NCBI GenBank assembly: GCA_003050565.1
Contig: PEBW01000004.1
Location: 1 to 64,000, forward strand
DNA: 64,000 nt
Source: Brockia lithotrophica
GTDB lineage: Bacteria > Bacillota > Bacilli > Thermicanales > DSM-22653
Direction of reading: 5' to 3'
The notes beneath the pieces were generated by a model. That model had not been told where the DNA came from and ran no database searches. It was given only the letters and a program-made list of their open reading frames with translations. Each line of letters starts with the position of its first letter. The first letter of the stretch is position 1. Shown piece by piece: positions 1-64,000 of the stretch. Both the position numbers and the translations under genes were made by a program.

Positions 1-2
1 CG

Positions 3-968
3 CCGCAGGAGGCGCTGCGGGATCTGGAAAAGGCGTTCAAGAACTTTTTCCGCGGGCGGAAGACCGGCCGGAAGGTCGGCTACCCCAAGCCGCGGCGAAA
101 GAAAGATGGCCGGGACCGCTTCCGGCTCGACAACAGTTCCGGAACGATCCGGCTCCTCGTAGACGGACTAGACCTACGCCATCCCGGAAAGGCGCGCCAC
201 ATCGTGCTACCCCGGATCGGCGCCGTCCGCCTCAAAGAAAAGCCCGTCTGCCGGAAGAAGAGCGGATCCGTGCGCACGTATCTTCCGCAGGGGCGCATCC
301 TTCACGCCACGGTCAGCCGGGAGGCTGACCGCTGGTTTGTGAGCGTGACGGTGGAGGAAGAAGTTCCGGATCCCGCCCCTCCTAAGGGCCCGGCCGCCGG
401 GATTGACCTCGGGCTCAATTCCTTCGCGACGAAGGCGGAAGAAGGTGGCGGCGTCACCCAAATCGAAGCGCCCAAGCCCCTAGCCAAAAGGCTCCGCCTC
501 CTCCAAAGACGCCAGCGTGCCCACAGCCGGAAAGAAAGAGGTTCGAAGAACCGGCAAAAATCGGCCCTTCGCCTGGCCCGGCTGCACCGGAAGATCCGGA
601 ACATTCGCCTGGACTTCCTCCACAAGCTCACGGCCGAACTCGTCCGGCTGCATCCGGTGATCGCGATCGAGGATCTGAACGTCGCCGGGATGCTGAAGAA
701 CGACCGCCTCGCGCGGCACATCGCCGACGTCGGGTGGGGCACCTTCCGGGCGCTCCTCGAAGCGAAAGCCAAGCTTCGGGGCGTGAGGCTTGTGAAGGTG
801 AACTGCTTTGAGCCGACGTCGAAGACGTGCTCTTCCTGCGGATACGTTCTTCCCGAACTTCCGCTTTCCGTCCGGGCGTGGACGTGTCCCGTTTGCGGTG
901 CACACCACGACCGAGACGAGAACGCGGCGAAGAATCTGCTCAAATTTGCCCTGGCAGTCGGCACATAG
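3..968 (+). CDS. tnpB: RNA-guided nuclease TnpB (IS200/IS605 OrfB), 5' end cut by window
   Basis: The frame is open from base 3, so the start lies outside the window; about 321 residues are visible. The first visible residues match the N-terminal helix of TnpB. RuvC-type residues are all present: Asp in GIDLG (near base 405), Glu in AIEDLN (near 669) and Asp in DRDENA (near 915). The zinc ribbon has CSSC and CPVC pairs. TnpB proteins use an RNA from the element's right end to cut DNA and help keep IS200/IS605 elements in place. No TnpA transposase gene is visible here; it may be upstream or absent. The frame is intact, so it is probably functional. Confidence 0.93.
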   Translation, partial: PQEALRDLEKAFKNFFRGRKTGRKVGYPKPRRKKDGRDRFRLDNSSGTIRLLVDGLDLRHPGKARHIVLPRIGAVRLKEKPVCRKKSGSVRTYLPQGRILHATVSREADRWFVSVTVEEEVPDPAPPKGPAAGIDLGLNSFATKAEEGGGVTQIEAPKPLAKRLRLLQRRQRAHSRKERGSKNRQKSALRLARLHRKIRNIRLDFLHKLTAELVRLHPVIAIEDLNVAGMLKNDRLARHIADVGWGTFRALLEAKAKLRGVRLVKVNCFEPTSKTCSSCGYVLPELPLSVRAWTCPVCGAHHDRDENAAKNLLKFALAVGT

Positions 969-1108
969 GCTGCCCTACCGCGAGCTCCGCGGGAAGTGAA
1001 GCCTGTGGAGACGGGCTCTGCGGCGGAACGGGGCAACCCGGTCTACGAGCACCCCGCCGATGAAGCAGGAAGCAACCGGGACATATCCCTCTCTTGGGAT
1101 ATTTGTCC
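969..1108 (+). ncRNA. Probable omega/right-end RNA of the TnpB element
   Basis: TnpB partner RNAs typically start within the 3' end of tnpB and run to the right end of the element. The 140 bases after the stop codon hold no ORF, contain an AAGCAGGAAGC motif often seen at such right ends, and finish in a hairpin (1078-1108). Any guide would be the bases just after the hairpin. The RNA boundaries are inferred, not seen. Confidence 0.55.
1078..1108. repeat. Right-end subterminal hairpin of the IS605-type element
   Basis: GGGACATATCCC at 1078-1089 pairs imperfectly with GGGATATTTGTCC at 1096-1108 around a six-base loop. IS200/IS605 elements end in imperfect subterminal hairpins rather than inverted repeats, so this probably marks the element's right end. 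Confidence 0.6.
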
Positions 1109-1264
1109 ATGAGTTGCGGAACGGGATCTGACCCGGTCCGTCGTAGCACCTATTCCATAGATATGCAATCGTCGGGCGCAAAGGGGGGTGGAAACGGAAG
1201 TAGGTTGTGGTAAAGTACGAAGCGAAGCGAGCGCAATGATGAGATCAAGGAAGAGAGGCCGAGG

Positions 1265-1780
1265 ATGAAACTCGCGATAAAAACCTTGGAGGTTTTGGTG
1301 CTGGTCGTGCTTTTCGTGGGGCTCGCATACCTCATCTATTCCGCGATTTTCTCCTTCGGGAGGTCGGATGGGCTGTTCGGGGGAGCCCAGGCAAACTCAC
1401 AGGGCCCCCCTACTCCTCGGCCCTCCGAAGGAGGAGGGGTTTCCGAGACGAGCGGCGTCGTGGAAGTACATCCGTACGAGCACGACGTGGTTCGTCCGGG
1501 GACGATGGTGGAGATCCTCTACCGCCTGCCTCCGGAGCGTGTGAGCGGCGATACGATCGACCTCTCGGGTTTTACGTTTGTCCTCGATGAAGAGCAGGTG
1601 CTCCCCTTCGCCGACGTCTTCCTCACGTCCACCCAACCTCCGCTCGCTACGTTCCGCGTGAAGCTCCCCGACCGCCTCGCACCCGGCCTCCACACAGCGT
1701 GCTTTCGTTCGAACTCCTCGGGTGGGAAGTTGTCCTACCCGGACGACCAGTTTTGCTGGGTGATCCAAATAGGTCGCTAA
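1265..1780 (+). CDS. Membrane-anchored protein of unknown function
   Basis: I do not recognise the family. The 171-residue product has one N-terminal hydrophobic helix (about residues 7-29), a low-complexity Gly/Pro/Ser linker (about 38-65), and a C-terminal domain of about 105 residues rich in beta-type sequence with two late cysteines (CFRS and FCWV) that could form a disulfide outside the cell. The order of anchor, linker and domain suggests an extracytoplasmic Ig-like or substrate-binding module. The start has GAGAGG then GAGG just upstream. It stands alone, between the TnpB element and a convergent gene pair. Confidence 0.7.
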   Translation: MKLAIKTLEVLVLVVLFVGLAYLIYSAIFSFGRSDGLFGGAQANSQGPPTPRPSEGGGVSETSGVVEVHPYEHDVVRPGTMVEILYRLPPERVSGDTIDLSGFTFVLDEEQVLPFADVFLTSTQPPLATFRVKLPDRLAPGLHTACFRSNSSGGKLSYPDDQFCWVIQIGR

Positions 1781-1917
1781 ATAAACCTAAAGAAGCATGC
1801 CGTACACCGGTTTCCTAACCCGAAGGGCCGAGTTCCGCGCGTTGCGTGCGAGGGCGGCATGGACGAACCGCCGTAGTGGGATGGAGGCCTGGCTTCGCAC
1901 GTTCGCGTGGGAGGGCG

Positions 1918-2463
1918 CTACACGCCCTGCAGGGTGCGGAGGAAGAGCCATACCTTCGTCCGAACGTTCGGATCGACGAGGAGGCGGAGGACTTCCCGGA
2001 CGGAGGGGGGGTGCGGCCGTGCGACGAGATCTTCCCGTGCGAGGGCGTAGGTGTCCCGAAGGCGGGCCAGCGCATCGGAAGCCCCGTATTGGGCGAGGTC
2101 GTCGAACGTCCGAAGGAAGAACGCGAGGGTACGGGCGTAGGCGGTGAGGCGTTCCCCCGTGAGGAGTTCGCGCAAGGCGACGAGGAGTCCCATCGCTTCG
2201 GTGAGCTCCTCCCACGCCCCGGAAGCTTCCCACGCGGCGAACCGGTTCAGGGCTTTGCGCAACGCGAGGGCGTCCTCCGGGTGGAGAACGCCTTCCGACT
2301 GAGCTTCGACTTCTTGGGTGAGGCGGTCGAGGGAGCAGAGGAGTCCTACGATGTTCGACGCTATTCGGCTTGCCGACTCGGGGGTTATGCACGTGGCGGC
2401 GGCTTCCGCGAGGACGAGGGCGTCGTCCATTGGATTCGCCGGTGCGCGACCCGCATCGGGCAT
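1918..2463 (-). CDS. DUF1641 family protein
   Basis: The 181-residue, mostly helical product ends in the typical DUF1641 signature (LLRLLVDPNVR...). DUF1641 proteins have no settled function but often sit beside flavoprotein oxidoreductases of the sulfide:quinone reductase type or beside formate dehydrogenase. Here the gene lies 100 bp downstream of such a flavoprotein on the same strand. I chose the ATG at 2463 because GGAGG lies seven bases upstream; the longer frame to 2610 has no such site. Confidence 0.8.
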   Translation of the reverse strand: MPDAGRAPANPMDDALVLAEAAATCITPESASRIASNIVGLLCSLDRLTQEVEAQSEGVLHPEDALALRKALNRFAAWEASGAWEELTEAMGLLVALRELLTGERLTAYARTLAFFLRTFDDLAQYGASDALARLRDTYALAREDLVARPHPPSVREVLRLLVDPNVRTKVWLFLRTLQGV

Positions 2464-2563
2464 GGGGCATCCTCCTTGCACAGAAGGGCGGATTTTCGAC
2501 CACAACGGGCCCGGGGAAAAATCGCACGCGTTTGCATGTCGCTTCCCGAGCCGCGGGTGCCGA

Positions 2564-3793
2564 TTATAAGAGCCCCAGGATTCCCAACCAGTACGCCTCG
2601 TCGTAGGCAAACTTGGCCGCCGCGAGGAGAGAAGAGGGAGGGGATATCCGCACTCCCTGCCCTCCCGTGAAGGATACGAAGTTCGCCCGGTCGAGGCTTT
2701 CGAAGAGGAAAAAGGCCGTCTTTCCGTCGAAGCGGGCGATTTCCTCCCGGCCTTCCAGACGGTGGACGAGGTTTTCCACGACCTTCTCGGCCATGAAGTG
2801 AGCCGTGGACCCGGCCTTGCACCAGGGTGTGAGAGCGGCGTCGCCTACAACGTAGACGTTGTCGTGTTCGGGGAGCTTTCCCGTGGCGGGATCGACGGGG
2901 ACAAAACCGTTCGTGTGGGGGAGGTTCGCGGTTTCCACGACGCGCGCACCGCGGTGCGGTGGGATGGCGATGAGGAGGTCAAAGGGAATCCGCGTTCCGA
3001 GGTGTGTCTCGATGTAGCGTTCCTCGGGATGGACGGCGACCGGCCTGGCGTTTCGTTCCACGCGGACGCCGAGGCGCGCAAAGGTCGTTTCCATCCAGCG
3101 GGAGAGCTCTTCGCGAGGGTGTAGGGTGCTTTCCGGCGTCGCGTACACGAGCTCGGTGCGCTCCCGCACGCCGCGACGCGTGAGGAAGTCGGACAGGAGG
3201 GGAAGGTACTCTGCCGGGGCCGCGGGGCCCTTAAAGGGAGGCGCGACGAAGAATACGATCCGTCCTCCCGGAAACGACCTAAGGGCTTCGTAGAGGCGGG
3301 GGGCACCTTCGCGCGTGTAAAAGGTGTGGCTCGTCTCGGCTAAGCCGGGAACGAAGGCGAAGTCGGGTTCGGCTCCCGTGGCGAGGACGAGAATGTCAAA
3401 GCGGTGCGTTTCCGCGCCGTGGATTCTCCCCTTGTCCACGTCGATCGCGGACACTTCGTCGACGACGAGGCGCACCCGCCGGTGAACGAAGTCCGCCAGT
3501 TTTCGGGTATAATGCGTGAGGGGGTGAAGCCCCAGGGATACGCACAAAAGACCGCAGGCATACGTGTGCTCGCGCTCCTTTGCGTACAGGGAGACGCGTA
3601 CGCGGTTTTCTTCGATTTCCCGGCCGAGGCGTCGGGCGAGGAGGTTCGCGATACGAAGGCCGGCGAGTCCTCCGCCCACGATTCCGATGTCCGTAGCCAG
3701 GGGATCTCCCTCCTCAAAAGGCGAGCTCTCGGGCCGTTCTCCCGTCCCAGTTGTGCACGCTCTAGCTTTTCCGGTTTTTTTCCTTCCATGCAT
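2564..3793 (-). CDS. SQR-like NAD(P)/FAD-dependent oxidoreductase
   Basis: An N-terminal FAD-binding Rossmann motif (IVGGGLAGL), a mid-protein LATGAEP segment and a C-terminal GDAAL FAD-contact motif place it in the two-dinucleotide-binding-domain flavoprotein family, closest in layout to sulfide:quinone oxidoreductases. Cysteines in YACGLLC and near TPWCKAG could be redox active, but the full SQR cysteine set cannot be assigned by eye. The ATG at 3793 is the longest start. The 31 residues before the FAD motif look unconserved, and a GAGGAGGGA site lies six bases before an in-frame CTG at 3700, so the real protein may start there. The DUF1641 gene follows. ttuA starts divergently 44 bp away. 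Confidence 0.82.
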   Translation of the reverse strand: MHGRKKTGKARACTTGTGERPESSPFEEGDPLATDIGIVGGGLAGLRIANLLARRLGREIEENRVRVSLYAKEREHTYACGLLCVSLGLHPLTHYTRKLADFVHRRVRLVVDEVSAIDVDKGRIHGAETHRFDILVLATGAEPDFAFVPGLAETSHTFYTREGAPRLYEALRSFPGGRIVFFVAPPFKGPAAPAEYLPLLSDFLTRRGVRERTELVYATPESTLHPREELSRWMETTFARLGVRVERNARPVAVHPEERYIETHLGTRIPFDLLIAIPPHRGARVVETANLPHTNGFVPVDPATGKLPEHDNVYVVGDAALTPWCKAGSTAHFMAEKVVENLVHRLEGREEIARFDGKTAFFLFESLDRANFVSFTGGQGVRISPPSSLLAAAKFAYDEAYWLGILGLL

Positions 3794-3837
3794 CGGGGCA
3801 CCCGAGGCGGACGAAGGCGAAAAAGGAGGCGACGAAG

Positions 3838-4968
3838 GTGGACCGCGAGCAGGACGTGTTCATACACCTCTCTCCCCTCGGGGAAGACGCTTCGGAAGGG
3901 CACTTCTTTTCCCGCAAGGGGAGGCGCTGTAAGATTTGCAAGCGCCCGGCGTACATCGACTTGCCCCAGCACAACATCTCCCTCTGCGCGGAGCACTTTG
4001 ACGGGTTTTTCGTCCAACAGGTGGAGCGCACGATTCGCCGGTACCGCATGCTCCCTCCCCGGGCAAAGGTAGTCGTCGCCCTTTCGGGGGGCAAGGACTC
4101 GCTCGTCACGGCGCTCGTGCTCAAACGTCTCGGGTACGAGGTCCTCGGGTTTCACGTCGACCTGGGAATCGACCTAAACGACTACTCGCCGAAGTCGCGC
4201 GAGGCGGTGCTCACCTTTTCTCGCCGATTTGAAATCCCCGTGGAAATCGTCTCCCTCAAGGAGGCGTACGACAAGACCATCCCCGACGTCTACAAGCGGG
4301 AGAAGAAAATCTGCCCGATTTGCGGGATGACCCGCCGCCACCTCATGAACGCCTACGCCTTGAAGGCTGCAGAGGTTTACGGCGCCTACGCCTTGGCCAC
4401 GGGCCACCACCTCGACGACCTCACCGCGCAGCTCTTCGCCAACGTCCTCCGGTGGGACTTCCACTACCTCGCCAAAGGACTCCCCGTCCTTCCGCCGGAA
4501 GACGGGTTTGCCCGCAAGATCAAGCCCCTGGCGCTCACGAGCGAGTTCGAGGTCGTCGCCTTTGCCCGGCTTCACAACGTGGAATTCGTTCGCTGCTCTT
4601 GCCCTTTGGGGAAGGACGCGAAATTTCGGAAGTACCAGTCCATGCTCCGCGCCATCGAGGCCCTTTCCCCGGGGACGAAGCGGTACTTCTACCAGCGGTA
4701 TACGGAAATCGCCCACATCTTTGCCGAACAGGCTCCCGAGGCGCGGCCTGCCCTGCGCAAGTGTCTCGTCTGCGGGATGCCCTCTTCTTCTCCCGTGTGT
4801 TCGTTTTGCCGCATTTGGCGTCCTGAGGAAGCGGAGGCCGCCCTGCGGCAGTACCGTGGGTTCACGCTTTCCCCCGCTTCGGGAGAACGGGGCGCGAGCG
4901 CAGGCGAACCGCAGTCCCGCGTCGCCTCGGGAGGGCCTCCCGGCGTTCCGGAAGACGTATCTCGATAG
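3838..4968 (+). CDS. ttuA: TtuA-type tRNA 2-thiolation enzyme
   Basis: TtuA makes 2-thiouridine at position 54 of tRNA, which stabilises tRNA at high temperature; it uses ATP, an iron-sulfur cluster and a ubiquitin-like sulfur carrier. The 376-residue product has the family's parts in order: N-terminal zinc site (C31, C34, C50, H53), PP-loop SGGKDS (83-88), cluster cysteines C159 and C162 plus C253 or C255, and a C-terminal zinc ribbon (C309, C312, C321, C324). The TtcA relatives that act on position 32 lack the two flanking zinc modules. A GTG start follows AAAAGGAGG. The last ~40 residues are an unconserved tail. No sulfur-carrier gene lies nearby. Confidence 0.88.
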   Translation: MDREQDVFIHLSPLGEDASEGHFFSRKGRRCKICKRPAYIDLPQHNISLCAEHFDGFFVQQVERTIRRYRMLPPRAKVVVALSGGKDSLVTALVLKRLGYEVLGFHVDLGIDLNDYSPKSREAVLTFSRRFEIPVEIVSLKEAYDKTIPDVYKREKKICPICGMTRRHLMNAYALKAAEVYGAYALATGHHLDDLTAQLFANVLRWDFHYLAKGLPVLPPEDGFARKIKPLALTSEFEVVAFARLHNVEFVRCSCPLGKDAKFRKYQSMLRAIEALSPGTKRYFYQRYTEIAHIFAEQAPEARPALRKCLVCGMPSSSPVCSFCRIWRPEEAEAALRQYRGFTLSPASGERGASAGEPQSRVASGGPPGVPEDVSR

Positions 4969-5023
4969 ATGCGGTAGCCGGTCGGCGGTTCCCCTTCTCG
5001 CGCGGATCGTCCCTTTAGACGAT

Positions 5024-5059
5024 AAAACGGACCGAACGCCGAAGCGTCCGGTCCGTTTT
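5024..5059. terminator. Bidirectional terminator between ttuA and the SDR gene
   Basis: A 16-bp stem with one mismatch (AAAACGGACCG... at 5024-5039 with ...CGGTCCGTTTT at 5044-5059) closes on a CGAA tetraloop. The A-run at one side and the T-run at the other let it serve both convergent genes. Confidence 0.88.
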
Positions 5060-5062
5060 CGA

Positions 5063-5905
5063 TTAGCGTCCCGTTTCGGGAGCGGGCGGGCGTTCACGCC
5101 TCGTTTCGCGTTCCCAATACGGTCGGGTGACGAGACGGGCGATGAGGGCGTCGGCGAGGGAGGGCGACAGGGCTTCCCCCCAGATGAGAAGGCGAATCCA
5201 CCAGGGGACGAACACGTGGGCGCGCGGACGTTCAAGGGCGGCGACGAGCTTGTCGGCAACGATGGCAGGATCGAGAAAGAGCCAGCGGCGGCTCGAAAAG
5301 AAGGGGAGGAAGACGCTTTCGCCGTTGTGGGCGGCGAATTCGGTAGCCGCGGGGGCGGGGTAGATCGCGGTGACGCGAATCCCGAGGGGCCCCACCTCGC
5401 GGCGGAGGGCGTCGGCGAAACCCCGAAGGGCGAACTTGGTAGGGGCGTAGAGGACGTACGGGGGCATGGCGATGAAGGAGGCGAGCGAGGCGAGGAAGAC
5501 GACGTGGCCTTGCCTGCGCCGGAGCATTTCCGGGAGGACGAGGTGCGTGAGGTGGACGGCGGCGCGGAAGTTCACGTCGATCATCCGGTCGGTTTCCTCG
5601 GGGGTGAGGTTTTTCAGCCAGTCGAGGCGGCCGAACCCGGCGTTGTTGATGAGGACGTCGATGCGGCCGAAGGTCTTCCGCGCCACGCTCACGGCGCGCT
5701 CTCGGTCGTCCGACAGGGTGACGTCGCCGGGTACGACGATCGCGGGGGTCGGAAGCCTTTGCGCCAAAGATTCCAGCCGGTCTTTGCGCCTTGCCATGAG
5801 GACGAGGCGCGCTCCGCGGGCGGCGAGGCGCTCCGCGGCGAGCGCGCCGAAGCCGGAGGAGGCTCCCGTGAGGAGGACGACCCTGTCGGCGAGGGAATTC
5901 GCCAT
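5063..5905 (-). CDS. Short-chain dehydrogenase/reductase
   Basis: Classical SDR: cofactor motif TGASSGFGA, the NNAG motif, and the catalytic Tyr and Lys in YAPTKFAL (normally YxxxK, seen here as Y-A-P-T-K). The 280-residue length and C-terminal extension resemble the SDRs that act on lipid or steroid-like substrates, but the substrate cannot be told. I chose ATG 5905; the alternative GTG at 5926 lies inside the upstream gene. The site AAGGGAG overlaps the stop of the preceding gene, four bases away, so the two are probably translationally coupled. A terminator follows at 5024-5059. Confidence 0.85.
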   Translation of the reverse strand: MANSLADRVVLLTGASSGFGALAAERLAARGARLVLMARRKDRLESLAQRLPTPAIVVPGDVTLSDDRERAVSVARKTFGRIDVLINNAGFGRLDWLKNLTPEETDRMIDVNFRAAVHLTHLVLPEMLRRRQGHVVFLASLASFIAMPPYVLYAPTKFALRGFADALRREVGPLGIRVTAIYPAPAATEFAAHNGESVFLPFFSSRRWLFLDPAIVADKLVAALERPRAHVFVPWWIRLLIWGEALSPSLADALIARLVTRPYWERETRRERPPAPETGR

Positions 5906-5909
5906 GCTC

Positions 5910-7454
5910 TCATCTCCCTTGCGCACCGTCGATGGGCCACGGGCCGAGGGGGATTTCCTCCGTCTCGTCCCAGTGCATACGTCCGTCCGCTCCTGGGGCG
6001 TAGCGAAATGGCCCCTGAGGTACGCGCGGGGTGATCTCGAGGGCGCCGGCGTCCATCGCCTCCCAGATCACCTGAAAGGGTGCCTTGCCGCGCACCCATT
6101 TTTCCGCGATGAGGACCCCGTGGCCGGGGATGATCGTGAAGGCGATCTTCCGAGGGTCATCGGGATTCCGGAGGGCCTGAGAACGGGCAAACGCCTGGCG
6201 GATGCCCATCGCCTGGGCTTCCGTAGAGCAGGAGACCGGGTAGTGGAAGTACGCTTCGTCCATGGGGACGTACTCCACGACGCGCGGATCGTACGCGCGG
6301 ATCCCCCGATGGCCGTGGAGCTTGGAACGCGCCACGGGGACGGTGTACGTGCGGCCCCCTTCCTCCCACGCCACGCGCGGCAGCGGTTCGTCCATGTCGA
6401 AGAGTTCCACGGCTTCCGAGGAGGGAGGATCGTTCCGCTTACCCAAAACGTGGCGCACCACGGCGCCCTGTTTGTCCGGGCGGACGCCGACGATGAGGGC
6501 GAGTTCGTCGTCCGTGAGCTGCGTTTTGTCGAAGGGGCGGGCGCTCCCCGTGATCGTCGCCACGAGGGCGTCGATTTCCGGCTCCCACGTCGCGTAGCAC
6601 CCTTCGCTGTACTGGTCGGCGATCGCGTCGCTCACGGCGGGGACGTGGACGAGGCTGTCGATGGAGATCGTTTCCGTGAAAAAGTCGCGCCGGCCAAACT
6701 CGCGTCCCGCCCGCTTCATCGCCTTGGGCGCCTCGAGGCGCTGCCAAACCTCCCACGGGAGGGGTTCGGCCACCGTTTCGTGCGCGGTGATTTCCCGCGT
6801 GCTCACCACGGTGGCAAGGCGACGCACGACGTTGGCCGCCACGAGGAATTCCCTCTCTTCCGGGGACGCCTCCGCAGGGGGGCGGAGCCGAGGATAGGCA
6901 CCGACGAGGTCGAAGAGGTAGGCTTCCTCCAAGGCGTCGTCGCCGACGAGGAGGAGGACGCGGATGCTCTTGGATTGGGCCTGAAGCACGCGTTCGAGCA
7001 AAAGAACCGGTCCTCCGCGCCTCCCTTGGTTGAGGAGGGCCTCCCATGCCGACTCCGCCATTCCCGCGTAGGGAAAGTTTTCCCCGCGGAAGCGCTCGGG
7101 GTCGGCGAGAAAGGCGCGCGCCCCGTCCAGGGCTTTTTCCCACGCCGCGGTCGGAGCGTGGATCACGCTTACGATTGTCGGCGTCTTCGATAGGCCGAAA
7201 CGGCGCCTCGCCGTGAAGAGGAGGGCGTCGCGCCAACGCAGGGGTTCGAAAAGGGGTGCTGGGGTGAGGAGGAGCTCGACACCGTCCTCGGGCCGGGCGA
7301 GGAGGTGATGTCCTTCGCGAAGCAAGGCGGTGCGCAGCGCCTCGCGGAAGCGCCGGATGAGCGGCGTGGCGTAGGGTGCGTCGACCCAAGATGCGCGCAC
7401 CGGGCGAACCCACGGGTGGATCGGGGGGAAAGCAGACTTCGAGGCGAATACCAT
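5910..7454 (-). CDS. Conserved-looking 514-residue protein of unknown function
   Basis: I do not recognise this protein. It is long, soluble (no clear membrane helix or signal) and has regular codon use. Visible features are an HETVAEP segment, a FTETISIDSLVHVPAV stretch and two His-containing segments near the C-terminus (KLHGHRG, AYFHYPVSCST) that could be active-site parts. The ATG at 7454 has GGAGGTG seven bases upstream and a TATAAT box about 37 bases upstream. The gene ends four bases before the SDR gene, so the two likely form one transcription unit and may share a metabolic role. Confidence 0.75.
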   Translation of the reverse strand: MVFASKSAFPPIHPWVRPVRASWVDAPYATPLIRRFREALRTALLREGHHLLARPEDGVELLLTPAPLFEPLRWRDALLFTARRRFGLSKTPTIVSVIHAPTAAWEKALDGARAFLADPERFRGENFPYAGMAESAWEALLNQGRRGGPVLLLERVLQAQSKSIRVLLLVGDDALEEAYLFDLVGAYPRLRPPAEASPEEREFLVAANVVRRLATVVSTREITAHETVAEPLPWEVWQRLEAPKAMKRAGREFGRRDFFTETISIDSLVHVPAVSDAIADQYSEGCYATWEPEIDALVATITGSARPFDKTQLTDDELALIVGVRPDKQGAVVRHVLGKRNDPPSSEAVELFDMDEPLPRVAWEEGGRTYTVPVARSKLHGHRGIRAYDPRVVEYVPMDEAYFHYPVSCSTEAQAMGIRQAFARSQALRNPDDPRKIAFTIIPGHGVLIAEKWVRGKAPFQVIWEAMDAGALEITPRVPQGPFRYAPGADGRMHWDETEEIPLGPWPIDGAQGR

Positions 7455-7490
7455 CGCCGCACCTCCACATCCAATGCCTCGTCAAAGGGT

Positions 7491-7496
7491 ATTATA
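7491..7496 (-). promoter_or_regulatory. -10 box (TATAAT) for the 514-residue protein gene
   Basis: A perfect TATAAT on the minus strand lies 36 bases before the ATG at 7454. The -35 zone has no good match; instead it is covered by the inverted repeat at 7512-7538, which could be an activator or repressor site. Confidence 0.55.
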
Positions 7497-7511
7497 CCGT
7501 CTTCCCAGAAC

Positions 7512-7538
7512 ATGCGGGCGGGACTTTCCAGCCCGCAT
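7512..7538. repeat. 8-bp inverted repeat in a divergent promoter region
   Basis: ATGCGGGC (7512-7519) and GCCCGCAT (7531-7538) are perfect complements separated by 11 bases. The site covers the -35 zone of the minus-strand promoter and lies in the 359-bp gap before the Lon-related gene; the rest of that gap shows no gene. It could be an operator or an RNA hairpin. Confidence 0.45.
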
Positions 7539-7813
7539 CGCCCTCGGGTCCAGGGAGGTTCTCCGTTCGCAACGCGAAAGGCCTAGCCCCCGATCCCGTG
7601 GGAGGCGGGCCCGGAGGGTTCTCCTCGGCAGAAGAGCGCCTTGGCGCACCGCCTTCCGTGCGGAGTGGGCCTTCCGCCGGTACGCCCCAAGACGGGGGGT
7701 CTTGCGGTAGAATGAAAAGAGACGCGGAAGATGCGGTCGTTCTTGATTCGGTATCGGACCGGACGTCGGCCGACGTCCGCCGATTCTCGCGGAGGAAACA
7801 AGGAGGCGATTCC

Positions 7814-10273
7814 GTGGTCACCGTCGTTCGCGGAGAGGACGCACGCCGTAGGATTGAACCCAAGGACCTGCCCTGCGAATCTACGTTCGACGTCGCCCCC
7901 CTCGAGGGGATTATCGGCCAGGAACGGGCGGCGGAGGCCCTCGCCCTCGGTCTCGAGATCCGCGCCGAGGGGTTCCACGTGTTCGTCGCGGGCTTTCCGG
8001 GGACGGGGAGGACGACCGCCGTGCACAGCTTTGTCGAGCGCCTCGCGCGTTCGCGTCCGGTTCCGCGCGATTGGTGCTACGTGTACAACTTTCGCGATCC
8101 TCAACGCCCCAAGGCCCTCTCCCTTCCCCCGGGCGAAGGTCGACGTCTCGCCCACCGCCTCGAGGACGTGGTGGCCTTCCTCCGGCGGGAGCTTCCCCGG
8201 GCTTTCGAGGGCGAGGAGTTCCAAAACCGCCAAAAGGAAATCGTCTCCCGCTTTGAGGACGAGCGCCGTCGCCTCTTGGAGGGGCTCAACCGCCGGGCCC
8301 TCGTGCAGGGGTTTCTCGTGCAGATCGGCCCCGACGGCCTCTACATCGTCCCTCACCGGGGTGGGGAACCCCTCCCGGAAGCGGAACTGAACGCGATGGG
8401 GGAGGAGGAACGGAACGAACTCTTCGCACGCCGACGCCGGGTGGAGGAGGACTTGGCCCAGACCTTTCGGGAGATCCAACAGCGGGAACGGGAGATGCGG
8501 GAGGCCCTTCGCAGCCTGGAACGCACCGTCGGCGAGCACATCGTCCAAAGCGCGTTTTCCGAACTCTTCGAAGTATACGCCGCGGAAAGGGAGGTCCTGC
8601 GCTACTTAGAAGAAGTCCGGGAGGACGTCCTCGAACATTTCCCGCTCTTCCTCAAAGGCCCCGAGCGGCCGCTCCCCTTTCTTCCCGCGGAAGATCCCCT
8701 CCGCCGCTACGCCGTGAACGTGTTCGTGGACCACTCGGAAACGGACGGAGCTCCCGTCGTCGTGGAGCGAAACCCGACCTTTCCCAACCTCATCGGTCGG
8801 ATCGAGCGCGAAGCGGTTCTTGGGATCTTGCGCACGGACTTCACGCTGCTTAGGGCCGGATCGCTCCACAGGGCGAACGGCGGGTACCTCATCTTGCCGG
8901 CCGCCGACCTCCTTCGCGCCCCGTTTGCGTGGGACGGACTCAAGCGCGCCCTGCGCGAACGCTCCGTAGTCGTAGAAGACGTGGGCGAAACCTACGGGAT
9001 CGTCACCTCCCGCAGCCTCGCTCCCGAACCCATCCCCCTCGACCTCAAGGTGATCCTCGTCGGCGATCCGTACGTGTACTTCCTCCTCTACCACTTCGAC
9101 CCCGACTTTCGCGAGCTCTTTAAGGTGAAGGCGGAGTTCGGGACGTCGATGCCTTACACGGAGGCCAACGTCCGAAACTTCGTCGCCTTCCTTCGCACCC
9201 TCGTGGACAAAGAAAGCCTCCTGCACCTCGATGCTTCTGCCGTGGCCGCAGTTCTCGAGTACGCCATGCGCCTGGCCGAAGATCGGGAAAAGATCTCCAC
9301 GCGATTTGCCGACCTTGCGGATGTCGTCCGCGAGGCGCACGCCTACGCCGCGCGCGCGCACGCCGAGCGCATCTCCCGCGAACACGTCGTCCGCGCCCTC
9401 GAGGCGCGCATCTACCGCAGCGCCCTCGTGCGCGACCTCATCTACGAGCTCATCGCCGCCGGGACGCTCCGCGTTGCCGTTTCCGGGGCGGAGGTCGGCG
9501 TGGTAAACGGGATTGCCGTGAGCACCGTAGGAGACCTCACCTTCGGCCGACCGCAGAGGATCAGCGTTTCCGTGAGCGCCGGACGCGAGGGGATTCTCGA
9601 CATCGAGCGGGAGGCTCGGCTCGGCGGCCGGATTCACACGAAAGGGGTCCTCATCCTGGGAGGGTACTTACGGGCGACGTACGAGCGGGAAGCGCCGCTT
9701 TCCCTCGCGGCGCAAATCGTCTTCGAACAAAGTTACGACCCCATCGACGGCGACAGCGCTTCTCTCGCGGAACTCGTAGCCCTTCTCTCCGCCCTTGCCG
9801 GGATTCCCGTGCGCCAGGACCTCGCCGTCACGGGGTCGGTGGACCAAAAAGGAAACGTGCAGGCGGTAGGCGGGGTGAACGAAAAAATCGAGGGCTTTTA
9901 CGACGTCGCCCGTGCCTTGGGCTGGACGAAAACCCAGGGTGTGGTAATTCCGCGCGCGAATCTCCGCAATCTCATGCTTCGAGAAGACGTCGTGCAGGCG
10001 ATCGAGGCGGGAGAATTCTCCGTCTACGCCGTAGAACGTGTGGACGAAGCTCTGGAACTCCTCTTGGGTGTCCCCGCGGGTGCGCGCGACGAAGCGGGGG
10101 AGTTTCCGCCCGATAGCGTACACGGCCGGGTGAGCGCGACGCTCAAGCGCTTTCAGGCGATGCTCCGAGGTACGCCTCCCGTTGCCGCCGTACGCCCGCC
10201 GGAAGCTCCCCAGGAAGCGGAAGCCAAGCTTCCCCCGGACCCCTTTCCCCGCGGAGGAGGGTCCGGGTCGTAG
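7814..10273 (+). CDS. Lon-related ATP-dependent protease (COG1067 type)
   Basis: The 819-residue product has an AAA+ P-loop near residues 60-68 (GFPGTGRTT), a long charged helical region (about 120-270), and a C-terminal S16 protease domain with the Ser-Lys dyad at about S648 (DGDSAS) and K691 (NEKIEG). The GQERAAEAL motif before the P-loop and the length fit the Lon-related family rather than LonA or LonB. Its substrates in bacteria are poorly known. I chose GTG 7814 because AAGGAGG lies seven bases upstream and the protein then starts close to the conserved region; the frame is open further upstream. Confidence 0.9.
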   Translation: MVTVVRGEDARRRIEPKDLPCESTFDVAPLEGIIGQERAAEALALGLEIRAEGFHVFVAGFPGTGRTTAVHSFVERLARSRPVPRDWCYVYNFRDPQRPKALSLPPGEGRRLAHRLEDVVAFLRRELPRAFEGEEFQNRQKEIVSRFEDERRRLLEGLNRRALVQGFLVQIGPDGLYIVPHRGGEPLPEAELNAMGEEERNELFARRRRVEEDLAQTFREIQQREREMREALRSLERTVGEHIVQSAFSELFEVYAAEREVLRYLEEVREDVLEHFPLFLKGPERPLPFLPAEDPLRRYAVNVFVDHSETDGAPVVVERNPTFPNLIGRIEREAVLGILRTDFTLLRAGSLHRANGGYLILPAADLLRAPFAWDGLKRALRERSVVVEDVGETYGIVTSRSLAPEPIPLDLKVILVGDPYVYFLLYHFDPDFRELFKVKAEFGTSMPYTEANVRNFVAFLRTLVDKESLLHLDASAVAAVLEYAMRLAEDREKISTRFADLADVVREAHAYAARAHAERISREHVVRALEARIYRSALVRDLIYELIAAGTLRVAVSGAEVGVVNGIAVSTVGDLTFGRPQRISVSVSAGREGILDIEREARLGGRIHTKGVLILGGYLRATYEREAPLSLAAQIVFEQSYDPIDGDSASLAELVALLSALAGIPVRQDLAVTGSVDQKGNVQAVGGVNEKIEGFYDVARALGWTKTQGVVIPRANLRNLMLREDVVQAIEAGEFSVYAVERVDEALELLLGVPAGARDEAGEFPPDSVHGRVSATLKRFQAMLRGTPPVAAVRPPEAPQEAEAKLPPDPFPRGGGSGS

Positions 10274-10339
10274 GAAGTTCGCGCGGCCTTTCTCCGCCGC
10301 ACGCCGATTCGGTTTCGCCGAAGGGCGGGAAATCCGACC

Positions 10340-11497
10340 ATGGGGAAGACCTTTCGCCGACTCGTCGTGGTAGGGCTCGTCGCCTTGGCTTGGATTTGGC
10401 TTCAAAGCCATCCCATCCATCTCGACCCCGAGGAACTCTGGACGAAAGTGCGCGAGGCGCTTTCCCCCTTCACCGAACGCCTTCCCGTGCACGCGCCGAT
10501 AGCCCCCGAACCCTCCGTAGGGAACGGGGGAGTCGTCTCTTCTGAGTCCCACCCGCCTGCGGACGGTTCGGGAGGTCCTTCGGGCGAATCCGAGGTGCGC
10601 CTTTCCGGGGCTACCTCGCTCCGCCTCGGGCTTTCGGCAGATGAGGCTTCGGCGCTCCTCGGTTCCCCCACCTGGCGCGGGGCATCGCCGCAAGGAGAAG
10701 ATTGGTGGGTGTATGAAAAGGGCGGGCGTCTCTACGCCGTGCTCGCCTTCCGCGACGGTGTGCTGGTAGACGCCTTTAGTACTTCGCCGAATTGGACGCT
10801 GGGGAAGTACCGCGCAGGACAGAAGTTCCCGGACGATACCGTTCCGCAGACGATAGAAGTGCGCCTGGACGCGGGCGCAAAGGCGCAGTTCTCCCAGGAG
10901 CGTCTCAAGGAAGGGATCGTCCTCCTGCCCGGGGGCGGTCGCGGGGAGCTCGTCCGCGTCTACGTCGACCGCTTTCGCGAAAACCTCGTCGTCGCCGTAC
11001 GCCTGAGCGACGTACGCCACGTCTTGCGTGCCCGCGCGTTTCCCGTGGAGTTTTCCTACGTCGGAAGCCTCCCCCCGTGGCTGGACGAGGAAGTTCCTCC
11101 GGAGGCGGAAGAGCAGTCGGCGCGCACCGGCGAGCGTCTCATGCACCGCCTCATAAACGATTTTCGCGCCGATCTGGGTCTACGGACGCTTACGTGGGAC
11201 GCCGCCGTCGCCCGCGTCGCGCTGGGCCACAGCCAGGACATGGCGACGCATCACTTCTTCGCCCACGTTTCTCCCACGACGGGGCTGGACGTAGCCGGGC
11301 GGATGAAGGCGGCCGGGATCCCCTTTCGCGTGGTCGGGGAAAACCTCGCCACGGGTTTTGCCGACGTCCTGGAGGCGCACGTGGGACTTTTGAACTCCGA
11401 GGGGCATCGGAAAAACTTGCTCGGTGCGGACTTCACGCGCGACGGCGTGGGCATCGTGAACCCCTACGTTACAGTCGTGTTTTACCGTCCCCTGTGA
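10340..11497 (+). CDS. Secreted/membrane CAP-domain protein (YlbC/YkwD-like)
   Basis: The product has an N-terminal hydrophobic segment (about 8-21) acting as signal or anchor, a Ser/Pro/Gly-rich linker, a CAP-associated domain (about 95-230) and a C-terminal CAP/SCP domain with HSQDMATHHFFAHVSP and the GENLA motif. Bacillales proteins with this order (YlbC, YkwD) are exported and tied to the cell surface or spore; their activity is unknown. Start ATG 10340. Its 3' end overlaps the convergent O-antigen-ligase-like gene by 29 bp. Confidence 0.88.
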   Translation: MGKTFRRLVVVGLVALAWIWLQSHPIHLDPEELWTKVREALSPFTERLPVHAPIAPEPSVGNGGVVSSESHPPADGSGGPSGESEVRLSGATSLRLGLSADEASALLGSPTWRGASPQGEDWWVYEKGGRLYAVLAFRDGVLVDAFSTSPNWTLGKYRAGQKFPDDTVPQTIEVRLDAGAKAQFSQERLKEGIVLLPGGGRGELVRVYVDRFRENLVVAVRLSDVRHVLRARAFPVEFSYVGSLPPWLDEEVPPEAEEQSARTGERLMHRLINDFRADLGLRTLTWDAAVARVALGHSQDMATHHFFAHVSPTTGLDVAGRMKAAGIPFRVVGENLATGFADVLEAHVGLLNSEGHRKNLLGADFTRDGVGIVNPYVTVVFYRPL

Positions 11498-12827
11498 GGA
11501 CGGCCTCGCCGTAGGGAGGGGCGGATGCCGCCCAGGTCGTCCAAAGGCTTCGCCGCACGGGATGGGCTTCGGCGATGAGGGAGCTTTGAACGGCGACCAC
11601 GAGGAGGGCCACCTGCGGCGAAAAGAGGGGGAAATCGACAAGGCCGTGGACGAGAAGGGCGAAGAAGAACGCCGCGGCCGGCTTTCCCCAGGGGTGGTTC
11701 CGACGGAGGAGTTCTCCGGGGACGCTCAGGAAGAGGTAAAACGCAGGTGCCAGGAGGAGCAGGCCTAGGACGCCGCTGTCCACGAGAAGGCTGAGGACGA
11801 GGTTGTGGGCGTGCGGCAGGGGGAGAGTTTCCCCAAAGATCTCGGGGGGGACCTTGGCAAACGAGGCGAGTCCGTGGCCGGTCCAGGGCGCCTCGCGAAA
11901 GAGTTGGAGACCTTTTCGCCAGATTTCGCCGCGCTCCGCCCACGAATCTTTCCAAAGGGAGAAGCGCGGAATTGCGGACGTGAGGAGCCAGGGCGCGGAA
12001 AAGAGGGTGACCCCGATGTGCGTGAGGGGCGTGGCGTGGAGCTTTTTCACGAGCTTCACTTCGGGCTGCCTTTCCGTCAAGTCGCCTGCGGCAAAGAGGA
12101 CGGCGTAGAGGACTAACCCCGCCACAAACCCGATAAATCCTCCCCGCGAGCCGGTGAGAAGGAGGGCGACGGCGTAGAGGAAGAGCTCTCCGGTGTAGAA
12201 AAGGCGGAGACGGGTGGACGCGCTTCGTTCGATGAGACCCGCGCCGAGGAAGAGGAAAAAGGCGAAAAACACGGCTGCGAAGTTGGGATTTTCGAACGTC
12301 CCGCTGGCGCGGAAATCCGCGCCGCCCCGCCACGGATACCACCCGAGGAGGGCGAGGACGTCCCCCCAACGGTTGAGAAAGAAGGATTCGGCCACCGCTA
12401 GAACGGCGGTCGGTACGCCGAGGTGGTAGGCGGCGGAGAGCGTGCGGTCGGTCTCTTCGGCGTGCACCTCGGGGGAACGGAGGTCGATACGGACGAATAC
12501 CCAGAGGGAAAACGCGGCGTACAAAAGCGGGAACACGCTGTACAGCAAGCTCTGCGGATCCTTCTGCACCGTGGCTACGGCGAGGTTCCAAAGGCCGAAG
12601 GCTGCCAGGCTACCGCTCCACCAGAGGATCGGATGCCTTCCTAGGTGTCCGGAAAAGAGCATCGCGGAAAGGGCGTGTCCGTCGCTCCTCCGCAGGGTGC
12701 GGACGAGGTCCTGTACCGCGTAGGCGAGAAGGACCACGACGAAGTAGGGCACGTACAGGGCGAGGAGGGCCGCTTCCCGTGTGCCCAACGTGATCCATCG
12801 GTTCTTTCGTTCTTTCTGTCTGTACAT
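11469..12827 (-). CDS. O-antigen ligase-like polytopic membrane protein
   Basis: The 452-residue product has about 10-12 hydrophobic helices and a large loop holding GTFENPNF and GHGLASF, the layout of the Wzy_C/O-antigen ligase superfamily (RGEIWRKGLQLF... before GHG). In Gram-positive spore formers such proteins are often single genes of unknown acceptor, acting on surface glycans. ATG 12827 has a GGGGG site upstream. The 3' ends of this gene and the CAP gene overlap head-on, with no room for a terminator between them. Confidence 0.82.
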   Translation of the reverse strand: MYRQKERKNRWITLGTREAALLALYVPYFVVVLLAYAVQDLVRTLRRSDGHALSAMLFSGHLGRHPILWWSGSLAAFGLWNLAVATVQKDPQSLLYSVFPLLYAAFSLWVFVRIDLRSPEVHAEETDRTLSAAYHLGVPTAVLAVAESFFLNRWGDVLALLGWYPWRGGADFRASGTFENPNFAAVFFAFFLFLGAGLIERSASTRLRLFYTGELFLYAVALLLTGSRGGFIGFVAGLVLYAVLFAAGDLTERQPEVKLVKKLHATPLTHIGVTLFSAPWLLTSAIPRFSLWKDSWAERGEIWRKGLQLFREAPWTGHGLASFAKVPPEIFGETLPLPHAHNLVLSLLVDSGVLGLLLLAPAFYLFLSVPGELLRRNHPWGKPAAAFFFALLVHGLVDFPLFSPQVALLVVAVQSSLIAEAHPVRRSLWTTWAASAPPYGEAVLTGDGKTRL

Positions 12828-13285
12828 CCTCGGGATGACCCCCTTGATCTCCGTCCACGAGGAGTGTTCCCCTTTTTCCGATCCGTACCGCTTTCCATCG
12901 TAGCCGAACGGCCCGGCTAGGGCATGACACTTTGGTAAGGTTTACCAGATGCGGGGGCTCCAACTCGTCATGTTCACGGGAGCACACACGTACGTATATA
13001 TTCGCCTCCTTTCCCGGGAGCTCCTCCTAGCCCCTTCTGCACGCGGGAAATTTTTCTTCCCTTCGGGCACAAAAAGATCGGGCACAAAAAGACGCCGGCA
13101 CCGGATCTCGCACCTTAGGGCTGCTTCGTTTCCGACCTGACCCGGTTCGGTACTCCATCCGTGCCGACGCAGACATTATTATACATCGACTACACGAGAG
13201 TTGGCAACACCCCGTGCCTTCCTCTGAAACGCCCTGCATTCCATGGGGGTGCCGAGGCCGTCCGGTGTGGGGTAGGTGTGAGGAA
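12828..13285. other. 458-bp intergenic region with operator-like dyad and short direct repeat
   Basis: No credible gene is seen. It holds a near-perfect dyad, TGGTAA-GGT-TTACCA at 12933-12947, placed upstream of the O-antigen-ligase-like gene, and a 15-base direct repeat (TCGGGCACAAAAAGA, twice around 13063-13092). The promoters of both flanking genes must lie here, but no -35/-10 pair is convincing. Confidence 0.5.
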
Positions 13286-13876
13286 ATGGCGGGTTCGCGG
13301 GTCGTACGCCTGCTCGTCGCGTTGGGGATCTTGGGATTCGGGCTGGGCGTGGTGTGGGGGTTGTACCTCGATCCGCCGACGCTCGCCACCGTGGTGCACG
13401 CCTTGGGGGAACGCGATGCCTCTCCTTCCGGAAATCCCGCTTCTTGCTTGGGACGAACGGCGGCGGTCCTCCTGGGGGAGACCCTCCTTTTGGCTTGGGT
13501 AGGAGCTTCCGTTCTTTTGGCTCCCTTGCTCGGGTTGTACTTCGTCGGGTACGCCGCCCGTCTCGGTTTTACCTTGGCCTTTCTCTACCGGACGGGTCTT
13601 TTGCACAAGAGCGACGTCTTCTTTCTTTTCGGCCTGCACGGACTTTCCCTCGTGGCGCTCGCCTTTGGCCTCGCCTTTACCGCACGGTTTGCTTCCTTTC
13701 TCGTACGCAACCGCCTCCTACGGTACCGCGATCCCCTGCGCCCCGAGCTTCTTCGGTACGGACTCGCGTGGACGGGGGTTTTCGTCTTCCGCCTCCTTCT
13801 CTGGTGGGCGATTCCTCAGCTCTTCTCGTTTTCCGCTCCTTCGTCTTTGGCAGTACCCACCGGTTTTGCGGTATGA
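13286..13876 (+). CDS. spoIIM: Stage II sporulation protein M-like membrane protein
   Basis: A 196-residue protein with about five membrane helices, sitting directly upstream of fur as spoIIM does in Bacillus subtilis. SpoIIM acts with SpoIID and SpoIIP in forespore engulfment, where it anchors the peptidoglycan hydrolases in the membrane. Sequence identity is weak by eye; the call rests on size, helix pattern (including the GYAARLGFTLAFLYRTG region) and position. I chose ATG 13286; the longer frame from 13214 adds unconserved residues. The site upstream (GAGG) is close to the start. Confidence 0.68.
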   Translation: MAGSRVVRLLVALGILGFGLGVVWGLYLDPPTLATVVHALGERDASPSGNPASCLGRTAAVLLGETLLLAWVGASVLLAPLLGLYFVGYAARLGFTLAFLYRTGLLHKSDVFFLFGLHGLSLVALAFGLAFTARFASFLVRNRLLRYRDPLRPELLRYGLAWTGVFVFRLLLWWAIPQLFSFSAPSSLAVPTGFAV

Positions 13877-13954
13877 TGAACACAAGCCAAGGAGCCACCC
13901 GTCGGGAAGCACCTTCTCGCCGGCCGAAGTTGCGGGTGCGCCGGGGTTTTTGGC

Positions 13955-13984
13955 ATTTATCAAGAAGGTACATCCTTGGTACAA
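13955..13984 (+). promoter_or_regulatory. Possible fur promoter
   Basis: TACAAT at 13979-13984 sits 17 bases downstream of TTATCA (about 13956-13961), a four-of-six -35 match. It lies 35 bases before the fur start. A second possible -10, TATGAT at 13872-13877, overlaps the spoIIM stop codon. Confidence 0.45.
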
Positions 13985-14018
13985 TGGGCCTGAGATGGTG
14001 CCGTAGGGGGAACCTCCC

Positions 14019-14534
14019 TTGTTGGAAGACAGGATCGAGCGGATCCGACAGATTTTGCAAGCGCACAACTACAAAATGACGCCGCAGCGGGAAGCCACGG
14101 TGCGGATCCTCTTGGAACACGAAGACCGCCATCTGAGCGCGGAGGAGATCTTCTTACTCCTCAAGGAACGCGTCCCGGACATCGGTCTTGCCACCGTGTA
14201 TCGAACGCTCGAACTTCTGAGCGATCTGGAGATCGTGTACAAAGTGAACTTCGGGGACGGGGTGACGCGTTACGACTTCCGCAAGGAGGGGATGGCGCGT
14301 CACCACCACCACCTGCAGTGCATCCGCTGCGGGAAGGTCGAGGAGATTCACGAGAACCTACTCGCCGACGTGGAAAGAGTCGTAGAAGAACGCTACGGCT
14401 TCAAGGTTCTCGACCACAGGCTCACGTTTCTCGGGATTTGCCGCGAATGTCTCGCACGCGAAAAGGAAGTAGAGAAAGGTACGTCGGGCGGAACCCCCGA
14501 AACCGCTCCCTCACGCGAGAGGGATGAGCGGTAG
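14019..14534 (+). CDS. fur: Fur family metal-dependent repressor
   Basis: A winged-helix DNA-binding N-terminus (TPQREATVRILLE, ATVYRTLELL) is followed by a metal-binding half with the HHHH cluster and two CxxC pairs (CIRC, CREC) that hold the structural zinc. This is the set found in Fur, PerR and Zur; position between spoIIM and xerD is that of fur in Bacillus, which favours the iron regulator. A TTG start (14019) is preceded by TAGGGGG. The last ~25 residues are a charged tail absent from most relatives. Confidence 0.88.
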   Translation: MLEDRIERIRQILQAHNYKMTPQREATVRILLEHEDRHLSAEEIFLLLKERVPDIGLATVYRTLELLSDLEIVYKVNFGDGVTRYDFRKEGMARHHHHLQCIRCGKVEEIHENLLADVERVVEERYGFKVLDHRLTFLGICRECLAREKEVEKGTSGGTPETAPSRERDER

Positions 14535-14579
14535 CCGCCGGAAACCCTCCGCGGTTCGGTAAAACCTTGGAAAAAGGCG

Positions 14580-14585
14580 TATAAT
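14580..14585 (+). promoter_or_regulatory. -10 box upstream of ald
   Basis: A perfect TATAAT lies 112 bases before the ald start, leaving a leader of about 105 bases. No clear -35 is seen at 16-18 bases, so an activator or another sigma factor may be involved. Confidence 0.45.
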
Positions 14586-14697
14586 GATGCCGAGGTGGAC
14601 CACCTCGGTCGTTTTTTATCGCGCTTGGCAAAGTCCCCGTCGAGAGTCGACCGAAGGGCCGCCGCACAACCACCACAACCCGAGGAGGCAACGAAGG

Positions 14698-15816
14698 ATG
14701 ATCGTCGGCGTACCGAGGGAAATAAAACCCGGCGAGAACCGCGTGGCGATCACGCCTGCAGGTGTCCACGCGCTTCACACGATGGGGCACAAGGTGCTCG
14801 TGGAGCGAGGGGCAGGGGAGGGAAGCGGGATCGCCGACGACGAATTTCGCGCCGCCGGTGCGGAAATCGTCCCGACTCCCGAGGACGTCTGGAATCGGGC
14901 GGACCTCGTCCTCAAGGTCAAAGAGCCCCTTCCCGAAGAATTTCGGCATTTCCGGGAAGGTCTGGTCCTCTTTACGTACCTCCACCTCGCTGCGGCGCCG
15001 GACCTCGCGCGCGCGCTTCTGGAAAGGCGGGTAACGGCGATCGCCTACGAGACCGTACAGCTTGCCAACGGTGCCCTCCCCCTCCTTCAGCCCATGAGCG
15101 AGGTCGCGGGTCGCCTCTCCGTGCAGATCGGCGCGCAATTCCTCCAAAAGACGTACGGAGGCTCGGGGGTGCTCCTGAGCGGAATTCCGGGGGTTGCTCC
15201 GGGGAAAGTCGTGATTCTCGGAGGAGGTACCGTGGGAACGAATGCGGCAAAAATCGCCGCAGGGTTGGGGGCGGAAGTCGTCATCTTCGAGGTCAACGCG
15301 GACCGGCTGCGCACCTTGGACGATCTCTTCGGCCCGCGGGTGCGCGTGCTCATGTCGAACCCGTGGTCGATCGGGCAAGAAGTGACGGGAGCGGATCTCG
15401 TCGTCGGTGCAGTCCTCATCCCCGGAGCGAAGGCCCCCGTCCTCGTCACGGAAGACGTGGTGCGGGCCATGCGCCCGGGATCGGTGATCGTGGACGTCGC
15501 CGTAGACCAGGGGGGGTCGATCGCGACGGTGGACCGCGTGACGACCCACGACAATCCCGTGTACGAGCGTTTCGGCGTCCTCCACTACGCCGTGGCGAAT
15601 ATCCCGGGCGCGGTACCTCGCACGTCTACCTGGGGGCTCGTAAACGCCACCCTGCCTTACGTGCAAAAGCTCCTGTCCGCTCCCCTAGCCGAAGTCCTTC
15701 GGCGCGACCCCGCTCTGCGCAAAGGGCTTAACACGCATGCCGGCTACGTCACGCACGAGGCGGTCGCTCGTTCTTTGGGCCTTTCGTACCGCTCGCCGGA
15801 GGAGCTCATCGCCTGA
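14698..15816 (+). CDS. ald: Alanine dehydrogenase
   Basis: NAD-dependent interconversion of L-alanine with pyruvate and ammonia. The 372-residue length matches the family. Visible motifs are the N-terminal [18 protein letters not shown], the catalytic-region FTYLHLAA, the nucleotide-binding [15 protein letters not shown] and AVDQGGS. In spore formers Ald feeds alanine into metabolism during sporulation and outgrowth. In Bacillus subtilis ald is elsewhere, so its place between fur and xerD is a local rearrangement. ATG 14698 with GAGGAGG upstream; xerD follows 18 bp later. Confidence 0.95.
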
Positions 15817-15834
15817 GGTGGGAGGGACGCGACC

Positions 15835-16776
15835 GTGGATCCCCTGCGCGCGGTTTCCGAGGAGCGGGAAGCCTTCCTCCTCTTCCTCCGTCTGGAACGC
15901 GGGCGCGCGGAGCACACGGTGCGCGCGTACGCGTCCGACCTCGAGGACTTCGCCCGCTGGCTCTCTTCTCGCGAGTTCCGACCCCGGTCGAGGGACGCTT
16001 CTCCGCGGGAGGTATGGCGGGAAACCGTGGCCGCCTATCTCGAGTCCCTCTCCGAACGTGGGGTTCGGCCCGCGACCGCCAAGCGCCGGATCGCCGCGCT
16101 CCGCGCCTTTACCCGGTACCTAGAAGAGAACGGCCGGCTTCCGGGGGACGTCCTGCGGGAGGTACGCGGTCCCAAGCGCGACGTCGGGCTGCCCCGGGTA
16201 CTCGCCGAGTCGGAAGTGCTCGCCCTTCTCGAGTCCGTTCGCGGTTCGGATCCCCTCTCGCTTCGCGACCGCGCACTTTTCGAACTCCTGTACGGTTCGG
16301 GCCTCCGCGTCTCCGAACTCGTGGGGCTTACGTTTTCCGCCATTCACTGGGAGGGGGAGTTTTTGCGCTTTATCGGCAAGGGAGACAGGGAACGCGTCGT
16401 CCCCTTCGGGCGCGCCGCCGCCGAGGCCCTTCGCCGCTACCTGGAATTCGGGCGACCCGCCCTCGCCGCCCGCGGGCGGAAGGCGGGGGAACGGTCGGCA
16501 GACCGCGTGTTCTTGAACGCTCGCGGACGCCCCCTCACGCGGCAAGGATTCTGGAAGATCCTCAGAGAACGGGCCCGTGCCGCGGGAATCGCGAAAGCGC
16601 TTTCTCCCCACACCTTGCGCCATTCGTTTGCTACGCACCTCCTCGCCCGGGGGGCGGACCTTCGCGTGGTGCAGGAACTCCTCGGGCACGCGGACGTCCG
16701 CACGACGCAGGTCTACACGCACGTCGTACGGGAAGCCGCGTGGGAGGTCTTCCGGCGCGCGCACCCGCGCGCGTGA
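15835..16776 (+). CDS. xerD: Tyrosine recombinase XerD/XerC
   Basis: Chromosome dimer resolution at dif. An N-terminal SAM-like core-binding domain (about 1-95) is followed by the catalytic domain with Arg in GSGLRVSEL, Lys in [10 protein letters not shown], HxxR in [11 protein letters not shown], His in [10 protein letters not shown] and the Tyr nucleophile in VYTHV. All active-site residues are present at 313 residues. Position between fur/ald and deoB is that of xerD in Bacillus. GTG 15835 follows GGGAGGG. Confidence 0.92.
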
Positions 16777-16874
16777 CGGCGCACCCGAAGCGTCTCGGGG
16801 CGACGGGAAACCCGGCGACGTGCGGTTCACCTTCGGAAGCTCCCCTCGACCTTGTCCTCTCAGGAGGTAGGGCG

Positions 16875-18062
16875 ATGCCGCAACCCGTATTTTCTCGCAC
16901 AATCGTCGTCGTCTTGGACAGCGTAGGCATCGGTGCCCTCCCGGACGCCGAAAGGTACGGAGACGCGGGAGCAAACACCCTGGGCCATCTCGCCGCGCGC
17001 CGCGGCCTCGCGCTTCCTCACCTCGCCTCTCTCGGTCTGGGGAACATCGCCCCCCTTGCGACCGTCCCTCCCACAGAGCGGCCGCGGGCCTTTTTTGCCA
17101 AGATGGCCGAACGTTCTGTGGGGAAGGACACGCTCACCGGGCACTGGGAACTCATGGGGCTTTGGGTGCGTCGAGCCTTCCGCACGTTTCCTCACGGTTT
17201 TCCCGAGGAGCTCATCCGGCGGTTTGTCGAGGCCACGGGGCGGAACGTCCTCGGCAACAAGGTGGCCTCCGGCACGGCGATCATCGAAGAGCTGGGCGAA
17301 GAGCACATGCGGACGGGGGCGTGGATCGTCTACACCTCGGCGGACAGTGTCTTTCAAATTGCGGCGCACGAAGGGGTCGTCCCCCTCGAGGATCTTTACC
17401 GCGCCTGCGAAGTCGCACGGCGCCTTACCCTCGAAGAACCGTACCTCGTAGGGCGCGTCATCGCCCGCCCCTTTCGGGGAAAACCGGGAGGCTTCGTCCG
17501 TACGGCAAACCGCCGCGACTACGCCGTGGAGCCCTTTGCCCCCACGCTTCTCGATGCTCTTCGGGATGCGGGATGGGACGTTTGGGCTGTGGGGAAAATC
17601 GAAGACATCTTCGCTGGGCGGGGGATTACCCGCTCGTGGCGTACGGGCTCCAACGAAGAGGGAGTCGAAATCACCCTCGCTCGCCTTGAAGAAGACTTCA
17701 CGGGCCTCTTGTTTGTAAACCTCGTGGACTTCGATTCGCGATACGGACACCGCCGCGATCCGGAAGGGTACGCGCGGGCGCTGGAGGCTTTCGACGCCCG
17801 CGTTCCGGATCTCCTCTCCCGCCTTCGGTCGGGTGACCTCCTCGTGATCACGGCGGACCACGGAAACGACCCCTACCACGTAGGAACCGACCACACGCGG
17901 GAGTACGTGCCGCTCCTAGCGGTTGTGGCGGATCGGGGGGAGGGTCGATCTTTGGGCGTGCGGGAGACGTTTGCCGACCTTGCGGCAACGCTTGCGGAAA
18001 ACTTTCACCTCGGGTGGCGGCCGGAAGTCGGCACGAGCTTCCTCCCCGAACTCGTGCGCTAG
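16875..18062 (+). CDS. deoB: Phosphopentomutase
   Basis: Interconverts ribose-1- and ribose-5-phosphate (and deoxy forms) in nucleoside breakdown. The 395-residue product has the alkaline-phosphatase-superfamily metal sites: [11 protein letters not shown] at the N-terminus, LTGHWELMG, and [20 protein letters not shown] near the C-terminus. Length matches Drm of Bacillus (394). ATG 16875 with AGGAGG. It is followed 25 bp later by pdp, forming a nucleoside catabolism pair. Confidence 0.95.
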
Positions 18063-18087
18063 TTCGACGCAAAGGAGCGATGGACCT

Positions 18088-19407
18088 ATGCGTGCCCAGG
18101 AGATTCTCGCGAAGAAGCGAGACGGCGGGGTCCTCACGGAAGAGGAGATCCGCTTTTTCGTGAACGGCATCGTGAAGGGGGAAATCCCGGACTACCAGGC
18201 GGCGGCCTTCCTCATGGCGGCGTACGTGCGCGGGCTCGCCGACGAAGAGACCCTCGCCCTGACCCTCGCCATGGCGGATTCCGGAGGAAAACTCGACCTT
18301 TCCCCCGTTCCAGGCTTCAAAATGGACAAACACTCTACGGGAGGGGTGGGGGATAAGCTCACCCTCGTCGTCCTCCCGATGGTTGCGGCGTTGGGCATCC
18401 CCGTAGCCAAGCTCTCGGGACGCGCCCTCGGCCACACGGGGGGCACGATCGACAAGCTCGAGGCGATCCCGGGGTTCCGCACGAACCTCACGCCGGAGGA
18501 GATCGTCCGGCAGGTGGAGGACATCGGGCTCGCCGTCGCCGAACCCGGCGAAGAAATCGTCCCGGCAGACAAGATCTTGTACGCCCTCCGCGACGTCACG
18601 GCAACCGTAGATTCCAAGCCGCTCATCGTCGCTTCCATCTTGAGCAAGAAGCTCGCCGGTGGGGCCGACGGCTTCGTCTTCGACGTAAAGGCGGGATCGG
18701 GAGCCTTCATGCCCACGGAGGAGGACGCCCGCGAACTCGCAACGCTCCTCGTGCGGATTTCCAAGAAGCTCGGGAGGCGGGCGACGGCGATCCTCACGAA
18801 CATGATTCAGCCCCACGGTTACGAGATCGGCAACGCGAACGAGGTTCGCGAGGCGATCGAAGTCCTCAAGGGCGGCGGCCCGGACGACGTCAAGGGCGCG
18901 GCCGTTCGCATGGCGGCGGAGATGGCGCTCCTGGCCGGGAAGGCGGAAACGATCCTCGATGCCGTCCGCCTCGTCGACGATACGTTGGTTTCGGGCGCGG
19001 CGCTCGAAAAGTTCGCCGAATGGGTGGAACGACAGGGCGGCGATCCGCGCGTCGTGGACGACTACGAGCTCCTTCCGCAGCCGGAGTACGAGGTCGTCAT
19101 CGGCGCCGAACGGGAGGGGACCCTCATGCCGCCGGATGCCCGGCTCATCGGCGAAGCGGTGATGCTTGCGGGCGGCGGCCGGCGAAAGAAGGGCGATCCC
19201 ATCGACCACGCCGCCGGCGTTACCCTGTACTACCGCGGGGGTTCCAAGATCTTCCGCGGTGACGCCCTGGCGCGCATGGTGTCCTCGCAGGAAATTCCCG
19301 ACGAAGCCGTCGAAAAGCTCGTCCAGGCCTTCAAGGTCACCGAGGAGGACGTTACGTGCGTCCAGACGGTGATCGACGTCGTGCGCGATCGCGACCTTGA
19401 GGACTGA
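18088..19407 (+). CDS. pdp: Pyrimidine-nucleoside phosphorylase
   Basis: Splits uridine/thymidine with phosphate to base and (deoxy)ribose-1-phosphate, the substrate of DeoB. The family signature SGRALGHTGGTIDKLEAI and KHSTGGVGDK are intact, with the phosphate and nucleoside sites. The length of 439 residues is usual. Bacillus subtilis has the purine enzyme punA at this place, so the partner of deoB has changed. ATG 18088 with AAAGGAG ten bases upstream. Confidence 0.94.
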   Translation: MRAQEILAKKRDGGVLTEEEIRFFVNGIVKGEIPDYQAAAFLMAAYVRGLADEETLALTLAMADSGGKLDLSPVPGFKMDKHSTGGVGDKLTLVVLPMVAALGIPVAKLSGRALGHTGGTIDKLEAIPGFRTNLTPEEIVRQVEDIGLAVAEPGEEIVPADKILYALRDVTATVDSKPLIVASILSKKLAGGADGFVFDVKAGSGAFMPTEEDARELATLLVRISKKLGRRATAILTNMIQPHGYEIGNANEVREAIEVLKGGGPDDVKGAAVRMAAEMALLAGKAETILDAVRLVDDTLVSGAALEKFAEWVERQGGDPRVVDDYELLPQPEYEVVIGAEREGTLMPPDARLIGEAVMLAGGGRRKKGDPIDHAAGVTLYYRGGSKIFRGDALARMVSSQEIPDEAVEKLVQAFKVTEEDVTCVQTVIDVVRDRDLED

Positions 19408-19563
19408 GGTGCAGGACCGAACCGAACGTACGCGGCGCGCATCCGCTCGGTATGCCGCGGCGACTTCTGGGAGATCCTAGAAGAGATGAGACGGGCCCAC
19501 GCAGGTCCGGAGGACCACTCCGGCGGCGGAGGCGGCTCTGGATCGACCGGAGGTGGACCGACG

Positions 19564-20853
19564 GTGTACCAGCGGATGCGCGTTGTGTTTCGCATCGGAC
19601 TCTTTCTCTCGGCCGTGCTTTTGGCCGTCGGAGTCTGTTTCTACCCACCGACGACGGTGCGGGGAGACGGGTTCCCCTGGGAGGAAGGCGAAGCGCGGTC
19701 GGCAACGGCACCGGATGATTCCCGGGCAACCTCTCCGGCGGAATCTGCGACGTCGGACGCGAGGCAGGATCTCGTCCCCGATCTCGCGCCGAACGCCAAG
19801 GCGGCGATCCTGATCGAGGCGACCACGGGCGCCGTCCTCTACGAGAAGGAAGCCGACACCCCGCTTCCGCCGGCGAGTATGACCAAGGTGATGACCATGC
19901 TCCTCGTCGCCGAAGCGGTGGATGCCGGGCGAATCCGCCTGGAAGACCGCGTGGTCGCAAGCGAACGCGCCGCCAGGATGGGCGGATCGCAGGTGTTCCT
20001 CGCGCCGGGCGAAGAGATGAGCCTCGAAGACCTCTTGAAATCCGTCGCCATCGCCTCGGCCAACGACGCCGCCGTCGCCCTCGCCGAACACGTCGCCGGT
20101 TCGGTGGAGCAGTTTGTCGAGCTCATGAACCGACGCGCCCGCGAACTCGGACTTGAGCACACGACGTTTCGCAACGTCCACGGGCTTCCGGAGGAAGGCC
20201 ACGTCGCCTCGGCGCGCGACCTCGCCCTCCTCGGCCGCGAGCTCGTACGTCACGCGTGGATCCTCGAGTACACGGGACGCTACGAAGACATGCTCCGGGA
20301 AGGATCGGCGAAGCCCTTTTGGCTCGTGAACACGAACCGACTCGTGAAGTTCTACCCGGGAATGGACGGCCTTAAGACGGGATACACCGCAGAAGCGCGC
20401 TACGGCCTCGTGGCGACCGCCAAGCGCGGCAGCCTTCGGTTCATCGCCGTGGTCATGGGCGAGCCGGACGTCAAGACGCGCAACCGAGAGGTCACCACGA
20501 TGCTCGATTACGGTTTCGCCCAACTCGAGGCGAGCACCCTGTATGCCCGGGGCGAGCGCGTTGCGCGCCTCAAGGTGGCCGGCGGTACTCCCGAGGAGGT
20601 CGGGGCGCGGGCCGGCGAGGAAGTGGTCGCCGTCTTCCCCAAGGGGAAGGGTGAGGTCGTGCGCACGGAGGTCGTCCCCCGCGTGCCTCGAGCGCCGTTT
20701 GCCGCGGGGATCCCCGTCGGCGAGGTGGTGGTTCGGACGGAGATCGCGGGAAAAACGTACGAGGCGACGTTCCCTCTCCTTGCCGAAGAGGCGGTACGCC
20801 TGCCTTCCCTTCCCGAACGGATTTTCCGCGGGCTGCGCGATCTCGTCCCCTGA
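19564..20853 (+). CDS. dacF: D-alanyl-D-alanine carboxypeptidase DacF
   Basis: Penicillin-binding protein of the S11 family that trims peptidoglycan stem peptides; DacF acts in the forespore. Catalytic motifs are complete: SxxK in PASMTKVM, SxN in SANDAAV and KTG in GLKTGYT. A signal peptide covers about residues 7-28, and a Pro/Ala/Ser linker precedes the catalytic domain. I chose GTG 19564 because GGAGGTGG lies seven bases upstream and it puts the signal at the N-terminus; an ATG at 19486 would add 26 Gly-rich residues. It is upstream of spoIIAA as in Bacillus. Confidence 0.93.
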   Translation: MYQRMRVVFRIGLFLSAVLLAVGVCFYPPTTVRGDGFPWEEGEARSATAPDDSRATSPAESATSDARQDLVPDLAPNAKAAILIEATTGAVLYEKEADTPLPPASMTKVMTMLLVAEAVDAGRIRLEDRVVASERAARMGGSQVFLAPGEEMSLEDLLKSVAIASANDAAVALAEHVAGSVEQFVELMNRRARELGLEHTTFRNVHGLPEEGHVASARDLALLGRELVRHAWILEYTGRYEDMLREGSAKPFWLVNTNRLVKFYPGMDGLKTGYTAEARYGLVATAKRGSLRFIAVVMGEPDVKTRNREVTTMLDYGFAQLEASTLYARGERVARLKVAGGTPEEVGARAGEEVVAVFPKGKGEVVRTEVVPRVPRAPFAAGIPVGEVVVRTEIAGKTYEATFPLLAEEAVRLPSLPERIFRGLRDLVP

Positions 20854-21088
20854 AGGGGTGGTCCCTTCCAGGACGATGCGGCCTCGCTCTACGGCGTTGC
20901 GGGCCCGCGCCCCGACAATGCGCTCTCGTTCCTTGACGACAGGAGAAAATTCCCGGCGGATTCGCACTACCATTGGCCACTCCCGTCGAGGGAGAAGGAG
21001 GAAGTACCGAACGGAGAGAAAAGGGAAGAGGGCGAAGGCCAAAGTGTCTCGCCGCTTTGGCCTCGCATGCGGAGGAGGGGTTGAGAAC

Positions 21089-21439
21089 GTGGCCGTTCAT
21101 CTGACGCACGAGCTTCGCGGCACCGCGCTCATCGTCCGTGTGGGCGGCGAAATCGACCACGCCGTGGCGGAGGAGGTTCGCGACTACCTGGACACGTGGC
21201 TTCGGCGAAGCGGGGCCCGCCACCTCGTCCTGAACCTTTCCGCCCTGGAATTCATGGATTCCTCGGGTTTGGGGGTGATCCTCGGGCGCTATCGGCGCCT
21301 CGCACCCGACGGAGGAAGAATCGTCGTCTGCGGCGTCAACCCTACGGTCCACAGGATGTTCGAACTCTCGGGGCTGTATCGAATCGTCTCCGCGGCGGGA
21401 GACGAGGACGCAGCCCTTGCGGAGCTGGGGGTGGCCTGA
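21089..21439 (+). CDS. spoIIAA: Anti-sigma-F factor antagonist SpoIIAA
   Basis: STAS-domain protein of 116 residues that frees sigma-F from SpoIIAB when dephosphorylated. The phosphorylation site is the Ser in FMDSSGLGV. Start GTG 21089 is set by GGAGG and by the match of the resulting N-terminus to the family; the frame is open far upstream but not coding. The 235-bp gap after dacF holds no gene; a SigH promoter is expected there but I could not identify it with confidence. Confidence 0.96.
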
Positions 21440-21440
21440 G

Positions 21441-21890
21441 GTGCGAAACGAGATGCGCCTGAGCTTCCCCGCCCGCAAGGGCAACGAGGCCCTTGCGCGT
21501 ATGGCCGTAGCTGCCTTCGTAGCTCCTCTGGACCCCACGTTGGACGAGCTTGCAGAACTCAAGACGGCCGTATCCGAAGCGGTTACCAACGCGATCATCC
21601 ACGCCTATCCCGACGGCGGAGGTTGGGTGAGCGTCGAGGCGGTGCTCGAGGGCGATCTCCTCACGCTCGTCGTCCGCGACGAGGGGGTGGGGATTGCCGA
21701 CGTGGAGGAGGCGCGACAACCCCTCTTTACGACGCGGTCGGACCTCGAGCGTTCGGGTATGGGCTTCGTGATCATGGAGAATTTCATGGACTCGGTTGAG
21801 GTGGAGTCTTCTCCCGGAAAGGGCACCGTCGTCCGCATGACGAAGCGCTTCGCGACGCGCAGTTCCGACCGCGAGGCGAAGGTGGAGTAG
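21441..21890 (+). CDS. spoIIAB: Anti-sigma-F factor / serine kinase SpoIIAB
   Basis: GHKL-type kinase that binds sigma-F and phosphorylates SpoIIAA. The N-box [12 protein letters not shown], the DEGVGI motif and the GMGF glycine loop are present; 149 residues. The N-terminus RNEMRLSF matches Bacillus SpoIIAB (KNEMHLEF), which fixes the GTG start at 21441, one base after the spoIIAA stop, so the two are coupled. Confidence 0.96.
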
Positions 21891-21902
21891 GGGTGGAGGG
21901 GA

Positions 21903-22655
21903 GTGCGCGGCACGGAGAGGAACCCTCACACGGAGCTCACGGACGACGAGGTGCGGGAGCTCATCCGACAGGCCCAGGCGGGGGACGTCCGAGCCCGCGA
22001 GCGCCTCGTCGAGGGAAACGTCCGCCTCGTCTGGTCGGTCGTCCAACGCTTTCTGCACCGCGGGTACGAAGCGGACGACCTCTTCCAAATCGGAGCGATC
22101 GGACTCATCAAGGCCATCGACAAGTTCGACCTTTCCTACGACGTGAAGTTTTCCACGTACGCCGTCCCGATGATCATCGGCGAAATTCAGCGCCACCTGA
22201 GGGACGACGGAGAAGTCAAGGTGAGCCGCGCGGTTAAGGAACTCGGGCATAAAATCCGGCGCATGCGCGACGAGCTCACCAAGCAGCTCATGCGCGAGCC
22301 CACGCTCGGGGAGCTCGCGGAAGCCTTGGGCGTCCCGCCGGACGAGGTTCTCTTCGCCCAAGAGGCCACGCGCGAAGTCGTCTCCATCCACGAGACGGTC
22401 TACGAAAACGACGGCGATCCCATAGCGCTCATCGACCAACTTGCCGAGGGAGACGATGCCTGGCTCAAGCGCGTGGAGGTGCGCGAACTCGTCGCCCGCC
22501 TACCCGAGCGCGAGCGGCTCATCGTCTACCTCCGCTTCTTCAAAGACTACACCCAGCAAGAAGTAGCCGAACGCCTCGGCGTGTCCCAGGTACAGGTGAG
22601 CCGTCTGGAAAAGCGCATTCTTCAAAAGCTGCGCGAGCTCATCGAACCTTCGTGA
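21903..22655 (+). CDS. sigF: RNA polymerase sigma-F factor
   Basis: First forespore-specific sigma factor. Region 2 (ADDLFQIGAIGLIKAIDKFD, FSTYAVPMIIGEIQR) and region 4 (QQEVAERLGVSQVQVSRLEKRIL) are clear; 250 residues. GTG 21903 follows GGAGG, 12 bases after spoIIAB. The three-gene order is that of the Bacillus spoIIA operon. Confidence 0.96.
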   Translation: MRGTERNPHTELTDDEVRELIRQAQAGDVRARERLVEGNVRLVWSVVQRFLHRGYEADDLFQIGAIGLIKAIDKFDLSYDVKFSTYAVPMIIGEIQRHLRDDGEVKVSRAVKELGHKIRRMRDELTKQLMREPTLGELAEALGVPPDEVLFAQEATREVVSIHETVYENDGDPIALIDQLAEGDDAWLKRVEVRELVARLPERERLIVYLRFFKDYTQQEVAERLGVSQVQVSRLEKRILQKLRELIEPS

Positions 22656-22952
22656 GGCGGGGCGGCATCTCTTCCGCACCCGTCGATGGGTTTCGGCGGC
22701 ACGCACTCCCGCGGTACGAGGCGAATTCTCCCCCTGCGCGCGCTACGACGTGACGTTCCCGACGCTCCGGTCGCACCGAACCGTGAGGGCTTCGTCCTGC
22801 CTTGAGACGCGCCTTGAGACGTCGCCCCCGCCCCTGCCTCGGGGAGAGGAACGGTTGCTCCGTCGGAAGGCGGCGTGAAGAGGTTTGCCCCGCCGGAAGG
22901 CGGCGCATACTACCTTTTGGGGTGTGCGTTGCCGAGCCGGGAGGGGTAGCCT
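22656..22952. other. 297-bp gap between sigF and spoVAF with short direct repeats
   Basis: No gene is seen. CCTTGAGACG occurs twice about 10 bases apart (around 22799-22819), and a GGAAGGCGGCG unit with similar flanks occurs at about 22861 and 22893. In Bacillus this place is filled by spoVAA-spoVAE, which are missing here. Confidence 0.5.
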
Positions 22953-24434
22953 TTGGCGAACAACACGTCGCTCGCCGTACCCATCTCACGGAACTACGAG
23001 GAAGCGGTAAAGGTCCTCAAGGAGCGACTCGGAGTAGGCAAGTCCTTTGACATTGGCATGCGCGAGCTCGTGATCGGCGGCCGCCGCGTGGCGATCTTTT
23101 TCGTAAACGGCCTCGCCGACAACGGAATGCTCGCCATCCTCCTCAAGGACACCGCGCGCCTGAGCCTCGAGGTCGAGGGGAGGCTTTCTCCGGACGAAGT
23201 CTTCCACCTCCTCTTTTCCCACTACCTCAGCCACGTTCAGGTGGAGCCCATACGCACGTACGACGAGTTCGTCGACCGGGTGCTCACCGGCCTCTTCGGG
23301 TTCGTGATCGAAGGGGTAGGGGAGGGGATCCTCCTCGACGGGCGGATGTACCCGGGGCGGACGCCCCAGGAGCCCGACACGGAGCGCGTCGTCCGCGGTT
23401 CCCGCGACGGGTTTACGGAAAACATCATCGTGAACACGGCGCTTTTGCGGCGCCGCCTGCGGGACGAAAAGTTGCGCGTGGAAATCCGCCGCGTGGGCGA
23501 ACGAAGCAAGTCCGACGTGGCGATCGCCTATTTGGAAGATGTGGCCAACCCCGGCCTCGTCGACTTCGTCCGTCGCCGGATCGACGGGGTGCAGGTCGAC
23601 GGGATTCCGATGACGGATAAGTCCCTTCAGGAATACATCATCGGTCAATCGTGGAATCCCTACCCCCTCGTACGCTACACGGAGCGTCCGGACGTGGCGG
23701 TACAGCACCTCCTCGAAGGGCACGTCCTCATCATCTTCGACACATCGCCGAGCGTGATGATCACACCGACGACCTTCTTCCACCACGTACAGCACGCCGA
23801 AGAGTACCGCCAAACCCCCGTCGTGGGCATGTACCTCCGGTGGGTGCGCTTTTTCGGGATCTTCACCTCCGTGTTTTTCCTCCCCCTGTGGTTCCTCTAC
23901 GCCACCCACCCCTGGCTCGTCCCGCCGGGGCTCGAGATGATAGGCGTGGAGAAGCCCACGGACGTGCCGCTCTTTGCGCAAATCCTCATCGCAGAACTCT
24001 TCATCGACCTCATGCGCATGGCCGCAATTCACACGCCCACCCCCCTTGCCACCGCCCTGGGCATTCTCGCGACGATCATCCTCGGTGACGCGGCGACCAA
24101 GGCCGGGCTTTTCGTCCCGGAAATCGTCCTATACATCGCCGTGGCGGCCATCGGCCTCTTCGCCACGCCGAGTTACGAGATGTCCCTCGCAAATCGGCTC
24201 ATGCGCCTCTTTCTCCTCTTCGCCGTCGCCCTCTTCGGCGCCCCAGGACTCGTCGTGGGGACGACGCTCATCCTCCTCTCCCTCGTGTTTACCTACTCCC
24301 TCAACACGCCCTACTTTTGGCCCCTCATCCCCTTCAACGCCCTCGGATTTTTCCACGTCCTCTTCCGCATGCCCGTCCCCCTGGAGCGGAAGCGTGCCGT
24401 GATCACCCAGCCCATGGACCCGACGCGAAAGTAA
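22953..24434 (+). CDS. spoVAF: Stage V sporulation protein AF (GerA-type family)
   Basis: A 493-residue protein with a soluble N-terminal half and about five membrane helices in the C-terminal half (from about residue 300), the layout of the GerAA/SpoVAF family. Known motifs include PRRID-like DGVQVDGIPM and the ENIIVNTALLRRRLRD segment. SpoVAF is linked to the spore DPA channel and germination. TTG 22953 follows GGGAGGGG. It is the only spoVA-type gene in the window; in Bacillus it ends the spoVA operon. Confidence 0.92.
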   Translation: MANNTSLAVPISRNYEEAVKVLKERLGVGKSFDIGMRELVIGGRRVAIFFVNGLADNGMLAILLKDTARLSLEVEGRLSPDEVFHLLFSHYLSHVQVEPIRTYDEFVDRVLTGLFGFVIEGVGEGILLDGRMYPGRTPQEPDTERVVRGSRDGFTENIIVNTALLRRRLRDEKLRVEIRRVGERSKSDVAIAYLEDVANPGLVDFVRRRIDGVQVDGIPMTDKSLQEYIIGQSWNPYPLVRYTERPDVAVQHLLEGHVLIIFDTSPSVMITPTTFFHHVQHAEEYRQTPVVGMYLRWVRFFGIFTSVFFLPLWFLYATHPWLVPPGLEMIGVEKPTDVPLFAQILIAELFIDLMRMAAIHTPTPLATALGILATIILGDAATKAGLFVPEIVLYIAVAAIGLFATPSYEMSLANRLMRLFLLFAVALFGAPGLVVGTTLILLSLVFTYSLNTPYFWPLIPFNALGFFHVLFRMPVPLERKRAVITQPMDPTRK

Positions 24435-24487
24435 GGCGCCGAAATCCGCGTCTTCTCCGCGCCGCGCGAAGCCCGCGGTCGTCCGAA

Positions 24488-24563
24488 TTTCGGTCGCGAC
24501 CGAGGGATTTTTGTCTTGCCCGGTAAGAACGGGGAGGGACGCCCGTTCTTTCTGAGACCGAAA
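24488..24563. terminator. Nested hairpins after spoVAF
   Basis: An outer arm ATTTCGGTC (about 24488) has its complement GACCGAAAT (about 24555). Inside lie a 12-bp palindrome CGGTCGCGACCG and a hairpin with a 9-bp stem AAGAACGGG (24525-24533) / CCCGTTCTT (24542-24550). The T-tract after it is weak. It probably ends spoVAF transcription, but the nesting is more complex than a simple terminator. Confidence 0.5.
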
Positions 24564-24613
24564 TATTCGCATATCTCAAGGAAACTCGTTTTGTGGATTT
24601 TTCCGGATTTGTC

Positions 24614-24643
24614 TTGACGCTCACGCGGAGGATTTCCTATACT
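24614..24643 (+). promoter_or_regulatory. Sigma-A-type promoter for the 24.7-27.8 kb cluster
   Basis: TTGACG (24614-24619) and TATACT (24638-24643) are 18 bases apart, one of the best promoters in the window. It lies 26 bases before the GTG at 24670. Confidence 0.78.
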
Positions 24644-24669
24644 AGCCAACGGGAAAGGGGGTGAGAACC

Positions 24670-25131
24670 GTGGTCGAACGCACGCTTTTGCCCTGGGAAC
24701 GGGTAGGCCGCATGGCCCTATTGCTCTTCGTCTTTGGTGCGCTTTCGTTTCTGATCCTCTACATCCTCATCATGACGTTTTCCGTCCTCTGGGCCGTGAC
24801 GGGGCAGGATCTGAGCGCCTTTGTCCACATGGAACGCGATGCGACGGGGATCGAATTTCGGGCGACTCCGCTCCTCGTGGTCATCGCCTTGGCGCTTTCC
24901 GGTGCCCTCACGTACGCGGCCGCCCGCACGTACGACGGCCGCTCGCGGCGCTTGCGCGCCGGGTGGTTCGTCCTCGTGCTCGCCGTAGCCGTCATCGTCG
25001 CCTTATTCGGATACATCGCACCGTGCGGGATCGTATGCCCCTCTCTCACCTGCCACGGCCCCGTGGTAAGCTGTTCGACGGAATTCCTCCTCAAGTCGCT
25101 TTCTGTGAAGTACGTCTGCCTCTGCCGGTGA
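24670..25131 (+). CDS. Small membrane protein with Cys-rich C-terminal tail
   Basis: Not recognised. The 153-residue product has three predicted membrane helices (about 15-40, 66-84, 97-117), a charged loop, and a tail of about 37 residues with six cysteines spaced C-x3-C-x4-C-x6-C and a final CLC. This tail could bind metal, form disulfides outside the cell, or be a processed peptide; none is shown. I chose GTG 24670 with GGGGGTG upstream over GTG 24661. It is first behind a strong promoter, ahead of a metalloprotease and ABC genes, though a terminator-like hairpin follows it. Confidence 0.65.
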   Translation: MVERTLLPWERVGRMALLLFVFGALSFLILYILIMTFSVLWAVTGQDLSAFVHMERDATGIEFRATPLLVVIALALSGALTYAAARTYDGRSRRLRAGWFVLVLAVAVIVALFGYIAPCGIVCPSLTCHGPVVSCSTEFLLKSLSVKYVCLCR

Positions 25132-25204
25132 GGTATGTCTCGCCCAAGGGCATAAGGGCGCTCGGACGGTTCGGGGGACCACTCCGGGGTTGGGCAGAGG
25201 ACGG

Positions 25205-25255
25205 CCGATGGGGCGGGGGAGCGCACTTCCCACGCTCCATCGGTTGCTTTGTTTC
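25205..25255 (+). terminator. Terminator or attenuator after the Cys-rich membrane gene
   Basis: CCGATGGGGCG (25205-25215) pairs with CGCTCCATCGG (25233-25243), 11 bp with one G-T pair, followed by TTGCTTTGTTTCT. A second perfect 8-bp stem, TGCGGGCC (25270-25277) / GGCCCGCA (25295-25302), follows. Together they could limit read-through into the next genes. Confidence 0.6.
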
Positions 25256-25386
25256 TCGCCCGAGGGAAGTGCGGGCCAACTTGTTTCCGTTTCCGGCCCG
25301 CAGGGATACTCTCATTCCCGGAGCGCTATTGGCCATACAACTCGCCGTCCGCTTTAACCTGCGCGCTCGCGATTGGGGGGAAACCG

Positions 25387-25812
25387 ATGGGCTTTTGGGC
25401 GTTTACGAAGCGCGTGGTCGTCCTCCTCGCGCCCCTCGCGGGACTCGTGTTCGGCATCGCCGCCCTGGGTGTAGCGGCGTTTCGTGCGGTACCGTGCGTC
25501 CTCTCGCGTCCGGAATTCTACATACTTCTCCTCTTTTTCCCGTTTCTCCTCGTCTACCTGCACGAATTGGGCCACTACCTTCCCGTACGCCGTAGGGTAC
25601 GTGGGGTCGTACGGGAGGGAATCTTCGGCGTAGCCGTGGAAATCGAAGGCGACGTCCCCTGGAGTGCGGTGGTTTGGAGCGCCGTTCTTCCCCTCGTGTT
25701 TGGTCTCGGGGTGACTTTGTGGACGGGGAAGGGCGTTTTCTTGCTCCTCACCTTGGGCGTTCTGGCGGCGTCGGCCTTGGACGGTGTGGAGGTGCTACGG
25801 CGGCATGCTTGA
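25387..25812 (+). CDS. Minimal M50-like (site-2-protease-type) membrane metalloprotease
   Basis: A 141-residue membrane protein with a zinc motif H59-E60-L61-G62-H63 inside or at the end of the second helix and an LDG motif (131-133) in the last helix. HExxH plus LDG is the active-site pair of M50/site-2 proteases, here in a very short form. About four helices are predicted. It overlaps the ABC ATPase gene by 8 bp, so the two are coupled. In yydHIJ-type clusters an M50 protease with ABC genes processes and exports a peptide; a like role here is inference. ATG 25387 follows GGGGGG. Confidence 0.68.
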   Translation: MGFWAFTKRVVVLLAPLAGLVFGIAALGVAAFRAVPCVLSRPEFYILLLFFPFLLVYLHELGHYLPVRRRVRGVVREGIFGVAVEIEGDVPWSAVVWSAVLPLVFGLGVTLWTGKGVFLLLTLGVLAASALDGVEVLRRHA

Positions 25813-26464
25813 AGTTCGCGACCTCGTGGCGGGGTACCGCAGAGCTCCGGTGGTAGGCCCGCTCTCCTTCTCCCTCGAGCGCGGGGAAGTTCTCATCTTT
25901 GTCGGACCAAACGGGGCGGGGAAGTCCACCCTCTTCCGTACGCTCGCCACCCTCCAGAAACCGCTCGCCGGCAAGGTATTTCTCGACGGCGATCCGCTCG
26001 AACGAAAGGCGGACCGGGTATTTTTTTTGGGCGAACGGGTGGAGATGCCGGAAAGCCTGACGGGTGCGGAGTACCTCCGGGTGGTTTCCTCCCTCTACGG
26101 AGAAACCGCCGATCCCGAACCCTACCTTCGGTACGCGGGGGTGCCGGCAGAGGCGCTTCTGCGTCACCTCTCCCAGGGGCAAAGGCGGCGCGTTCAGCTC
26201 GCGAGCGCCCTCTTCGTGTCTCGGCCCCTCGTCTACCTCCTCGACGATCCTTCCATCGGCCTCGACGACGTCGGTGCGGAAGAGCTCGTACCCGACCTCG
26301 TACGCCGCCTCAAGGAGGCGGGCAAGGTCACCCTCGTTGCCACGCGGGTGGCGGCGCTCGTCGAACGCCTTCGCCCCTTCGCCGCGATCGTCGACATGCG
26401 GAAAATAAGCCGCGTCCTCCCCGATACCGCGGCCCTTCCGACGTTAGAAAAGCCCGAGAAGTGA
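25805..26464 (+). CDS. ABC transporter ATP-binding protein with altered catalytic motifs
   Basis: A 219-residue ATPase with Walker A GPNGAGKST, signature LSQGQRRR and Walker B YLLDD. The residue after the Walker B Asp, normally the catalytic Glu, is Asp, and the switch His (normally in a TH pair) is replaced, seen as VATRVAA. ATP binding should be kept but hydrolysis may be slow or need a partner. ATG 25805 follows GGAGGTG and overlaps the protease gene; a permease gene follows 87 bp later. Confidence 0.88.
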   Translation: MLEVRDLVAGYRRAPVVGPLSFSLERGEVLIFVGPNGAGKSTLFRTLATLQKPLAGKVFLDGDPLERKADRVFFLGERVEMPESLTGAEYLRVVSSLYGETADPEPYLRYAGVPAEALLRHLSQGQRRRVQLASALFVSRPLVYLLDDPSIGLDDVGAEELVPDLVRRLKEAGKVTLVATRVAALVERLRPFAAIVDMRKISRVLPDTAALPTLEKPEK

Positions 26465-26551
26465 GGTGAAATTCCCGAGGAGATTGTCGGTTCGCGGGGA
26501 CGAATTTCGGCAAACGAGTTTTCCGAGTTCCGCTCGAGGAGGGGGCACTTC

Positions 26552-27763
26552 GTGCCGTTTGTGTACCTTTCGAGGATTTGGTTTCGCCTCATCGTCCGCC
26601 GTCCCAGTACGTGGGTTTTCCTTTTCTTTAGCGCCGTCCTCGGTTGGCTCATTTACGAGGCGCAACCCGTTCTCTCCCTCATCCCCGTTCGTTCGCTCCT
26701 TCCGTCCTTCGTCCTCGTCTTTTTGGCTTTGGGGTGGATGCACGCGCGGGCGTTTGATCCGCGAACGGCGCTCGCCCTTTCGGAAATCCCCGGGTTTTTC
26801 TCCGCCCGGCTCAGGCTCACGCTTCTTCAGCTGTTCGCCTTCCTTCCGTTTTGGATTGCCCTCGCCGTTTCGTTTCCGAATCCGTGGCTTCCCATCCTCC
26901 TCTCGTTTCTCCTCTACCTGCCGTTTACAGAGCTGCCCTTGAGTTGGACGGGGATCCTCATCGCCGCCGCCGTTCTCGCTTTCGTCGCCCCCGTCGGCCT
27001 TCTACCTCTCGCCCTTGGCCTCCTCTTTTTGCTCTGGGAACGGCTCATTCCGTCGAAGCGGGTGTTCTTGCTCCGCACGAATTCCCTTGCCGTTACCTGG
27101 GTGAATCCGCTTTTTTTCTGGCCCGTAGGGGTCATCTGGGTGTTGGTGTGGTGGGCCGCGCGTTTCCCGGGTGTTGAGATTTCCGTTTGGGGGCTCTCGG
27201 GAAGAAGCCTAATGGTTTTTTCGCCGGATGGTGCGGACTCTGTCGAACAGTTCGAATTCGGGGTTTTCCTCGCGGGGCTTGCGCATTCTTCGGTTACCTT
27301 GATTCTCCCCCTCTTTTTGAGCGTTTCGGCCGTCGGGTACCGCTACCTCGAACGCCCGCTCTGGCCGCTCTTCTGGCTCGGCCGCGCCTACCGCCGTACG
27401 ATTCCGGCGGCCTTCGCCCTGACGTTTGCCTATACGCTCCTCTGGACGGCCCTTACCTACGGATGGTTTTCGTACCTGGGCGTGTTCCAAGATCCCGTGC
27501 TTTCTTATGCCGTGCATTTAACGGCGCTCGCGCTCTTCGTCGCCTCCCTTTGGCCGTTCTCCCCCGACGATCCGCAGAACCTCGGATCGTTCGTTTTTGG
27601 GGTATTTTTTGTACACTTTTCTGTACTTTTGCTCCTCTTTCGGCTTCTTCCGGCCGTCGGAGTGTCCCTATCTCCTTCCGCCTTTGCGGCGGTTGCACTT
27701 CTTTTCGCCCTTTTCATTCCTTGGATCTGGTACCGCCTCAAACGTGCGGGGATTATTTCGTAA
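26552..27763 (+). CDS. Polytopic membrane protein, probable ABC permease
   Basis: A 403-residue, very hydrophobic protein with about 10-12 helices and few charged loops; no family is recognised by eye. Its place after the ABC ATPase and the size suggest the membrane half of the same transporter. One outside loop of about 50 residues (around 205-255) is more polar. GTG 26552 follows GAGGAGGGGG. No terminator is clear at its end. Confidence 0.72.
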   Translation: MPFVYLSRIWFRLIVRRPSTWVFLFFSAVLGWLIYEAQPVLSLIPVRSLLPSFVLVFLALGWMHARAFDPRTALALSEIPGFFSARLRLTLLQLFAFLPFWIALAVSFPNPWLPILLSFLLYLPFTELPLSWTGILIAAAVLAFVAPVGLLPLALGLLFLLWERLIPSKRVFLLRTNSLAVTWVNPLFFWPVGVIWVLVWWAARFPGVEISVWGLSGRSLMVFSPDGADSVEQFEFGVFLAGLAHSSVTLILPLFLSVSAVGYRYLERPLWPLFWLGRAYRRTIPAAFALTFAYTLLWTALTYGWFSYLGVFQDPVLSYAVHLTALALFVASLWPFSPDDPQNLGSFVFGVFFVHFSVLLLLFRLLPAVGVSLSPSAFAAVALLFALFIPWIWYRLKRAGIIS

Positions 27764-27890
27764 GCCACACGTCCCAAGGTGATGTCCGTGCTTTCCTTTT
27801 CCCTGGCCCCGGTCCGACGTAAAGACGGATGCCCGCGGGTTTCATGGGGTTGCCGCCACGCGAGCTCAAAACCGGGGGAGTGATTTCTCC

Positions 27891-28505
27891 GTGGAAGGGT
27901 CGACCAAGCAGTACTTTGAAGAACGGGCCGAAGGTTGGGACGCGAACATCCGCCCGGAAACCCGCGAACGCTTGGCCCGGATCGTACGAGATCTCGGTAT
28001 ACGACCCGGGAGCCACGTATTGGACGTGGGTAGCGGCACGGGAGTTTTGATCCCCCTCCTCTTGGAGGCCGTGGGACCGAACGGAAAAGTGACGGCCTTT
28101 GATTTGGCCGAAAAGATGCTTGCTCTTGCCGAGGAGAAGTACGGAGGTGGAAGGGTGGAGTTCGTCCAAGGGGATATCGCAAATGCTCCTTTTCCGGAAG
28201 GGACTTTCGACGAAGTTGTATGCAACTCCAGTTTTCCTCACTTCGAAGATCGGGCGCGAGCGGTGAGGGAGATGTTTCGGATTATAAAACCCGGCGGGCG
28301 AGTGGCGGTCTTCCACCCGATGAGCCGAGAAGCGGTCAACGAATTGCACCGCAGCTTGGGCGGCGTCGTGCGGGATCACCTTTTGCCCGAGGACGAGGAA
28401 ATGCGCCGCCTCTTTCGGGACGCCGGATTTGCGGAGATAGAAGTCGCCGACCGGCCCGACCTTTACCTGGTCACGGCCCGCAAACCCAGGAACGGCGGCT
28501 CATAG
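27891..28505 (+). CDS. Class I SAM-dependent methyltransferase
   Basis: The 204-residue product has the SAM-binding motif VLDVGSGTG, an acidic DLAEKM second motif and the FDEVVCNSSFPHF post-motif of the Methyltransf_11/25 group. The substrate is unknown; small-molecule or quinone-type substrates are common in this group. GTG 27891 follows GGGGAG. The 127-bp gap before it is not clearly structured. Confidence 0.85.
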   Translation: MEGSTKQYFEERAEGWDANIRPETRERLARIVRDLGIRPGSHVLDVGSGTGVLIPLLLEAVGPNGKVTAFDLAEKMLALAEEKYGGGRVEFVQGDIANAPFPEGTFDEVVCNSSFPHFEDRARAVREMFRIIKPGGRVAVFHPMSREAVNELHRSLGGVVRDHLLPEDEEMRRLFRDAGFAEIEVADRPDLYLVTARKPRNGGS

Positions 28506-28848
28506 AGGCTCTTTGGTACGACGAGGAGGCTTTACGGTGAAGCCAGGCGGGCGATAGCTTCTTCTAGCTCGTTGCGCATGGGAAGTAGGATGGCGTGGCA
28601 TCGCAACCGGGGCTTTGGTATGCTTAAAAAGATAAACCCGCAGCGCGGAGGCGTGCGGGCGAACCTTGCGGGACTGTGGGCATGCTCTGTACGGCCGTAG
28701 CCGGAGGCGAGAACTTCCTCGGAACGGGCGTTCCGCGGTAGAGTCGGGGAAGGACGGCAGCGGCAAGGCGAGAAGGAGTCCAAGCCCAACCGAAACGACG
28801 ACGGTTGGGATAAGACGAAAGTTGCATACGGAGCGGGGAGGGGCGGCC
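28506..28848 (+). other. 343-bp gap before lysA with a possible leader hairpin
   Basis: No credible gene is seen. CCCAACCG (28785-28792) and CGGTTGGG (28802-28809) form a perfect 8-bp stem 40 bases before lysA, with no T-run. I looked for lysine-riboswitch core motifs and did not find them. The region must contain the lysA promoter, but no clear one is visible. Confidence 0.4.
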
Positions 28849-30234
28849 GTGCGGAGATTTCCCGTGGAGCTCGAGGTACGCGACGGAGTTCTTCACTTCG
28901 GCGGAGTGAGCGCCGTCGAGCTGGCCGAGAGGTTCGGCACGCCGCTCCTCGTCTACGAAGAGGACAAAATCCGTCGGGCGATGCGCGAGTTTCCCGAAAC
29001 CCTGTCCGGATTAGGTGTACGCTACCGCCTCTTTTACGCCTGCAAGGCGTACTGCAGCTTGGCCATGGCCCACGTCGTCCGGGAAGAAGGCTTTGGGGCG
29101 GACGTCGTCTCCCTGGGGGAAATGGTGACGGCGCTTCGCGGGGGCATTCCGCCGGAAGACCTGCTCTTTCACGGAAACTTCAAGCCGGACGAGGAGCTGC
29201 GCTTTGCCGTAGAGCAGGGAATCGGGACGATCGTCGTCGACAACGCCTACGAGCTCGAACGCCTTGCCAGCCTCGTGGCCTCGCAGGCCGGACGCCGCCC
29301 CGTGGACATCCTCCTCCGGGTTACTCCCGGCGTGGTGGCCCACACCCACCGCTACATCCTCACGGGACAAGAGGATTCGAAGTTCGGCTTCGACCTCGAG
29401 AGCGGACAGGCTCTCGCCGCCATCCGGAAGGCGATGCGCACGGAGGGCCTGCGGCTGCGCGGGATCCACATGCACGTGGGCTCGCAGCTCGTGTCTCCGG
29501 ACGGAGTGGTGGAGGCGGTGCGCCGCCTCGAAACCCTCCTCACGTCTGCTCCGGAATTCGTCCCGGAGGTCCTCGACTTGGGCGGAGGATTCGGCGTGCC
29601 GTACGTCGTCGACGATCCTCACGTCCCCCTGCGCGATCTCCTCGTACCGGTAGTCGAGGCCGTACGCGCCCTCTTCTCCCGCCTCGGGTACCCGGAGCCG
29701 GAGTTTTGGTGGGAGCCCGGGCGGCGCGTCGTCGGCTCCGCGGGAACGACCCTCTACCGGGTGGGCGGCGTAAAGGAAATCCCCGGAATCCGCCGTTACG
29801 TGGCCGTAGACGGGGGGATGAACGACAACATACGTCCGGCCCTCTACCAGGCACAGTACGAGGCGCTCCTCGCCAACCGTCCCCTCGATCCCCCGGAGGC
29901 GCTGTACACCGTGGCGGGGCGGTTGTGCGAGAGCGGCGACATCCTCATCGTCGACCATCCCCTTCCCCATCCCCGTCCGGGAGACCTCCTGGCCGTTTTT
30001 GTCACGGGTGCGTACGCCTACGCGATGTCTTCCAACTACAACCGTCTGCCGCGCCCGGCGGTCGTGTTCGTTCGCGACGGGAAGGCGCGGCTCGTCCAAC
30101 GACGGGAGACGCTCGAGGACTTGCTCGCCCTCGACCTTCCCTACGGTTACGAGGACTGCGCAAACGGGCCCGCGGGCGATCCGGATGCGGGAGCGCGTGG
30201 AGCGCTCGAAGCGCGTGGCGTACAGGAAGCGTGA
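28849..30234 (+). CDS. lysA: Diaminopimelate decarboxylase
   Basis: Last step of lysine synthesis: meso-diaminopimelate to L-lysine, PLP-dependent. PLP Lys is in FYACKAYC, the glycine-rich phosphate site in LDLGGGFG, and the Cys from the partner subunit in GRLCESGD. The 461-residue product is slightly longer than usual owing to a C-terminal tail. lysA follows spoVAF in Bacillus too; here 4.4 kb separates them. GTG 28849 follows GGGGAGGGG. Confidence 0.94.
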   Translation: MRRFPVELEVRDGVLHFGGVSAVELAERFGTPLLVYEEDKIRRAMREFPETLSGLGVRYRLFYACKAYCSLAMAHVVREEGFGADVVSLGEMVTALRGGIPPEDLLFHGNFKPDEELRFAVEQGIGTIVVDNAYELERLASLVASQAGRRPVDILLRVTPGVVAHTHRYILTGQEDSKFGFDLESGQALAAIRKAMRTEGLRLRGIHMHVGSQLVSPDGVVEAVRRLETLLTSAPEFVPEVLDLGGGFGVPYVVDDPHVPLRDLLVPVVEAVRALFSRLGYPEPEFWWEPGRRVVGSAGTTLYRVGGVKEIPGIRRYVAVDGGMNDNIRPALYQAQYEALLANRPLDPPEALYTVAGRLCESGDILIVDHPLPHPRPGDLLAVFVTGAYAYAMSSNYNRLPRPAVVFVRDGKARLVQRRETLEDLLALDLPYGYEDCANGPAGDPDAGARGALEARGVQEA

Positions 30235-30317
30235 GGTCGACGTCCCAATCCGGGGGATTTCGCATAGAGATGGTCTAGTCACTTTGGATTTTCGGTGGAG
30301 GAAGCGGGGAACGCACG

Positions 30318-31055
30318 GTGGGTCGTCGTCCTTGGATTGGCATACCCGCGCAGTCTTTCGCGTGCGACGGCATGCCGCGCATGGGCGTGGGCGAGCGCTA
30401 CGCGCGGCGGATCCGGGAGGCGGGAGGCGTTCCGATCGCCCTCCTCCCGCCCGAATCCCCGGAAGATGCGGAGGACCTCGCTGCCTCCGCTATGGACCGT
30501 GTGGACGGGCTACTCCTCGCGGGAGGCTACGACGTAGATCCTGCGTACTACGGGGAAGCCCCCGCCTCCGGCCTGGGGACGGTCGAGCCCCTGCGCGACA
30601 CCTTCGAAATCGCCCTCGTACGGGTCTTCCGCCGGGCGGGGCGCCCCATCCTCGGCATTTGCCGCGGGGCACAGGTGCTCAACGTCGCCCTCGGCGGTAC
30701 GCTGTATCAGGACATCCCGGGACACAACCAGTCGGCGCCGCGCCCGCAGGCGACCCATCCCGTGTTCCTTGCGGCCGAATCCCGCCTGTTCCGCATCGTC
30801 GGAGGAATTCGGGAACTCGCCGTGAACTCCTTCCACCATCAGGCAGTGCGCACGCTCGCTCCGGAGCTCGTGGCCGTCGCCTACGCCCCCGACGGGACGA
30901 TCGAGGCCGTCGAGTCTCGGAAAGGCGCGTTTCTCCTCGGCGTACAGTGGCACCCGGAATGGCTGGAGGACGAAGCCTCGCGGGCGATCTTCCGCGCCTT
31001 CGTTTCCGCCGTAGGCGAACTTCCGCCTACCTCGGAAGAGGGCCGCCGCGGGTGA
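30318..31055 (+). CDS. Class I glutamine-amidotransferase-like hydrolase (peptidase C26)
   Basis: The 245-residue product has the nucleophile Cys in GICRGAQ and the His-Glu pair in QWHPE, with LLAGGYDVDP, the pattern of gamma-glutamyl-gamma-aminobutyrate hydrolases (PuuD) and related C26 enzymes. It probably hydrolyses a gamma-glutamyl amide; the natural substrate is unknown. GTG 30318. Its stop overlaps or lies next to the scpA start region, so it is likely in the same operon. Confidence 0.86.
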   Translation: MGRRPWIGIPAQSFACDGMPRMGVGERYARRIREAGGVPIALLPPESPEDAEDLAASAMDRVDGLLLAGGYDVDPAYYGEAPASGLGTVEPLRDTFEIALVRVFRRAGRPILGICRGAQVLNVALGGTLYQDIPGHNQSAPRPQATHPVFLAAESRLFRIVGGIRELAVNSFHHQAVRTLAPELVAVAYAPDGTIEAVESRKGAFLLGVQWHPEWLEDEASRAIFRAFVSAVGELPPTSEEGRRG

Positions 31056-31066
31056 GGCGATGCGCG

Positions 31067-31891
31067 GTGTTTACCGTCCGCACGCAGACCTTTGAAGGCC
31101 CGCTCGAACTCCTCGTCGCCCTCGTGCGCGAAGCGCGACTTTCCGTATACGAGGTTTCCGTAGCCGAGATCGTCGAGCTCTACCTTCGCTACGTAGAGGA
31201 ACTTCAGGGGAGGGCGCCGCTCGAGGAGTTGAGCGAATTTGTCGCACTCGCCGCGGCGCTCATGCGCTGGAAGAGCCGCGCACTCCTCCCGGGCGCCGTG
31301 ACGCCGGAAAGCGAGCAGGTGCGCGAGGCGTGGGAGGAAGAGCTCACCTCCCAAGAAGACTTTTACCGTCGCCTCGTCACCTACCGGCGCTACCAAATCG
31401 CCCGGGAAGCCCTCGTCGCCCGCCTTTCGCAAGAGTTGCCTCGCTTTTCGCGGTCCGCCCCCGGCGAAGCCCTCCGGCGTCGCATTTCGACCCAAGCGCG
31501 GGAACGACTCGGGGCGACCCAAGGCGACCTCACGCCTCCGATGTCCCCCGAACACCTTTCGGAGGCGTGGCGGCGAATTTTCCGGCGCAGACGGGAAAGG
31601 GCTGCAGTGCGCTCCGTCGTGCCGGATCCCTACGAGGTTTTGGAGTTCGAGACCAGGATTTGCCGGCACCTCCTCTGGTCGGGAGAAGTCGCGTTTGCGG
31701 ATCTGATTCCACCCGGCGCCGCGCGCGAGTTCGTCGTCACCGCCTTCCTCGCCGTGCTCGAGCTCTTGCGGAAAGGGAAGATCCGCGTGCGCCAAGAAGG
31801 CCCCTTTTCCGATCTCCTCCTCGTGCGGCGGGAAACGGACGATCCCCCTCGGGATTCCGGCCGGGAAGAAGGAGGGGAAGGAAGCGCGTGA
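31067..31891 (+). CDS. scpA: Segregation and condensation protein A
   Basis: Kleisin subunit of the SMC-ScpAB complex for chromosome organisation. The N-terminus FEGPLELLVALVREARLSVYEV is the conserved kleisin start; the C-terminal winged helix is around residues 190-260. I chose GTG 31067, giving a family-like MFTVRTQTFEGP; a GTG at 31052 overlapping the previous stop is also possible. 274 residues. It ends overlapping scpB by 4 bp. Confidence 0.92.
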   Translation: MFTVRTQTFEGPLELLVALVREARLSVYEVSVAEIVELYLRYVEELQGRAPLEELSEFVALAAALMRWKSRALLPGAVTPESEQVREAWEEELTSQEDFYRRLVTYRRYQIAREALVARLSQELPRFSRSAPGEALRRRISTQARERLGATQGDLTPPMSPEHLSEAWRRIFRRRRERAAVRSVVPDPYEVLEFETRICRHLLWSGEVAFADLIPPGAAREFVVTAFLAVLELLRKGKIRVRQEGPFSDLLLVRRETDDPPRDSGREEGGEGSA

Positions 31892-32433
31892 AGGATAGAG
31901 CCACGGACGGGGAACTCCTCGCCCTTCTCTTCGTAGCGGGCGACGAAGGGCTCCCACTCGGAAAAGCTGCAGATGTGCTGGAGATTCCGCCGGATGTCGT
32001 CGAACACCGCCTCGAAGAATTTCGCGCGCTGTGGAACGCTGAGGACCGCGGACTTTTCGTGGAACGGGTGGGAGACGTCTACCGCCTCGTCACGCGGCCC
32101 GAACACGCGCCTCTACTCCTCAGGTTTCTCGAAGGAGGGAGGTCCTCCGCCGGCCTCTCGCCGGCCGCCCTCGAGTGCCTGACGATCGTTGCCTACCGCC
32201 AGCCCGTGAGCCGTGCCGAGATCGAGGAAATCCGCGGGACGCGGAGCGACCGCCCCATCGAGACGCTCCTCGAACGCGGACTCATCCGCGAAGTCGGGCG
32301 CGGGGAAGGGATCGGCCGCCCGATCCTCTACGGGACCACGGACCGCTTCCTCAGCCTTTTCGGCTTGTCCTCCTTGGAAGAACTTCCTCCGCTTCCTTCG
32401 GAAGAGGAAGTCGAGCGCGAGCTCTTTCGGTGA
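31888..32433 (+). CDS. scpB: Segregation and condensation protein B
   Basis: Dimeric winged-helix partner of ScpA in the SMC complex. LLALLFVAGDEGL at the N-terminus and ALECLTIVAYRQPVSRAEIEEIRG are typical. 181 residues. GTG 31888 overlaps the scpA stop (GTGA), so translation is coupled. Confidence 0.94.
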   Translation: MKDRATDGELLALLFVAGDEGLPLGKAADVLEIPPDVVEHRLEEFRALWNAEDRGLFVERVGDVYRLVTRPEHAPLLLRFLEGGRSSAGLSPAALECLTIVAYRQPVSRAEIEEIRGTRSDRPIETLLERGLIREVGRGEGIGRPILYGTTDRFLSLFGLSSLEELPPLPSEEEVERELFR

Positions 32434-32512
32434 TTCCCCGGGAATGCCCCCGGACGGGCGCGCATAGGGTAGCGGTGACCTTGCTTTCAGACGTCGATGT
32501 GGGGGGAGTCCC

Positions 32513-33862
32513 GTGGGGAAGCGGCTTCGCCTACGGGGTGGATATGCGACCCGAGACTTCCGGCGGACGATCTTTTTCCTCACCGTCACCGTTCTCATCG
32601 CCGCAGGCAGCGTGTTTCTTTTCGCAGAGCTTGCCGAGCGAGGGGGAAGCTTCATCCGTCCCGGCGAACTCCTCTCCGCCGCCCAAGAAGTCCTCCGCGC
32701 GCCGCAACGGCCGTTCGTATTCCGGGGAGGGGCGGCCGAGGCAGGGGGAGGACCTTCGTCCCTTCCGGTGCCACTCCAAAGCCCTTCCGACGCCTTCGCC
32801 TCCGAGGCTCTGGCCCCCGGGCGTGCCGCTCTCTTTCCCGGACCGCCGCCCGAGGATGCGGACGCGCCGGAGGTTTCCGCCAAGGCGGCCGTGCTTTTGG
32901 ATGCGGCGAGCGGTCGGGTTCTCTACGCCAGGGAACCGCACGCGCGCCTCCCCATGGCCTCGCTCACGAAGATCATGACGGCGATCGTCGCCCTCGAGGC
33001 GACTTCCGACCCGGAAGAGGTTGTGACGGTTTCGCCAAACGCCGAAGGGGTCGAGGGATCGTCGATTTACCTCCGCGCGGGCGACAAGATCCCCTTGCGC
33101 GACCTCCTCTACGGACTCATGCTCCGCTCGGGAAACGACGCCGCTATGGCCGTCGCCGAACACGTCGGCGGTTCGGTAGAAGGCTTTTCCTTTCTCATGA
33201 ACGAAAAGGCTGCCTGGCTCGGCCTTACGGACACGCACTTCGTGAATCCCCACGGCCTCGACGCCGAAGGCCACTACGCGAGCGCCTACGACCTCGCCGT
33301 CCTCTCGCGCTACGCCATGGAAAACCCGACCTTTCGCGAGATCGTCGGGACGCGCGTCTACCGCCCCCGCGTCACCCCTTCGGGACACGGGAATTCCGAA
33401 GCGGTTTGGACGAACAAGAACAAGCTCCTTGTGACGTACGAGGGAGCCGAAGGGATCAAGACCGCCTACACGGACCGCGCCGGGCGGGGGCTTGCGGCGA
33501 GCGCCGTACGGGACGGCCGCCGCCTCATCGCCGTCGTCCTCAACGCCCCGGACGACTGGAACGACGTCGCGAAGCTCTTCGACTACGGGTTTTCGCGTTT
33601 TCCCCAGACTCCGATCGTCCGCAAGGGCGAAGTGTACACGGGGGTTCGGGGGAGCTACGTCGCCTTGGCCGACCTCGCCTATCCGCTCCGTCCGGAGGAA
33701 GTTCCGCGGATCGGCCTCTTCGTGCAGGAGGCGGAATTCGGCCCTTTCCGCCCCAACGCCTTCCTGAAAGTATACCTCGGGCAGGAAGCGATCGGGAGCG
33801 TACCGCTCGCCCCGCTCATGGGCGACGCCGGGCGCGTCGTGTCTCCCGAACATCGCCCGTGA
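32513..33862 (+). CDS. dacB: D-alanyl-D-alanine carboxypeptidase DacB
   Basis: S11-family enzyme which, with SpmA/SpmB, controls cortex crosslinking in the spore. SxxK is in MASLTKIM and SxN in SGNDAAM. The third motif, normally KTG, reads KTA (GIKTAYTDRAG), an unusual change in an active-site motif. An N-terminal membrane segment (about 18-40) and a Pro/Ala linker precede the catalytic domain. 449 residues, GTG 32513 after GGGGGGAG. It is followed by spmA and spmB as in Bacillus. Confidence 0.92.
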   Translation: MGKRLRLRGGYATRDFRRTIFFLTVTVLIAAGSVFLFAELAERGGSFIRPGELLSAAQEVLRAPQRPFVFRGGAAEAGGGPSSLPVPLQSPSDAFASEALAPGRAALFPGPPPEDADAPEVSAKAAVLLDAASGRVLYAREPHARLPMASLTKIMTAIVALEATSDPEEVVTVSPNAEGVEGSSIYLRAGDKIPLRDLLYGLMLRSGNDAAMAVAEHVGGSVEGFSFLMNEKAAWLGLTDTHFVNPHGLDAEGHYASAYDLAVLSRYAMENPTFREIVGTRVYRPRVTPSGHGNSEAVWTNKNKLLVTYEGAEGIKTAYTDRAGRGLAASAVRDGRRLIAVVLNAPDDWNDVAKLFDYGFSRFPQTPIVRKGEVYTGVRGSYVALADLAYPLRPEEVPRIGLFVQEAEFGPFRPNAFLKVYLGQEAIGSVPLAPLMGDAGRVVSPEHRP

Positions 33863-33874
33863 GGAGGAGATCGG

Positions 33875-34456
33875 ATGATCCACACCGTCTGGATCGGCCT
33901 CTTCCTCGTCGGCATCGTCTACGCCGCCCTCACGGGAAACATCGCCCACGTGAGCACCGCCCTGTTCGAAGGGGCCCAAGAAGGTCTGAACGTCGCCTTT
34001 TCCCTCCTCGGGATTCTCACGCTCTGGATGGGCATCCTCAACGTCGCGCGCAAGGCCGGCCTCTTGGACGCCCTCGCCCGGCTCCTTCGGCCCCTCATCC
34101 GCCTGCTCTTTCCCGACGTGCCCCGGGGCCACGCCGCCGAAGGGTACCTCCTGGCGAACATCGCCGCCAACCTCCTCGGCATGGGGAACGCCGCCACACC
34201 CTTCGGGATCAAGGCCATGCAGGAACTCGACAAGCTGAACCCGGAAAAGGGACGCGCCACCCGGCCGATGATCACCCTCCTCGCGCTCAACACCGCCTCC
34301 GTGAGCCTCTTTCCGACCACGGTCATCGGGATCCGCGCCGCCGCCGGCGCCGCGCAACCGGCGGACATCCTCCCGGCGGTCGTCCTGGCTTCGTTCCTGG
34401 GGAGCGCCGTCGCCGTACTCGTGGACCGGTTCTACCAGTGGCGCGAAGGCCCATGA
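33875..34456 (+). CDS. spmA: Spore maturation protein A
   Basis: Polytopic membrane protein of the nucleoside-recognition (Gate) family, 193 residues. Together with SpmB it is needed for spore core dehydration. MGNAATPFGIKAM and LNTASVSLFPTTVIGIR are typical. ATG 33875 follows GAGGAG, 12 bases after dacB. Confidence 0.93.
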   Translation: MIHTVWIGLFLVGIVYAALTGNIAHVSTALFEGAQEGLNVAFSLLGILTLWMGILNVARKAGLLDALARLLRPLIRLLFPDVPRGHAAEGYLLANIAANLLGMGNAATPFGIKAMQELDKLNPEKGRATRPMITLLALNTASVSLFPTTVIGIRAAAGAAQPADILPAVVLASFLGSAVAVLVDRFYQWREGP

Positions 34457-34508
34457 GAAGGGCTCACGCGGCGGTACGTCCGCGTTCGGGAGCAGGGGGT
34501 GGGGGGAA

Positions 34509-35048
34509 ATGTCTCTCGCGTGGCTCGAGGCGGCCGGTGCCTGGGTGCTGCCCGCATTCCTCGCGGTCATCTTGGGCGCGGCGCTTTTCCGGCGCGTCCC
34601 GGCCTATTCCGCCTTCATCGAAGGCGCCAAAGAGGGGTTCGACACCTTCCTCACGATCTTGCCTCACCTCGTGGGGATGCTCGCCGCCCTGGCGGTGTTT
34701 CAGTCCTCCGGCGCCCTCAAGGCCCTCACGTCCTTCCTCGCCCCCTACTTTCGCCCCCTCGGGTTTCCTCCGGAACTCTTGCCCCTCGCGCTCCTTCGCC
34801 CCTTCAGCGGCGCGGCGTCCATGGCGGTGGTCACCCACCTCATGGGGAGGTACGGCCCGGACAGCGAGATCGGGCGCCTGGCGGCGATCATGCAGGGAAG
34901 CACGGACACGACCTTCTACGTGCTCACGGTGTACTTCGGCTCCGTGGGGATCGTGCGCGAACGCTACGCCGTCAAGGTGGGGCTGATCGGCGACGCGGCG
35001 GGCATCCTCGCCGCCCTCCTCGTGGGCCGGTGGTTCTTTTCGGCGTAG
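34509..35048 (+). CDS. spmB: Spore maturation protein B
   Basis: Partner of SpmA in the same Gate family, 179 residues. RPFSGAASMAVVTHLM and MQGSTDTTFYVLTVYFG are typical. ATG 34509 with GGGGGTGGGGGG upstream. In Bacillus rluB follows directly; here a lower-GC island follows. Confidence 0.93.
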   Translation: MSLAWLEAAGAWVLPAFLAVILGAALFRRVPAYSAFIEGAKEGFDTFLTILPHLVGMLAALAVFQSSGALKALTSFLAPYFRPLGFPPELLPLALLRPFSGAASMAVVTHLMGRYGPDSEIGRLAAIMQGSTDTTFYVLTVYFGSVGIVRERYAVKVGLIGDAAGILAALLVGRWFFSA

Positions 35049-35143
35049 GGGGGACGTCTAACCGTTGCCTTCGGACGGATGCTCGAAATTAGCGGGAAGT
35101 ACGCCGGAGAAGCAGCCCGGTTTTCGCAGCCGGGACAAAGAAA

Positions 35144-35193
35144 AACCCGCTTGGAGATCTATCCAGCAGCGTTCCTGGGAACCTGGGCGGGTT
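35144..35193. terminator. Hairpin region after spmB
   Basis: AACCCGC (35144-35150) pairs with GCGGGTT (35187-35193), followed by AAAA, with a smaller GTTCC-TG-GGAAC hairpin inside. A second stem-like pair CCCGG/CCGGG lies just before, around 35116-35134. This marks the end of the dacB-spmAB transcript and the left edge of the accessory island. Confidence 0.5.
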
Positions 35194-35245
35194 AAAAGGT
35201 GGTATCATGGCGTCAGGTAGTTCCCGATAGGGAGAGGTGATGTTT

Positions 35246-35464
35246 ATGGAAACGCTTCGCGTAGAGCTACCGCCCGGAATATCGGAAGAGGAGGCTCGGC
35301 TGTTTCTGGCGGTCAAGCTTTATGAGCTTGGGCGGCTAAGCATTGGACAGGCGGCCCGTCTGGCAGGCTATTCCAAGCGCACCTTTATGGAGCTGCTGGG
35401 CAAGCACGGTGTCCCCGTAGTCGCCTATCTGCCGGAGGAGTTGAAGGAGGAAGTTGAAGGGTGA
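35246..35464 (+). CDS. UPF0175-family antitoxin
   Basis: A 72-residue protein with a predicted helix-turn-helix (LSIGQAARLAGYSKRTFMELLGKHGV), the UPF0175 layout. These are small DNA-binding antitoxins that also repress their own operon. I chose ATG 35246 with GAGG eight bases upstream; GTG 35237 and ATG 35240 are alternatives. The end overlaps the toxin gene by 4 bp. Confidence 0.85.
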   Translation: METLRVELPPGISEEEARLFLAVKLYELGRLSIGQAARLAGYSKRTFMELLGKHGVPVVAYLPEELKEEVEG

Positions 35465-35913
35465 AAGAGCCGGCGGTCGCCGATAGCGCCTGTCTCATCG
35501 GACTGGAATCCATCGGGCACCTAGAACTTCTGCGAACGCTTTTCGAGCCTCTGGTCATCCCTCCAAGGGTTCAGGAAGAGTTTGGTTTACCGATAGACTG
35601 GCTACTTGTGCAATCGCCGACGGAGAGAATGCTTGTAAGTGTCCTTGAGCAAGTAGTCGATAGCGGAGAGGCAGAAGCCATCGCATTGGCAATGGAGAGA
35701 AGGTGGCGGCTTATCGTGGACGACCGCAAAGCCCGCTCGTGGGCAAAGCGGCTGGGCGTTCGTGTGATCGGTACGGCGGGTATCTTGGTTAGGGCAAAAA
35801 GAGAAGGTGTGATCTCGTCTGTTAAGCCATTGCTGGAAGCCTTGCAGCAAAAGGGATTTCGGATGAGTCCGGCTCTGGTGGCCGAAGTGCTTCGCTTGGC
35901 TGGCGAGGAATGA
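35461..35913 (+). CDS. DUF3368 PIN-like toxin
   Basis: A 150-residue product with PIN-fold features: an early Asp in VADSACLIGL, a Glu in GEAEAIALA and Asp residues in IVDDRKAR. DUF3368 proteins pair with UPF0175 antitoxins and are predicted RNases. GTG 35461 overlaps the antitoxin stop (GTGA). Its 3' end faces the DUF3800 gene with 31 bp between. Confidence 0.86.
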   Translation: MKEPAVADSACLIGLESIGHLELLRTLFEPLVIPPRVQEEFGLPIDWLLVQSPTERMLVSVLEQVVDSGEAEAIALAMERRWRLIVDDRKARSWAKRLGVRVIGTAGILVRAKREGVISSVKPLLEALQQKGFRMSPALVAEVLRLAGEE

Positions 35914-35944
35914 AGGAAACCGTTCTTTTCCAGTGGACCAACGC

Positions 35945-36814
35945 CTAATTATCATCAGTGATTTTCAAATTGGACATCAAATTATTATATGGCTTACCTT
36001 CATGATTAGGAAACCCCCAAATGTTGAACCTACGATAGAGTCTGAATTTCTGAAATTTTGGGGGTTGTTGCAGATCGTAGTGCCAACTGACAACCATCTT
36101 CCCAAGTTCTCGCTTTGTAGGTCGGGAAGAGCCAGCGACCAATGCCATTTGCGTAGCGCCGAGGAGCAGATCGCAGAATTGCAGAAGATCGTTGGTAGCG
36201 GAGTTCTCCAGCTTCAAACTCAATTTTACTGCCTTAGGATATTTTTTTCCTTCCCGCTGCGCCAAAAACGCATCCAGTTGGCTGCGGTATGGCAGATAAT
36301 CCTCGAAATTATCAACTATTCCTTGATCAGGGCGGCTCATCCGATCCTTGGCATCAGATACGAACTGGATCTCAACTTCATCTAGGTCTTCAGGACCGAG
36401 AAACCACGCGATGCCCGCCTTTAGCGCCATCGCTGTGAAACGGTTGTAAACGTGGTGATCTTTGGGAAAACGTCTGTGATCAAAGGCCGGACTCTTGCGA
36501 TCAACGGCCAGAACCGTGAAGCGAGCGATGTTTGCAAGCCCTGATTCAAAAGTCTCCATCCAATGTTTGGCTACCCGCGCCTTGGCACCATATTTACCGT
36601 CGAAGCTCTTGGGCAGAGAAGAAAAGTGGATTTCACCCCAGTAGTCTTCCTTCTGCCGCCAAGATTGCAAGGCTTCACGTGTTTTTTTCAGGTGATCATT
36701 CTGAACAAAAAGGAGTCCGATAAGAAGCCATTGGTTATTGGGGATGCTCTCGTCGTGGAAGACATGATAGGTAGTGTGGCGCATGACCGGATTGCCCCAC
36801 AGGTCCCGATGCAT
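35945..36814 (-). CDS. DUF3800 domain protein
   Basis: A 289-residue product with the N-terminal HDES motif and later AVDRKSPAF and FCDLLLGA segments typical of DUF3800, a family with a predicted RNase H-like fold and no established function; members often occur in mobile or defence regions. The gene is AT-richer than its neighbours, and has its own promoter. ATG 36814 follows GAGGGAG. The last ~15 residues are polar and unconserved. Confidence 0.85.
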   Translation of the reverse strand: MHRDLWGNPVMRHTTYHVFHDESIPNNQWLLIGLLFVQNDHLKKTREALQSWRQKEDYWGEIHFSSLPKSFDGKYGAKARVAKHWMETFESGLANIARFTVLAVDRKSPAFDHRRFPKDHHVYNRFTAMALKAGIAWFLGPEDLDEVEIQFVSDAKDRMSRPDQGIVDNFEDYLPYRSQLDAFLAQREGKKYPKAVKLSLKLENSATNDLLQFCDLLLGATQMALVAGSSRPTKRELGKMVVSWHYDLQQPPKFQKFRLYRRFNIWGFPNHEGKPYNNLMSNLKITDDN

Positions 36815-36853
36815 CGTTCACAACTCCCTCGAAAGGCTTTATCCCATAGTAAA

Positions 36854-36882
36854 ATTATAAATCTTACTTCCTTCCCGTGCAA
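36854..36882 (-). promoter_or_regulatory. Promoter of the DUF3800 gene
   Basis: On the minus strand, TTGCAC (36882-36877) and a perfect TATAAT (36859-36854) are 17 bases apart, 40 bases before the ATG. This is one of the clearest promoters in the window. Confidence 0.75.
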
Positions 36883-37027
36883 GTTCCGTGACAAAAAGAC
36901 TGCGGAATACGTCTCGCAGTGGGCATCCCAACTCTCCCGCGCGAGTTCGTCGGCAAAAGCGGTATGATAAGGGAAGGTGGGATGCGACGGGAAAGGACCT
37001 TTGTCGCAGCGGAAAGGAAGTGCGGCC

Positions 37028-37921
37028 ATGGAGAGCGGCGAACGGAACGAAAGCGGCGGGGAAGGGGCGGGTAAGCTCCGCCTTAACAAGGCCTTGGCCG
37101 TGGCGGGAGTAGCTTCAAGGCGTGGGGCGGACGCGCTCATCTTTTCCGGACGCGTGCGCGTGAACGGCGTCGTCGTCACCACGCCCGGCGTGCGCATCGA
37201 TCCAAAGGTGGATGTCGTGGAAGTGGACGGGAGACGGGTTCGGTTTTCCGCGCCTAAGGTCGTGTACCTCCTGTACAAGCCCAAAAACACGATCACGACC
37301 CTCCGCGATCCGCAGGGGAGGCGAACGATTCGCGACTTCCTCCGGGGCGTTTCCCAGCGCGTCTTTCCCGTGGGGAGGCTCGACCGAAACACCACGGGGC
37401 TTCTCCTCCTCACGAACGACGGGGAGCTCGCCAACCGACTCATGCACCCGCGCTACGGCGTCGAAAAGGTGTACGAAGTCCACCTCCGGGGGAGCCTCCC
37501 GCCGGAGGCTCGGCGGGGCGTGGAGATGGGGGTTACCCTCGAAGACGGCTTCGTTCGCCCCTTGCGTGTAGAATGGATACCGGGCGGGGGACGGGAGGAG
37601 ACGCGGCTGCGCCTCGTGCTCACCGAGGGGCGCTACCGCATTGTGCGCCGCATGTTCGAAGCGCTCGGCTTTTCCGTCAAGGCGCTACACCGCCCGCAGG
37701 TCGCCTTTCTCACCCTTGACGGCCTGCGTCCCGGCGAGTTGCGCCCGCTCACCCCGGAGGAACGCGAACGTCTGTACCACCTCGTCGGCCTTGAACCGCC
37801 AGCCGCAGACTTCGGGGTTGCAGGGGGGTCGTCTGCTTCCGCAGGGTCACGTTCGTGGGCGAGAGAAGAAATAGAAAACCCAGGTCGCGGAAAGCGAAGG
37901 GGGCGAGAGGAGCGTGGCTGA
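37028..37921 (+). CDS. rluB: 23S rRNA pseudouridine synthase RluB family
   Basis: S4 RNA-binding domain (about 16-75) followed by the pseudouridine synthase domain with the catalytic Asp in PVGRLDRNTTGLLLLTND. RluB modifies U2605 of 23S rRNA in Escherichia coli; the Bacillus homologue sits at the same place between spmB and the res genes. 297 residues with a charged unconserved C-terminal tail. ATG 37028 with AAAGGAAG seven bases upstream. It overlaps resD by 8 bp. Confidence 0.92.
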   Translation: MESGERNESGGEGAGKLRLNKALAVAGVASRRGADALIFSGRVRVNGVVVTTPGVRIDPKVDVVEVDGRRVRFSAPKVVYLLYKPKNTITTLRDPQGRRTIRDFLRGVSQRVFPVGRLDRNTTGLLLLTNDGELANRLMHPRYGVEKVYEVHLRGSLPPEARRGVEMGVTLEDGFVRPLRVEWIPGGGREETRLRLVLTEGRYRIVRRMFEALGFSVKALHRPQVAFLTLDGLRPGELRPLTPEERERLYHLVGLEPPAADFGVAGGSSASAGSRSWAREEIENPGRGKRRGREERG

Positions 37922-38750
37922 TGAGCGCCGGAATCCTTACGGAGGAATGAAGGAGGCCAACCACGGGGAAGCGGGAGGGGGGACCGGTTCGGCTCGGGGG
38001 AAACGACAGTCGGACGATTTCAAGAGCTTCGAAGGGCGCGACGTGCGGTTTCTCATCGTCGACGACGAGGAACGGATCCGTCGCCTCTTGCGCATGTACC
38101 TCGAACGCGAGCCCTACCGCGTCGTGATCGACGAAGCACAAGACGGCCTCGAGGCCCTGCGGAAGGCGCTCGAAAACGACTACGACCTCATCATCTTGGA
38201 CCTCATGCTTCCGGGAATGGATGGCATAGAGGTCGCCCAGCACCTCCGGCAGAAGAAGCGTACGCCCATCCTCATGCTCACCGCGCGTGGAGAAGAACCC
38301 GATCGGATCCTCGGGTTCGAGGTCGGGGCGGACGACTACGTCGTGAAGCCGTTCAGCTTGCGCGAGGTGATCTACCGGATCCGCGCCATCCTCAAGCGCT
38401 CTCTCGCCCTACCTTTGGCGGAAGAGGTGACCAACCGGCGGAAGATCGGACTTCCGTACCTCGAGATCGACCACGACGCGCGGCGGGTCCTCGTCAACGG
38501 CGAAGAGGTACACCTCACCCCCAAGGAGTACGACCTCCTGTACTTTCTCGCCGTGCAGCCGGACAAGGTCTTTACGCGCGAACAGTTGCTGCGGGAAGTC
38601 TGGGGGTACGAGTACTTTGGCGATTTGCGCACGGTGGATACGCACATCAAGCGCCTGCGGGAAAAGCTGGGCCGCGTTTCTCCCGAGGCGGCGCGCCTCA
38701 TCGTCACCGTGTGGGGTGTTGGCTACAAACTCGAGGTGCCAGAAGAATGA
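37914..38750 (+). CDS. resD: OmpR-type response regulator ResD
   Basis: Receiver domain with the phosphoacceptor Asp in IILDLMLPGMDG and Lys in DDYVVKPFSL, and a C-terminal winged helix (VHLTPKEYDLLYFLA, RTVDTHIKRLREKL). About 35 unconserved residues precede the receiver domain; start GTG 37914 or ATG 37947 are both possible. ResD with ResE governs the response to oxygen limitation in Bacillus. resABC, which precede it there, are missing. 278 residues; 4-bp overlap with resE. Confidence 0.9.
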   Translation: MADERRNPYGGMKEANHGEAGGGTGSARGKRQSDDFKSFEGRDVRFLIVDDEERIRRLLRMYLEREPYRVVIDEAQDGLEALRKALENDYDLIILDLMLPGMDGIEVAQHLRQKKRTPILMLTARGEEPDRILGFEVGADDYVVKPFSLREVIYRIRAILKRSLALPLAEEVTNRRKIGLPYLEIDHDARRVLVNGEEVHLTPKEYDLLYFLAVQPDKVFTREQLLREVWGYEYFGDLRTVDTHIKRLREKLGRVSPEAARLIVTVWGVGYKLEVPEE

Positions 38751-40492
38751 TCTACCGGTCCATAGTCGGGAAGCTCTGGATCACGGTCGTCGTCTTTACC
38801 GTCGTCGTCCTCATCGTCTTCAGTTCTCTCCTCTCGCAGTTTGTAAGCGGTTTTCTCTTGAACAAAGAACTCGACGACCTCGCGATCCTCGCGCGTTCCG
38901 CGGCGCAGGTACTCCTCTCCTCGGCTGATCACGAACAAAGTCGCACCCTTGAGGAGCTCCGGTGGGTGATCGAGGAGACGAAGGATCGCCGCCTCTACCT
39001 CGTCTTTCAGCCGGACGCTCCCGAACTGCCGCAGGGACTTCGGCCATTGACCGCCTCCCCCGAGTTCCGTTCCGTATGGAGTGGAGGGAGCGTGAAGCTG
39101 CGCACGACCTACGAAGAGGCGGGGAAGCGCGTCCCCGTCCTCGTCGTCGCCAGCGGATCCGCCGTTCCGGCGGGCAAGGGAGCCGTCCTCATCGTGGAAC
39201 CGGAGGCGGGCTTCCGCCCGATCGTCGAGGGGATCGATCGGCTTATCTTGGGCACGATCGTCCTTTCCGCCCTCGGGGTAACGGCGTGGGCGCTCTTCCT
39301 CACGCGTCGGATCACCCAACCCCTCGCGGAAATCAGCCTCGCCGCAAAGCGCATCGCCGAAGGCGAGTACGACACGCACCTCGCCTACGACTTCCAGGAC
39401 GAGATCGGAGTGCTCGCCCGTTCCTTCAACCAGATGGCCTCGCGCTTACGGGATTCCATAAGCGCCTTGCGGGAAAAGCGAGAAGAACTCGAGGGCGTGC
39501 TCGAGAGCATGGAAGAGGGGGTCCTTCTCACGGACACGGCGGGCACCTTTCTGCACGCGAACGGCGCTGCCCGTCGCCTCGTGCCTTCGCTCGAAGAGTT
39601 CTTTTCCCTCATTCGCCCTCAGTGGGAAGAGGCGGTACGAGAAAGGAAAACCGTGCGCCTCGCGGAGCTCGAGTTCCTCGGCCGAACGTACCACGTCACC
39701 CTCACGCCGCTCTACCGCGACGAGGGTAGTGTGCGCGGCGTAAGCGTCGTCTTTCGCGACATCACCCTTGAAGTGCGCGTGGAGACTCTGCGGCGCGACT
39801 TCTTCGCCAACGTCTCGCACGAGCTCAAGACGCCCGTCGCCCTCATGCAGGGATACACGGAAGCCCTCCTCGACGGCCTCGCCCGGAACGAAGAAGAAGA
39901 GCGCGAGCTCGTCCAGATCATCCACGAGGAGACGCTTCGCATGGGTCGGCTCGTCCAGGACCTCTTGGACTTCTCGCGCCTCGAAGCCGGACGGCTCAAG
40001 CTGTACCGGCGGCCCACTTCGCTCGAAGAGCTCGTGGCCCGGCTCAAGCGCCGCTTCGACCCCGTCTTTCGCGAGCGGGAGATTCGCTTTCGCTACGAAA
40101 TCGAGGCGACAGGTTCCTTCTGCCTCGATCCCGACCGCTTCGAGCAGATCCTCACGAACCTCGTGGACAACGCCCTGCGCTATACGCCGTACGGGGGCGA
40201 GATCGCCGTGCGCGCTCGGGAAGAAGAGGAGGTCCTCTGGTTCGACGTTTCCGACACGGGCGTCGGCATCGAACCTGAGGACCTCCCGTACGTCTTTGAA
40301 CGCTTCTACAAGGGGGATAAGTCGCGGCGGCGAGGCGAAGGAGGCTCAGGGTTGGGGTTGGCGATCGTGAAGCGCCTCGTAGAAGCCCACGGCGGTAGGA
40401 TCTGGGTGGAAAGCACCCTGGGAAAGGGAACGACCTTTTGCATGCGCTTTCCTCTTACCGAGCTTCGGGGCTGCGGCGAGTTTAACGCCTGA
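38747..40492 (+). CDS. resE: Membrane sensor histidine kinase ResE
   Basis: Two membrane helices (about 8-32 and 167-190) flank an extracellular sensor domain; then HAMP (about 190-240), a PAS-like region, HisKA with the phospho-His in VSHELKTP, and HATPase with DNALRYTP, DTGVGI and GSGLGL. 581 residues. ATG 38747 overlaps the resD stop. Its 3' end overlaps the convergent lipoprotein gene by 11 bp. Confidence 0.92.
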   Translation: MIYRSIVGKLWITVVVFTVVVLIVFSSLLSQFVSGFLLNKELDDLAILARSAAQVLLSSADHEQSRTLEELRWVIEETKDRRLYLVFQPDAPELPQGLRPLTASPEFRSVWSGGSVKLRTTYEEAGKRVPVLVVASGSAVPAGKGAVLIVEPEAGFRPIVEGIDRLILGTIVLSALGVTAWALFLTRRITQPLAEISLAAKRIAEGEYDTHLAYDFQDEIGVLARSFNQMASRLRDSISALREKREELEGVLESMEEGVLLTDTAGTFLHANGAARRLVPSLEEFFSLIRPQWEEAVRERKTVRLAELEFLGRTYHVTLTPLYRDEGSVRGVSVVFRDITLEVRVETLRRDFFANVSHELKTPVALMQGYTEALLDGLARNEEEERELVQIIHEETLRMGRLVQDLLDFSRLEAGRLKLYRRPTSLEELVARLKRRFDPVFREREIRFRYEIEATGSFCLDPDRFEQILTNLVDNALRYTPYGGEIAVRAREEEEVLWFDVSDTGVGIEPEDLPYVFERFYKGDKSRRRGEGGSGLGLAIVKRLVEAHGGRIWVESTLGKGTTFCMRFPLTELRGCGEFNA

Positions 40493-41252
40493 AAGGCGCG
40501 TCCGTATAGGCCTGCCCCGGGCTCTCCTTCTTCCGTTTCAGGAGGCGCAAGACGAGGACCACGACTCCGACCCCCACGGCGAGGACGAGGACAGCCACAC
40601 CGATACCCCAAGGAGCGCCGAGGAGGCCACCCCCGGCGGGGTAGGCAAAGGCAAATTCCATGGGCCCCTTTTGGGATGTCCCGATTTTCCACGTGATCTT
40701 CTGTTCCCGGTCGTTGTACGTTCCGTTCGTCTGCACGTCGGTGGCATCTTTGGGCAACCGCACGGTGAACGTACCTTCCAGGGGCACGGGATACGAGCTG
40801 TCGGATGTGCCGGAAACTTGGTCCATATCGAGGGTCACGCGGTAGGCTTCGTAGATCTTGCCGCCCTCGCGTTTCGAGGTGTGCGCGATCTCGATTCCGT
40901 CGCGGGATAACGTCCCTTGCGGGGTAAAGACCGCAGGCGCCTCGATCCGGAACCCTTGCTTGCTTTCGCGCGCGAGTTCTTCGAATTTGCACGTCGGCAC
41001 CTTGGCGCATTCGTCTTTCAACTCTTGGACCTTGTGATTCCATTCGCCGCCGGCGAGGGAGATGAGCGACTCCTCTGCGAGAAGCTCCAGGGACAGGCGC
41101 GGCTTGTCGGGCTTCGTGAGATCGAGGTCCATGTTCATCTCAAAACAACCGGATAGGGCAAAAAGGACGGGGAGGAGCAGGACGAAGGTGGCGGCGCGTC
41201 GGACCGCCAGGGGGGTGCGGCTGGCCGAACGTCGCCCTTCCCTTACTGTCAT
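40482..41252 (-). CDS. Lipoprotein with C-terminal membrane anchor (DUF3153/LppM-like)
   Basis: A lipoprotein signal with lipobox ALSGC (about residues 30-34), a beta-rich outer domain of about 190 residues with two cysteines (ECAKVPTC), a C-terminal helix and a short basic tail. This is the layout of DUF3153/LppM-type proteins; function unknown. I chose ATG 41252, with AAGGTGGG eight bases upstream, because it puts the signal at the N-terminus. It lies 76 bp after ppa on the same strand. Confidence 0.75.
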   Translation of the reverse strand: MTVREGRRSASRTPLAVRRAATFVLLLPVLFALSGCFEMNMDLDLTKPDKPRLSLELLAEESLISLAGGEWNHKVQELKDECAKVPTCKFEELARESKQGFRIEAPAVFTPQGTLSRDGIEIAHTSKREGGKIYEAYRVTLDMDQVSGTSDSSYPVPLEGTFTVRLPKDATDVQTNGTYNDREQKITWKIGTSQKGPMEFAFAYPAGGGLLGAPWGIGVAVLVLAVGVGVVVLVLRLLKRKKESPGQAYTDAPFRR

Positions 41253-41328
41253 CTCGTTTTCCCACCTTTTGCCGGGGTCACCGCCGGATGCACGTCCCGG
41301 ACGTCCTGCTCCGCCGTTTTTCGGGACG

Positions 41329-41823
41329 TCAGCCCCGCTCGCGGTAGCGCCTCCTGGCGTCCTCGAGAAGGCGTGCGGCAGCCTCGGCGTTTTCCCAGCC
41401 GCGCACTTCCGTCGTTTTGTTTTCCAGCGTCTTGTACACTTCAAAGAAGTGGGCGATTTCCCTGAGGATGTGCGGGGGAACGTCCGAAAGGTCGCGGATG
41501 TGGCTCATCCGCGGGTCTCCCGTGGCAACGGCGAGGAGCTTTTCGTCCTCTCCTTTTTCGTCCGCCATGCGCAGAAAGCCTACGACGCGCGACTCGATGA
41601 CGACCCCGGGGAAGGTGGGGTACGAGGTGAGCACGAGGGCGTCCAGAGGATCTCCGTCCTCCGCCAGCGTCTCTTCGATGTACCCGTATTCTGCCGGGTA
41701 AAACATGGGCGAGTAGAGCACGCGATCGAGGACGAAACGCCCGCGCTCCTTGTCGAACTCGTACTTGTTCGCGCTCCCGCGCGGGATTTCAATAACCACC
41801 TCGACGATGTGTTCTCGGCTCAT
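41329..41823 (-). CDS. ppa: Inorganic pyrophosphatase, family I
   Basis: Hydrolyses pyrophosphate, pulling biosynthetic reactions forward. The metal-binding signature DGDPLDALVL is intact, with EIPRGSANKYEFDK and RVLYSPMFYPAEYGY. 164 residues, typical. Bacillus subtilis uses the unrelated family II enzyme, so this is a lineage difference. A perfect TATAAT lies on the minus strand at 41929-41924, about 100 bases upstream. Confidence 0.95.
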   Translation of the reverse strand: MSREHIVEVVIEIPRGSANKYEFDKERGRFVLDRVLYSPMFYPAEYGYIEETLAEDGDPLDALVLTSYPTFPGVVIESRVVGFLRMADEKGEDEKLLAVATGDPRMSHIRDLSDVPPHILREIAHFFEVYKTLENKTTEVRGWENAEAAARLLEDARRRYRERG

Positions 41824-41923
41824 CGGGACACGACCTCCTCACGGGGTGACTTTTACGGGCACGTTTCGGGAGACGGCTCGCGCCGAGGGCACGCGGGCGC
41901 TCCGAAACCGCTGCCATGCCCGT

Positions 41924-41929
41924 ATTATA
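41924..41929 (-). promoter_or_regulatory. -10 box upstream of ppa
   Basis: A perfect TATAAT on the minus strand, about 100 bases before the ppa start; the -35 zone is poor. Confidence 0.45.
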
Positions 41930-42072
41930 CATCAGGAACGCGAAGGGAAGGCGACGCATCCCATGCCCCAATCGCTCGTCCGAGGTCTTGCCGGCGTTCG
42001 GGCATACATATGCGCTTCGGATCTCTGCATAGACAAAAACGGAACGAAGCAGAAAGGAAGGAGGAGGGGGAG

Positions 42073-42675
42073 GTGAGAGGGGTGCCCGTGCTCCTGTTCC
42101 TCGGGGCGGTATGGATCCTCGAACCCGCCATGCGCTTCCTCTTGAGCGGCGCCTATCCCCTCTCCCCGTACACGAACCTCGGGGACTTCCTCGCCCTCCT
42201 CCTCTTTCGTCCGTTTCTCTTTGCCGTCCACCTGAGCGGGGTCCTCCTCGCCCAACACCTCAAGCTCCTTGCCGTCGAGCGCGCTTGGATGCGGTCGTCG
42301 CGGGAAGGCGTCCGCTGCCTCGTGCTCGTTTTTGCGTCGTGGGTGTGGGCGGCGGGTTTCCTCGGGTTTTCTTTTGGGCTGGCGTTCGTACTCTTCCTCA
42401 CGCTCGAACTCGGTCGCCTTCGGGACGCCGTGCGAGCGGCGGTGCGCAGCCTTCGCCTTCTGCGGTCGGGCCTCTCGCAGGAACTCCTTCGGCGGGGCTA
42501 CGGAGCCACTTGGGAGTCCTCCGGTAAGGGTTCGTCGGGATGCGTCGCTCGAGGAGAGGAGAGCAGGAGGCTTCGAGGGACCACGGGAACCAGATCTCTC
42601 CTTGGACGTTTTTCCCCGGGGCTCTCGACACATGCGGGCAAAAACGTGGGAAACGCTAACGGGCGAAGGGGGTGA
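42073..42675 (+). CDS. Membrane protein of unknown function
   Basis: Not recognised. About 200 residues with three or four hydrophobic helices in the first 130 residues and a basic, low-complexity tail. GTG 42073 has GGAGG upstream. The end overlaps the next gene (GTGA), which supports it being a real, coupled gene; the tail's composition makes its exact extent less sure. Confidence 0.58.
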   Translation: MRGVPVLLFLGAVWILEPAMRFLLSGAYPLSPYTNLGDFLALLLFRPFLFAVHLSGVLLAQHLKLLAVERAWMRSSREGVRCLVLVFASWVWAAGFLGFSFGLAFVLFLTLELGRLRDAVRAAVRSLRLLRSGLSQELLRRGYGATWESSGKGSSGCVARGEESRRLRGTTGTRSLLGRFSPGLSTHAGKNVGNANGRRG

Positions 42676-42980
42676 TCGACGTGCAGAACGGTCTCGGAGC
42701 CTTCCTCATCGGCGCCGGCCTCGGGCTCATCGCCGGCGTGGCGGTCGTGAAGTGGATGGACGTGGCGTGGGAAGAGGATGCCGTGCAGCGCCTGGCGAGG
42801 CGTGGACGGCGGGTCCTCGATCAGTCCCGCGAAAGCGCCGAGCAGGTGGCCGAAGGAATCAAGGAAAACGTGCGCGAGGGTACGCAAAAGATCGTGCGGC
42901 GCGTGCGCGAGTCGACCGGCGACCTCTCTTCGCGGGGAGAGGCGCTCTTCGAGGGAACTCCCGATTACGCCCGTGAATAA
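42672..42980 (+). CDS. YtxH-like small membrane protein
   Basis: A 102-residue product with one Gly-rich N-terminal helix (GLGAFLIGAGLGLIAGVAVVKWM) split here only for description, followed by a long charged amphipathic helix with repeated Glu/Arg/Gln. This is the YtxH-type layout, linked to stress in Bacillus; function unknown. GTG 42672 overlaps the preceding stop. Confidence 0.68.
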   Translation: MIDVQNGLGAFLIGAGLGLIAGVAVVKWMDVAWEEDAVQRLARRGRRVLDQSRESAEQVAEGIKENVREGTQKIVRRVRESTGDLSSRGEALFEGTPDYARE

Positions 42981-43076
42981 AGCGGGTGACCGTGGCACGC
43001 TCGGATCGGGAGAAACGGGTGAGGTGCAAGCCCGTTCCTCTGCCGCGTGTCCACCGCGGTTGAGCGATACACATGC

Positions 43077-43106
43077 AAGGGCCCGAAAGAAACGGGCCCT
43101 TTGCGT
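43077..43106 (+). terminator. Terminator after the YtxH-like gene
   Basis: AAGGGCCCG (43077-43085) and CGGGCCCTT (43093-43101) form a perfect 9-bp stem with a seven-base loop, followed by a short T-containing tract. Confidence 0.75.
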
Positions 43107-43326
43107 TGTTCGGCGGTGTACGTGTCTTACGGCCACGTGCGCAGATCGCTCTGGCGTACGGTACAATAGCGGTACGGAAGCAAAGCCGGAGATAAGGGCG
43201 CGGAATTTTGCGCCCTCGGCGAGAAACGGGTAGCGTTTCCTTCACGTTCTCGAGGTTCTCGAGGCCCGGCGCGCCCAAATCCCGAAAGAGCCTCGCAGCG
43301 GCAGAGAGGTGTGGGAGGGGTTTTTG
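43107..43326. other. Leader region of the AI-2E family transporter gene
   Basis: No gene is seen. A possible -10 TACAAT lies at 43162-43167. A 7-bp stem AGGGCGC (43195-43201) / GCGCCCT (43210-43216) follows, then a tandem TTCTCGAGG repeat near 43245-43263. This could be a structured leader, but no known riboswitch was recognised. Confidence 0.4.
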
Positions 43327-44418
43327 TTGATCGAGTACTACCGCAAGTACGCCCGCACGATTTTCGACGTCGCCGTCCTCGCCCTCACGGTCTACTTCCT
43401 TATGGCCGCCTTCAGCTACCTCTTCCACCTCGTACCGTCGCTAATCTACATGGTGATACTTTTCCTCTTCGTGCGCCCTTTCATTCGCTTTTTTGAACGC
43501 CGGGGTGTTCCCCACGGTCTTTCCGTCTCCCTGGGGTTTCTCGCCTTCGTCCTCCTCATCGTCCTCGTGTTGGGACTCGTGGGTCTCATCGTAGCAGGAG
43601 AAATTCGCGGGCTCATCGACGCGTTGCCTAAGACCATCGACTACGTAGAGGTACGGGTGAACGAGCAGTATCGGTGGTTCCTTCAAAAGGCGGAAAACCT
43701 GCCGCCGGAAGTGTTAGACCGCTTACGCGCGTACGAGACGGACTTCGTGCGCCAGGCGGGAAACTGGCTGCAGGGATTTCTCCGCCAACTCTTGGACACC
43801 GTTACGTACTGGCCGACGCGGCTGTCGAAGTTCTTGGGGGACCTGTTCCTCTCCGGTCTCCTCGCGTTCTTCTTCGCTTTGGAATACGAACGTTGGCACA
43901 ACTGGTACGCCACGCGCGCACCGGGGACCCTTCGCCGCGCCTTGCACTTCCTCAATGCTCACGTCCTGAGCCAGATCGTCCACTACCTCGGGGCGCTCCT
44001 CAAAATCGTGTCCGTGACGGGGTTTCTCGTCTTCGTCGGCGCCGTCATCCTGCACAAGCCGAACCCGTTCCTCCTCGCGCTGCTGGCGGCCGTCCTCGAG
44101 TTCGTCCCCTACCTGGGGCTCATGACCTTCTTCGTACCCTGGATCGTATCGGAGTTCTTGAGCGGCGGCTGGCTGCCGGCACTCTACGTCCTCATCCTCT
44201 ACGGCGTCGTCTCGCTCGCGCGCCACATCCTCGAACCGCGGATCATGGGCCAAACGCTCGGCGTTTCCCCGTTTACGATGCTTTTGGCCATCGTCCTTTC
44301 GGCGGCGTACTTCGGATGGTCGGGCGTCTTTCTCGCTCCGTTCCTCGTGATCCTGATCAAGGCCTTGTACGACCAAGGCTACCTCAAACGTTGGGTACGC
44401 CTTCCCCAAGACGACTGA
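43327..44418 (+). CDS. AI-2E family (YrrI/PerM-type) transporter
   Basis: A 363-residue membrane protein with about eight helices, a polar loop of about 80 residues after the third helix, and the conserved EFVPYLG and LEPRIMGQTLGVSP segments. Family members have been linked to sodium/proton exchange or signal export; the substrate here is unknown. I chose TTG 43327 with GGAGGGG six bases upstream; GTG 43309 would overlap the ribosome-binding site. Confidence 0.86.
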   Translation: MIEYYRKYARTIFDVAVLALTVYFLMAAFSYLFHLVPSLIYMVILFLFVRPFIRFFERRGVPHGLSVSLGFLAFVLLIVLVLGLVGLIVAGEIRGLIDALPKTIDYVEVRVNEQYRWFLQKAENLPPEVLDRLRAYETDFVRQAGNWLQGFLRQLLDTVTYWPTRLSKFLGDLFLSGLLAFFFALEYERWHNWYATRAPGTLRRALHFLNAHVLSQIVHYLGALLKIVSVTGFLVFVGAVILHKPNPFLLALLAAVLEFVPYLGLMTFFVPWIVSEFLSGGWLPALYVLILYGVVSLARHILEPRIMGQTLGVSPFTMLLAIVLSAAYFGWSGVFLAPFLVILIKALYDQGYLKRWVRLPQDD

Positions 44419-44655
44419 ACGACCTTTTCTCATTCCGCGTACTCCGTCCGCTTGCCTTCTGCTCTACGTGCCTTTGCTTCCCCGAGGCCGTTACCCGTTC
44501 TTCGGACCGGGGCGCACCCCGGGGGAACCGTGTGCATACCGTGAGACGCAGGGCAAATGCCCAGACGGCCTTTCTCCTCCTTCGGGTGTCCGTCCGGTTC
44601 CGGGGTGGGCACCTGCAGGGAAGCCCATGCAAGGAGAGTTCGAGGAGGGACTCCC

Positions 44656-45717
44656 ATGGCGTACCCCTTCGCCGCAGATCCGCGACCGACCGTCCTCATC
44701 GGCGGGCGGGGGAGGACGTTTGCACCCGCCCAAACGCATTCTCCTACTCCGAGACAAGGGCCGCGAAGGGGACCCTTCGTTTCGGCGCGCGCGGGCGCGC
44801 GGAATTCAGAAGGGAGCGCGCATTCCGGCCTCTTCGACCTTCCGGAAATCCAAAGTCGCCCCGACCTATACGGGGCGCTTGCGGAGCTGGAGCGCCTCAT
44901 CGGCCTCGGGGAACTCAAGACATTCGTCTTCGAACTCGTCGCCTTCGTCCTCGTGAGCGAGCGACGCCGGCAGATGGGCCTGCGCGTGCAGCCGCAGTCC
45001 TACCACATGGTGTTTTCCGGAAGTCCGGGGACGGGAAAGACGACGGCCGCCCGTCTCTTGGGCCGCGTGTTTGCCGCGTTGGGTCTCCTCCCCCGCGGGC
45101 ACGTGGTCGAGGTGGAACGGGCGGATCTCGTTGGGGAGTACATCGGCCACACAGCTCAGCGGACGCGCGACGCCATACAACGGGCGATGGGGGGTATCCT
45201 CTTCATCGACGAAGCTTACTCGCTCGCCCGCGGCGGTGAGCGGGATTTCGGTCGCGAGGCCATCGACACGCTCGTCAAGGCGATGGAGGACCACCGGGAG
45301 CGGTTCCTCCTCATCTTGGCCGGATACGAGCGGGAGATGGAAGAGTTCCTCGCCACCAACCCGGGGCTGCCCTCGCGCTTTTCTTTTCGCCTTCGCTTTC
45401 CCGACTACACGGTAGAGGAACTCCTCGCGATTGCCGACCTGTTTGTGGAGGAACGGGACTACCGCCTGGCTCCCGGAGCGCGGGCGGCACTCGAGCGGCT
45501 GATCGTACGGGAAAAGCGTAAGTTCTATCCGCCGTTCAGCAACGCGCGTTTCGTGCGCAACGTCGTAGAGGGAGCCATACGCGCCCACGCTGCCCGCGTG
45601 CTCCGCGAGGGACGCATGGGTCCCCAGGACCTCACGCTTCTCACGGTGCGCGACGTGGAAGCTTGGGAAGGCGGATTCGGCGGAGAAGGGGCGAACGAAC
45701 GTGGACCTCGGTGGTGA
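44656..45717 (+). CDS. spoVK: Stage V sporulation protein K (AAA+ ATPase)
   Basis: CbbX-type AAA+ ATPase with Walker A GSPGTGKTTAA, Walker B ILFIDEAYSL and the sensor segment LPSRFSFRLRFPDYT. The catalytic part starts near residue 75; the first ~70 residues are low-complexity and unlike the family. SpoVK is needed for late spore maturation. ATG 44656 with GAGGAGGGA. The next gene is ynbB-like, as in the Bacillus spoVK region. Confidence 0.9.
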   Translation: MAYPFAADPRPTVLIGGRGRTFAPAQTHSPTPRQGPRRGPFVSARAGARNSEGSAHSGLFDLPEIQSRPDLYGALAELERLIGLGELKTFVFELVAFVLVSERRRQMGLRVQPQSYHMVFSGSPGTGKTTAARLLGRVFAALGLLPRGHVVEVERADLVGEYIGHTAQRTRDAIQRAMGGILFIDEAYSLARGGERDFGREAIDTLVKAMEDHRERFLLILAGYEREMEEFLATNPGLPSRFSFRLRFPDYTVEELLAIADLFVEERDYRLAPGARAALERLIVREKRKFYPPFSNARFVRNVVEGAIRAHAARVLREGRMGPQDLTLLTVRDVEAWEGGFGGEGANERGPRW

Positions 45718-47032
45718 ACGCGAAGCGTTGCTCGCGCTTGCCGAAACGGTCGAACGGGAACTCGCGCCGCTTCACCGCGCGTTTGAAAGGCGCGCCGAGC
45801 GGCATCTGGAACGCATCCTCGCGGCGATGCAGCGGCACCGCATTTCCGGCCAGCACCTCGTGCCCTCCACGGGTTACGGTTTGGGTGACGTCGGGCGCCG
45901 GGGTCTCGAAGCGGTCTACGCCGAGGTCTTCGGCGGAGAGGCAGCCCTCGTGAGCCCGCACATCCTCTCCGGTACGCACGCCCTTGCCGTTGCGCTGTTC
46001 GGTCTCCTCCGCCCGGGGGACGGCCTCGTACTCGCGACCGGCGTGCCGTACGACACGCTCCTTCCCGTGATCGGGATCGACGCCGAGGGGCGCTGTGCGG
46101 ACCCTCCGTTCGGCGAAGCTCCGGCATCGGAGGAGCGACGCCCGCGCGCCCTCGGCCCCGGAAGCCTTTGCGCCCTGGGCGTGAGGCCTACGCTGGTCCC
46201 CTTGCGCTCCGACGGTCGTTTCGATCGGGAGGGGGCGATCGAAGCAATCCGCGAGAATACGCGGGTGGTCTTCGTCCAGCGCTCGCGCGGGTACGCCAAC
46301 GTCCCCTCGCGGAGCGTCGAGGAGATCGCGGACTTCGTCGAAGGCGTTCGAAGGAAAGCGCCGCACGTCTTCGTCCTCGTGGACAACTGCTACGGGGAAT
46401 TCGTCGAGGAACGGGAGCCTACGCACGCAGGGGCAGACCTCATCGTCGGCTCGCTCATCAAAAACCCGGGCGGCGGCCTTGCGAAAGGCGGCGGCTATCT
46501 CGTGGGAAGCGAGGAGGCCGTCTCGCGGGCCGCGGAGCGCTACACGGCCCCCGGAATCGGGAAGGAGATTGGCGCGACCTACCCGGGCCTTGGGGATTTG
46601 TACATGGGCTTCTTCCTCGCGCCGCACCACGTGGCAGAAGCCCTCAAAGGAGCAAGCTTTGCCGCTGCCCTCCTTGCGCGCCTCGGCTTCGCCGTTTCCC
46701 CCGCGGCGGACGAGCCTCGCACGGACATAATCCAGGCGATCACCTTCGGCAATCGCGATGCGCTTCTCGACTTCCTCGCCGCGGTGCAGGAGATGTCACC
46801 GGTTGACGCCTTCGTCACGCCGGTCCCCGACGAGATGCCGGGATACGCGGATCTGGTAGTCATGGCAGGGGGGACGTTCGTACAGGGATCGACAGCCGAA
46901 CTCTCTGCCGACGCCCCCATCCGTCCCCCGTACGTCGCTTACCTTCAAGGCGGGCTCACCTACGCCCACGTCAAGCTCGCGGCGCTCCACGCGGCTCGGC
47001 GTTTGCTGGAGAAAGGACATGGTAGGATCTGA
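45701..47032 (+). CDS. YnbB-like PLP-dependent enzyme (methionine gamma-lyase family)
   Basis: A 443-residue PLP enzyme with the Lys in GSLIKNPGGG and a Cys/Gly-rich VDNCYGEFVEE segment before it. The family is named aluminium resistance protein or methionine gamma-lyase-like; true activity is not known. GTG 45701 overlaps the spoVK end by 17 bp. In Bacillus the order is spoVK-ynbA-ynbB; ynbA (hflX) is absent here. Confidence 0.88.
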   Translation: MDLGGEREALLALAETVERELAPLHRAFERRAERHLERILAAMQRHRISGQHLVPSTGYGLGDVGRRGLEAVYAEVFGGEAALVSPHILSGTHALAVALFGLLRPGDGLVLATGVPYDTLLPVIGIDAEGRCADPPFGEAPASEERRPRALGPGSLCALGVRPTLVPLRSDGRFDREGAIEAIRENTRVVFVQRSRGYANVPSRSVEEIADFVEGVRRKAPHVFVLVDNCYGEFVEEREPTHAGADLIVGSLIKNPGGGLAKGGGYLVGSEEAVSRAAERYTAPGIGKEIGATYPGLGDLYMGFFLAPHHVAEALKGASFAAALLARLGFAVSPAADEPRTDIIQAITFGNRDALLDFLAAVQEMSPVDAFVTPVPDEMPGYADLVVMAGGTFVQGSTAELSADAPIRPPYVAYLQGGLTYAHVKLAALHAARRLLEKGHGRI

Positions 47033-47178
47033 GGGTCCATTTCCGCGTGCGCGGGGGAAACAAAAACATCGCGAAAACTTCAGGAACAACGGCCGGCCCG
47101 GAAATTTTACGGCGCACCCGAACGCGTTGGTCGCCGTTCTTGTGACGAAGAAATAAGGAAAGCCCGTCGTGAGGAGAG

Positions 47179-47847
47179 CTACGAAAGGACGCGAAAGATC
47201 CCCACCACCTTGCCGAGGATGCGAAACTCGAGGTCGGTGAGGGGTGGGTATTCTGGGTTTTCCGCGACGAGAACCGCCTGCCGCCCGTGGAACCGTAGGC
47301 GTTTGATCGTAGCTTCGCCGTCCGACGTGAGGGCGAGGACGATGTCCCCTTCGTCGGCAGCATCTTGGCGGCGAATGAGGACGTAATCGCCGTCGAATAT
47401 CCCCGCGCCGACCATGCTGTCTCCCCGTACGCGGAGGTAGAAGAGGGGATTATCTTGGGTTTCTTGGGCGGCAAAGGGAGCGGGTGCGTACATGCTTCCC
47501 TCGGGAACTTCTAGAGCCTCGCGGGGATTACCGGCAGGCGTATAGCCGAGGAGGGGAACCTCGCGCACTTCTTCCACCATACCGACGGTGTGCAAAGGGT
47601 TCGCCGAACCATCCGGATTCGGGTCCCGGAGCTTGAGGGAACGCGATCTCTTGGGAAGGCGTTGGATCACGCCTTTGTATTCGAGGCGTTTCAAGTAGTA
47701 GTGTGCAGAGGCCGTCGAACTGAGCCCCAGCCCCTCCGCGATTTGGCGTACGGTGGGCGGGAAGCCGTGTGCTTGGAAAAATAGGCGGATGAAGTCGAGG
47801 ACCTCGCGCTCGCGCGGGGTGAGCTGAGATTCGGACGTTCCCCTCAC
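47179..47847 (-). CDS. lexA: SOS repressor LexA
   Basis: N-terminal winged helix (LTPREREVLDFIRLFF, PPTVRQIAEGLGL) and C-terminal S24 protease with the self-cleavage Ala-Gly in YTPAGNP, the Ser in GDSMVGAGI and the Lys in ATIKRLRF. RecA on damaged DNA triggers self-cleavage. 222 residues. An SOS-box-like site and promoter lie upstream. Confidence 0.95.
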   Translation of the reverse strand: MRGTSESQLTPREREVLDFIRLFFQAHGFPPTVRQIAEGLGLSSTASAHYYLKRLEYKGVIQRLPKRSRSLKLRDPNPDGSANPLHTVGMVEEVREVPLLGYTPAGNPREALEVPEGSMYAPAPFAAQETQDNPLFYLRVRGDSMVGAGIFDGDYVLIRRQDAADEGDIVLALTSDGEATIKRLRFHGRQAVLVAENPEYPPLTDLEFRILGKVVGIFRVLS

Positions 47848-47902
47848 AGGAAAGCACTCCTCTCCCGCGATGCCTAACGGTGCACCGCACGCGTTTGTTT
47901 CG

Positions 47903-47932
47903 AGTATACCACGCGAACGCCTGTATGGTGAA
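47903..47932 (-). promoter_or_regulatory. lexA promoter with SOS-box-like operator
   Basis: On the minus strand, TATACT (47908-47903) lies 18 bases after TTCACC (47932-47927). The plus-strand CGAAC-GCCT-GTATG at 47914-47927 fits the Gram-positive SOS box (CGAACN4GTTCG) at eight of ten positions and sits between the two boxes, so LexA should repress itself here. Confidence 0.6.
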
Positions 47933-47992
47933 TTGTGGGAGTGGGAGAGGCCTTTCCGAACCGCGAACGGACTGAGAGGTAAGAGACAAAAG

Positions 47993-48022
47993 TTGACTTG
48001 CGGAAAATCACGGACATATAAT
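47993..48022 (+). promoter_or_regulatory. mgtA promoter
   Basis: TTGACT (47993-47998) and a perfect TATAAT (48017-48022) are 18 bases apart, about 223 bases before the mgtA start, leaving a long leader. Confidence 0.78.
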
Positions 48023-48027
48023 GGGCG

Positions 48028-48244
48028 AGGACAAAGACGCCCCGGGACAAGGGCCTTCGGGCCGGCGCAGCGAGGAACTTCGAGGAGGCGCGCCGCTGCG
48101 CCTCAACCGAGACGGCCTTTTTTGGCGGCGTCGCACGGATTGCCAGGGATCCCGCCGGATCTTCGACAGGTTGGGGAGGGGATATTCCGTGCACGAGATT
48201 TGCATTCTACGGGCGAAGCAACCGCAGGGGAAGGCGGTGGGACC
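48028..48244 (+). promoter_or_regulatory. Structured mgtA leader with mutually exclusive hairpins
   Basis: Stem A pairs GGCGCAGCG (48064-48072) with CGCTGCGCC (48094-48102); stem B pairs GAGGCGC (48085-48091) with GCGCCTC (48098-48104). They share bases, so only one can form. Around stem A, GGCCG (48060-48064) can pair with CGGCC (48113-48117), right before six T's (48118-48123), which gives a terminator. This is an attenuator layout, perhaps Mg2+-responsive; the known M-box core is not visible. Confidence 0.55.
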
Positions 48245-51025
48245 GTGTTGAACCGGATCCGGGAGCTCTGGCAGTTGCCGGGAGGGAACGGAGGTACAAA
48301 GCGGATAAACGGTGCCGGGCGGGCGCCCAGGCGTCGGGGCGGTCTCGACCCCATCGTCGAGCTCCAGAGTCGGGAAATGCAGGCGACGCTCCTCGAAGTA
48401 AGCGATCTCCCTGTGGAGGCCGTGTACGAGCGGTTGCGAACTACTCCGGCGGGGCTTTCCGACGATGAGGTGGAGAAGCGTCTCGAAGAGTTTGGGCCCA
48501 ACGAGATCCCGGAAAAACCTGAGCTCACCGTTCTCCGTCGCCTCTACGAAGCATTTGTGAATCCCTTTAACGTCGTCCTCCTCCTTCTCGCCGTCGTCTC
48601 GACGTTAACGGACATCGTCTTTGTCGCTCCCGAGGATCGGGATCCTTCGGGCGTGATCATCATCCTCACGATGGTCACCGTAAGCGGAATCCTCCGCTTT
48701 GTCCAGGAATGGCGGAGCGATCAGGCGGCAGAGAAGCTCAAGCAGCTCGTCGACCTCACGATCGCCGTTCGGCGTGCCGGGCGTCAGCCGACGGAAATTC
48801 GCACGGAAGAGCTCGTCCCGGGAGACGTCGTCCACCTCGCCGCGGGGGACATGATCCCGGCCGACCTGCGAATCGTAAACGCCAAGGACTTCTTCGTGAA
48901 CCAGTCGGCGCTCACGGGAGAGGCGGAGCCGGTAGAGAAGGTTCCCACGCCGTGCCTCGTTCCGTGCGAGGCTCCCCCCTCGTCCAACCCGCTGGAAAGG
49001 CACAACTTGGCGTTCATGGGCTCGAGCGTCGTGAGCGGCTCGGCCGTCGGCGTCGTCGTCGCCACGGGACCGAGGACGTACTTCGGCCACGTGGCCAAGA
49101 CGCTCACGGAGCGGCGTGAGGCGACGAGCTTCGAGGTGGGAGTCAATCGGGTCTCCTGGCTCCTCATCCGCTTCATGCTCGCCATGGTGCCCGTTGTCTT
49201 TTTCTTGAACTTCCTCACCAAGCGCGACTGGCTTGACGCGCTTCTCTTTTCCCTCGCCGTGGCCGTGGGTCTCACGCCGGAAATGCTTCCGATGATCGTC
49301 ACGGCGGGGCTCGCCAAAGGCGCAGTCTTCATGAGCAAGAAAAAGGTCATCGTGAAGCGCCTGAGCGCCATGCAGAACTTCGGGGCGATGGACGTCCTGT
49401 GCACGGACAAGACGGGGACGCTCACCCAAGACAAGATCGTCCTCGAGTTCTACCTCGACGTGCACGGCGACGAGGAGCCGCGGGTGCTCAAACACGCCTT
49501 TTTGAACAGCTACTTCCAGACAGGACTCAAAAACGTGATGGACCGGGCGATCCTCGCCCACGTGGGCGAAGAGTTCGACTGGATGAAGACGCACTACGAA
49601 AAGGTAGACGAGATCCCCTTCGACTTCGTGCGCAGGCGCATGAGCGTCGTCGTACGCGACCAGTCGGGAAAGACGCAGCTCATCACGAAGGGCGCCGTCG
49701 AGGAGATGCTCAAGGTCTGCTCGCACGTGGAATACCGCGGGCAGGTCGTCCACCTCACGGAGGAGCTCAGGCGAGAGGTTCTAGAAAACGTCTACAGTTT
49801 GAACGCCAAAGGCCTTCGCGTCCTCGCCGTCGCCCAGAAGACGAACCCGCCGCCCGTAGGGCAGTTCACCGTGGAAGACGAGCGCGACATGGTTCTCATG
49901 GGCTACCTCGCCTTCCTGGATCCGCCCAAGGAGTCGGCTCCCAAGACGATCGCCGAACTCAAGGAACACGGGATCGAGCTCAAGATCCTCACGGGCGACA
50001 ACGACGTCGTCACGAAGGCAATCGCCGACCAGGTGGGGATCGACACCCACCACATCCTCCTCGGTGCGGACATCGAGGCAATGGGCGACGAGACCTTGCG
50101 CCGAGAAGTGGAGCGCACCACGGTCTTTGCGAAGCTCTCGCCTGCGCACAAGGCGCGCATTGTAAAGGCCCTTCGGGAAAACGGCCACACCGTGGGCTTT
50201 TTGGGCGACGGAATCAACGACGCCCCGGCGATGCACGCCGCCGACGTGGGCATCTCCGTAGAAAACGCCGTAGACATCGCCAAGGAGGCGGCGGACATCA
50301 TCCTCCTCGAGCGCGACCTCGGCGTGCTCGTGGACGGGGTCGTAGAGGGACGCCGCACCTTCGGCAACATCATGAAGTACATCAAGATCACGGCGAGTTC
50401 CAACTTCGGAAACGTCTTCTCCGTGCTCGTGGCGAGCTGGCTCTTGCCCTTCTTGCCCATGCAACCCATCCAGCTTTTGTTTCTCAACCTCACGTACGAC
50501 TTGTCCATGACGACGATGCCTTGGGACCGCATGGACCGCGAGTACCTCAAGAAGCCACGCAAGTGGGACGCTCCGATCATCGGCCGCTACATGATCTGGC
50601 TCGGGCCGACGAGTTCCGTTTTCGACATCACGACGTACGCCCTCATGTTCTTTCTCATCGCCCCTGCGGTGGTCGGCGGAGACTACTTCGCCCTACCGGA
50701 CGAGTTGAAAGCGGAGTTCGCCTCGGTGTTTCAGACGGGCTGGTTCGTGGAGAGCCTCTGGACGCAGACGCTCGTCGTGCACATGCTCCGAACCGAAAAA
50801 ATCCCCTTCCTCCAAAGCCTGCCAGGCGCTCCGCTCTTTTTGGCCACGGCTCTTGCCGTCACCGTGGATACGCTCGTTCCCTACACCCCCATCGGTGCCT
50901 ACCTCGGGATGACTCCTCTGCCCGGGTTCTACTTCCCGTGGCTCGTGGCGACGCTCCTTTCGTACCTCGTCCTCGCGCAGTTCGTGAAAATACGCTTCGT
51001 CCGGCGGTACGGGTACTTGATCTAG
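48245..51025 (+). CDS. mgtA: Magnesium-translocating P-type ATPase
   Basis: Imports Mg2+ using ATP. P-type motifs are complete: TGE in LTGEAEPVEK, the phosphorylated Asp in CTDKTGTLTQ, KGAVE in the nucleotide-binding domain, TGDN and GDGINDAPA. About ten membrane helices; 926 residues with an N-terminal cytoplasmic part of ~90 residues. The MgtA type is supported by the SLTPEMLP-like GLTPEMLPMIV and NLTYDLSMTT segments. GTG 48245 is my choice; the ribosome-binding site is only moderate. Confidence 0.93.
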   Translation: MLNRIRELWQLPGGNGGTKRINGAGRAPRRRGGLDPIVELQSREMQATLLEVSDLPVEAVYERLRTTPAGLSDDEVEKRLEEFGPNEIPEKPELTVLRRLYEAFVNPFNVVLLLLAVVSTLTDIVFVAPEDRDPSGVIIILTMVTVSGILRFVQEWRSDQAAEKLKQLVDLTIAVRRAGRQPTEIRTEELVPGDVVHLAAGDMIPADLRIVNAKDFFVNQSALTGEAEPVEKVPTPCLVPCEAPPSSNPLERHNLAFMGSSVVSGSAVGVVVATGPRTYFGHVAKTLTERREATSFEVGVNRVSWLLIRFMLAMVPVVFFLNFLTKRDWLDALLFSLAVAVGLTPEMLPMIVTAGLAKGAVFMSKKKVIVKRLSAMQNFGAMDVLCTDKTGTLTQDKIVLEFYLDVHGDEEPRVLKHAFLNSYFQTGLKNVMDRAILAHVGEEFDWMKTHYEKVDEIPFDFVRRRMSVVVRDQSGKTQLITKGAVEEMLKVCSHVEYRGQVVHLTEELRREVLENVYSLNAKGLRVLAVAQKTNPPPVGQFTVEDERDMVLMGYLAFLDPPKESAPKTIAELKEHGIELKILTGDNDVVTKAIADQVGIDTHHILLGADIEAMGDETLRREVERTTVFAKLSPAHKARIVKALRENGHTVGFLGDGINDAPAMHAADVGISVENAVDIAKEAADIILLERDLGVLVDGVVEGRRTFGNIMKYIKITASSNFGNVFSVLVASWLLPFLPMQPIQLLFLNLTYDLSMTTMPWDRMDREYLKKPRKWDAPIIGRYMIWLGPTSSVFDITTYALMFFLIAPAVVGGDYFALPDELKAEFASVFQTGWFVESLWTQTLVVHMLRTEKIPFLQSLPGAPLFLATALAVTVDTLVPYTPIGAYLGMTPLPGFYFPWLVATLLSYLVLAQFVKIRFVRRYGYLI

Positions 51026-51104
51026 CGCTTCCTCTCCGGCACGCCCGTCCCCGGCGGCATTCTCTTCGAACTCGACCTCGGTCCTCGGGTGGGACGTCTC
51101 CCCC

Positions 51105-51133
51105 TTGACTCCTCGCGTTCCTCCGCGTACAAT
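51105..51133 (+). promoter_or_regulatory. Promoter of the metNIQ operon
   Basis: TTGACT (51105-51110) and TACAAT (51128-51133), 17 bases apart, about 70 bases before the riboswitch. Confidence 0.75.
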
Positions 51134-51203
51134 CGATGCAAAGCGCGTGCGAGGCGACCCAGGAGAACGAATGGTTCCTTTCCAACCGAAAAAGCACGTC
51201 CGA

Positions 51204-51313
51204 CCTTATCCAGAGTGGCGGAGGGACGGGCCCGATGAAGCCCGGCAACCGGCCGCGCCAGGGCCGCGGCACGGTGCCAATTCCCGCAGGACGGCGGAGT
51301 TCTGGGAGATAAG
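51204..51313 (+). promoter_or_regulatory. SAM-I (S-box) riboswitch
   Basis: The conserved core is present in order: CTTATCCAGAG-GGCGGAGGGAC, GGCCCGATGAAGCCCGGCAACC (kept as two joined parts of the family consensus), GGTGCCAATTCC and the closing GGGAGATAAG. The P1 helix CTTATC/GATAAG spans 51205-51313. S-adenosylmethionine binding lets the downstream terminator form and stops transcription of the methionine importer. Confidence 0.95.
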
Positions 51314-51329
51314 GTTCGGGGATGCCTGC

Positions 51330-51365
51330 AAAGGCCCCTTTCTGATCCCAGAAAGGGGCCTTTTT
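51330..51365 (+). terminator. Riboswitch-controlled terminator
   Basis: A perfect 15-bp stem (51330-51344 with 51349-51363) and a four-base loop, ending in a run of five T's. It is the expression platform of the SAM riboswitch. The 135 bases between it and metN hold no gene. Confidence 0.95.
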
Positions 51366-51498
51366 CTGCTCTTTTGCGGGGTCGGGCGTGCGGGCGAGTT
51401 TTGGGCGGTGCGGGGCATCGTGACGCCGCGTTGCGAACCGCCGAGCTTTCCCCGCGGGCGGCGAAGGAGAAAACGGAGTTTCGAAAGGAGGTGTACGC

Positions 51499-52605
51499 GT
51501 GATCCGCCTCGTCGACGTGTCCAAGACGTACACGCTTCCCGGCGGCGTTCAGGTCGAGGCCCTCAGGGACGTCAACCTGGAAATCACCCGCGGCGAGATC
51601 TTCGGCATCATCGGCCACAGCGGGGCGGGGAAGAGCACGCTCATCCGGCTCATCAACCTCCTCGAGCGCCCTACGCGGGGTGAAGTGTGGGTTGACGGCG
51701 TCGAAATGACTCGATTGAGCGACGAAGAGCTCCGCCGCCGGCGGATGAAGATCGGCATGATCTTTCAGCACTTCAACCTCCTCTGGTCGCGAACGGTCTT
51801 CGGAAACGTAGCCTTTCCCCTCGAAATCGCAGGCTGGCCGCGGAAGAAGGCGCGCGAACGAGTCCTCGAGCTCTTGGAACTCGTGGGCCTTGCGGAGCAC
51901 CGCGACCGCTACCCTTCCCAGCTCTCCGGCGGGCAAAAGCAGCGCGTGGGGATCGCCCGGGCGCTCGCCAACGCTCCCGACGTCCTCCTTTCCGACGAGG
52001 CGACGAGCGCCCTCGACCCGAATACGACGGACGCAATCCTCGAACTCCTCAAGGAAATCAACGCGCGCTTCGGGCTGACGATCGTGCTCATCACGCACGA
52101 GATGTCCGTGATCGAAAAGGTCGCCGACCGCGTCGCCGTCCTCGACCGCGGGGTGGTTCAGGAGGTGGGGGAGGTGGCGGAGGTGTTCGCGCGGCCGCGC
52201 TCGCCCGTGACGCGGGCCCTACTCCGGGAAGGAATCGAAGGGGGAGCGCTCGCCGCCGTGGATCCGAACGCCTTGCGCGGTCCCGTCGTCCGCCTCGTGT
52301 TCGTCGGGGAAAGCGCCAACCGTCCCCTTCTATCCGCACTCCTTCGGAATTTCGACCTCGAGGTGAACATCCTCCAGGGTCAGGTCCGCCGCCTCAAGCG
52401 CGGCTCGTACGGGGTGCTCTACACGGAGTGGATCGGGAGGGAAGAGGAGATCGCCCGCGCCCGCGCCTTTTTGGAAGGGGAGGGGGTTGGGGTGGAGATC
52501 CTCGACGCTCGGGAGCTCCGGGACGTCCCTAGAGAGGAGGTGAGCCGCCTTGCCGTTTCCCCACGTGAGCCAGAACTGGCCGCTCATCGTCCAGGCCACC
52601 GTTGA
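51499..52605 (+). CDS. metN: Methionine ABC importer, ATP-binding protein
   Basis: ATPase with Walker A GHSGAGKST, signature LSGGQKQR, Walker B LLSDEATS and switch His in LITHEMS, followed by the C-terminal NIL domain (about 270-345) that senses methionine in the family. 368 residues. GTG 51499 with AAAGGAGGTG. The frame runs 56 bp into metI, longer than usual; the last ~20 residues look unconserved. Confidence 0.95.
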   Translation: MIRLVDVSKTYTLPGGVQVEALRDVNLEITRGEIFGIIGHSGAGKSTLIRLINLLERPTRGEVWVDGVEMTRLSDEELRRRRMKIGMIFQHFNLLWSRTVFGNVAFPLEIAGWPRKKARERVLELLELVGLAEHRDRYPSQLSGGQKQRVGIARALANAPDVLLSDEATSALDPNTTDAILELLKEINARFGLTIVLITHEMSVIEKVADRVAVLDRGVVQEVGEVAEVFARPRSPVTRALLREGIEGGALAAVDPNALRGPVVRLVFVGESANRPLLSALLRNFDLEVNILQGQVRRLKRGSYGVLYTEWIGREEEIARARAFLEGEGVGVEILDARELRDVPREEVSRLAVSPREPELAAHRPGHR

Positions 52606-53215
52606 GACCATCTACATGGTCGGGCTTTCGCTCTTCCTCGCCGTCCTCATCGGACTGCCTCTGGGTGTGGTCCTCCTCATCACAAGCCCCGGCCACCTAC
52701 GTCCAAACGCGGTGCTCTACCACGCCCTGGGTGTGGTCGTCAACGTCTTCCGCTCCGTTCCGTACATCGTCCTCATCCTCTGGACGATCCCCCTCTCGCG
52801 CTTCCTCATCGGGACGAGCTTCGGGACGAACGCGGCGGTGATCTCCCTCACCCTGGGAACCGCTCCGTTCTTCGCCCGTCTCGTGGAAGGCGCGATGCGC
52901 GAGGTGGACCGCGGGGTGATCGAAGCCGCCAAGGCGATGGGTGCCACGGACTTCGCCATCGTCACCCGCGTCCTCATCCCCGAAAGCCTACCGGGAATCC
53001 TCTCCGGAGTGACGGTCACGGCGGTGTCGCTCGTGAGCTTTTCCGCCATGGCGGGTCTCGTGGCCGGCGGAGGATTGGGGGCGATGGCCTGGAACTACGG
53101 GTACAACTCCTTCCAGACGGACACGCTCTTCGTCACCACGGTGATCCTCGTCCTCATCGTGCAAGTCGTCCAGATGCTCGGCGACCGTTTCGTCCGCGCC
53201 GTCGACCGGAGGTAG
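52550..53215 (+). CDS. metI: Methionine ABC importer, permease
   Basis: About five membrane helices and the EAA-loop EAAKAMGATDFAIVTRVLIPESLPG (quoted in parts: EAAKAMGAT, VLIPESLPG) that docks to MetN. 221 residues. TTG 52550 follows AGAGGAGGTGAG, the strongest ribosome-binding site nearby, within the metN 3' end. Confidence 0.94.
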   Translation: MPFPHVSQNWPLIVQATVETIYMVGLSLFLAVLIGLPLGVVLLITSPGHLRPNAVLYHALGVVVNVFRSVPYIVLILWTIPLSRFLIGTSFGTNAAVISLTLGTAPFFARLVEGAMREVDRGVIEAAKAMGATDFAIVTRVLIPESLPGILSGVTVTAVSLVSFSAMAGLVAGGGLGAMAWNYGYNSFQTDTLFVTTVILVLIVQVVQMLGDRFVRAVDRR

Positions 53216-53426
53216 GCGGCTCTCGGCCGCACCTGGAGATCGGTAGGTAAACCTTCGATGGAGTTGGGAATCCCGCCGCCTCTGTGCGGGGTCTCCATAC
53301 ATACCGCAAGGTTTCGCCCGCCCGCGTCTGGGTGTGGCTTAGGGTGCCCAAAGGGGGCGATCGCCGAAGATGCGGGGATGCGGCGGAAACCGCACAAACT
53401 CGTCACGAAACAAGGAGGGGGTTGGG

Positions 53427-54266
53427 GTGAAGAAGCACGTCCTCGGAATCGCGCTCGCGGTGGCGGTACTCCTCTTCGGCGCCTCTGCCTGCGGTGGAGG
53501 CGGTACGGCTTCGTCGAAGACGCTCACCGTAGGGGCAACGGCGGTTCCGCACGCAGAGATCCTCAACGACGTCGTGAAGCCGGAACTGGCCAAAGAGGGC
53601 ATCGACCTCAAGGTCGTGATCTTCCAGGATTACGTCCAACCCAACGAGAAGCTCTACGAAAAGGAACTCGACGCCAACTATTTCCAGCACCTTCCCTTCC
53701 TCGAGCAGACGAACCAGGAAAAGGGATATAACCTCATTCCCCTCGTGGGCGTCCACATCGAACCCATGGGGGCGTACGTGGCAAAGGGCAAGGCGTACAA
53801 GAACGCCCACGACCTTCCCAACAACGCCGTCGTAGCCATCACGAACGACCCGACGAACGTAGGGCGCATGCTCCTCCTCCTCGAGCGGCAGGGGCTCATC
53901 AAGCTCAAGGAAGGCGTCGGGGCAAAGGCCCAGATCACCGACGTCGTGGAGAATCCCAAGAACATCAAGTTCCACCAGATGGACGCGGCGATGCTCCCCA
54001 AGGCGCTCGACGATCCGAAGATCGACCTCGTCCTCATCAACACGAACTTCGCCCTCCAGGCGGGGCTTAACCCGCTGAAGGACGCGATTTTTCTCGAAGA
54101 CTCGTCCTCTCCGTACGTAAACGTCCTGGCCGTGCGGCCGGACTCCAAAGACGACCCGAGGATTCAGAAGCTCGCCGAGGTGCTTCTCTCTCCGGCGGTC
54201 AAGGAGTACATCGAGACGAAGTACAAGGGAGCTGTCGTGCCGGCGCAGGTGCGCTACGGGAACTGA
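53427..54266 (+). CDS. metQ: Methionine-binding lipoprotein
   Basis: Substrate-binding lipoprotein of MetNIQ: lipobox GASAC (about residues 18-22), then the NlpA/MetQ fold with VGATAVPHAEIL and EPMGAYV. 279 residues. GTG 53427 with AAGGAGGGGG. It is 211 bp after metI; I see no terminator between them, so it is likely co-transcribed. Confidence 0.94.
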   Translation: MKKHVLGIALAVAVLLFGASACGGGGTASSKTLTVGATAVPHAEILNDVVKPELAKEGIDLKVVIFQDYVQPNEKLYEKELDANYFQHLPFLEQTNQEKGYNLIPLVGVHIEPMGAYVAKGKAYKNAHDLPNNAVVAITNDPTNVGRMLLLLERQGLIKLKEGVGAKAQITDVVENPKNIKFHQMDAAMLPKALDDPKIDLVLINTNFALQAGLNPLKDAIFLEDSSSPYVNVLAVRPDSKDDPRIQKLAEVLLSPAVKEYIETKYKGAVVPAQVRYGN

Positions 54267-54359
54267 GGCGACGCCTGCTCCGGCCGCGATTCGGAAGTTC
54301 GGGCGCAGGCAGCTCCCCGGATTCGCGGCGAGGAGCTCCTCTCGGTTTTCAGGGAGAAT

Positions 54360-54400
54360 AAGCGGCGGGCAATCACGCGCTTGCCCGCCGCTTTGCCTTT
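54360..54400 (+). terminator. Terminator of the metNIQ operon
   Basis: A perfect 13-bp stem, AAGCGGCGGGCAA (54360-54372) with TTGCCCGCCGCTT (54381-54393), with an eight-base loop and a short T-containing tract after. Confidence 0.85.
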
Positions 54401-54491
54401 GCCGCTGGACTTTTTCCGGGAGAAGGACGGACAATGGGAAGCGAGGCGTATGCCAGACGCTCCCAGAGGATTTCCGGAGGAGGCGAGGAGG

Positions 54492-55460
54492 TTGGAGTAC
54501 CGTCGCATGGGGAAGAGCGGGCTTAAGTTGAGCGCCATCGGCCTCGGAAGCTGGTTTACCTACGGGAGCAAGACGGATCGCGAGACGGCGATTCGCACGA
54601 TCCGGCGGGCGTACGAGCTCGGAGTCAACCACTTCGATACGGCGGACGTGTACGCCCGGGGTGAGGCGGAGCGCATCGTCGGCGACGCCCTCCGCGCGTT
54701 TCCCCGTGAGACGTACGTGCTCGCGACCAAGGTGTATTGGCCTACGGGAGAGACGGTCACGGAGCGCGGGCTTTCGCGCAAGCACATCGTGGAGTCGATC
54801 GACGCGAGCCTTCGCCGCCTCGGCCTCGAGTACGTGGACGTCTACTACGCCCACCGTTTTGACCCCGAGACCGACCTCGAGGAGACGCTCCGCGCCTTCG
54901 ACGACCTCGTGCGTGCGGGAAAGGTGCTCTACATCGGCGTGAGCATGTGGAGCGTAGAACAGCTAAAGGCCGCGCGTGACCTCGCGGAAAAGCTCCTCCT
55001 TCACCCGATCGCGGTGGATCAACCCGAGTACAACCTCCTCCGCCGGGACATCGAGGGCGACGTCCTGCCCTACGCGCGGTCGCAGGGACTGGGCGTGGTC
55101 GTATACTCTCCCCTGGCCCAAGGCGTTCTCACGGGGAAATACCGTCCCGGGCAAGCACCGCCTCCGTCTTCTCGGGCTGCCGACCCCCGGATGCGCGGCG
55201 TCGTGGAGCGCTACCTCGACGAGGTTACCTTGCGCCGCGTGGAGCGCTTTGCCGCGCTCGCACGGAATGCGGGGGTAACTCCTTCCCAGCTCGCCCTGGC
55301 CTGGGTTCTTCGCCGCCCGGAAGTGACGAGCGCCCTCGTCGGGGCGAGTCGCCCGGAGCAGCTCGAAGAAAACCTCGGAGCGCTCGAAGTTCGGCTCACG
55401 GACGACATTTTGGCTGCCGTGGAGGAAATCTTCGCCGGGGGAGCGGAAGAGGACTCCTAG
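54492..55460 (+). CDS. Aldo/keto reductase (Kv-beta/YghZ-like group)
   Basis: NADPH-dependent oxidoreductase with the catalytic Asp-Tyr in FDTADVYARGEAE, Lys in VLATKVYWP and the cofactor region VVYSPLAQGVLTGKY. 322 residues, the length of the potassium-channel-beta type group; natural substrate unknown. I chose TTG 54492 with GGAGG eight bases upstream, giving a family-like MEYRRMGKSGL; upstream starts add ~14-37 unconserved residues. Its stop overlaps that of the permease gene. Confidence 0.88.
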   Translation: MEYRRMGKSGLKLSAIGLGSWFTYGSKTDRETAIRTIRRAYELGVNHFDTADVYARGEAERIVGDALRAFPRETYVLATKVYWPTGETVTERGLSRKHIVESIDASLRRLGLEYVDVYYAHRFDPETDLEETLRAFDDLVRAGKVLYIGVSMWSVEQLKAARDLAEKLLLHPIAVDQPEYNLLRRDIEGDVLPYARSQGLGVVVYSPLAQGVLTGKYRPGQAPPPSSRAADPRMRGVVERYLDEVTLRRVERFAALARNAGVTPSQLALAWVLRRPEVTSALVGASRPEQLEENLGALEVRLTDDILAAVEEIFAGGAEEDS

Positions 55461-56845
55461 CCCGCGCGGGCGTGGCGAAAGCCGTACACCCCGTAGACGA
55501 CAAGCCCAACGAGGAGCCAGACTCCGAAACGGACGAACGTCACCCACGGAAGGCTCAAGATGAGCGTCGCCGTTCCCACGAGGCCGACGAGGCCGACGAG
55601 CCAGACGGCCGGTACGCGAAAGGGGCGTTTGGCGTCGGGACGCGTCACCCGGAGGACGAGGACGCTGAGCGTCGTGAGGAAGAAGGCGGAAAGGCCGCCG
55701 ATGTTCGCGAGTTCTGCAAGGGTGTGTACGGGGAAAAACGTGGCGAGCAGCGCTGCCGTTCCGAAGACGAAGCTCTCGGCGACGTACGGCGTGCGCGTCT
55801 TCGCGTGCACGCGGCTCAAGAATTCCGGCAAGAGACCGTCGCGAGCCATGGCGAAGAGGATGCGGCTTCCGTTTGTCCCGTTGGCGAGCATCGTGGCGAG
55901 CAGGCCGAAGAGGATCGCCAGGGCGATGAGTCCCTCTCCCGCGGGAAGCCCCATTTCCCGGAAGGCGAAGGCCACGGGATTGGGGACGTCCAAGCGCGAG
56001 AAGGGCACGACACCGGTGAGCACGGCGGCAACTCCGACATAAAGGGCGACGATGACCAGGATGGCCGAAAGGAGGACGCGGGGGATCGTGCGGTCGGGGT
56101 TCTTGACTTCTTCGAGAACCGCCGTGACGCCGTCAAAGCCCGTGTAGGCGAAAAAAGTCAAGGCCGCGCCGCGGAGCACGCCCTCCCAACCAAACGGAAG
56201 AAAGGGGTGCCAGTTTTCCGGACGGATGTGGACAACCCCCACGCCGAGGAAGGTGAGGATGGCGAGAAGCTTGAGCCACGTGAGTCCCTCGCTCACCTGA
56301 CCGACGAGGCGAATTCCCCGGAGCGCGATCGCGGCGACAAGGATGACACCCAGGGCCGCGAGGAGGTTGGCCACGCCGCCTTCGAAGGGGTTGCGGGTGA
56401 GTGCCTCTCCCAGGGGGAAACCCAAGGCGTTGAACAGGGAATTCACGTATCCGCTCCAGCCTACCGCCACGGTGGCGACGATCACCGTGAACTCGAAGAT
56501 GAGATCCCAGCCGACGATCCAAGCGAAGATCTCTCCGAGGCTCACGTACGTGTACGTGTAGGCGCTCCCGGCTACGGGCACCATGGCGGCAAATTCGACG
56601 TACATGAGGGCGACGGCGAGCGTGACGATGCCGCCGATGAGGAAGGAGATTGGTACGGCCGGTCCTGCATCGTGGGCGGCCACCGTTCCGGGAAGTACGA
56701 AGATCCCCGCCCCGATGACCGCGCCGATCGTGTAGAAAAAGAGAGGCACGGGTCCGAGTTCGCGCCGAAGGCGGTGACCTTCCTCCTCTGCCAAGGACTT
56801 CGCCCACTCGATCGACTTGCGGCGGAATACCGTCGGTCGCGACAC
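55457..56845 (-). CDS. APC-superfamily amino acid permease
   Basis: A 462-residue protein with about 12 membrane helices and the APC start motif FYTIGAVIGAGIFVLPG. The cationic-amino-acid-transporter-like group is likely (GFDGVTAVLEEVKNPDRTIP); the substrate is not clear. I chose GTG 56845 with AAAGGAG nine bases upstream; the frame runs on into the TerC gene region. It shares four bases, including its stop, with the convergent aldo/keto reductase gene. Confidence 0.92.
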   Translation of the reverse strand: MSRPTVFRRKSIEWAKSLAEEEGHRLRRELGPVPLFFYTIGAVIGAGIFVLPGTVAAHDAGPAVPISFLIGGIVTLAVALMYVEFAAMVPVAGSAYTYTYVSLGEIFAWIVGWDLIFEFTVIVATVAVGWSGYVNSLFNALGFPLGEALTRNPFEGGVANLLAALGVILVAAIALRGIRLVGQVSEGLTWLKLLAILTFLGVGVVHIRPENWHPFLPFGWEGVLRGAALTFFAYTGFDGVTAVLEEVKNPDRTIPRVLLSAILVIVALYVGVAAVLTGVVPFSRLDVPNPVAFAFREMGLPAGEGLIALAILFGLLATMLANGTNGSRILFAMARDGLLPEFLSRVHAKTRTPYVAESFVFGTAALLATFFPVHTLAELANIGGLSAFFLTTLSVLVLRVTRPDAKRPFRVPAVWLVGLVGLVGTATLILSLPWVTFVRFGVWLLVGLVVYGVYGFRHARAG

Positions 56846-56880
56846 GTGCTTCGTCTCCTTTCTCGTCCTTTCTCGCGAAC

Positions 56881-57528
56881 TCAAGGTGTTCTGCTGCGTC
56901 GGCGCAGGGAAGAAAGCACAACCAAAGCCAAATATACCCCAAAACTGAGGATGGTTCCGACCGGAGGCGTGCAAAAAGAAGGAATTTCCACAGGCGAGAA
57001 GCTGGACATCCCGTGGTGGAGGAGTTTGGTGCCGGCAAGCCAAAGGAAAAGGGCGGCGAGGCGTGAAATCCACGGGGACGTGGCGAATTCCCTCGGGAAG
57101 AGGCGCACGAGGAAGAGGGTGAGGGCGAGGCTCGTCGCCGTGACGGCAAAGAAGGTCCACCCTTTGACGGCAAAGGCCTGGGCGACGAGGAGCTGGTCGA
57201 TCCCGAGTACGAAGTCGAGGGCGACGAGGGTGGTGAGCGCCCGCAGGATGCGCTGGACGACGGAAAGCTCCGGCCGCTCGTCTCGGGCGAAGAGCAAGTT
57301 CCCCGCGAGAAGCCACGCGAGAAGGCCTGCGGCAAAGGGTACGTACGGGAGCGTTAGGACAAACGAAAACGCCCGCCCGTAGGCGGTCCGGAGAAAGGAA
57401 AATCCAAGGACCACCGCGAGGAGGGCGGAAGGGCGAAGGGGGAAGTAGCGGCGGAAAAAAGCGAGGAGGACGAAGGCGTTGTCGATCTCGGTGAGCACGC
57501 TCAACAGGAAGAACGCCGCTTCGTTCAC
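56881..57528 (-). CDS. TerC-family membrane protein
   Basis: About seven helices with the family's acidic motifs TEIDNAFV and FVLGIDQLL that coordinate metal. TerC proteins (YceF, YkoY) export manganese in Bacillus and Escherichia. 215 residues. GTG 57528 with GGAGGG follows the family start better than the upstream frame. The permease gene follows after 35 bp. Confidence 0.86.
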   Translation of the reverse strand: MNEAAFFLLSVLTEIDNAFVLLAFFRRYFPLRPSALLAVVLGFSFLRTAYGRAFSFVLTLPYVPFAAGLLAWLLAGNLLFARDERPELSVVQRILRALTTLVALDFVLGIDQLLVAQAFAVKGWTFFAVTATSLALTLFLVRLFPREFATSPWISRLAALFLWLAGTKLLHHGMSSFSPVEIPSFCTPPVGTILSFGVYLALVVLSSLRRRSRTP

Positions 57529-57657
57529 CGCAGTCCCTCCGCACGCGCGACGACCGCGTGGTCTCGGCATGTCTCAGGTATATGCGCCGGCGTGCGGGGA
57601 AAATCCGCGGTGCCCGCAACGGCGCCCTTCGGCGGGACCGCGCCGGAGACCGAAAGC

Positions 57658-58500
57658 TCAGCGGGGGGACTTTGGGCGCTCGTACGGCTTTTCGTAGGGG
57701 AGGGGGATGTACTGGACGGAAGGTCGGCGTCCCGCAGGCTGGGGATAGAGCTCCATGAGGCGGTAGATCTCCGGCGGGAGATCTGTTTGGATCTCAAACC
57801 CCAGGGCCCGAAGCTCTTCGACGCCGATCGGGTAGTCGTGCGTCCATCGCCCTTCGCTCAGGAGACGGGCGAGGGCATCCGCCTTTTCTTCCGGCATCTT
57901 GCGCCGCAACAACTCGTACAAACTCGTCCGTACCTGGCGCAGGGCCTTCTGCGCGACATCCGCGAGGATGAGCGTGCGGTCGTCGATGGTCTCCAGGGGC
58001 TTGGCTTCGATCACTTTGAGGATGCTCGCCGCCGGGTATTCTCCGAGTTGCGGGTCGACCGGGCCGAGGACCGCGTTTTCGTCCATCACGATCTCGTCCG
58101 CGGCGAGGGCGATGAGCGTGCCGCCGGACATCGCGTAGTGCGGTACGAATACGGTGACCTTGGCGGGGTGCTTCGCAAGGGCGTAGGCGATCTGTTCGGC
58201 GGCGAGGACGAGTCCGCCCGGAGTGTGGAGGATGACGTCTATGGGCATGTCGGGTGGCGTGAGGCGAATCGCGCGAAGTACCTGTTCGGAGTCCTCGATG
58301 TCGATGTAGCGGGTGATCGGAATCCCCAAGAAACTCAAGGCTTCTTGGCGGTGGATGAGGGTGATCAAGCGCGAGCGCCGCTTCTTTTCGAGTCTGCGCA
58401 TGAGTTCCGTCCGTTGCAGCTCGATCCACCGCTGATGGAACATGGGGAGGATGGCGGTGAGGAGAAAAAACAACCAGAAAAGGCTAAAAAAGAAGTCCAC
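57658..58500 (-). CDS. Membrane-anchored serine protease of the SDH/ClpP-fold family
   Basis: N-terminal membrane helix (about 4-22) followed by a ClpP/crotonase-fold domain with the nucleophile Ser in YAMSGGTLIAL and DVILHTPGGLVLAAEQIA; this is the SDH_sah (serine dehydrogenase proteinase) family, also like SppA. 280 residues, typical. GTG 58500 with AAGGGGG. It likely degrades membrane or signal-peptide fragments; substrates unknown. Confidence 0.86.
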   Translation of the reverse strand: MDFFFSLFWLFFLLTAILPMFHQRWIELQRTELMRRLEKKRRSRLITLIHRQEALSFLGIPITRYIDIEDSEQVLRAIRLTPPDMPIDVILHTPGGLVLAAEQIAYALAKHPAKVTVFVPHYAMSGGTLIALAADEIVMDENAVLGPVDPQLGEYPAASILKVIEAKPLETIDDRTLILADVAQKALRQVRTSLYELLRRKMPEEKADALARLLSEGRWTHDYPIGVEELRALGFEIQTDLPPEIYRLMELYPQPAGRRPSVQYIPLPYEKPYERPKSPR

Positions 58501-58668
58501 CTCGGGTTCCCCCTTGTGTCCGGAAAGGCGAGGGTCTTGGCGTGCCGAAAACGTCGTACCTTCGCGTCTCGAACGCGAAATTTTGGGTGCCGGGTAAGGT
58601 CGTCGACTCCTTGTTTCATGATACCGCAGGTGTGGAGAAGAGGCACGCGCCTCGGAAGACGACGACCG

Positions 58669-58697
58669 TTGACGCCGTTTCGGCGAAGCAGTACATT
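58669..58697 (+). promoter_or_regulatory. proBA promoter
   Basis: TTGACG (58669-58674) and TACATT (58692-58697) are 17 bases apart, 53 bases before the proB start. Confidence 0.6.
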
Positions 58698-58750
58698 GGG
58701 AAAAAGTGCGTGGGAAAAGTCGTTTCGCACGGGTGGGAGGAAAACGACGC

Positions 58751-59884
58751 GTGGGCAGGGAGCTCATCCGAGCGTACCGGCGCATCGTGGTCAAGGTGGG
58801 AACGCACAGCCTCACGGACGAGCGGGGGGAACTTCGGTACGAGAAATTCGAACAGGTGGTGGCAGACGTCGCCGACGCCGTGCGCACCGGACACGAGGTG
58901 ATCCTCGTGTCTTCGGGGGCGATCGCCCTCGGCGCCTTTCTCCTCGGCTGGCGGCGCGACCTCCTCACGCTGCCGGAAAAACAGGCGGCGGCCGCCGTCG
59001 GTCAGACGCAGCTCATGAAGGCCTACGCCGAATGTTTTGCCGAACGCGGCCTCGCCGTAGGGCAGATTCTGCTCACGCGCGACGACCTCGACGACCGGCG
59101 TCGCTACGTCCACCTGTCCAACACCTTGGAAACGCTCCTTCGGCATCGAATTCTCCCCATCGTAAACGAGAACGATTCCGTGGCCGTCGAAGAAATTCGC
59201 GTAGGGGACAACGACACGCTCGCCGCAGCGCTCGCCGGCGCCATCACCGCCGACCTCGTCGCCCTCCTCACGGACGTAGAAGGTCTCTACGACCAAAATC
59301 CTCGCCTGCACCCGGACGCGCGCCTGATCTCGGAGGTTCACGAACTCACGCCGGAAATCTGGGCGCTCGCGGAAGGCGCGGGCACCTCCGTAGGCACGGG
59401 CGGCATGCGGACCAAACTCGAGGCGGCGCACATCGCCACGAGCATGGGGGTGGATCTCGTCGTTCTCCGCGCGGGCGAGGGGCGGCTTGGCCGCTTTCTC
59501 GCAGGTGAACCCGTGGGAACCCTTTTTCACCGTCGTCCGGCGCCGCGCGGAAAGAAGCGGTGGCTGCAGGCAGTCGCCCGCCCGAGCGGCACGCTCGTCG
59601 TCGACGACGGCGCGGTGGACGCGCTCGTGCGCGGAAAGAAGAGCCTCCTCGTGCCCGGGGTTCGTCGGGTCGAGGGTACGTTCGAAGAAGGCGACGTGGT
59701 CCTCGTCGTCTCCGAAGACGGCCTTCCGGTGGCCAAGGGGCTCGTTCGCTACGCGAGCGAAGAGCTCCGCCTCCTTCTCCAGAGAAAGGCTACGGGACAG
59801 AGCGTTGCCCGGTTGCCGGAGGTAGTGCACCGCGACGAACTCGTCCTTGTCGAGAGGGTCGCCAACGCCCCCTCCGACGCGTAA
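58751..59884 (+). CDS. proB: Glutamate 5-kinase
   Basis: First step of proline synthesis: glutamate to gamma-glutamyl phosphate. Amino-acid-kinase domain (VVKVGTHSL, VSSGAIALG, NENDSVAVEEIRVGDND in parts) and a C-terminal PUA domain (about 283-360). 377 residues. GTG 58751 with GGGAGGA nine bases upstream. proA follows 55 bp later. Confidence 0.95.
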   Translation: MGRELIRAYRRIVVKVGTHSLTDERGELRYEKFEQVVADVADAVRTGHEVILVSSGAIALGAFLLGWRRDLLTLPEKQAAAAVGQTQLMKAYAECFAERGLAVGQILLTRDDLDDRRRYVHLSNTLETLLRHRILPIVNENDSVAVEEIRVGDNDTLAAALAGAITADLVALLTDVEGLYDQNPRLHPDARLISEVHELTPEIWALAEGAGTSVGTGGMRTKLEAAHIATSMGVDLVVLRAGEGRLGRFLAGEPVGTLFHRRPAPRGKKRWLQAVARPSGTLVVDDGAVDALVRGKKSLLVPGVRRVEGTFEEGDVVLVVSEDGLPVAKGLVRYASEELRLLLQRKATGQSVARLPEVVHRDELVLVERVANAPSDA

Positions 59885-59939
59885 AGGTACCGTGCCGGTA
59901 CGAGGAGCGAGGAGAAACGTCGAAGGAGGGAAAGATTCC

Positions 59940-61265
59940 ATGCACCGCTCCGAACTCGGGGGACCCGAACCGTCCTTGGAAGAAAAGCGGGAAGCGCTCC
60001 GCGCGCTTCTGCGGGAAGTCAAAGCCACGTCCGCCGTCCTCGCACGGGCCGATCACGCCACGCGGCAGCGCGCCCTCGCCGCCATGGCGGACGCCCTGGA
60101 AGCCGATCGGGACGAGATCCTCGCCGCAAACGCCGAAGACTTGCGGCTCGCGGAGGAGATGGAGCTCGACGCGCCGCGCAAGGAAAGGCTCATGCTCAAC
60201 CCCGGTCGCATTCGCGCCATGGCCGACGGGCTTCGGGCTCTTGTGGACCTCCCCGATCCACTCGCGCCGCGCGGGGAGATGTGGACGCGGCCGAACGGCC
60301 TTCTCGTCGAACGCGTCCCCGTACCGCTGGGCGTGATCGCCATCATCTACGAATCGCGCCCCAACGTCACCGCCGACGCGGCGGGGCTCGCCCTAAAGAG
60401 CGGCAGCGCCGTCGTCCTGCGGGGAGGACGGGAGGCGCACCGGTCCAACGTGGCTATCGCCGCAAGCTTGCAAAAAGGGCTTCGCGCGGCGGGACTTCCG
60501 GAAAAGTCCGCCGTCGTCGTTCCTTGGACGGATCGCGAGCTCGTCGAGGTGGTGCTCACCGCCCGGGGGCTCGTGGACCTGGCCATCCCCCGCGGCGGCC
60601 ACGGGCTCATCCAGTACGTCGTGCGCACCGCGCAGGTCCCCACGCTTGAGACGGGCGTAGGGAACAACCACCTCTTCGTGGACCGGTCAGCGGACTTCGC
60701 CAAGGCCACGCGGATCGTCGTGGACGCCAAGACGGACCGCCCCGCCGTGTGCAACGCCCTGGAGACTCTCCTCGTCCACCGGGAAATTGCCGAGGCGTGG
60801 CTCCCCGAAGCCGGGCGAGCCCTTGTCGACGCGGGTGTCGAGCTCAGAGGTTGCCCGGAGAGCGTACGCATCCTAAGGTCGCACGGAATTTCCGTCCGCG
60901 AGGCGACGGAGGCGGACTGGGAGACGGAGTACCTTGACCTCATCCTCGCCGTGCGCGTGGTAGACGGGCTCGACGAGGCACTGGCCCACATCGCCCGCTA
61001 CGGGACGGGGCACTCGGAGGCGATCGTCGCCGAAGACCGGGAAGCGGCGGAGGCCTTCCTCGCGGCCGTCGACGCCGCGGCGGTGTACCACAACGCCTCG
61101 ACGCGCTTTACGGACGGCGGAGAGTTTGGCTTCGGCGCGGAAATGGGGATCTCGACCCAAAAACTCCACGCCCGCGGGCCGGTAGGGCCGCGCGAACTCG
61201 TTTCGTACAAGTACGTCGTCCGGGGCGACGGACAGGTGCGCGGCTTTCGGGCCGTAGACCGCTGA
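59940..61265 (+). CDS. proA: Gamma-glutamyl phosphate reductase
   Basis: Second step of proline synthesis. Aldehyde-dehydrogenase fold with YESRPNVTADAAGLALKSG and the catalytic Cys in DRPAVCNALETLL; ends in GPVGPRELVSYKYVV. 441 residues, somewhat longer than average. ATG 59940 with GAAGGAGGGA. A 19-bp tandem repeat spans its stop codon. Confidence 0.95.
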   Translation: MHRSELGGPEPSLEEKREALRALLREVKATSAVLARADHATRQRALAAMADALEADRDEILAANAEDLRLAEEMELDAPRKERLMLNPGRIRAMADGLRALVDLPDPLAPRGEMWTRPNGLLVERVPVPLGVIAIIYESRPNVTADAAGLALKSGSAVVLRGGREAHRSNVAIAASLQKGLRAAGLPEKSAVVVPWTDRELVEVVLTARGLVDLAIPRGGHGLIQYVVRTAQVPTLETGVGNNHLFVDRSADFAKATRIVVDAKTDRPAVCNALETLLVHREIAEAWLPEAGRALVDAGVELRGCPESVRILRSHGISVREATEADWETEYLDLILAVRVVDGLDEALAHIARYGTGHSEAIVAEDREAAEAFLAAVDAAAVYHNASTRFTDGGEFGFGAEMGISTQKLHARGPVGPRELVSYKYVVRGDGQVRGFRAVDR

Positions 61266-61294
61266 AGCCCTCGGAGACCGCCGAAGCCCTCGGA
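61257..61294 (+). repeat. 19-bp tandem duplication across the proA stop codon
   Basis: GACCGCTGAAGCCCTCGGA (61257-61275) is repeated at 61276-61294 with one change, T to C, which turns the TGA stop of the first copy into CGA in the second. Confidence 0.9.
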
Positions 61295-61327
61295 GAAGAT
61301 CCGGTCGTTTCTCGCGAGAGACCGACG

Positions 61328-61352
61328 GGCGGCACGCGCGTGCCGCCTTTTT
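61328..61352 (+). terminator. Terminator of proBA
   Basis: Perfect 8-bp stem GGCGGCAC/GTGCCGCC with a GCGC loop and five T's; a TCTCGCGAGA palindrome lies just before. Confidence 0.88.
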
Positions 61353-61489
61353 CGCGGGCGTCGTCCTCGAACGCATGGTCCTCCTTCGGCCGTCGTCTTC
61401 CCCGCGTCGGACCGCTCCGGCGGGAATGGCCGCACGAACTTTGGGAGAACGTATGGGTGGTCGACGCGTAACCGAGGGAGGGAGTTCAG

Positions 61490-62356
61490 GTGAGGGAACA
61501 CGCGCACTCCGAGCTTCTCCGAAAGAGGCGGGGAAAAGAGAATTGCAAGCCCCGGGCGGGCGCGATCGGCGTCTTCCTCCTCGCGTTTGTCCTTGCGTGG
61601 TTCTCCTCGGCCGGAGCGGTCTTTGCGCTTTCTTCCGAAACGCGCGGGGAGGGCGACCCGGGCGTCGAAGCCTTCAGCTGGGGGTTTAAAAAGGCAAAGG
61701 GAGGAAATCCGCCTTCCATCGACGAAGAAGGATTCCGAGACCTCGTCGAACGCTTCGGCGCGCGCTTCTACGATCCGTCGGGGAAAAAGGTCGTCTACCT
61801 CACCTTCGACAACGGGTACGAGAACGGCTATACGGCTCGGATCCTCGACGTCCTGCGCGAAAAGGACGTTCCGGCCGCCTTCTTCGTCACGGGGCACTAC
61901 GTGAAGTCGCAGCCGGAGCTTGTCCGCCGCATGGCGCAGGAAGGGCACATCGTTGGAAACCATTCCTACCGCCACCCGGACATGAGCCGCATGAGCGCGG
62001 CGGAGATCCGCGCGGACCTGGAAAAGTTGAACGCCGCCGTACGCGAGGTCGTTCCGGGGGCGGAGATCCGGTTCTTTCGCCCTCCTCGGGGGATCTTCGA
62101 CGAGAAGACGCTCGCCACGGCGCGCGACCTCGGGATGACCACGGTCTTTTGGTCGATCGCGTACAAGGACTGGGACCCGAAGGTCGTACACGGGGGCGAC
62201 CATGCCGTGCGTCAGGTCCTCGAGCAGCTGCACCCGGGAGCCGTGATCCTCCTCCACAGCGTGTCCCGCGACAACGCGGAAGGATTGCCCCGGATCATCG
62301 ACGCGGTGCGCGCGCAAGGGTACACCTTCCGCTCGCTCGACGAGTGGGGGAAGTGA
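61490..62356 (+). CDS. pdaA: Polysaccharide deacetylase PdaA (muramic-delta-lactam)
   Basis: NodB-fold deacetylase needed to make muramic-delta-lactam in spore cortex, which germination enzymes recognise. The metal motif is the PdaA form LTFDNGYENGY rather than TFDDG, with NHSYRHPDM, RFFRPPRG and a late LHSVSRDNAE. N-terminal signal/anchor about 25-47. 288 residues. GTG 61490 with GGGAGGGAG. The acyl-CoA synthetase gene follows after about 100 bp. Confidence 0.93.
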   Translation: MREHAHSELLRKRRGKENCKPRAGAIGVFLLAFVLAWFSSAGAVFALSSETRGEGDPGVEAFSWGFKKAKGGNPPSIDEEGFRDLVERFGARFYDPSGKKVVYLTFDNGYENGYTARILDVLREKDVPAAFFVTGHYVKSQPELVRRMAQEGHIVGNHSYRHPDMSRMSAAEIRADLEKLNAAVREVVPGAEIRFFRPPRGIFDEKTLATARDLGMTTVFWSIAYKDWDPKVVHGGDHAVRQVLEQLHPGAVILLHSVSRDNAEGLPRIIDAVRAQGYTFRSLDEWGK

Positions 62357-62457
62357 GCCATCCGCGGCGTTTTCGCAGGGGAAGCGACGTCCTTGAGGAG
62401 ACCGAACGGGGGAAGGACCTCCCGAGCGAACGACGGGGTGGGGAAGGGAGCCTGGCA

Positions 62458-64000
62458 ATGGAACGCACGGAAAACGCCGTCCGGGAACGCGGAACGCCTA
62501 TGCTCGACGTGTTCTTTCGGCCGCGGGGTGTGGCCGTGGTCGGTGCGTCGCACGTTCCTGGAAAGATCGGGCACATCGTCGTGCAAAACCTTCAGGAAAG
62601 CGGCTACGCCGGCCGGATCGCGCCCGTAAACCCCAAGGGCGGGGAAATCCGCGGCTTACCCGTAGCACAAAGCCTCGCCGAAGCCGCTGCGGAAGGACCG
62701 ATCGACCTCGCCGTCGTCGCCGTTCCCGCCCCCGCCGTCGTAGACGTGGCCGAAGAGGCAGGGAAGGCGGGGGTGCAGGGGCTCGTCGTCCTGAGCGCCG
62801 GCTTTCGCGAGACGGGTTCCGAAGGGGCGCGCCGCGAGGCGGCGCTCTTGGAGGTCGTGCGGCGCTATTCCATGCGCCTCCTCGGGCCCAACGTCGTCGG
62901 CGTCGTGGACACCCACACGCCGCTCAACGCCACGTTTGCCGAAGGATTTCCCAACCGCGGGGAAGTCGCCTTCGTCTCCCAGAGCGGTGCCCTCCTCCTC
63001 GCGATCCACGACTGGGCGCGCAAGGAGGGCATGGGTTTTTCGCGCTTTCTGAGCCTCGGAAACAAGACCGACGTGGACGAATCCGACGCCCTGGCGGCGT
63101 TGGCGGAAGACCCGCACACGCGCGTGATCCTCCTCTACCTCGAGGATGTGCGGGACGGAAGGCGCTTCCTCGAAGTGGCCCGCCGGGCCGTACAGGAAAA
63201 GCCCGTCGTCGTCCTCAAGAGCGGCCGGAGCGACGCCGGCGCCCGCGCCGCCGCCTCGCACACGGGCGCCCTTGCGGGTTCCGACCGCGCCTACGAGGCG
63301 GCTTTTCGGCAGAGCGGAGTCCTGCGGGTAAATTCCCTGGAAGAGCTCTTTGCCGCTGCGTGGGCGTTTTTATCCCCGCGCTACCCCAAGGGGAAAAAGG
63401 TGGCCGTCCTCACGAACGCGGGCGGTGGAGGAATCCTCGCGAGCGACGCCCTCGCGGCGCGCGGGCTGGAGCTCGCCTCCTTCGCCCGCGGCACGATCCG
63501 CGCACTGCGCGAAGCAATGCCGCCGGAGGCAAGCGTGCTCAACCCCGTGGACGTCCTGGGGGACGCCCGGGCGGATCGCTATGCGCGGGCGGCAGAAATC
63601 CTCGCCCGGGACCCGGAGACGGACGGCATCGTGGCGATCGTCTGCCCGACGGCGACGGCCGAGCCGGAGAAGACCGCGCAGGTCCTCGCGAAAGCCGTCG
63701 AGCGCTTCGACCTTCCCCTTACCGCCGCCTTCATGGGCGGGGAAGCGATGGAGGCGGGCGTTCGCCTCCTGCGGGAGGCCCGGATTCCCGTCTACACCTT
63801 CCCTGAGGCCGCGGCGGAGGCGTGGATCCGGCTCGTCGCCTACGAGGAACTGCGCACACGCTCCCAAACGCCGACGCTTTGGGATTCTCCCGCGCGCCAC
63901 CGCTTGTTGGGGGAGGGGGACGTCCGACGCGCAAAGGCGGTCTTTGCCCGCGCCCGCGCGGAGGGACGTCGCGTCCTCCTCTCGAGCGAGGTACTCGAGG
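62458..64000 (+). CDS. Acetate-CoA ligase (ADP-forming), 3' end cut by window
   Basis: Makes ATP and acetate (or another acid) from the acyl-CoA, an energy-saving step in anaerobes. The first ~514 residues are visible: CoA-binding domain (GVAVVGASHVPGKIG), succinyl-CoA ligase-like domain with the phosphohistidine in AASHTGALAG, and the start of the ATP-grasp part (VLLSSEVLE). Some family members act as protein-lysine acetyltransferase-type or other acyl-CoA enzymes, so the substrate is not certain. ATG 62458 with AAGGGAG. Confidence 0.88.
   Translation, partial: MERTENAVRERGTPMLDVFFRPRGVAVVGASHVPGKIGHIVVQNLQESGYAGRIAPVNPKGGEIRGLPVAQSLAEAAAEGPIDLAVVAVPAPAVVDVAEEAGKAGVQGLVVLSAGFRETGSEGARREAALLEVVRRYSMRLLGPNVVGVVDTHTPLNATFAEGFPNRGEVAFVSQSGALLLAIHDWARKEGMGFSRFLSLGNKTDVDESDALAALAEDPHTRVILLYLEDVRDGRRFLEVARRAVQEKPVVVLKSGRSDAGARAAASHTGALAGSDRAYEAAFRQSGVLRVNSLEELFAAAWAFLSPRYPKGKKVAVLTNAGGGGILASDALAARGLELASFARGTIRALREAMPPEASVLNPVDVLGDARADRYARAAEILARDPETDGIVAIVCPTATAEPEKTAQVLAKAVERFDLPLTAAFMGGEAMEAGVRLLREARIPVYTFPEAAAEAWIRLVAYEELRTRSQTPTLWDSPARHRLLGEGDVRRAKAVFARARAEGRRVLLSSEVLE

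Follow-up and report, generated by a model that had tools for sequence, protein, structure and literature searches.

A gene set inserted between spoVAF and lysA in Brockia lithotrophica encodes a degenerate ABC ATPase beside a presumed permease and a possible M50-like protein

What is the set of genes that lies between spoVAF and lysA in Brockia lithotrophica, how widely does it occur, and could its products act together? We addressed these questions in a 64,000-nucleotide stretch of contig PEBW01000004.1 (positions 1 to 64,000; hereafter the window), in which all features described below lie on the plus strand. An earlier note on this DNA had described spoVAF and lysA as normally adjacent and here split by a gene cluster, and comparison with relatives bears this out. 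The two genes are adjacent in two genomes of the same family (G002 and G004) and in one of the same order (G005), where about 130-285 bp separate the match ends and nothing matching the four genes studied here (g1 to g4), marC or a methyltransferase gene lies in between. Because of this adjacency in three relatives, the spoVAF-lysA interval is an inserted gene set, specific to the genus among the genomes examined. Its left border is spoVAF (22953..24434), which encodes a GerA-family protein (Pfam GerA, E=1.3e-147) with 97% amino-acid identity to its counterpart in the sister species (G001), and its right border is lysA (28666..30234), which encodes diaminopimelate decarboxylase (Pfam Orn_Arg_deC_N, E=1e-55).

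The first gene of the set, g1 (24670..25131), encodes a 153-residue protein with three predicted transmembrane segments and a six-cysteine C-terminal tail predicted to lie outside. It is followed by g2 (25387..25812; ATG start), encoding an M50-like protein of 141 residues with four predicted helices and the motifs HELGH and LDG, by g3 (25805..26464), encoding a degenerate ABC ATPase of 219 residues, and by g4 (26552..27763), encoding a polytopic membrane protein of 403 residues that is presumed to be an ABC permease. As the earlier note had read for a 141-residue HExxH...LDG protein and an ABC ATPase gene, g2 overlaps g3 (by 8 nt), and g4 follows g3 on the same strand after a gap of 87 nt. 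The sister species carries the entire cluster at the same site, with amino-acid identities of 84% (g1), 94% (g2), 94% (g3) and 85% (g4). The corresponding dN/dS values are 0.28, 0.19, 0.12 and 0.31, compared with 0.04-0.05 for sigF and spoVAF. It follows that g1 to g4 are real coding genes, translated and under purifying selection, though the constraint on them is weaker than on core genes. All six cysteines of g1, the HELGH and LDG motifs of g2 and the altered ATPase residues of g3 are unchanged between the two species.

We further note that the cluster is found in both species of the genus (2/2), while g4 is found in none of the 59 other relatives of the class. The earlier note had proposed co-occurrence of the four genes elsewhere as a check; the set is indeed conserved as a whole in the two species of the genus, but it was not found beyond the genus in the genomes sampled, and it is to these that its absence elsewhere refers. 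Among 398 sampled Bacillota genomes there are no relatives of g4 and no credible relative of g2, and g3 yields generic ABC matches only, the best scoring 92 bits against 485 for g3 itself. One borderline match to g2 in genome G249 (E=8.9e-4) is attributed to chance; that genome contains no small HExxH membrane ORF. No relatives of g1 were found outside the sister species, and a match to its cysteine tail in genome G030 (63% over about 30 residues, E 0.45) is likewise ascribed to chance, with most cysteines absent and a stop present. A plasmid search gave no match for g1, g2 or g4 and weak generic ABC matches (34-39% identity) for g3. No matches were returned by phages searched with g2 or by viral contigs searched with g3 and g4, and genome contigs scanned for g2 and for a part of g3 (the latter through two patterns) returned no orthologs.

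The earlier note had called the g2 product a mini M50-like protease. Motif and topology agree with this description, whereas profile similarity is confined to the zinc motif. HELGH (residues 59-63; 25561..25575) is an HExxH zinc motif at a membrane helix, as in M50 proteases, and the later LDG (residues 131-133; 25777..25785) offers D132 as a candidate third zinc ligand. The predicted helices span residues 2-38, 42-64, 92-113 and 117-140. Together with the charge distribution, they would place both motifs near the cytoplasmic face, at the ends of two helices, which would be consistent with an M50 protease of the SpoIVFB type. In such proteases, too, HExxH lies at a helix end and LDG belongs to a later helix. 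They differ from g2 in the N and P of the (N)xxPxxxLDG motif, which have no match before the LDG of g2, in the absence of extended similarity, and in the distance from HELGH to LDG, which is 72 residues in g2 but 92-94 in almost every SpoIVFB-like protein compared, one (L120) having 88.

Profile comparisons point back to the same motif. The Pfam M50 profile (PF02163) aligns with the HELGH region of g2 at a non-significant E=1.4, and a SpoIVFB-like M50 profile gives an hhalign probability of 80% over 19 residues only. The score of the latter match was reached by none of 200 full shuffles of g2 but by 18 of 200 shuffles that kept HELGH, so the match is the motif itself. In a forced global alignment, LDG falls on LDG. 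Each protein of the cluster is represented by two sequences, one from the window and one from the sister species, which makes profiles and structure predictions weak; the AlphaFold model of g2 from this two-sequence alignment has a mean pLDDT of 56, too low to judge a zinc site, and a fold search with this low-confidence model gave no match. Homology of g2 to M50 is thus possible, with motif and topology as its support. Other, clear M50 genes are present in the same genome, and g2 is therefore not its main site-2 protease.

The identity of g3 is certain. Its product is an ABC ATPase (Pfam ABC_tran, E=1.3e-20) with an intact Walker A motif and an intact LSQGQ signature. It is also degenerate, as the earlier note had proposed. 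In the alignment, the catalytic Glu after Walker B is replaced by Asp (LDDP; Asp-Asp at residues 147-148, 26243..26248) and the H-loop His by Arg (VATR; residue 181, 26345..26347). Both replacements occur in both species, while Glu and His are kept in six canonical bacterial comparison ATPases from other genomes. ABC domains with degenerate sites are known, and such a loss marks a variant rather than a non-member of the family. Since g3 is the sole ATPase of the operon, a g3 homodimer would carry the alteration at both sites and may therefore turn ATP over slowly or act as a switch.

The best solved relative of g3 is 1sgw (E=1e-32), which scores 117 bits where the runner-up scores 85. The two proteins are about 37% identical and have in common the stretch LSQGxxRRVQLAS, the LDDP motif and an Arg at the position of the H-loop His. 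The relative, a 'putative ABC transporter', is a Pyrococcus furiosus protein, probably PF0895. The genes PF0891-PF0894 encode the subunits of soluble hydrogenase I (PMC3200332). A text match to 'PF0895' in a paper on encapsulins appears to be the Pfam accession PF08957 and not the gene. As both proteins carry the same two replacements, they point to an uncharacterised ABC ATPase subclass for which a structure has already been solved; we found no partner or function known for it.

The last gene, g4, encodes a protein with many hydrophobic segments, and it is its position and hydrophobicity that lead us to presume an ABC permease. It belongs to no family in Pfam, NCBIfam, PHROGs or PADLOC and has no solved relative. 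Its AlphaFold model, also from a two-sequence alignment, has a mean pLDDT of 44, and a fold search with this low-confidence model gave no match.

Transcription signals bear on which of the four genes belong together. The earlier note had read a sigma-A-like promoter before g1. Such a promoter, TTGACG-18-TATACT (24614..24643), matches at 10/12 positions, with 0.4 expected by chance, and is the only promoter recognised; its place and spacing are kept in the sister species (TTGACG-18-TATGTT, 9/12). A 75-nt block at 24546..24620, upstream of the g1 promoter, is nearly invariant in the alignment of the two species and is a possible regulatory site. Further upstream, a terminator-like hairpin and T-run follow spoVAF (24488..24513; scan match 24488-24505, then GATTTTTGTC). 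Terminator-like scan matches are not above chance in number, which makes this hairpin weak as a signal. A hairpin of 20 pairs (25202..25246) with a U-rich tail follows g1 and is conserved in the sister species, with fold z values of -3.45 in the window and -4.64 in G001 and no Rfam match. It may terminate or attenuate the transcript, and no promoter was recognised upstream of g2. If the hairpin ends the g1 transcript, the tie of g1 to g2-g4 would be positional only, and g1 may be a separately promoted neighbour outside the g2-g4 operon. No convincing small precursor is hidden between g1 and g2; indels in the sister species disrupt the one at 25190-25357.

For g1 itself, GTG 24670 is the likelier start than the listed GTG 24661, because the latter sits inside the ribosome-binding site GGGGGTG. 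The protein has three hydrophobic segments, and its last 35 residues contain the six cysteines that the earlier note had singled out. The Arg-rich N-terminus and the loop RTYDGRSRRLR suggest, by their charges, that this tail faces outside. The tail also changes more slowly (dN/dS 0.20) than the transmembrane segment that precedes it (0.43). The earlier note had offered the tail as an open candidate substrate of g2. Proximity speaks for this candidate; no link between the two was found, and the terminator-like hairpin lies between their genes.

Taken together, these features allow a tentative reading, possible rather than probable in our estimate, in which g2-g4 form an ABC membrane module, g2 is possibly a minimal intramembrane zinc protease and the substrate is a membrane peptide. 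A small g2-g4 operon would have been acquired or born in the genus and placed between spoVAF and lysA. We infer that g3 and g4 make up one transporter, with g3 as the ATPase dimer and g4 as the membrane part, and that g2 is the protease, an associated minimal M50-like intramembrane zinc protein whose substrate is a peptide. The g2 protein would cut, or would once have cut, a membrane-embedded peptide, and g3/g4 would extract or export the cut product. With the catalytic Glu and H-loop His missing from the two ATP sites of a g3 homodimer, ATP turnover in this step would be slow and switch-like. Should g2 prove active as a protease and coupled to the ABC pair, few intramembrane zinc proteases would be smaller, and the set would offer a compact model linking ATPases with intramembrane proteolysis. 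A precedent exists in epipeptide systems, where an M50 protease encoded next to ABC genes has peptides as its targets (PMC7026026; PMC10885120). The earlier note had likened the cluster to yydHIJ, and the likeness to the B. subtilis epipeptide system YydH/EpeP-YydI-YydJ holds for gene content only, namely a membrane zinc-protease-like gene with an ABC ATPase and a membrane protein. It does not extend to the epimerase and the short precursor, which g2-g4 lack; no gene in the spoVAF-lysA interval was recognised as encoding a radical SAM epimerase or a short precursor. The precedent thus supports the kind of function suggested for g2-g4 rather than membership in the epipeptide systems. Against the proteolytic module stands the finding that no precursor peptide is evident except g1, which is maybe transcriptionally separate.

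Several other explanations draw on the same observations. The g2-g4 genes could encode an ordinary ABC transporter for a lipid, a metal or a small molecule, with g2 as a small accessory subunit in the membrane whose HELGH is incidental or structural. The resemblance of g3 to generic exporter ATPases (CcmA-like), the confinement of the M50 signal of g2 to the motif and the empty fold search with its low-confidence model all agree with this, but HELGH and LDG are both kept in the sister species at the places expected of M50 ligands, and their joint occurrence by chance in one 141-residue protein is improbable; we regard an ordinary transporter as somewhat unlikely. A more doubtful proposal is that the ATPase-permease pair controls the protease activity of g2, in the manner of EcsAB and RasP, instead of transporting a product. 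EcsA-EcsB, like g3-g4, pairs an ATPase with a permease of about 400 residues and is functionally linked to intramembrane proteolysis in B. subtilis, where Ecs inactivation is reported to inhibit that process (PMC2996298). It was this effect, together with the similar size, that led us to test EcsB for g4. A degenerate ATPase would suit a slow switch, and no EcsB was found in G000 (no PF05975 match) or in the sister species while several other genomes carry it. However, the EcsA proteins compared keep the canonical residues, and g4 is not detectably related to EcsB, its hhalign probability of 0.3% equalling that of the reversed control where the divergent EcsB of G002 scores 95%. Genome G004 moreover has neither EcsB nor g4, so that the absence of EcsB is no pointer to a replacement.

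We consider it quite improbable that g2 frees the six-cysteine tail of g1 in a RiPP-like system of the yydFGHIJ style, with g3-g4 serving export or immunity. The gene content, again a protease with an ABC pair, and six cysteines that are invariant in two species within a slowly changing tail are what such a system would predict, but disulfide formation or metal binding explains the cysteines equally well. In addition, g1 is a three-TM protein and not a leader-core precursor, the conserved hairpin with its U-rich tail lies between it and g2-g4, and the surroundings contain no recognised peptide-modifying enzyme, radical SAM or otherwise, bar one unassigned methyltransferase. Very improbable, too, is an ATP-gated intramembrane protease in which nucleotide binding rather than transport controls cleavage. 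In it, the unrelated permease-like g4 and the ABC ATPase with both sites degenerate would hold g2, a minimal four-helix zinc protease, and 1sgw would hint at a wider occurrence. The sporulation role raised by the earlier note has position next to the sigF-spoVAF region in its favour and nothing further. It is opposed by the sigma-A-like promoter of the cluster itself, by a pattern scan, not in itself decisive, that found no SigE, SigF, SigG, SigH or SigK consensus ahead of g1 or g2 in the window or the sister species, and by the empty spoVAF-lysA junction of relatives that have the same sporulation genes; we give it a slim chance.

The insertion also takes in a class I SAM-dependent methyltransferase gene (27891..28505; Pfam Methyltransf_11, E=8e-25) and, in the sister species, marC. 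The latter is intact there (L003:7805-8449), and only its ends are left in the window (27779..27820). Third-position G+C is 0.80 in g1, 0.73 in g2, 0.77 in g3, 0.70 in g4 and 0.67 in the methyltransferase gene, compared with 0.80-0.85 in sigF, spoVAF and lysA. This difference is mild and fits a stretch from g2 to the methyltransferase gene that is foreign or fast-drifting. At the right border, lysA probably starts later than 28666; its alignment to relatives begins only at residue 44-74.

A gene of the marC family lies intact between g4, the presumed permease gene, and the methyltransferase gene in the sister species (genome G001, locus L003:7805-8449), and what the window retains at 27779-27820 is about 25 nt of the gene start and about 20 nt of the gene end. 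Only these two end pieces remain against the intact copy of the sister species, so an internal deletion removed the body of marC in the window's lineage.

The promoter of g1 is preceded by 75 nt of noncoding sequence (24546-24620) that the window and G001 share almost unchanged, although the noncoding DNA flanking this block has diverged between the two. The block contains the dyads TGAGA...TCTCA and CGAA...TTCG, and is possibly an operator. The final 16 codons and stop (25081-25131) of g1, the six-cysteine membrane protein gene, are completely identical in nucleotide sequence to G001, including synonymous sites. Between g1 and the M50-like g2 lies a conserved strong hairpin with a U-rich tail (25202-25257), immediately 3' of which G001 is longer by about 220 bp.

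No EcsB (PF05975) match was found in the two genomes of the window's genus (G000 and G001) or in G004, of the same family; the sole EcsB of another family member, G002, is very divergent, and a clear EcsB is present in G005, of the same order, and in a further compared genome, G003.
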